Below, piece by piece: positions 1 through 21,306 of a DNA stretch of 21,306 nucleotides. Numbering within the stretch: the first letter of the stretch is position 1; each line of letters starts with the position of its first letter. The stretch is taken from IMG/VR virus record IMGVR_UViG_3300010883_000603, positions 1-21,306 of that record; one strand, given 5' to 3'. Both the position numbers and the translations under genes were made by a program. The DNA is from a virus. The notes under the pieces were generated by a model, which was given only the letters and a program-made list of their open reading frames with translations, had not been told where the DNA came from and did no database searches.

Positions 1-29
1 ATTTATTTGCAAGCTAGGGAATAAACTAT

Positions 30-37
30 TATAAATA
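30..37 (+). promoter_or_regulatory. Late promoter, exact TATAAATA box
   Basis: This is an exact match to the T4 late promoter octamer, bound by gp55-type sigma. It lies 50 nt before the first gene. With T4 spacing, +1 falls near 43, where a small hairpin starts (AAAGG at 43-47 pairs with CCTTT at 55-59). The box opens the 88-5041 transcription unit; no other late box is seen before gp18. Confidence 0.85.
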
Positions 38-87
38 GATACAAAGGATAATAACCTTTAATTACAATTATAATTTGGAGAACAAAA

Positions 88-375
88 ATGGCAATAACAT
101 TTACAAAAAACGAAACTTTCGATGGTACTCGAGCGCATACGATACCAGATCCGGATAACGAAGGTGAAACTATCACCGAAACTACGTCAGGCATCAGAGA
201 TATTGAAGTCACATTTACAGAAGACGCTACTGATCCAGTAACTACTCATACAAGAATGGTTAATGTATGTTTTGAAGCTGATGGCACTACTTACGATTCT
301 GCTGCTACTGACACTAGAATTGCTGAAGTTGGCGCTGGTGTTGCACACAAAATCGCAGTTGGCGTAATATCTTAA
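88..375 (+). CDS. Small late protein of unknown function before gp13
   Basis: This 95-residue protein is not recognised. It is acidic and rich in Thr and Asp, with no signal peptide, membrane segment or known catalytic motif. Alternating hydrophobic and polar stretches suggest a small beta-rich protein. The start at 88 is set by a GGAG ribosome site about 8 nt upstream and by the late promoter box at 30-37. It ends 15 nt before gp13, whose own ribosome site (AAGGA) sits in the gap. Being first in a late unit of neck and terminase genes suggests a structural or assembly role, but that is inference from position only. Confidence 0.75.
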   Translation: MAITFTKNETFDGTRAHTIPDPDNEGETITETTSGIRDIEVTFTEDATDPVTTHTRMVNVCFEADGTTYDSAATDTRIAEVGAGVAHKIAVGVIS

Positions 376-390
376 TCGAAGGATTTAAAA

Positions 391-1347
391 ATGGCTAAAC
401 CTAATTCAAGACAAACATTAATAGACTATTGCTTGCGAGCACTTGGTGCACCCGTTGTTGAAATTAATGTAGACGACGATCAGGTTGAAGATAGAGTCGA
501 TGAGGCTTTACAGTTTTATCAGCATTATCATGCCGATTCTATAGAGAAAGTATTTTTAAAACATAAAGTAACCAATTCTGAGTTAACTCTAGGTTCATCA
601 ACGGTTTTTACTATTGGAGAAACTATAACTGGTGGGACTTCAGGAGCTACTGCAAAGGTTGTATCTTCATCCGGAATAAAGCTAGGCTATAATAAGACAC
701 TGGTTTTTGATAAAGTTTTTGTTGCTAATGAAACTATCACTGGAGGAACATCTAGTGCAACGGCGACGGTGAGTGCTATTGCTAAGGGTGACATCGAAAA
801 CGGATATTTGACTATACCTGATTTAGTTACTGATGTTGTTCAGATTTTCCCTTTAAGGGAAGGTACAGGAACAGGAATGTTTGATGTACAATATCAAATG
901 CATTTAAATGATATGTATTCTCTTGGTTATATGGGATCTCTTGTTGAGTACGAAATGGCACAACAATGGTTATCTATGTTAGACCTATTAGTGACTTCAG
1001 ACGATAAACATATAAGTTTTGATCGTCATAAAAATCAATTGCGCATAGATATGGATTGGAATAAAGAGGTTATTGTTGGTGGGTATATTGTCGTAGAGTG
1101 CTACAGAATAATAGATCCAAATACGTTTACTGACGTCTATAATGACTACTTCTTAAAACGATATCTTACTGCATTAATAAAAATGCAATGGGGAGTTAAT
1201 CTTTCAAAGTTTGAAGGAATGGTAATGCCCGGTGGAGTGACTTTTAATGGAAGACAAATCTTAGAAGACGCTAAAGAAGAAATCGAAAAATTAAATGAAG
1301 AAGTCAGATTAAACTGGGAACAACCAGTCGACTTCTATACGGGGTAA
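391..1347 (+). CDS. 13: Neck protein gp13 with an inserted repeat module
   Basis: Homologue of T4 gp13, which with gp14 forms the neck that closes the DNA-filled head and accepts the tail. The N-terminus (residues 8-50, LIDYCLRALGAPVVEINVDD onward) and the C-terminal two thirds (from about 135) are typical of the family. Between them, at about residues 66-130, is a stretch that T4-type gp13 lacks at this point. It holds two copies of an ETITGGTS-x-ATA motif (residues 77-88 and 114-125) and looks like a pair of beta-hairpin repeats. At 318 residues it is close to T4 gp13 (309). It is followed by gp14 after only 3 nt, so translation is probably coupled. Confidence 0.93.
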   Translation: MAKPNSRQTLIDYCLRALGAPVVEINVDDDQVEDRVDEALQFYQHYHADSIEKVFLKHKVTNSELTLGSSTVFTIGETITGGTSGATAKVVSSSGIKLGYNKTLVFDKVFVANETITGGTSSATATVSAIAKGDIENGYLTIPDLVTDVVQIFPLREGTGTGMFDVQYQMHLNDMYSLGYMGSLVEYEMAQQWLSMLDLLVTSDDKHISFDRHKNQLRIDMDWNKEVIVGGYIVVECYRIIDPNTFTDVYNDYFLKRYLTALIKMQWGVNLSKFEGMVMPGGVTFNGRQILEDAKEEIEKLNEEVRLNWEQPVDFYTG

Positions 1348-1350
1348 AAT

Positions 1351-2280
1351 ATGCCACGAAGTGTATATTTCTCTCAGGCTGTAAAGTCCGAACAAAACTT
1401 ATATGAAGATTTGATTATTGAATCTCTTAAAATTTTTGGCCAAGATGTATATTACATCCCTAGGACTTTAGTATCCAGAGATAACATATTAGGTGAAGAC
1501 CGAGCATCTAAATTTGATGATGCATATCTTATTGAAGCTTATGTTGAAAACACTGACGGATTTGAAGGTTCTGGAGATCTGTATCAGAAATTCGGTTTAG
1601 AGATTAGGGATGAAGCTACGTTTATTATTTCTAGACGACAATGGCAAAATCTTGTAGGGGTATGGAATAACACTGTTGAAGCACAAAAACCTCAAGAAGG
1701 TGATTTGATATTTTTACCGATGTCTAATTCATTCTTTGAGATATCGTTTGTTGAAGCAGAACAACCATTTTATCAATTATCTAATCTCCCTGTATACAAA
1801 ATGCAGTGTAGCTTGTTCGAATATAATGAAGAAGACTTTGAGACTGGTATTGATGCTATTGATTCTACTCAGACTCAAAATTCATATCAAGTTGGTATGA
1901 AGCTTACTGTGGTCGGAGGTAATCACTTTACTCTTGGTGAGACTGTGACGCAAATAATTACAACAAGTCCGGCATTAAGTATTACTGGTGAAATTCAGAC
2001 TCTTACTAAGACTTCTGATGTTTTAGCTACAATTTCTGTATCTAACATTGGGGTCACAGGAAGTACTGAAGCTAAGGACTTTGTCATATCTCCAACGTTA
2101 GGATTGGTTGGATCAGAGTCTGGAGTTACTTGTCATATTAATGATGTATATAACGTTGCTGATAGTGAATCATTCGCGAGTGATGACCAATCTCAAAACT
2201 ACGGGTTTGAGATCGAGGCTGACGGATTCTTAGACTTTACTGAAACTAATCCATTCGGCGATGCATCGGAGACTTATTAA
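1351..2280 (+). CDS. 14: Neck protein gp14 with a C-terminal beta-rich insert
   Basis: Homologue of T4 gp14, partner of gp13 in the head-tail neck. Residues 1-165 carry the family core, starting MPRSVYFS and including the DLIFLPMSNSFFEI stretch. The protein is 309 residues against about 256 in T4. The extra length is a Thr/Ser/Val-rich block at about residues 183-268 with a GETVT motif, reminiscent of the gp13 insert. The conserved tail (FLDFTETNPFG, 293-303) follows the block, so the block is an insertion and not a run-on. The stop overlaps the start of gp15 by one base (TAATG). Confidence 0.92.
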   Translation: MPRSVYFSQAVKSEQNLYEDLIIESLKIFGQDVYYIPRTLVSRDNILGEDRASKFDDAYLIEAYVENTDGFEGSGDLYQKFGLEIRDEATFIISRRQWQNLVGVWNNTVEAQKPQEGDLIFLPMSNSFFEISFVEAEQPFYQLSNLPVYKMQCSLFEYNEEDFETGIDAIDSTQTQNSYQVGMKLTVVGGNHFTLGETVTQIITTSPALSITGEIQTLTKTSDVLATISVSNIGVTGSTEAKDFVISPTLGLVGSESGVTCHINDVYNVADSESFASDDQSQNYGFEIEADGFLDFTETNPFGDASETY

Positions 2281-3026
2281 TGTTTGGAAATCACTTTTAT
2301 CACGCAACTACACGGAAAGCTGTAGCTTTATTTGGAACCATATTTAATAATATAAACGTTATTAGGCAGGATGGATCTGGCAATGTGCTTAACCAAATTA
2401 AAGTTCCACTTGCATATGGCCCTAAGCAAAAGTTTTTATCGCGGTTAGATTCTGTTACTGGACAGGATGCATCTATGGCAATTAAACTTCCAAGGATGGG
2501 TTTTGAAATAACGTCTATGGATATAGACTCTACTCAGAAACTAGCGAAGCGAAATCAAATAGTAGAAAATCATGCCACGGATTCTACTAAGAAGAAAACA
2601 ATTAAACAGGCTGTCGCGTATAACATTAATATGTCGTTATATGCCATGGCAAAAAATCAAGACGATGGACTGCAAATAATGGAACAAATACTTCCATACT
2701 TTCAGCCAGAATATACTGTAACGATAACTCCAGTTACAGGATTTACGTATAAACAAGACGTTCCAATTATATTAAACGCTGTAACTATACAGGATGATTA
2801 CGAAGGCGATTATCAAACGCGAAGAGCTTTGATATATCAGTTTGATTTTGTAATGAAAATGAAATACTTCGGGCCGACAAGCGATCAAGGTGTTATTAGA
2901 GAAATTAACCTTGACTTTAATGCTGATATGGGCGGTGCAAACGTGTTAGAGAATATGGACTTTACGATAACTCCGGCTAGCGCTGATGAGGATGATAACT
3001 ATACTGTTAACGTAAGTATAACATAG
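2280..3026 (+). CDS. 15: Tail completion / sheath stabiliser gp15
   Basis: Homologue of T4 gp15, the terminator ring that caps the tail tube and sheath and joins them to the neck. The N-terminus (FGNHFYHATTRKAVALFGT) and the middle stretch (LPRMGFEITSMDID, about 70-84) are characteristic. It has 248 residues against 272 in T4. The ATG overlaps the gp14 stop codon by one base and has no clear ribosome site of its own, so expression probably depends on reinitiation after gp14. The gap to gp16 is 7 nt. Confidence 0.93.
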   Translation: MFGNHFYHATTRKAVALFGTIFNNINVIRQDGSGNVLNQIKVPLAYGPKQKFLSRLDSVTGQDASMAIKLPRMGFEITSMDIDSTQKLAKRNQIVENHATDSTKKKTIKQAVAYNINMSLYAMAKNQDDGLQIMEQILPYFQPEYTVTITPVTGFTYKQDVPIILNAVTIQDDYEGDYQTRRALIYQFDFVMKMKYFGPTSDQGVIREINLDFNADMGGANVLENMDFTITPASADEDDNYTVNVSIT

Positions 3027-3033
3027 GTACATT

Positions 3034-3462
3034 ATGGATAAATTAGAAAAGATACAGGCTAACCTGAATAAGAACTTGCCTGAAAAAAAAGTCGAAAAAA
3101 CTGAGATAACTAAAGCGCAAGCTGATGTTAAAAGTGATTATGAATTCTCAAGGAAAACGTATAAAGATCTCATCGAAACTGGTGTGAGGTCTCTTGATAC
3201 GCTTGCGGAATTGGCAAGGGAATCTGAACATCCTAGAGCATTTGAAGTTTTATCTAAAGCGATAAAAGATATTGGTGATGTTACCGACAAATTGATGGAT
3301 CTGCAAAAAAGTAATAGAGATTTGACCGATGGAAGCAAGGCCAAAAGAGAAGTTACTAATAACAATCTATTTGTGGGTAGTACAACTGATCTCCAAAGAT
3401 TATTTATGAAACATGATAAAGAAAATAAGGATAGAATAATAGATGCCACGCCTAAAGAATGA
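3034..3462 (+). CDS. 16: Small terminase subunit gp16
   Basis: Probable homologue of T4 gp16, the DNA-recognition and regulatory subunit of the packaging motor. It is 142 residues against 164 in T4, strongly charged, and largely helical. A Lys/Glu-rich N-terminus leads into a central segment (about 40-95, RKTYKDLIETGVRSLDTLAE) that fits the coiled-coil oligomerisation core of the family. Identification rests on this pattern and on its place between gp15 and gp17. The last 20 bases overlap the start of gp17 in another frame. Confidence 0.85.
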   Translation: MDKLEKIQANLNKNLPEKKVEKTEITKAQADVKSDYEFSRKTYKDLIETGVRSLDTLAELARESEHPRAFEVLSKAIKDIGDVTDKLMDLQKSNRDLTDGSKAKREVTNNNLFVGSTTDLQRLFMKHDKENKDRIIDATPKE

Positions 3463-5041
3463 GCATACAGGCTATCTAGGAAATCCGAATGTAAAAAAGG
3501 ATGGCGTAGAAAGCGAATTTACTGAAAAAGAGATTAAAGAATATAGAGAATGTATGATGGATCCATCATATTTTGCTATTAATTATTTAAAGGTTATTTC
3601 TTTGGATGAAGGATTGGTGCCTTTTGATCTATATCCGTATCAGAAAAATATGTTTAATCATTTTAACGATAATAGGTTTTCTGTAATTTTAGCGTGTAGA
3701 CAATCTGGTAAATCTATTTCTGCTGTGGCATATTTACTTTGGTACGCATGCTTTCATCCAGAAAAAACAATTGCGATATTGGCAAACAAGGGAGCGACAG
3801 CAAGAGAGATGTTAGCGCGTATGACGTTAATGTTAGAAAACTTACCATTTTTCTTGCAACCAGGATGTAAGGCTTTAAATAAAGGATCGGTTGAATTTAG
3901 TAATAACTCAAAGATTATTGCATCTGCAACTTCAGGAAGTTCTATTCGTGGTCTATCTATTAACTTATTGTTCTTAGATGAGTTTGCTTTTGTTGAAAAT
4001 GATGCACAGTTTTATACTTCTACATATCCGGTTGTTTCTTCTGGTAAAGATACAAAGGTTATTATTACTTCTACAGCAAATGGTATTGGTAATGTGTTCC
4101 ACAGAATTTGGGAAGGTGCTACTACATATACGAATGAATATAAAGCTTTCAGAGTTGATTGGTGGGATGTTCCAGGAAGAGATGACGCTTGGAAGAACGA
4201 AACAATATCCAACACATCTGAGTTACAGTTTGATCAGGAATTTGGCAATAACTTCCATGGACGTGGCAACACGTTAATAGATGCTGGGGATTTGTTGGCA
4301 CAGAAATCGCAAAGAGCGATGTCGTTTAGTGCTAATTTATTCATGTATGAACAAGTAGTAGAAGGACATCAGTATGTAATGACAGTTGACGTATCTAAGG
4401 GCCGAGGCCAGGATTATAGCACGTTTACTATTATTGATACTGCAGTAAATCCGTTTAAGCAAGTATGCGTATTCAGAGATAACAATATATCTCCAATGCT
4501 GTTGCCTGACATGTGTTACAAATATGCTAGGATATATAATGATGCATATATCATTGTAGAATCTAACGATCAGGGTGCTGTAGTTTGTAACGGATTGTAT
4601 TACGACTTAGAATACGAAAATATGTTTGTTGAATCACAGATTAAAGCAAATGCGATTGGTGCAACAATGACCAGACGTGTTAAAAGAATCGGTTGCTCAA
4701 CACTAAAAGATTTAATTGGCCAGAAGAAATTGCACATAGTCGACGCGGAAACGATATCGGAGATGTGTACCTTTGTGGCTAGAGGAAGTTCGTTTGAAGC
4801 TCAACCACCAAATCATGATGATTTAGTTATGAATCTTGTGTTGTTTGGTTGGTTTACTACAACTGATATATTCCAGGGAATAACGAATATCGACATGAAA
4901 AACATGTTATATCGGGAACAATTAAAAGCAATACAAGATGATTTATTGCCATTTGGCATTATTGATGATGGACATAATAGTGTTGTAGACGGAAAAGGGG
5001 ACGGAGAAGGTAATGTATGGTTCGAAGTGGATCACATATAA
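3443..5041 (+). CDS. 17: Large terminase subunit gp17 (ATPase and nuclease)
   Basis: Homologue of T4 gp17, the motor that cuts the concatemer and pumps DNA into the prohead through the gp20 portal. The N-terminal ATPase has Walker A CRQSGKS (85-91), Walker B LLFLDE (175-180) and the coupling motif TSTANG (209-214). The C-terminal RNase H-like nuclease shows its acidic residues in TVDVSKG (D316), VESND (E373) and NHDD (D459/D460). At 532 residues it is shorter than T4 gp17 (610). The start is inside gp16; an AAGGA ribosome site at 3427-3431 supports it. No late promoter is seen between gp13 and here, so it is read with gp16. Confidence 0.97.
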   Translation: MPRLKNEHTGYLGNPNVKKDGVESEFTEKEIKEYRECMMDPSYFAINYLKVISLDEGLVPFDLYPYQKNMFNHFNDNRFSVILACRQSGKSISAVAYLLWYACFHPEKTIAILANKGATAREMLARMTLMLENLPFFLQPGCKALNKGSVEFSNNSKIIASATSGSSIRGLSINLLFLDEFAFVENDAQFYTSTYPVVSSGKDTKVIITSTANGIGNVFHRIWEGATTYTNEYKAFRVDWWDVPGRDDAWKNETISNTSELQFDQEFGNNFHGRGNTLIDAGDLLAQKSQRAMSFSANLFMYEQVVEGHQYVMTVDVSKGRGQDYSTFTIIDTAVNPFKQVCVFRDNNISPMLLPDMCYKYARIYNDAYIIVESNDQGAVVCNGLYYDLEYENMFVESQIKANAIGATMTRRVKRIGCSTLKDLIGQKKLHIVDAETISEMCTFVARGSSFEAQPPNHDDLVMNLVLFGWFTTTDIFQGITNIDMKNMLYREQLKAIQDDLLPFGIIDDGHNSVVDGKGDGEGNVWFEVDHI

Positions 5042-5060
5042 ACCTTTAAATCGTAATTTA

Positions 5061-5068
5061 TATAAATA
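5061..5068 (+). promoter_or_regulatory. Late promoter before gp18
   Basis: Exact TATAAATA in the 92-bp gap after gp17. Predicted +1 is near 5074, giving a leader of about 60 nt that ends in a GAGAGGA ribosome site before the gp18 start. Unlike several other late leaders here, no strong hairpin is visible at the start of the transcript. Confidence 0.85.
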
Positions 5069-5133
5069 AATATGATTGAATATAACCGTATTATGAAAAC
5101 TTATTAATAAACTCACATTGAGAGGACAAAAAA

Positions 5134-6804
5134 ATGGCATTTCAAGTATCACCAGGAGTCCAGGTCAACGAAATTGACGCATCGGGCGTAGTACCTGCCG
5201 TATCAACCAGTATTGGTGGATTCGTAGGGTCTTTTAACTGGGGTCCGGTAGACGAAGTTCGAACGGTTGGTTCAGAAACAGAATTAGCTAGTATCTTCGG
5301 AACACCAGATTCCAATACTTATAAGTACTTTTTAACAGCAGCATCATTTTTAAAATATGGTAATGCCCTTAAAGTAGTACGAGCAGCTTCAGGTCACTTA
5401 AACGCGACTGACGGAACTGCTAAACTAGTCAAGAATGATGGACATTATGATTCATTATCTCATGACGGAACATTTATTGCAAAACACCCAGGTATACTAG
5501 GTAATGCAATTGATGTACAAATATGTCCAGCTAATGCAACAGCTTGGGCCGCGTTCACACACGCTGGTTCATTTGATGCAGCTCCAGGAACTTCGACTTC
5601 TGCAGCAGTTGGTGGACACACAAACGACGAATTACATATCGCTATCATCGATAGAACTGGAGCATGGACTGGCACTGCCGGAACTGTTCTAGAGACATTC
5701 CAATTCGTTTCACAGGCATCTGACGGTAAGAAAGCTGATGGAACTTCAAACTACTATAAAGACGCAATTAATACTGCTTCTAGGTATGTTTATTGGACTG
5801 GACACCAAAGCGCATTGACTGACGCTGGCGAATCATTCGCTGGTCAAGCAAGTGCTACAGCTTACGTAACTGGAACTTCGGTTCTTACTTCTGTTATGTC
5901 TAGTGGTGTTGATGATAACGCTCCTACTGCAGGCGAAATTAGTTTAGCAATTGATTTGCTAGCTGATGCCGAGACAGTAGACGTTAACTTACTATTTGCA
6001 TACCCTGATGCCAACGGCACTCAGACTATTGCAGACAAACTAATCACAGTGTGTAATGCAAGAAAAGATTGTATGGCATTTGTGTCACCTCCAATTGAAG
6101 ATTCTGTTGGAATTTCTACTCCTGCCGCTACGGTAAAAGCTTGGGTCGACGGATTAGCTTCGACTTCATACGCTTCTGCTGATTCTGGTGCTGTATACGT
6201 ATACGATAAGTATAATGATGCATACCGATGGTTAGGAGCTTCTGGTCTTTGTGCTGGTCTTTGCGCCATTACAGATAACGTTGCTGATGCATGGTTCTCA
6301 CCTGCAGGGACAACTAGGGGACAACTATTTGGTGTAGCTAAACTAGCATATAATCCTAAGAAAGCTGATAGAGACATGCTTTATAAAGCAAGAGTTAATC
6401 CTCTCGTTTCTTTTCCTGGACAAGGTACTATGTTATTCGGTGATAAAACATTACTAAGTAAGCCAAGTGCATTCGATAGAATTAATGTAAGAAGATTGTT
6501 CATTGTATTAGAAAAGGCTATTAGCGTTGCTGCTAAGGGTCAATTGTTCGAATTCAATGATGAGTTCACGAGAGCTCAATTTAGAAATCTACTTGAACCA
6601 TTCTTAAGAGATGTTAAAGGAAGACGTGGTGTTACAGACTTTAGAGTCGTATGTGATACTACAAACAACACGGGTCAAGTAATTGATGCTAATAGATTTG
6701 TTGCTGATATCTTTATCAAGCCTTCAAGGTCTATTAACTTCATCTCACTTAACTTTATTGCAACAAGAACCGGAGTCGATTTCTCAGAAATCGCCGGTAG
6801 TTAA
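5134..6804 (+). CDS. 18: Tail sheath protein gp18
   Basis: Homologue of T4 gp18, the contractile sheath subunit that shortens to drive the tube through the cell envelope. The N-terminus (SPGVQVNEIDASG) is the usual sheath opening used for inter-subunit strand exchange. The C-terminal domain (FRNLLEPFLRDVKGRRGVTD at about 490 onward, then VADIFIKPSRSINFISLNF) is the conserved core of contractile sheaths. The variable middle, rich in Ala, Thr and Ser, is shorter than in T4: 556 residues in total against 659. The gene has its own late promoter and a purine-rich ribosome site, fitting high late expression. Confidence 0.96.
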   Translation: MAFQVSPGVQVNEIDASGVVPAVSTSIGGFVGSFNWGPVDEVRTVGSETELASIFGTPDSNTYKYFLTAASFLKYGNALKVVRAASGHLNATDGTAKLVKNDGHYDSLSHDGTFIAKHPGILGNAIDVQICPANATAWAAFTHAGSFDAAPGTSTSAAVGGHTNDELHIAIIDRTGAWTGTAGTVLETFQFVSQASDGKKADGTSNYYKDAINTASRYVYWTGHQSALTDAGESFAGQASATAYVTGTSVLTSVMSSGVDDNAPTAGEISLAIDLLADAETVDVNLLFAYPDANGTQTIADKLITVCNARKDCMAFVSPPIEDSVGISTPAATVKAWVDGLASTSYASADSGAVYVYDKYNDAYRWLGASGLCAGLCAITDNVADAWFSPAGTTRGQLFGVAKLAYNPKKADRDMLYKARVNPLVSFPGQGTMLFGDKTLLSKPSAFDRINVRRLFIVLEKAISVAAKGQLFEFNDEFTRAQFRNLLEPFLRDVKGRRGVTDFRVVCDTTNNTGQVIDANRFVADIFIKPSRSINFISLNFIATRTGVDFSEIAGS

Positions 6805-6817
6805 TTAGGAGAAGAAA

Positions 6818-7345
6818 ATGGCAATTTTAGGCGTAGACGATTTTAAATCCAAGCTAGTTGGAGGTGGTGCACGTTCTAACATGTTCAAAGTAACATGTAA
6901 CTTCCCTGCTTATGCTCAAGGCGATGTTGAACTATCTTCTTTCATGATTAAGGGTGCTCAGTTTCCTTCATCAGTTGTAGCTCCTGTACCTGTATTATTC
7001 AGAGGCAGACAACTACAATTAGCTGGTGACAGAACTTTTGAGCCGGTTTCATTAACAATTATTAATGACACTGGTTTCGAAGTAAGAAACGCATTCGAAA
7101 GATGGATGAATGGTATCAGCGAGCACAACAACAATACAGGTCAAAGTAATCCTACGGATTATATGGCTGACATTATTGTTGAGCAGTTAAACAAGCAAGG
7201 TGACGTAACCAAGACTTACGACATGAGAGGATGTTTCCCAACTAATCTTTCTACAATCGAACTTTCATATGATAATGAAAACCAGATTGAAGAATTTACA
7301 GTTGAGTTACAGGTTCAATATTGGGAGTCTGGAACTACTACTTAA
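6818..7345 (+). CDS. 19: Tail tube protein gp19
   Basis: Homologue of T4 gp19, whose hexamer rings stack into the inner tube that carries DNA. It is 175 residues against 163 in T4. Typical features are the FRGRQLQLAGDR stretch (about 66-77), FERWMNGI (about 94-101), and the C-terminal GCFPTNLSTIELSYD with a closing beta strand (VELQVQYWE). It follows gp18 by 13 nt with a TTAGGAGAA ribosome site, so sheath and tube are co-transcribed. A diverged paralogue lies at 12683-13141. Confidence 0.95.
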   Translation: MAILGVDDFKSKLVGGGARSNMFKVTCNFPAYAQGDVELSSFMIKGAQFPSSVVAPVPVLFRGRQLQLAGDRTFEPVSLTIINDTGFEVRNAFERWMNGISEHNNNTGQSNPTDYMADIIVEQLNKQGDVTKTYDMRGCFPTNLSTIELSYDNENQIEEFTVELQVQYWESGTTT

Positions 7346-7351
7346 AAGTAG

Positions 7352-7359
7352 TATAAATA
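7352..7359 (+). promoter_or_regulatory. Late promoter before gp20
   Basis: Exact TATAAATA directly after the gp19 stop. Predicted +1 is near 7365, only 4 nt ahead of a perfect 8-bp stem at 7369-7388. Confidence 0.85.
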
Positions 7360-7368
7360 ATATTAGAC

Positions 7369-7388
7369 GAGGGGAGATAACTCCCCTC
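7369..7388 (+). promoter_or_regulatory. GC-rich hairpin at the 5' end of the gp20 leader
   Basis: GAGGGGAG (7369-7376) and CTCCCCTC (7381-7388) form a perfect 8-bp stem with an ATAA loop. No U-run follows, so it is not a classical intrinsic terminator. Its place within 5 nt of the predicted late start suggests a 5'-end mRNA stabiliser. It could also slow transcription arriving from gp19. Confidence 0.7.
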
Positions 7389-7410
7389 TGACAATATTGA
7401 GGTAAAAAAA

Positions 7411-8901
7411 ATGGCAGAACTTTTTGGTTTTGAGATCAATAGAAAGGATAAAAGGCTCCCAGAGCTTCCTTCATTTGTTCCAAACACAGACGATGATGGC
7501 GTAGGCGTTATAAACAGTGGTGGTCATTTTGGCCAGTACGTAGATATCGACGGCGACAATCAGAAAAATGAAGAAGAACTTATATTAAAATATAGGGATA
7601 TAGCTTCACACCCAGAATGCGATGCAGCCGTAGAAGACATTATTAATGAAGCGATTGTAGGTGATAACAGATCAGCACCTATTGAAATTATTATGGACGA
7701 AATGGAAGCATCTGATAAAGTGAAAAAGGTTATTAAAGAAGAGTTTGAGAATATTATCTCGCTTTTACATTTTAATAGTTATTCGCACGACATATTTAGA
7801 AAATGGTATGTAGATGGCAGATTGCCGTATCATATTATTATAGACAACAAAAACCCTAAAAAGGGTATTCAAGAATTACGATATATTGACCCGATCAAGC
7901 TGAGAAAAATAAAAGAGATCACAGAAGAAAAAGATCCAAGAACCGGGGCTAATATAATTAAGAAGTCTGAAGAGTACTTCTTATTTCAAGATACTAGTAT
8001 GAGAGGAGCGGATACAGGATTACGAATACATCCTGATTCTATAGCATATTGCACATCGGGTATGTTAGACCCAAGCCGCAAAAGAATACTATCATTCTTG
8101 CACAAAGCGATTAAGCCTGTTAATCAATTAAGAATGATGGAAGATTCGTTGGTTATTTACAGAATTAGTAGAGCACCAGAAAGACGAATATTTTATATTG
8201 ACGTTGGTAACTTACCTAAGGGTAAAGCCGAAGAGTATTTAAAGAACATTATGGGCCAATATAGAAATAAATTGGTTTATGATGCTAGTAGTGGAGAGAT
8301 TAAAGATGATCGTAAGCATATGTCAATGCTTGAAGATTTCTTCTTGCCACGAAGAGAGGGCGGTAGAGGTACTGAAATCTCAACATTACCTGGCGGAGAA
8401 AATCTCGGTCAGATAGATGATATTATATACTTTCAAAAGAAGTTATATAAGTCACTGAACGTTCCGGCTAATCGTTTGGAACAAGAGTCAGGGTTTAACT
8501 TAGGTAGATCTACGGAGATCTCTAGAGATGAAGTTAAATTTAAGAAGTTTTTAGATAGATTAAGAAAAAGATTTAGCGATCTATTCTTGCAACTATTAAA
8601 AACACAGTTAATGCTAAAAGGCATTTTAACTAAGGAAGATTGGGCTAAGTGGAAAGAAGATATTTACTTCGACTTTATTGAAGACAATTACTTTAGTGAA
8701 TTGAAAGAGGCTGAGATAACAAGAGAGAGATTCGAAATGTTAGCTCAAATGGATGAATATGTCGGTAAGTATGTTTCTACTGAGTGGGTTAAGAAAAATA
8801 TACTAAGACAATCTGATGACGTGATCGCTGAAATGCAAAAACAGATAAAAGCTGAAAAGGCTTCTGGCGAAATCGAAGATGACGACGACCTTGACATCTA
8901 A
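7411..8901 (+). CDS. 20: Portal protein gp20
   Basis: Homologue of T4 gp20, the dodecameric portal at one head vertex that nucleates prohead assembly and later docks the gp17 motor and the neck. Recognisable stretches are YRDIASHPECDAAVEDIINEA (about residues 61-81), the WYVDGRLPYHIIID segment, LRYIDPIKLRKI, and the central ETNR-like region (LPGGENLGQIDDIIYFQKKLY then SLNVPANRLEQESGFNLGRST). It is 496 residues against 524 in T4. The C-terminus is very acidic (IEDDDDLDI). The start has a TTGAGG ribosome site. Confidence 0.96.
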   Translation: MAELFGFEINRKDKRLPELPSFVPNTDDDGVGVINSGGHFGQYVDIDGDNQKNEEELILKYRDIASHPECDAAVEDIINEAIVGDNRSAPIEIIMDEMEASDKVKKVIKEEFENIISLLHFNSYSHDIFRKWYVDGRLPYHIIIDNKNPKKGIQELRYIDPIKLRKIKEITEEKDPRTGANIIKKSEEYFLFQDTSMRGADTGLRIHPDSIAYCTSGMLDPSRKRILSFLHKAIKPVNQLRMMEDSLVIYRISRAPERRIFYIDVGNLPKGKAEEYLKNIMGQYRNKLVYDASSGEIKDDRKHMSMLEDFFLPRREGGRGTEISTLPGGENLGQIDDIIYFQKKLYKSLNVPANRLEQESGFNLGRSTEISRDEVKFKKFLDRLRKRFSDLFLQLLKTQLMLKGILTKEDWAKWKEDIYFDFIEDNYFSELKEAEITRERFEMLAQMDEYVGKYVSTEWVKKNILRQSDDVIAEMQKQIKAEKASGEIEDDDDLDI

Positions 8902-8906
8902 AATAT

Positions 8907-8914
8907 TATAAATA
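8907..8914 (+). promoter_or_regulatory. Late promoter before the prohead core genes
   Basis: Exact TATAAATA just after the gp20 stop. Predicted +1 is near 8920, leaving a leader of about 13 nt that holds the AAAGGA ribosome site of the next gene. Confidence 0.85.
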
Positions 8915-8932
8915 TATACAAAGGATAAATAA

Positions 8933-9100
8933 ATGAGTATTGAAAATTTAATAGATAATGTAAAAAATGGCGATAACAATAACGCTGGTAAACAGTTTAA
9001 TAACGTTATGGCAGACAAATTATCTGCTGCTCTTGATGCAAAGAAGATCGAATTAGCTTCTTCGCTACAAGACAGACAGGCCTCTAAAATAGAGGACTAA
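8933..9100 (+). CDS. 67: Short prohead core protein, gp67/gp68-like
   Basis: This is a 55-residue reading frame in the 215-bp gap between gp20 and gp21, where T4 has genes 67 and 68. It has an AAAGGA ribosome site and its own late promoter. The stretch GKQFNNVMADKLSAALDAKK (19-38) followed by IELASSL matches the pattern of gp67-type core proteins (KxFxxxM, then an amphipathic helix ending KxxIA). Core proteins of this kind fill the prohead and are cut to internal peptides by gp21. It lacks the acidic tail of T4 gp67 (80 residues). Whether it corresponds to gp67 or gp68 cannot be settled by eye. Confidence 0.8.
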   Translation: MSIENLIDNVKNGDNNNAGKQFNNVMADKLSAALDAKKIELASSLQDRQASKIED

Positions 9101-9116
9101 CAACGGAAATAAGTAA

Positions 9117-9770
9117 ATGAAACTTATAGCAGAATATAACGACAGTAACCTAGAGGTTATTGAAGAAAAAGTTAACGGTAAGAAAACACTATGCATTGAA
9201 GGTGTTTTTATGCAGGCCGATGCGAAGAATCGTAACGGTAGAGTATATGAAAAAGCTATACTTGAAAATGCAGTTAACAAATATGTAAAAGATCAGGTAA
9301 GTCAAGGTAGAGCTGTTGGGGAATTAAATCACCCTGATGGACCTACGATTAACTTAGATAAAGTTTCACATAAGATTACAGAACTCAAATTTGACGGAAG
9401 TAATGTTATAGGAAAAGCATCGATCCTTAATACCCCAATGGGCAATATCGTAACTGGTTTGTTAGAAGGTGGAGTTAAGCTTGGTGTATCAAGTCGTGGT
9501 ATGGGAAGTCTTGTGCAAAAAAACGGCGCTATGTACGTGAAGGATGACTTTATGTTGTCCACTGTAGATATCGTTCAGGACCCTTCAGCTCCAGAGGCAT
9601 TTGTCAATGGAATTATGGAAGGTGTTGAATGGATATGGGAAAATGGCGTTCTTTGTCCACAAGAAATTGAGAAAATTGAGACTGAAATAAAAGGAGCTCG
9701 AGGTATGCGTTCATCGGATATTGAGATTAAAGCTTTTAAGAATTTCCTCTCTAAACTTGTAAATTCTTAA
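9117..9770 (+). CDS. 21: Prohead protease gp21
   Basis: Homologue of T4 gp21, the serine protease that degrades the scaffold and trims the capsid protein after LxE/IxE-type sites. The catalytic His lies in GELNHPDGP (H72) and the catalytic Ser in GVSSRG (S125/S126). The conserved STVDIVQDPSAPEAF block (148-162) follows. It is 217 residues against 212 in T4. The gene sits 16 nt after the gp67-like gene and 13 nt before gp22, in the T4 order. Confidence 0.96.
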   Translation: MKLIAEYNDSNLEVIEEKVNGKKTLCIEGVFMQADAKNRNGRVYEKAILENAVNKYVKDQVSQGRAVGELNHPDGPTINLDKVSHKITELKFDGSNVIGKASILNTPMGNIVTGLLEGGVKLGVSSRGMGSLVQKNGAMYVKDDFMLSTVDIVQDPSAPEAFVNGIMEGVEWIWENGVLCPQEIEKIETEIKGARGMRSSDIEIKAFKNFLSKLVNS

Positions 9771-9783
9771 TAGGAGAATAAAT

Positions 9784-10932
9784 ATGTCGAATGACAAAAT
9801 GAAAAATGATTTAGTCGAAGACGTATCAGAAGTTGAAGAGCTTACTAACGAGGAGCTCGTTGAAGACGAACAAGTTCAAGACGAAGAAATCGTAGAAGCT
9901 CAGGTCAAAAGAAAAGCTGAAGAAAAGGATGAAGACGAAGAGGAAGTTAAGGAGTCTGAAGAAGACGACGAAGACGAAGAAGAAGTTAAGGAGTCTGAAG
10001 ATGATGAAGACGACGAAGACAAAAAACCTGTAGTCGAAATGCCTAAAACTAAAGCTGCTTTAATGGCATCAGTAAATGATATGTTGAAGAAATCAAATAA
10101 ACTAGACGCACAAAAGATTTATGCTAGTGTTATGAAAACCGTGGAAAGTGATCATGGTGATGACGAAGAAGAAGAGAAGCCAGTTAAGGAAGACGTAAAT
10201 GTTGACCATATTGACTACTCTGAAGATTTAGAATCATTAGTGGCTGAAGAAGCTACACTATCCGATGGTTTCCAAGCAAAAGCTGGAATCATCTTTGAAG
10301 CTGCTTTAAAAACTAAAGTAGGTGCAGAGATTGACAGATTAGAATCTGAGTACGTCGCAAACCTTGAAGAAGAAGTAACTGAAATCAAGTCAGAACTAGT
10401 AGAAAAGGTAGATTCTTACCTTAACTATGTGGTTTCTAACTGGATGTCGGATAACGAAGTTGCAGTAACTACAGGTCTTAGGACTGAAATTGCTGAGGAC
10501 TTTATGTCTTCTTTACAATCAGTGTTCAAAGAACATTATATTGAGGTTCCAGAAGGTAAGGTAGACATGGTCGACGAACTCGCCGAACAAGTCGCTGAAC
10601 TGGAAGAATCTTTAAATAAATCAACAGAAGAGAATATCAAGCTGACTGAGTCTGTTTCCGGATTGGAAAGAGCTGAGATAGTAAGAAAGGCTTCTTCTGG
10701 GCTAGCATTAACTGAAGCTGAAAAGCTTGCATCTTTGGTAGAAGATATTGATTTTGATGATGCAGATACTTTCGAAATGAAAGTAACTGTAATCAAAGAA
10801 TCATACTTCAGATCTGAAGCTCAAGAATCAGAAGATGACGCTCAAAAATTGGTTGGTACTGACTCGGTAAATGCCGATATCAGTGATGTTATGGCTAGAT
10901 ACACATCTGCTATTTCAAAATTTAATAAATAG
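9784..10932 (+). CDS. 22: Prohead core scaffold gp22
   Basis: Homologue of T4 gp22, the main internal scaffold on which gp23 assembles, later destroyed by gp21. At 382 residues it is much longer than T4 gp22 (269). The extra length is an N-terminal region of Glu/Asp with scattered Lys (about 1-80). Within it EDEEEVKESE occurs twice (50-59 and 63-72), from a 30-base direct repeat. The C-terminal half is helical and matches the scaffold core (about 260-340, AEQVAELEESLN, then EAEKLASLVEDI). The start has a TAGGAG ribosome site. No late promoter precedes it. Confidence 0.92.
   Translation: MSNDKMKNDLVEDVSEVEELTNEELVEDEQVQDEEIVEAQVKRKAEEKDEDEEEVKESEEDDEDEEEVKESEDDEDDEDKKPVVEMPKTKAALMASVNDMLKKSNKLDAQKIYASVMKTVESDHGDDEEEEKPVKEDVNVDHIDYSEDLESLVAEEATLSDGFQAKAGIIFEAALKTKVGAEIDRLESEYVANLEEEVTEIKSELVEKVDSYLNYVVSNWMSDNEVAVTTGLRTEIAEDFMSSLQSVFKEHYIEVPEGKVDMVDELAEQVAELEESLNKSTEENIKLTESVSGLERAEIVRKASSGLALTEAEKLASLVEDIDFDDADTFEMKVTVIKESYFRSEAQESEDDAQKLVGTDSVNADISDVMARYTSAISKFNK
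9931..9999 (+). repeat. 30-base direct repeat inside gp22
   Basis: Two 30-base copies (9931-9960 and 9970-9999) differ at one base and start 39 bases apart. Both are in frame and encode EDEEEVKESE. Near identity at DNA level points to a recent duplication that lengthened the acidic region. Confidence 0.85.
10924..10931 (+). promoter_or_regulatory. Possible variant late promoter for gp23
   Basis: AATAAATA matches seven of eight bases of the late box and overlaps the gp22 stop codon. Predicted +1 is near 10937, just ahead of the AGGGGAA ribosome site of gp23. The gene for the most abundant capsid protein has no exact box nearby, so this variant (NATAAATA, as described for cyanophages) is the best candidate. 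Confidence 0.4.
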
Positions 10933-10952
10933 TCTAATAGGGGAAACTAAAA

Positions 10953-12326
10953 ATGTTTAACGCAGACAAAAACTTAATGGAAAAGTGGGCTCCGGTTCTC
11001 GAGCACGCCGATGTTCCATCAATTCAAGACAATCATAAAGCAGCAGTGACTGCTAGATTGTTAGAGAACCAAGAAATTTCAGCTCGTGAAGATGCTCTTT
11101 CAGTTCAAGGAAACTTCCTTGGTGAAGCAGCAGCCGCTAACGCAGTTGGAGCTGGTATGGGTACTACAGCCGGTAACATCAAAGGATTCGATCCAGTATT
11201 GATCTCTCTCGTAAGAAGAGCAATGCCAAATCTTATCGCTTATGATATCGCTGGTGTACAACCAATGACTGGACCTACTGGTCTTATCTTTGCTATGAAG
11301 TCAAGATATAGCACACAGGGTGGTACTGAAGCACTACATGACGAAGCTAACGCATCGTTCTCTGGTGACAGTTCTGTTACTCAAGAAGCTGGACCTTCTG
11401 GTCTTGAAGCCGCTGTTGATGATGGAGATAATTCATTAGCAACTGGTGAAACTTCTGGTGAGATCGTTTCTGATGTCGCTGGTGGTCTTACAACTACTCA
11501 ATCTGAAAGATTAGGTGTTGGCGAATCTGGTGACGGTTCTTTCGGTGAGATGGCATTCTCAATCGACAAAGCTACTGTTACTGCTAAGTCAAGAGCTCTT
11601 AAAGCTGAGTACACAATGGAACTTGCACAAGATCTTAAAGCTGTGCACGGTCTAGATGCTGAAGGCGAACTAGCTAACATCCTTTCTTCTGAAATCCTTG
11701 CGGAAATCAACAGAGAGATCGTTAGAACTGTAAACCGTAAAGCTACTCTAGGTGCTTTGCAATCAAGTGTTGCTGTTAAAGGTATCTTTAACTTGCATAC
11801 TGATTCAGATGGCCGTTGGTTAGCTGAAAAAGCAAAAGGTTTGATTGTTCAAATCGAAAGAGAAGCAAACGTAATTGCTAAAGCTACAAGAAGAGGAAAA
11901 GGTAACTATGTAATCTGTTCTTCTGATGTTGCTTCAATTTTAGCTGCTTCTGGAATGCTTGACTACAGTCCTGCACTTGCTACTAACTTGAATGTTGATG
12001 ATACTGGTAATACTTTTGCTGGTGTTCTTAATGGTAAGTTCAAAGTATATGTAGATCCATATGCTGCTGGTACTAATCCTGACTACGTATGTGTCGGTTA
12101 TAGAGGTAATACTCCATACGACGCAGGTCTATTCTATTGCCCATACGTTCCTTTAACTATGGTTAAAGCGATCGGCGAGAATGACTTCCAACCAAGAATC
12201 GGTTTCAAAACTAGATATGGTATGGTTGCTAACCCATTCGTAGCAACAGATGGTACAACTGGTACTGATAGAGCTAATCCTTACTTTAGAATCTTTAGAG
12301 TTGATGGAATTATGCAAAACAGCTAA
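10953..12326 (+). CDS. 23: Major capsid protein gp23
   Basis: Homologue of T4 gp23, the HK97-fold subunit of the head lattice. The family block FDPVLISLVRRAMPNLIAYD, then IAGVQPMTGPTGLIFAM, is clear, as is the C-terminal RYGMVANPF and YFRIFRVDGI. The N-terminal 58 residues look like the delta domain that gp21 removes: NFLGE followed by AAAA (cut after E58) aligns with the T4 processing site (FLTE followed by AE). It is 457 residues against 521 in T4. No gp24 vertex gene follows. A strong terminator lies 22 nt downstream, as fits a very highly expressed gene. Confidence 0.97.
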   Translation: MFNADKNLMEKWAPVLEHADVPSIQDNHKAAVTARLLENQEISAREDALSVQGNFLGEAAAANAVGAGMGTTAGNIKGFDPVLISLVRRAMPNLIAYDIAGVQPMTGPTGLIFAMKSRYSTQGGTEALHDEANASFSGDSSVTQEAGPSGLEAAVDDGDNSLATGETSGEIVSDVAGGLTTTQSERLGVGESGDGSFGEMAFSIDKATVTAKSRALKAEYTMELAQDLKAVHGLDAEGELANILSSEILAEINREIVRTVNRKATLGALQSSVAVKGIFNLHTDSDGRWLAEKAKGLIVQIEREANVIAKATRRGKGNYVICSSDVASILAASGMLDYSPALATNLNVDDTGNTFAGVLNGKFKVYVDPYAAGTNPDYVCVGYRGNTPYDAGLFYCPYVPLTMVKAIGENDFQPRIGFKTRYGMVANPFVATDGTTGTDRANPYFRIFRVDGIMQNS

Positions 12327-12347
12327 TCTTTAATTAGGTTACAGTTT

Positions 12348-12375
12348 AAAGGGATCCTTCGGGATCCCTTTTTTT
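12348..12375 (+). terminator. Intrinsic terminator after gp23
   Basis: GGGATCC (12351-12357), a TTCG tetraloop, and GGATCCC (12362-12368) are followed by seven T residues. AAA on the left can pair with the first T residues to lengthen the stem. This is a textbook Rho-independent terminator with a highly stable UUCG-type loop. Confidence 0.95.
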
Positions 12376-12380
12376 ATGCG

Positions 12381-12388
12381 TATAAATA
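12381..12388 (+). promoter_or_regulatory. Late promoter after the gp23 terminator
   Basis: Exact TATAAATA, 5 nt beyond the T-run. Predicted +1 is near 12394, at the left edge of an inverted repeat. Confidence 0.85.
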
Positions 12389-12392
12389 GATA

Positions 12393-12409
12393 TGTAACAT
12401 GATGTTACA
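12393..12409 (+). promoter_or_regulatory. Inverted repeat at the late transcript start
   Basis: TGTAACAT and ATGTTACA flank a single G (12401), an odd perfect palindrome. In RNA this gives a 6-bp stem with a 5-nt loop beginning at the predicted +1. It could act as a 5' stabilising hairpin or, as DNA, as a binding site for a dimeric protein. Confidence 0.6.
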
Positions 12410-12430
12410 CGACACACACACGGAGGTAAT

Positions 12431-12646
12431 ATGTCAAACGGAAAATCAGGCTTTGAAATCAGAGCTGACTTACTAAACCAGGCTCAGGGTCTATTAGAGC
12501 AAAATATTAACAGGGAAGTTGACGCGGTGTATATGCACAACGATAATAATCCTAATAATAAAAGGGATTATCCTTTAAAGTTGATATCTGCAGAGGAAGT
12601 AATATCTGTAGCTAAACAGCTTAACGAGTTTGTTAACGATAAATAA
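12431..12646 (+). CDS. Small conserved protein of unknown function after gp23
   Basis: A 71-residue protein with a near-perfect ribosome site (GGAGGT, 5 nt before ATG) and its own late promoter. Two amphipathic helices (about 7-25, FEIRADLLNQAQGLLEQNI, and 53-69, SAEEVISVAKQLNEFV) flank a polar Asn-rich linker (36-43). I recall similar small proteins after gp23 in marine T4-like phages but know no function. There is no membrane segment or enzyme motif. Confidence 0.8.
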   Translation: MSNGKSGFEIRADLLNQAQGLLEQNINREVDAVYMHNDNNPNNKRDYPLKLISAEEVISVAKQLNEFVNDK

Positions 12647-12669
12647 TTAACACTCAGCATTTAGATTGG

Positions 12670-12677
12670 TATAAATA
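12670..12677 (+). promoter_or_regulatory. Late promoter giving a predicted leaderless mRNA
   Basis: Exact TATAAATA with exactly 5 nt (GATAT) between the box and the ATG at 12683. T4 late transcription begins about 6 nt after the box, so +1 should be the A of ATG. No ribosome site is present upstream. Confidence 0.75.
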
Positions 12678-12682
12678 GATAT

Positions 12683-13141
12683 ATGACTACTACAAATAAG
12701 AACTTTTTGAGCCCTACGGGGTTTCAATTTAAAATCGATTCTACTCAATATTCTAACGTTGAATATTTCTGTACATCGGTAACTATGCCCGACTTGTCTT
12801 TAGGAGAAGTTCCATCACCTTATAAAGGATCAAACCTTGCATTTACAGGTGACAGAATTAATTTTGGCGATTTAGCTATTAGGTTTAACGTTACTGAGAA
12901 TATGGAAAATTATATTGAGATGTTTAACTGGATGCATAATATAATACAACATGGGGAGAAGTTTAAATCAGACGCAACCCTTTCTATATTAAGCAGTCAT
13001 AACAATGTCACTAAGGAAATAACATTTACTGATTGTTTCCCTACCAATCTATCCGCTGTTGAATTCTCAACACAACAAACTGATGTTGAATATTTACAAG
13101 CTGACGTAACACTGAAATACACTTATTTCGAAATCAAATAA
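12683..13141 (+). CDS. Tail-tube-fold virion protein, paralogue of gp19
   Basis: This 152-residue protein shares landmarks with the gp19 of this window. Here YKGSNLAFTGDRINF (about 48-62) matches FRGRQLQLAGDR there. Likewise CFPTNLSAVEFS (about 119-130) matches CFPTNLSTIELS, and both end in a similar beta strand plus YFE/YWE. It therefore belongs to the tube-protein superfamily and arose by duplication. In marine T4-like genomes a gene at this place is sometimes labelled gp3 (tail completion). I cannot confirm that label, and a baseplate-tube initiator or tail-end cap is equally possible. It has a late promoter but no ribosome site; predicted to be leaderless. Confidence 0.85.
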   Translation: MTTTNKNFLSPTGFQFKIDSTQYSNVEYFCTSVTMPDLSLGEVPSPYKGSNLAFTGDRINFGDLAIRFNVTENMENYIEMFNWMHNIIQHGEKFKSDATLSILSSHNNVTKEITFTDCFPTNLSAVEFSTQQTDVEYLQADVTLKYTYFEIK

Positions 13142-13145
13142 GTCA

Positions 13146-13153
13146 TATAAATA
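13146..13153 (+). promoter_or_regulatory. Late promoter before uvsY
   Basis: Exact TATAAATA just after the previous stop. Predicted +1 is near 13159, at the base of a 14-bp hairpin. The leader to the uvsY start is about 89 nt, the longest in the window. Confidence 0.8.
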
Positions 13154-13157
13154 AATA

Positions 13158-13195
13158 TATATTAGAATGTGTAGTAGAATGCATATTCTAATATA
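13158..13195 (+). promoter_or_regulatory. Long hairpin at the 5' end of the uvsY leader
   Basis: TATATTAGAATGTG (13158-13171) pairs with CATATTCTAATATA (13182-13195) over 14 bp with one G-U pair and a 10-nt loop. It starts at the predicted +1. It also buries two upstream ATG codons (13167 and 13179) that are in frame with uvsY. Confidence 0.75.
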
Positions 13196-13247
13196 CATTA
13201 CAATATACATTACAATATATATTACAATATACATTACTGGATACATT
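13191..13247 (+). repeat. 12-bp tandem repeat in the uvsY leader
   Basis: The unit ATATACATTACA occurs four times in a row (13191-13238) with one or two base changes. A partial fifth copy runs into the uvsY ATG. Because the period is a multiple of three, reading from the upstream ATGs would give repeated Ile-Tyr-Ile-Thr. Confidence 0.85.
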
Positions 13248-13694
13248 ATGAATAACCTAGAAACAATACTTGAGATGTGGAAAAAAGATTCTATTATTGA
13301 CGAACTTCAATTAGACCAATCCGCCAGAGACTCAGCAAAACTTCATTCGAAGTACTTAGAACTATACTCCGTAAACAAACTTAGATTTAAAAGATTAGAT
13401 CTTGAATTTAAGGTATTACTACGTGATAAATTTATGCACTATAACGGTAAGTTGAGCCAAGACGAAATGGACAAAAGGGGATGGGGATATGATCCTCTCA
13501 ACGGTTTAACTGTGCTAAAAGGCGATATGGATAAATGGTATGACGCAGATCCATTGATACAAGAGCACCAAGCAAAGATGCATTACACGCAAGAGTTGGT
13601 TGATACGTTAAAAGAAATACTAGATAACGTTAAGTGGAGACACCAAACAATTAAAAATATTATTGAATGGAACAAATTTACAAGCGGAATGTAA
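13248..13694 (+). CDS. uvsY: UvsY recombination mediator
   Basis: Homologue of T4 UvsY, which loads the UvsX recombinase on ssDNA coated with gp32. The protein has 148 residues against 137 in T4. It is helical and charged, with the family pattern at the N-terminus (ETILEMWKKDSIIDELQLDQ), a central SKYLELYSVNKLRFKRLDLE, and a C-terminal helix pair (KEILDNVKWRHQTIKNIIEW). I chose the ATG at 13248. The in-frame ATG at 13167 would add 27 residues of Ile-Tyr-Ile-Thr repeats, unlike any UvsY, and lies inside a hairpin. The ribosome site is weak (GGA, 6 nt away). UvsW follows with a 1-base overlap. Confidence 0.9.
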   Translation: MNNLETILEMWKKDSIIDELQLDQSARDSAKLHSKYLELYSVNKLRFKRLDLEFKVLLRDKFMHYNGKLSQDEMDKRGWGYDPLNGLTVLKGDMDKWYDADPLIQEHQAKMHYTQELVDTLKEILDNVKWRHQTIKNIIEWNKFTSGM

Positions 13695-15202
13695 TGGAAA
13701 AATTAATCGTTAAGAAAAAGAACGAAGTATTTTTAAGTGTGGTAACTGAACCCGGGATAGAGATGGAGTTGTCAGAACACTTTTGCTTCTACGTTCCTGG
13801 TTATAAGTTTATGCCTTCATATAAGAATAGAATGTGGGATGGCAAGATACGACTGTACGATCTTAGAAAAAAGGTTATATACGGTGGATTGTTTAAGTAT
13901 CTGAAGGAATTTGCTGATGCTAGATCCTATGAACTCATAGTTGAAGACAATTCTATGTTTGGTAGACCTGATAGCGAAGAGGTGCACGATTTAGAAAGCT
14001 TTATGAAGGAAATCGAGCTTTCTGTTAACGGAGATGATATAACACCTAGGAACTACCAATTAGATGCGCTCTGGCATGCGTTAACATTAAAGCGATCTTT
14101 ATTGCTTAGTCCTACAGCATCTGGTAAGAGTTTAATCATTTATTTAGCCGTGAGATACTATCTGGACATGTATGATGGCAATGTGCTACTCATTGTGCCT
14201 ACCACATCGCTCGTAGAGCAAATGTATTCAGACTTTGATGACTATTCTAGTAAAGATACGTGGAATGCCGCGGAAAACTGCCATAAAATATACTCTGGTA
14301 AAGAAAAGTATAATATCAAACAGCGAATTATTATCACCACATGGCAATCGATTTATAAGTTACAAAGTAACTGGTTTAAAGATTACGGCATGGTTATTGG
14401 AGATGAAGCTCATAATTTTAAAGCTAAGTCGTTAACTGCTATTTTAGAAAAGTGTGTAAACGCCCAGTACCGATTAGGAACCACAGGAACGTTAGACGGT
14501 ACAGCAACACATCAGCTAGTACTAGAAGGGTTATTTGGTCCGGTTCATAAAGTAACCACGACTAAAAAACTAATGGAAGAAAAGTCATTGTCGCAATTGG
14601 ATATCTTTGTATTGCTTTTAAAATATAGCGATGAACATTGTCGATTAGCGTCAAAAATGAAATACCAGGAAGAGATTGATTTTATTGTAAGATATGGGCC
14701 TAGAAATAACTTCATATCTAACTTGGCTATGGATCAATCCGGTAATACGTTAATACTATTTCAATTTGTGGAAAAGCACGGCAAACCGTTGCACAATATG
14801 CTACAAGAGAAATTTAATGAACTGCCAAGAAACACTAGGAGGTTATTCTATGTCTCAGGTGAAACCGACGTGGATACGAGGGAAGAGATACGAGCTATTA
14901 CAGAGAAGCAGGACGACGCGATTATTGTCGCTAGTATGGGCACTTTTTCTACAGGTATTAATATTAAGCGTTTACATAATATCATATTTGCTTCACCAAG
15001 TAAATCTCAGATTAGGGTTTTGCAAAGCATCGGCCGAGGATTGAGGAAGTCTGAAGATGGTATAGATACTAAGGTATATGATATTGCTGACGACTTGCAT
15101 TGGAAAACAAAAAAGAATTACACACTTGAACATGCCGCGGAGAGAATCAGAATTTATAGTAGAGAGAAATTTGACTATAAAGTTCATGATATAAATATAT
15201 AA
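13694..15202 (+). CDS. uvsW: UvsW-type SF2 helicase
   Basis: Homologue of T4 UvsW, a helicase that unwinds R-loops and branched DNA and switches replication from origins to recombination. The N-terminal domain (YVPGYKFMPSYKNRMWDGKI) is the UvsW substrate-binding part. Helicase motif I is PTASGKS (140-146), motif II DEAH (237-240), motif III TTGTL, and motif VI QSIGRGLRK (444-452). From the ATG at 13694 it has 502 residues, nearly the T4 length (503). The earlier in-frame ATG (13667) would add 9 residues inside uvsY and is less likely, since TAATG coupling is common here. The stop directly abuts iscU. Confidence 0.95.
   Translation: MEKLIVKKKNEVFLSVVTEPGIEMELSEHFCFYVPGYKFMPSYKNRMWDGKIRLYDLRKKVIYGGLFKYLKEFADARSYELIVEDNSMFGRPDSEEVHDLESFMKEIELSVNGDDITPRNYQLDALWHALTLKRSLLLSPTASGKSLIIYLAVRYYLDMYDGNVLLIVPTTSLVEQMYSDFDDYSSKDTWNAAENCHKIYSGKEKYNIKQRIIITTWQSIYKLQSNWFKDYGMVIGDEAHNFKAKSLTAILEKCVNAQYRLGTTGTLDGTATHQLVLEGLFGPVHKVTTTKKLMEEKSLSQLDIFVLLLKYSDEHCRLASKMKYQEEIDFIVRYGPRNNFISNLAMDQSGNTLILFQFVEKHGKPLHNMLQEKFNELPRNTRRLFYVSGETDVDTREEIRAITEKQDDAIIVASMGTFSTGINIKRLHNIIFASPSKSQIRVLQSIGRGLRKSEDGIDTKVYDIADDLHWKTKKNYTLEHAAERIRIYSREKFDYKVHDINI
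15190..15197 (+). promoter_or_regulatory. Late promoter inside the end of uvsW, leaderless iscU mRNA
   Basis: Exact TATAAATA overlapping the last uvsW codons, exactly 5 nt before the iscU ATG. Predicted +1 is the A of that ATG. The 17 bases TATAAATATATAAATGG recur unchanged at the next gene. Confidence 0.75.
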
Positions 15203-15607
15203 ATGGCATATAGTAAAAAAGTAGTAGATAAGTTTGAGAATACTTTAAATAATCCTCAAGCATTTAAAGTTGGAAGATTTGATCCAAAGGAATTAAACGT
15301 AGGTACTGGAATGGTTGGAGCTCCAGCATGTGGCGACGTAATGAAGCTTCAAATAAAATGTGAGCAAAAAGGTAATACTCATATTATTAAAGATGTAAAA
15401 TTTAAAACTTATGGCTGCGGTTCTGCAATTGCATCATCGAGTGAGTTAGTTGAAATGCTTATGGGTAAAACCCTAGAAGAAGCTAAAGAAATTAAAAACA
15501 AGCACATAGTAGATGCTCTAGAATTGCCCCCAATAAAAATACATTGCTCTGTTCTAGCAGAAGACTCTATTAAACAGGCAATTAGAGATTTTGAATCAAA
15601 ACAATAG
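15203..15607 (+). CDS. iscU: IscU-type Fe-S cluster scaffold protein
   Basis: This 134-residue protein is a full-length IscU (E. coli IscU, 128), the scaffold on which IscS sulfur and iron build [2Fe-2S] clusters for transfer to apoproteins. All functional residues are present: C43 and D45 in APACGDVMKLQIK, C72 in KTYGCGSAIASSS, and H114/C115 in KIHCS. The chaperone (HscA) recognition motif LPPVK of bacteria appears as LPPIK (108-112). A few extra residues occur near 15-25. There is no sign of decay. It has a late promoter but no ribosome site and no gap after uvsW. No other isc gene is nearby, so it would have to work with host IscS and HscAB. Confidence 0.96.
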   Translation: MAYSKKVVDKFENTLNNPQAFKVGRFDPKELNVGTGMVGAPACGDVMKLQIKCEQKGNTHIIKDVKFKTYGCGSAIASSSELVEMLMGKTLEEAKEIKNKHIVDALELPPIKIHCSVLAEDSIKQAIRDFESKQ

Positions 15608-15628
15608 AAACTTTAAACCGGCTGAGGT

Positions 15629-15636
15629 TATAAATA
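15629..15636 (+). promoter_or_regulatory. Late promoter giving a second leaderless cassette
   Basis: Exact TATAAATA, 5 nt before the ATG at 15642. The bases from the box to the start codon are identical to those before iscU. A GAGG stretch at 15624-15627 is too distant (14 nt) to be a normal ribosome site and lies upstream of the predicted +1. Confidence 0.75.
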
Positions 15637-15641
15637 TATAA

Positions 15642-16031
15642 ATGGAATCAATTAAAAACGTAGACATTAGACATATAAAGCTTACTAACGGTGAGAATAT
15701 CATTTGTTATGTTCAGAGCTGTACCGAGAAAGCTTTTATTGTAGAACGGCCTGCGGCCGTGCAGGTTTCACCTGTAGGACTATGGACTTTTACAGACTGG
15801 TTTCCTTTCTCAGACAAGAAAGTTTATAAGATTATGAAACACTTTGTTATAAATCATACCGAAGTGGTAAACGAAACGAAGGAGTCTTACATTAAATACT
15901 CTTTACAAGGAGAGGCTAGAAAAGACACCATATACGACACCGACTATAATGATTTAGTTGGTGATGAACTAGATACTTCAATGGATATTGATTCATATGA
16001 TCTTGATGCGAAAAGTAAGACTATTCACTAG
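15642..16031 (+). CDS. Small protein with an Sm-like N-terminal domain
   Basis: A 129-residue protein. Residues 8-70 (IRHIKLTNGENIICYV, an IVERPAAVQ strand, then WFPFSDKKVYKI and a conserved-looking HFVINH) follow the strand pattern and Gly/Pro positions of Sm/LSm-like proteins that marine T4-like phages often encode. The C-terminal 50 residues are acidic and probably disordered (about 95-125, YDTDYNDLVGDELDTSMDID). No RNA-binding motif can be proved by eye, and function is unknown. The identical promoter-start cassette pairs it with iscU for late, leaderless expression. It is the last late gene before the control region. Confidence 0.8.
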   Translation: MESIKNVDIRHIKLTNGENIICYVQSCTEKAFIVERPAAVQVSPVGLWTFTDWFPFSDKKVYKIMKHFVINHTEVVNETKESYIKYSLQGEARKDTIYDTDYNDLVGDELDTSMDIDSYDLDAKSKTIH

Positions 16032-16075
16032 ATTACCTACTTTAGTATACCTCCACCTCACCGGTTGACTCTTAT

Positions 16076-16111
16076 ATTATATCACACTTTTGATCATTTG
16101 TACACCTTTTT
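16076..16111 (-). promoter_or_regulatory. Reverse-strand extended -10 promoter
   Basis: On the minus strand, TGTACA (16104-16099) and TATAAT (16081-16076) are 17 nt apart, with a TGA extension before the -10. Over 36 bases it matches the forward promoter at 19614-19649 at 31 positions. That includes runs of 15 (AAAAAGGTGTACAAA), 9 (AAAAGTGTG) and 6 bases. Predicted start is near 16069, reading left into the late genes. No minus-strand gene lies ahead, so the product would be antisense or a small RNA. Confidence 0.75.
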
Positions 16112-16147
16112 ATGCAAATAAACTAAAATAAATTAATTAAAATAGTT

Positions 16148-16177
16148 GTTTACTTTTGAGGTAAACTGTGTTATAAT
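16148..16177 (+). promoter_or_regulatory. gp55 promoter with overlapping inverted repeat
   Basis: TTTACT (16149-16154) and TATAAT (16172-16177) are separated by 17 nt, with a TGT extension on the -10. GTTTAC (16148-16153) and GTAAAC (16161-16166) form a perfect inverted repeat with a 7-nt spacer across the -35 and spacer. That is a typical place for a repressor or activator site. The upstream tract is AT-rich. Confidence 0.75.
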
Positions 16178-16204
16178 ATACTATTATCGGGAGAAATACA
16201 ATAC

Positions 16205-16780
16205 ATGACTAATAAAATCAAACCTAAGGCTAAACCGCACTATGTGAATAACAGAGACTTCTCTAATTCTGTAGTCGATTACGTCAAAAGCGTTCACGAA
16301 GCAAAAGAGGCAGAAACTGCTGTTCCTAAAGTAACAGATTATATTGCTACTTGTTTCATGAAAATATCAGAAGGACTGTCCCACAGACCGAACTTTGTTC
16401 GGTACACCTATCGTGAAGAGATGGTGATGGATGGTGTTGAAAACTGTTTAAGAGCAATCAATAACTATAAGATTGAGACTGCTACAAGAACGGGTAATCC
16501 TAATGCATTTTCATACTTTACTCAAATATGTTATTTTGCTTTTATCAGAAGAATAACAAAAGAGAAAAAGCAACAAGACATTAAATTTAAATTCATTGAA
16601 AAAATGGGTATTGAAGATTTTGCTCAAATGGGAATGGATGATGCAGGTGCACAACAAACAATGCAATATGTTGATACACTTAGACAACGTATCGATCAGA
16701 TCAGAACTAAGGATGATAAAATCAAAGAGTTTGCTAAGATCGAAAAAGAGAAAGAAAAACTAGAACTATTTATGGTATAA
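16205..16780 (+). CDS. 55: Late-transcription sigma factor gp55
   Basis: Homologue of T4 gp55, the small sigma-like factor that directs host RNA polymerase to TATAAATA late promoters with the sliding clamp. It is 191 residues against 185 in T4. The core block (MVMDGVENCLRAINNYKIE at about 76-94, then NPNAFSYFTQICYFAFIRRI at about 98-117) is the region 2-like part that reads the late box. The C-terminus is charged and should contact polymerase or clamp. It has a host-type promoter, as expected for a gene needed before late transcription. Its presence fits the nine exact late boxes found here. Confidence 0.95.
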   Translation: MTNKIKPKAKPHYVNNRDFSNSVVDYVKSVHEAKEAETAVPKVTDYIATCFMKISEGLSHRPNFVRYTYREEMVMDGVENCLRAINNYKIETATRTGNPNAFSYFTQICYFAFIRRITKEKKQQDIKFKFIEKMGIEDFAQMGMDDAGAQQTMQYVDTLRQRIDQIRTKDDKIKEFAKIEKEKEKLELFMV

Positions 16781-16781
16781 T

Positions 16782-17843
16782 ATGAAAGTAGCAATATTGA
16801 ATGATACACATTGTGGTGTAAGGAACTCGTCAGATATATTTTTAAACTATCAAGCTAGGTTTTACGAAGAAGTATTTTTTCCGTATCTTAAAGAAAATAG
16901 TATAAATAGTATTTTACATCTAGGGGATTACTATGAGCATCGAAAGTTCGTCAACTTTAAGGCTCTCCACGCGAACCGCAAGCATTTTCTTGAGCCTATG
17001 CGTGATATGGGCATCACAATGGACATTATTCCTGGGAACCACGACGTATATTTCAAGAACACAAACGAGTTATGTTCACTTAAGGAACTTCTTGGTTACT
17101 TCACATCCAACGTTAATATTATAATGAAGCCCACAGTCTTAGACTATGACGGTCTAAGTGTCGCAGTTATACCATGGATTAATAATAGTAACTACCAAGA
17201 ATATGTAGATTTTGCATTAAATTGTAAAGCCCCGATACTAGGTGCTCATTTAGAACTAGCAGGTTTTGAGATGATGGCCGGAATTACAAATCCACATGGT
17301 ATGAACGCTGACATTTTCTCTAGGTTTGAACGGGTATTATCCGGACATTTTCATACTAGATCTAGTCAAGAGAATGTTGATTACTTAGGATCTCAATTTG
17401 AGTTTACTTGGGCAGATGTTGATGATCCGAAATACTTCCACGTGCTAGACACAGAAACAAGAGAAGTCACACCTATTCGCAATCCTATTACAATATTCAA
17501 AAAAATCATATACGATGATACTAAAACAGATTATAGTAACTTCGACTTTAGCGAGTGCGAACAGAAATTTATAAAGCTGATTGTGTTAAATAAAAACGAT
17601 TTGTACATGTTTGATAAATTTGTCGATAAACTACAAAGCATAGACACATACGAACTTAAAATCGCCGAAAGCTTTGAAGAGTATTTAGGCGAAAGCGTTG
17701 AAGATAGCAAAGTATCTCTTGAAGATACTACTGAGCTATTAGACTCTTATGTTGAAGCAGTCGACACTGACTTAGACAAAGATCATTTAAAAATTGAACT
17801 GAGAAAGCTTTACACTGAAGCTCAAAACTTAGAGGTAGTATGA
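16782..17843 (+). CDS. 47: Recombination nuclease subunit gp47 (Mre11-like)
   Basis: Homologue of T4 gp47, the metal-dependent nuclease of the gp46/gp47 end-processing complex that makes 3' overhangs for recombination-dependent replication. Phosphoesterase motifs are intact: NDTHCG (D8, H10), GDYYEHR (D49), GNHD (N86, H87), GAH (H156) and GHFHTR (H189, H191). It is 353 residues against 339 in T4. It starts one base after the gp55 stop and shares 4 bases with gp46 (ATGA), so the two are coupled. An exact TATAAATA at 16901-16908 lies inside the gene. Confidence 0.96.
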   Translation: MKVAILNDTHCGVRNSSDIFLNYQARFYEEVFFPYLKENSINSILHLGDYYEHRKFVNFKALHANRKHFLEPMRDMGITMDIIPGNHDVYFKNTNELCSLKELLGYFTSNVNIIMKPTVLDYDGLSVAVIPWINNSNYQEYVDFALNCKAPILGAHLELAGFEMMAGITNPHGMNADIFSRFERVLSGHFHTRSSQENVDYLGSQFEFTWADVDDPKYFHVLDTETREVTPIRNPITIFKKIIYDDTKTDYSNFDFSECEQKFIKLIVLNKNDLYMFDKFVDKLQSIDTYELKIAESFEEYLGESVEDSKVSLEDTTELLDSYVEAVDTDLDKDHLKIELRKLYTEAQNLEVV

Positions 17844-19555
17844 TAAATTTTAAATCGGTTTCATGGAAGAATTTTCTTTCAACCGGAAATGATACCATAA
17901 AGGTACAATTGGATAAGACTTCATCAACACTTATAGTTGGTTCGAATGGAGCAGGAAAATCCACAATGCTGGATGCACTTTCATTTAGTTTATTTGGTAA
18001 GCCTCACAGGGATATCAAGAAAGATCAATTAATCAATAGTATTAACAAGAAAGGTACTGTGGTTGAAGTTGAGTTTAACATCGGAAATTCAGAATTTAGA
18101 ATTCTACGTGCTATTAAGCCTAACAAGTTTGAGATTTGGCAAAACGGTAATATGATTAATCAAGCAAGTAATGCTAGAGATTACCAGAAATTCTTAGAGC
18201 AAAACATCCTAAAGCTTAATCATAAATCATTCCATCAGGTTGTGGTACTAGGTAGTAGCTCGTTTATTCCCTTTATGCAATTACCTGCATGGTCACGTAG
18301 GTCTGTTATAGAAGACTTATTAGACATTAACATTTTCAGTAAGATGAATACCTTGTTAAAAGAGCGTAATTCTAAGATTAAAGAAGAACTAAGCGAAATA
18401 AATCATTCATTAGATTTATATAAAGCTAAGATGGATACTCAGTCGAAATATGTCAGAGACTTACAAGCCATTAATAAGGATATGATATCGTCTAAAGAAG
18501 CGTCTATTAAGTCATATGAAGATGACGTTAAAGCTTTAGTTAGCGAATCTCACGCATTAGGAAAAAACATTACCGCATTAACAGACATAGAAAGTACTAG
18601 ACATGACGAGCTTTCTGAAAAAACCTCTGATATAAAATCTAGAGATATGGTGTATAAATCAAAAATCAAAGACCTAGTTAATGAAGCTAAGTTTTTTGAA
18701 GATAATGAGCATTGTCCTACATGCGATCAGGATATAGACATTTCTATTAAAGAAACTAAGTTGACTAAAATTAAAAAGGCTGCAGCAGATATTCAAAAAG
18801 GCATGAAAGATATTGCACTAGAGTGCGATACTAATGCAATATTGCTAAAGGAATGTCAGACAAGTATGAAAGGCCTATTAGATAGACAACGAAGTATCAA
18901 CTCTAATAATGATAAAATTAATCTAATACAGCAAGAGATAGAAAAGATACAGAAAGAGATCAGCACTTTATTGCAATCTTCTGGAGATATAAAAACGGCT
19001 AAAGTCGAATTAAACGATCTGAGAGATAACAAAGATATTGTCACTGAAAAGAAATTAGAATATGTAGAAGAAAGAACTTATAATGAAGTCATTGGAGAGA
19101 TGCTTAAAGATACTGGTATTAAAACGAAAGTTATTAAACAGTATCTACCAGTCATGAATAGACTTATTAATCAATATTTACAAGTTTTAGATTTCTTTGT
19201 CGCATTCCATTTAGATGAAAGCTTTAACGAGACTATTAGATCTAGACATCGTGACGCATTTAATTACGCGTCATTTAGTGAAGGCGAAAAACAAAGAATT
19301 GATTTGTCTTTACTATTTACGTGGAGACAGATTGCTAAAATGAAGAATTCAGCTTCTACTAATTTACTTGTACTAGACGAAACCTTTGATTCTTCATTGG
19401 ATCATGACGGTATCGACAATTTAACTAAGATTCTAAACACACTTGAAGACGGAACTAACGTGTTTATTATATCACATAAGGGCGATATCCTAGAAAATAA
19501 GTTTAGATCTAAGATAGAATTCATCAAAGAACGCAACTTTTCGAAGATCAAATAG
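17840..19555 (+). CDS. 46: Recombination ATPase subunit gp46 (Rad50-like)
   Basis: Homologue of T4 gp46, the SMC-like ATPase partner of gp47. Walker A is GSNGAGKST (34-42). Two coiled-coil arms (about 165-285 and 300-405) flank the zinc-hook CPTC (C292-C295). The ABC signature is FSEGEKQR (479-486), Walker B LLVLDE (509-514), and the switch His is in ISHKG. All parts needed for a working enzyme are present. It is 571 residues against 560 in T4. Both subunits sit downstream of the gp55 promoter with no gap, so gp55-47-46 form one unit. Confidence 0.97.
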   Translation: MINFKSVSWKNFLSTGNDTIKVQLDKTSSTLIVGSNGAGKSTMLDALSFSLFGKPHRDIKKDQLINSINKKGTVVEVEFNIGNSEFRILRAIKPNKFEIWQNGNMINQASNARDYQKFLEQNILKLNHKSFHQVVVLGSSSFIPFMQLPAWSRRSVIEDLLDINIFSKMNTLLKERNSKIKEELSEINHSLDLYKAKMDTQSKYVRDLQAINKDMISSKEASIKSYEDDVKALVSESHALGKNITALTDIESTRHDELSEKTSDIKSRDMVYKSKIKDLVNEAKFFEDNEHCPTCDQDIDISIKETKLTKIKKAAADIQKGMKDIALECDTNAILLKECQTSMKGLLDRQRSINSNNDKINLIQQEIEKIQKEISTLLQSSGDIKTAKVELNDLRDNKDIVTEKKLEYVEERTYNEVIGEMLKDTGIKTKVIKQYLPVMNRLINQYLQVLDFFVAFHLDESFNETIRSRHRDAFNYASFSEGEKQRIDLSLLFTWRQIAKMKNSASTNLLVLDETFDSSLDHDGIDNLTKILNTLEDGTNVFIISHKGDILENKFRSKIEFIKERNFSKIK

Positions 19556-19577
19556 TTATAAAAAGCTAAATACATAT

Positions 19578-19585
19578 AATAAATA
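19578..19585 (+). promoter_or_regulatory. Possible variant late promoter after gp46
   Basis: AATAAATA matches seven of eight late-box bases in the gap after gp46, with predicted +1 near 19591. It would give the following gene a second, late promoter beside the stronger host-type one. Confidence 0.3.
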
Positions 19586-19613
19586 GATATAAAAATAGTA
19601 CACTTATTTTCAA

Positions 19614-19649
19614 AAAAAGGTGTACAAAGCCTTAAAAGTGTGGTATAAT
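19614..19649 (+). promoter_or_regulatory. Extended -10 promoter for the CobT-like gene
   Basis: TGTACA (19621-19626) and TATAAT (19644-19649) are 17 nt apart, with a TGG extension. It is nearly identical to the reverse promoter at 16076-16111. GTACAC (19598-19603) and GTGTAC (19620-19625) make an inverted repeat reaching into the -35. ATGGTACCAT (19648-19657) is a perfect 10-bp palindrome over the expected start. Both could be operators. Confidence 0.8.
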
Positions 19650-19677
19650 GGTACCATATTAAAGATAAGGAGTTAAT

Positions 19678-21306
19678 ATGTACAACAATTCAAGTCTACC
19701 CAAATTACTGGCAAAAGAAAATATTACTATAAGACATGGTAATTACAGGACCCCATGGTTCGATATTAAGAACCGTGTTCTAGGTCTACCTTTGTGGAAA
19801 GATATGGGTAAAGATATTTATGATCTATTTGTAGGTCACGAAGTTGGCCATGCACTTGCAACTCCGTACGAAGGCTGGCACGATAGCCCAGAAAAATTAC
19901 AAGGTTGCCCTAGATCTTACATCAACGTTATCGAAGATGCAAGAATCGAAAGAGTGATCAAAAGCACTTATCCAGGACTTGTAGGTCCTTTCAGCAGAGC
20001 TTATTCAAAGCTTTTTGACGACAATTTCTTTGGAACAGACGATTTAGATATAACTGAACTAAGAATTATCGATAAGATTAATCTACAAGCTAAAGTCGGA
20101 TCTCACGTAATCATTGAATTTAACGATGAAGAGCAAGTCTTTATGGATAGAGCAATGTTGACCGAAGATTTTCCAGAAGTACTACAACTTGTTAAAGACA
20201 TCGTAGCTTATGATAAAGCTAACGAAGAGGAAGAAGAGGAAAAGCCAGACAATGCTCCTGACGAACAAGACACTCAGGACGAAGATCAAGAAGGAGATAT
20301 ACCGAGCTCAAACGATGATTCTGACGAATCAAGCGAACAAGACGGCGATGCTCCTTCACCTACTATCGATGATGAAGATGACGAAGACATTTCGTCATCA
20401 TCAAATGGTCACGATGGAGAAGTTTCTCTTACAGACGATGCTTTTAGAAAGAACGAAGAATCTTTATTAGATATTGATGAAGATACAGGAATGCAAATTC
20501 TTACAGTCTCTGATATCAACAAAGAAGTTATGAAAAAAATCATAGTTGATTACAAAGATCTTAAACTCGAGAGAGATAGTAGAGTTCAGCATTTGCATGA
20601 AGAGCAAGTCGAAGAATTGTCTAACGCGAATCTCGCATATCCTGCATACATAAAAAATGTTAAAAGAAGTGTTGGAGTTGCGGTAAAAGAATTCGAAATG
20701 AGAAAAGCAGCAACACAGTGGGCAAAGGCTACAACAGCAAAAACTGGTGTAATCGATGTCAATAAGTTGTTTTCTTACAAGACTAACGAAGATATATTCA
20801 AACAAACAACTAGATTGCATGACGCACAAAGCCATGGAATGATTATGCTTATAGACTACTCAGGATCAATGTATGATTCATTGCCTAAAGTCTTAGAACA
20901 ACTAATACATTTAGTTCTGTTCTGTAAACAAGTCAATATTCCCTTTGATGTCTACGCGTTTACTACTGGAAACAGGAAGCTGAATACCTATGACTTAAAA
21001 AACCAAGGGTTATTATTTGATGGAGATCTAGATCTAGATGATTTGTCTATGCCTTTACTGACTTCTTCAAAGCTTAAAAAAGCCGATTTTGAAGAGTCTC
21101 TGAGAGCTATTCATGCAAGAGCTACTATGTCAACCTGGGCCACTAGATCAATGATTGGTCAATCTGAAGAGTTTGGATCAACGCCTTTGCATCAAGCGCT
21201 TGTTGTTGCTACTCATTTAATTAAAGCATTCAAGACTAAGCATCAGATCGAAAAGATGAATCTTGTAGTGTTTTCTGATGGAGATTCGAATAATCTTCAA
21301 GCCTTC
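19678..21306 (+). CDS. CobT-like protein: HExxH metallopeptidase plus VWA domain (partial)
   Basis: The reading frame is open to the window end: 543 residues, C-terminus missing. The start has an ideal ribosome site (AAGGAG, 5 nt away). Residues 54-58 are HEVGH, a zinc-peptidase motif, followed by NVIEDARIER (83-92), whose Glu could be the third ligand. Residues about 182-262 form a very acidic linker. A VWA domain follows with an intact MIDAS site: DYSGS (D393, S395, S397), T502 and D534. This order resembles cobaltochelatase CobT and other VWA partners of MoxR/CobS-type AAA+ ATPases. T4-like marine phages often carry cobS, and a CobS-like gene may lie beyond the window. The substrate is unknown; cobalamin synthesis is not implied. 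Confidence 0.85.
   Translation, partial: MYNNSSLPKLLAKENITIRHGNYRTPWFDIKNRVLGLPLWKDMGKDIYDLFVGHEVGHALATPYEGWHDSPEKLQGCPRSYINVIEDARIERVIKSTYPGLVGPFSRAYSKLFDDNFFGTDDLDITELRIIDKINLQAKVGSHVIIEFNDEEQVFMDRAMLTEDFPEVLQLVKDIVAYDKANEEEEEEKPDNAPDEQDTQDEDQEGDIPSSNDDSDESSEQDGDAPSPTIDDEDDEDISSSSNGHDGEVSLTDDAFRKNEESLLDIDEDTGMQILTVSDINKEVMKKIIVDYKDLKLERDSRVQHLHEEQVEELSNANLAYPAYIKNVKRSVGVAVKEFEMRKAATQWAKATTAKTGVIDVNKLFSYKTNEDIFKQTTRLHDAQSHGMIMLIDYSGSMYDSLPKVLEQLIHLVLFCKQVNIPFDVYAFTTGNRKLNTYDLKNQGLLFDGDLDLDDLSMPLLTSSKLKKADFEESLRAIHARATMSTWATRSMIGQSEEFGSTPLHQALVVATHLIKAFKTKHQIEKMNLVVFSDGDSNNLQAF

Follow-up and report, generated by a model that had tools for sequence, protein, structure and literature searches.

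The window, a stretch of 21,306 nucleotides (IMG/VR virus record IMGVR_UViG_3300010883_000603), contains two inverted copies of a 36-bp sequence, located at 16076-16111 on the minus strand and at 19614-19649 on the plus strand. The minus-strand copy lies between the gene of a putative Sm/LSm-fold protein (15642-16031, plus strand; 129 aa, with an acidic tail ending TIH) and that of a gp55-type late sigma factor (16205-16780, plus strand; phrog_234, E 7.7e-51). The Sm-like gene is preceded by a late promoter, TATAAATA (15629-15636, plus strand), 13 nt before its ATG, and in most window-type relatives a late promoter is found 13-15 bp before this ATG. A forward early promoter of gp55 is located at 16149-16177 (plus strand; TTTACT and TATAAT with TG and a 17-bp spacing). 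The plus-strand copy of the 36-bp sequence is the forward early promoter of a CobT-like, peptidase-family gene (19678-21306, plus strand; PHROG 459 'peptidase') that extends beyond the window end.

The AlphaFold2 model of the Sm-like protein has a mean pLDDT of 80.1, with block means of 89-97 over residues 11-90, and its top structure match is PDB 3by7 (Z 14.4, rmsd 1.3 over 81), an Sm/LSm-like protein of uncultured source that is the closest relative in both fold and sequence (E 1.3e-12 by profile comparison). The protein is predicted from this model to adopt an Sm-type beta barrel. The entry 3by7 is itself annotated as uncharacterized and tells nothing about the promoter; host Hfq, an Sm-family hexamer, is described as being employed by T4 as a neck plug (PMC12270204).

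A genome-wide early promoter class

The two copies are identical at 31 of 36 positions, as originally reported, and re-comparison over 37 nt again gave 31, the extra column being mismatched. The degenerate pattern proposed with the original prediction matched the window twice with 0 mismatches, at 16076-16106 (minus strand) and 19619-19649 (plus strand), and with ≤3 mismatches allowed it was absent from 100/100 dinucleotide shuffles. The elements of T4-type early promoters are present, namely a -35 box of TTTAC or TGTAC type, a 17-bp spacer and a TG-extended TATAAT; in the reverse copy these are TGTACA (16099-16104), TGTG and TATAAT (16076-16081), with A-rich sequence upstream. A-rich columns upstream of the -35 box in ten promoters of one contig resemble an A+T-rich UP-like stretch. 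Judged from its sequence, the repeat probably serves as an early-type promoter in both directions, in agreement with the prediction, and would be read by the host sigma70 polymerase.

Further copies were found in quantity. An exact 30-base version of the motif occurs in 11 stretches of IMG/VR contigs, contrary to the scenario in which a lack of additional copies would have reduced the repeat to a local duplication, and gene-strand copies number 5-19 per contig in eight window-type relatives. In a 33-kb contig near-identical to the window (IMGVR_3300027788_000040, L008), ten early promoters share a common class consensus with a median pairwise identity of 26 over 37 nt. On this scale the reverse/CobT pair scores 31, high within the range of the class, indicating that it is not a private duplication, and the CobT copy and a third copy score 37. 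The recently duplicated copy is that of the CobT-like gene, since a cassette of ~101 bp carrying its promoter (19571-19671, plus strand) is identical at a second place in this contig. The 36-bp sequence is the standard, genome-wide early promoter class of these T4-like marine phages. The extra binding factor or unusual sigma preference invoked originally for the long match is not needed, as T4 early promoters, of UP/-35/TGn/-10 type, already have additional consensus regions (PMC2988021) and T6 carries 31 matches to the T4 (GTTTAC-type) version, all on one strand.

Nor does the gp55 promoter form a different class, as had been suggested. Among relatives, a given site may have its -35 box in either the TTTAC or the TGTAC form (TTTACA at the reverse site of L014, TGTACA at the gp55 site of L018), and one pattern covers them all. 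An extra gene-strand early promoter is present 2.5-3.4 kb upstream of gp55 in two window-type contigs (G004, G005) and as a one-mismatch match in G009, indicating that the genes upstream of gp55 are not always purely late.

A conserved reverse promoter linked to the Sm-like gene

The reverse promoter faces the opposite strand of the Sm-like gene, at a fixed place relative to it. In the eight window-type contigs, 111 matches to the motif were on the gene strand and 10 on the opposite strand, 8 of the latter being the reverse site itself; the reversed pattern, used as a control, gave 0 matches. This near-uniqueness fails outside the window-type, as HTVC008M and Melnitz have 5 and 7 opposite-strand matches of the TTGACA-type; the reverse site of Melnitz is weak.

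The site is kept in window-, pelagiphage- and cyanophage-type Kyanoviridae. Among the best 80 loci per query, which are related to one another, the strict site was found in 80/81 window-type loci, the single exception (L038) having one substitution in the -10 box. A score threshold of 10.2, set after the scores had been inspected, was reached by the reverse site in 79/81 window-type, 80/80 cyano-type and 64/80 pelagi-type loci, compared with 41/820, 39/783 and 69/774 antisense control windows, respectively; in the non-redundant subset the counts were 63/65, 39/39 and 48/59. Among these best 80 per query, the -10 box lies ~26-35 bp past the Sm-like stop codon in 234/235 scorable loci (77/78 in the window-type, 78/78 and 79/79 in the other two types), a count that retained only loci with a usable Sm-like gene (78/81, 78/80 and 79/80). 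Where insertions separate the Sm-like gene from gp55, the reverse promoter stays with the Sm-like gene in 11/11 loci; probably only a few insertion events lie behind these. Upstream of CobT-like genes a reverse promoter was found in 0/78 cases.

Marine T4-like phages are abundant and carry nearly all of their genes on one strand. To our knowledge, the separation of early and late expression in these phages is poorly known. As read from sequence, the presence of one backward early promoter beside the same Sm-like gene in pelagiphage-, cyanophage- and window-type lineages would point strongly to antisense transcription being under selection in lytic phages. The reverse copy is a family-wide, antisense-facing promoter tied to the Sm-like gene, which could not be seen from the window by which the original prediction was made, and it brings into view an Sm-fold protein that is conserved and has no assigned role. 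No earlier description of the site was found in the open-licence literature searched.

Predicted leftward RNA and proposed antisense control

From sigma70 geometry, the leftward RNA is predicted to start at 16069 (minus strand), the 7th base after the -10 box. Near this start lies a short inverted repeat, ACC GGTGA GGT (16055-16065, minus strand), the equivalent arms of which co-vary in relatives (window-type nr31, z 2.8). In window-type loci the first ~30 nt of the predicted RNA are conserved, consisting of the hairpin followed by AGAGG/AGGGG-TATAC, and the first 20 nt are G-rich; conservation fades by about +40. In the pelagi- and cyano-types the predicted +1 falls within the palindrome, which would leave the RNA itself without the left arm. 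Watson-Crick pairs in the pelagi-type palindrome numbered 206 against 163 expected, with G-T and A-C both depleted, and thus neither RNA strand is favoured. For co-variation of the arms the cyano-type is uninformative, because its arms are invariant. Another count, confounded by base composition, favoured the minus strand in the cyano- and pelagi-types and not in the window-type. Terminator-like sites were found in 2/80 window-type loci and in 4/80 and 1/64 loci of the other types, Rho-dependent ends being invisible to this search. A structured long RNA was rejected, as the 150-nt leftward RNA is no more stably folded than its shuffled versions (z 0.10), and Rfam gave no match at the site in the window or in 12 loci (one tRNA was matched elsewhere). 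A minus-strand peptide was likewise rejected, since the sequences, judged by eye, have neither a start codon that keeps its spacing to AGAGG nor a lasting frame.

The reading to which we lean, on balance, is that of an early cis-antisense promoter, by which the reverse copy would keep the late Sm-like gene silent until late expression begins. We infer that it is transcribed, with an early timing taken from T4, and that this represses the gene. At the early stage of infection, this strong sigma70 promoter would drive polymerase and antisense RNA, starting ~38 nt past the Sm-like stop codon, back through 15642-16031 and perhaps on to the NifU-like and uvsW genes, and this passage would block or destroy leaky sense RNA. 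Once the early promoters are off and gp55 has taken over, the late promoter would fire unopposed. The scarcity of terminators and the fading conservation would be expected if what counts is passage across the gene and not an RNA with a conserved body. The co-varying palindrome counts against such a plain mechanism, as antisense interference does not need one. The additional early promoters upstream of gp55 and the loss of near-uniqueness outside the window-type also weigh against it. An extension, advanced tentatively and with more doubt than confidence, is that the early antisense RNA of Kyanoviridae, physically and evolutionarily tied to the phage Sm-like gene, forms with it a self-contained regulatory pair. 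The palindrome could then act as a control element common to both, perhaps as a site at the end of its own mRNA to which the Sm protein binds, or as a structure at the start point by which the antisense promoter is governed.

A short functional leftward RNA (5' hairpin, AGAGG-type motif and little antisense) that acts in trans or is bound by the Sm-like protein, in an Hfq/sRNA-like pair, would account for the conserved first ~30 nt, the co-varying arms and the tie of the promoter to an Sm-fold gene; it is nevertheless unlikely given that 78/80 window-type loci are without a terminator-like site, that the fold and Rfam results are negative, and that the left arm falls outside the RNA in two of the types. 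Transcription-primed (R-loop) replication, as at T4 oriF/oriG, would suit the presence of one conserved promoter pointing leftward close to uvsW/uvsY; T4 minimal origins are reported to consist of a promoter and an unwinding element (PMC3016281), and the G-rich RNA start of window-type loci would favour an R-loop. However, across 5 genomes or contigs the four-fold-site GC skew, a weak proxy, does not break consistently at the site, the promoter has a sigma70-type -35 box and is not of the MotA-type (consensus from PMC2988021), and an origin has no reason to travel with the Sm-like gene, making this explanation improbable.

We regard as equally improbable a tuning of gp55 by divergent-promoter competition or supercoiling. 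The forward and reverse promoters are indeed paired, and those of the cyano-type overlap (median gap of -16 bp between -35 boxes), so that binding should be mutually exclusive, but in all 11 loci with Sm-like gene and gp55 apart the reverse promoter lies away from gp55. That the reverse copy is a functionless local inverted duplication of one promoter has next to no probability: although no other pair of non-identical promoters in the near-identical 33-kb contig is more alike than this one, at 31/36, the idea is refuted by the many further copies and by how strongly the reverse site is conserved in phages that have diverged.

Comparison with known systems

The promoters described here resemble T4 early promoters in the TTTAC or TGTAC -35 box, the 17-bp spacer, the TRTGN before TATAAT and the A-rich upstream sequence. 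T4 oriF/oriG are comparable in that the RNA of a promoter is the functional feature, and oriF is ori(uvsY), with uvsY/uvsW also close by here; in T4 they combine a MotA middle promoter with an A+T-rich unwinding element, whereas the reverse site is without a MotA-type promoter. The ~101-bp CobT cassette, present twice in the near-identical contig, is similar to the PeSL mobile regulatory cassettes of T4-like phages, a repeated early promoter cassette as described in a citing paper (PMC4503421). Among T4-like marine phages, cyanophage S-PM2 is described as having an antisense RNA, CfrI, in its psbA region (PMC2984593, PMC5931967); according to these sources CfrI is ~225 nt, and it lies at another locus (psbA and a homing endonuclease), distinct from the present site. 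T6 has no early promoter on the other strand, in contrast to the window-type genomes, which have one backward copy at a conserved place.

The early promoter class and its inverted copies

The window, 21.3 kb from a T4-like marine phage, contains structural genes, genes for UvsY, UvsW and a NifU-like protein, an unannotated gene, the gp55 gene (16205-16780), gp46/47 homologues (labels taken from the gene order of relatives) and a CobT-like gene. The two inverted promoter copies of the original prediction, the reverse promoter (16076-16111, minus strand) and the forward promoter of the CobT-like gene (19614-19649, plus strand), proved real, being identical at 31/36 positions; 100 shuffles yielded no match by chance. 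The window makes up the whole virus record, and the further copies that the prediction called for were counted in contigs of relatives. Many were found: the class pattern TKTACW-N12-TRTGNTATAAT (≤1 mismatch) gave 111 matches on the gene strand (that of gp55) in eight window-type contigs of 33-128 kb, with 5-19 per contig, and the reversed pattern gave 0 matches in the same contigs. Ten class promoters with a common consensus and a variable spacer centre (median pairwise identity 26/37) are carried by the contig near-identical to the window, and T6 has 31 matches to a GTTTAC version, all on one strand and 0 on the other. Given these copies, and since a review describes T4 early promoters as built from UP, -35, TGn and -10 elements together with additional stretches of consensus sequence (PMC2988021), the long 36-bp match is the consensus of a general early promoter class. 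The gp55 promoter, earlier set apart as possibly a different class, falls into the same one because TTTAC and TGTAC versions of the -35 box interchange at orthologous sites. TTGACA-type promoters replace the class pattern in C48C1 and the isolate phages examined.

A promoter cassette of ~101 bp (window 19571-19671; about 7787-7887 of the near-identical contig, L008) is identical at two places of that contig, upstream of unrelated genes, and resembles a mobile regulatory cassette. Two related contigs, G004 (78149-78177) and G005 (21623-21651), have one more early promoter on the gene strand, 2.5-3.4 kb before gp55, perhaps leading to early uvsY/uvsW expression in these relatives. In Melnitz (MZ577097.1, 72881-73060, minus strand) three perfect TTGACA-17-TATAAT promoters stand in tandem within 180 bp.

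Conservation and linkage of the reverse promoter

The reverse copy is not an ordinary member of the class. On the strand opposite gp55, the eight window-type contigs hold only 10 class matches, 8 of them the reverse site and the other 2 with one mismatch. The strict site is present in 80/81 loci (the window and 80 relatives of its gp55), the exception, L038, having a single substitution in the -10 box. Upstream of CobT-like genes the forward promoter was found in 58/78 loci (strict pattern) and a reverse promoter in 0/78. The sample was then widened by 80 loci each of cyanophage and pelagiphage type. Upstream of gp55, the top minus-strand sigma70 score exceeded every same-locus control window in 61/80 cyano-type and 48/80 pelagi-type loci (window-type, 79/81; isolates, 4/6). 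A fixed score threshold was reached there in 79/81 window-type, 80/80 cyano-type and 64/80 pelagi-type loci; among antisense control windows the rates were 5%, 5% and 9%, and shuffling the upstream regions gave 4-6%. The site is visible by eye in C48C1, HTVC008M, P-SSM3, S-RSM4 and ACG-2014a, and in a weak version only in Melnitz.

The reverse promoter belongs to the Sm-like gene (15642-16031, plus strand), not to gp55. It was found directly past the stop codon of this gene in 77/78 window-type, 78/78 cyano-type and 79/79 pelagi-type loci, at median stop-to--10 distances of 35, 26 and 35 bp. Where 343-1028 nt separate the Sm-like gene from gp55, it adjoins the Sm-like gene in 11/11 loci and the gp55 upstream region is under the score threshold; the similar gaps of these loci probably reflect few insertion events. 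Sixteen pelagiphage-type loci have no site adjoining gp55; the usual gp55-preceding gene lies farther off in 10 of them and has no match in one.

A short inverted repeat lies directly downstream of the -10 box. Dealing the right arms among sequences (500 shuffles, kinship ignored) destroyed the pairing in pelagi-type (nr33, z 7.7, reached by 0/500) and window-type loci (nr31, z 2.8, 2/500), with z near 0 for a control region farther downstream; the cyano-type arms are invariant, so the test says nothing there. The palindrome spans the predicted +1 in pelagi- and cyano-type loci and lies just inside the RNA in window-type loci (~+5 in the window). Pairing is strictly Watson-Crick, with neither strand indicated as the folded one, and the palindrome's site of action could be the 3' end of the Sm-like mRNA, the antisense RNA (in window-type loci) or the DNA itself.

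Timing and competing readings

The Sm-like gene has the T4-type late box TATAAATA at exactly 13 nt from its ATG, on the upstream side. The one-base-degenerate box [TCG]ATAAATA precedes this ATG alone by 13, 14 or 15 nt in 30, 18 and 8 of 72 window-type loci (56/72). Three window genes have TATAAATA with the ATG (12670-12683, 15190-15203 and 15629-15642), the box ending 5 nt and starting 13 nt before it. Because a review locates the T4 late box roughly one turn of the helix ahead of the start (PMC2988020), late mRNA of the Sm-like gene may begin at its start codon; with T4 geometry, the late mRNAs of all three genes would be leaderless. With a late box before its ATG and the reverse promoter past its stop, the Sm-like gene lies between a late promoter directed rightward and an early one directed leftward, and we infer that the gene is late and the reverse promoter early. 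On the simplest reading, early antisense transcription would silence the Sm-like gene before late expression sets in.

Among the other readings (ALTERNATIVES) is that of the reverse promoter as an origin of replication; GC skew, a weak proxy, showed no consistent break, and an origin would not lead one to expect linkage to the Sm-like gene. Control of gp55 draws on cyanophages, in which the reverse and gp55 promoters overlap: the divergent pair does so upstream of gp55 in loci L180-L182 and in cyano-type loci, in P-SSM3 through a TTGACA-nnnn-TGTCAA palindrome, and from such an arrangement one polymerase should exclude the other. The 11 separated loci, however, argue against this as the main role. 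It is possible that the promoter makes a trans-acting RNA, the first ~30 nt of which are conserved, but most loci are without a terminator-like site and the RNA shows neither an Rfam family nor unusual folding.

The Sm-like protein and known systems

The Sm-like gene product has no Pfam match, and its PHROG matches are only of unknown or vague function. The predicted fold (mean pLDDT 80.1) combines an Sm/LSm barrel and a long C-terminal helix. The closest structure, listed as 'structurally similar to Sm/LSm-like RNA-binding proteins', is 3by7 (Z 14.4 over 81 residues; profile match E 1.3e-12); the remaining top matches are designed TIP60 fusions, followed by canonical Sm/LSm chains (Z 7-8). 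The acidic tail ends T-[IV]-H, with the last H invariant among 50 aligned relatives.

In the open-licence literature covered, one antisense RNA is on record in T4-like marine phages, CfrI of S-PM2 (PMC2984593, PMC5931967), antisense transcription of T4 gene 32 appears as a reference-list citation (PMC2988021), and the other named cyanophage RNAs are PhotoRC-II, wcaG, manA and the glutamine riboswitch (PMC9964418, PMC2864571); none of these is the reverse site. The T4 neck plug is host Hfq (PMC12270204), and by analogy this late, phage-encoded Sm protein could be its virion counterpart.
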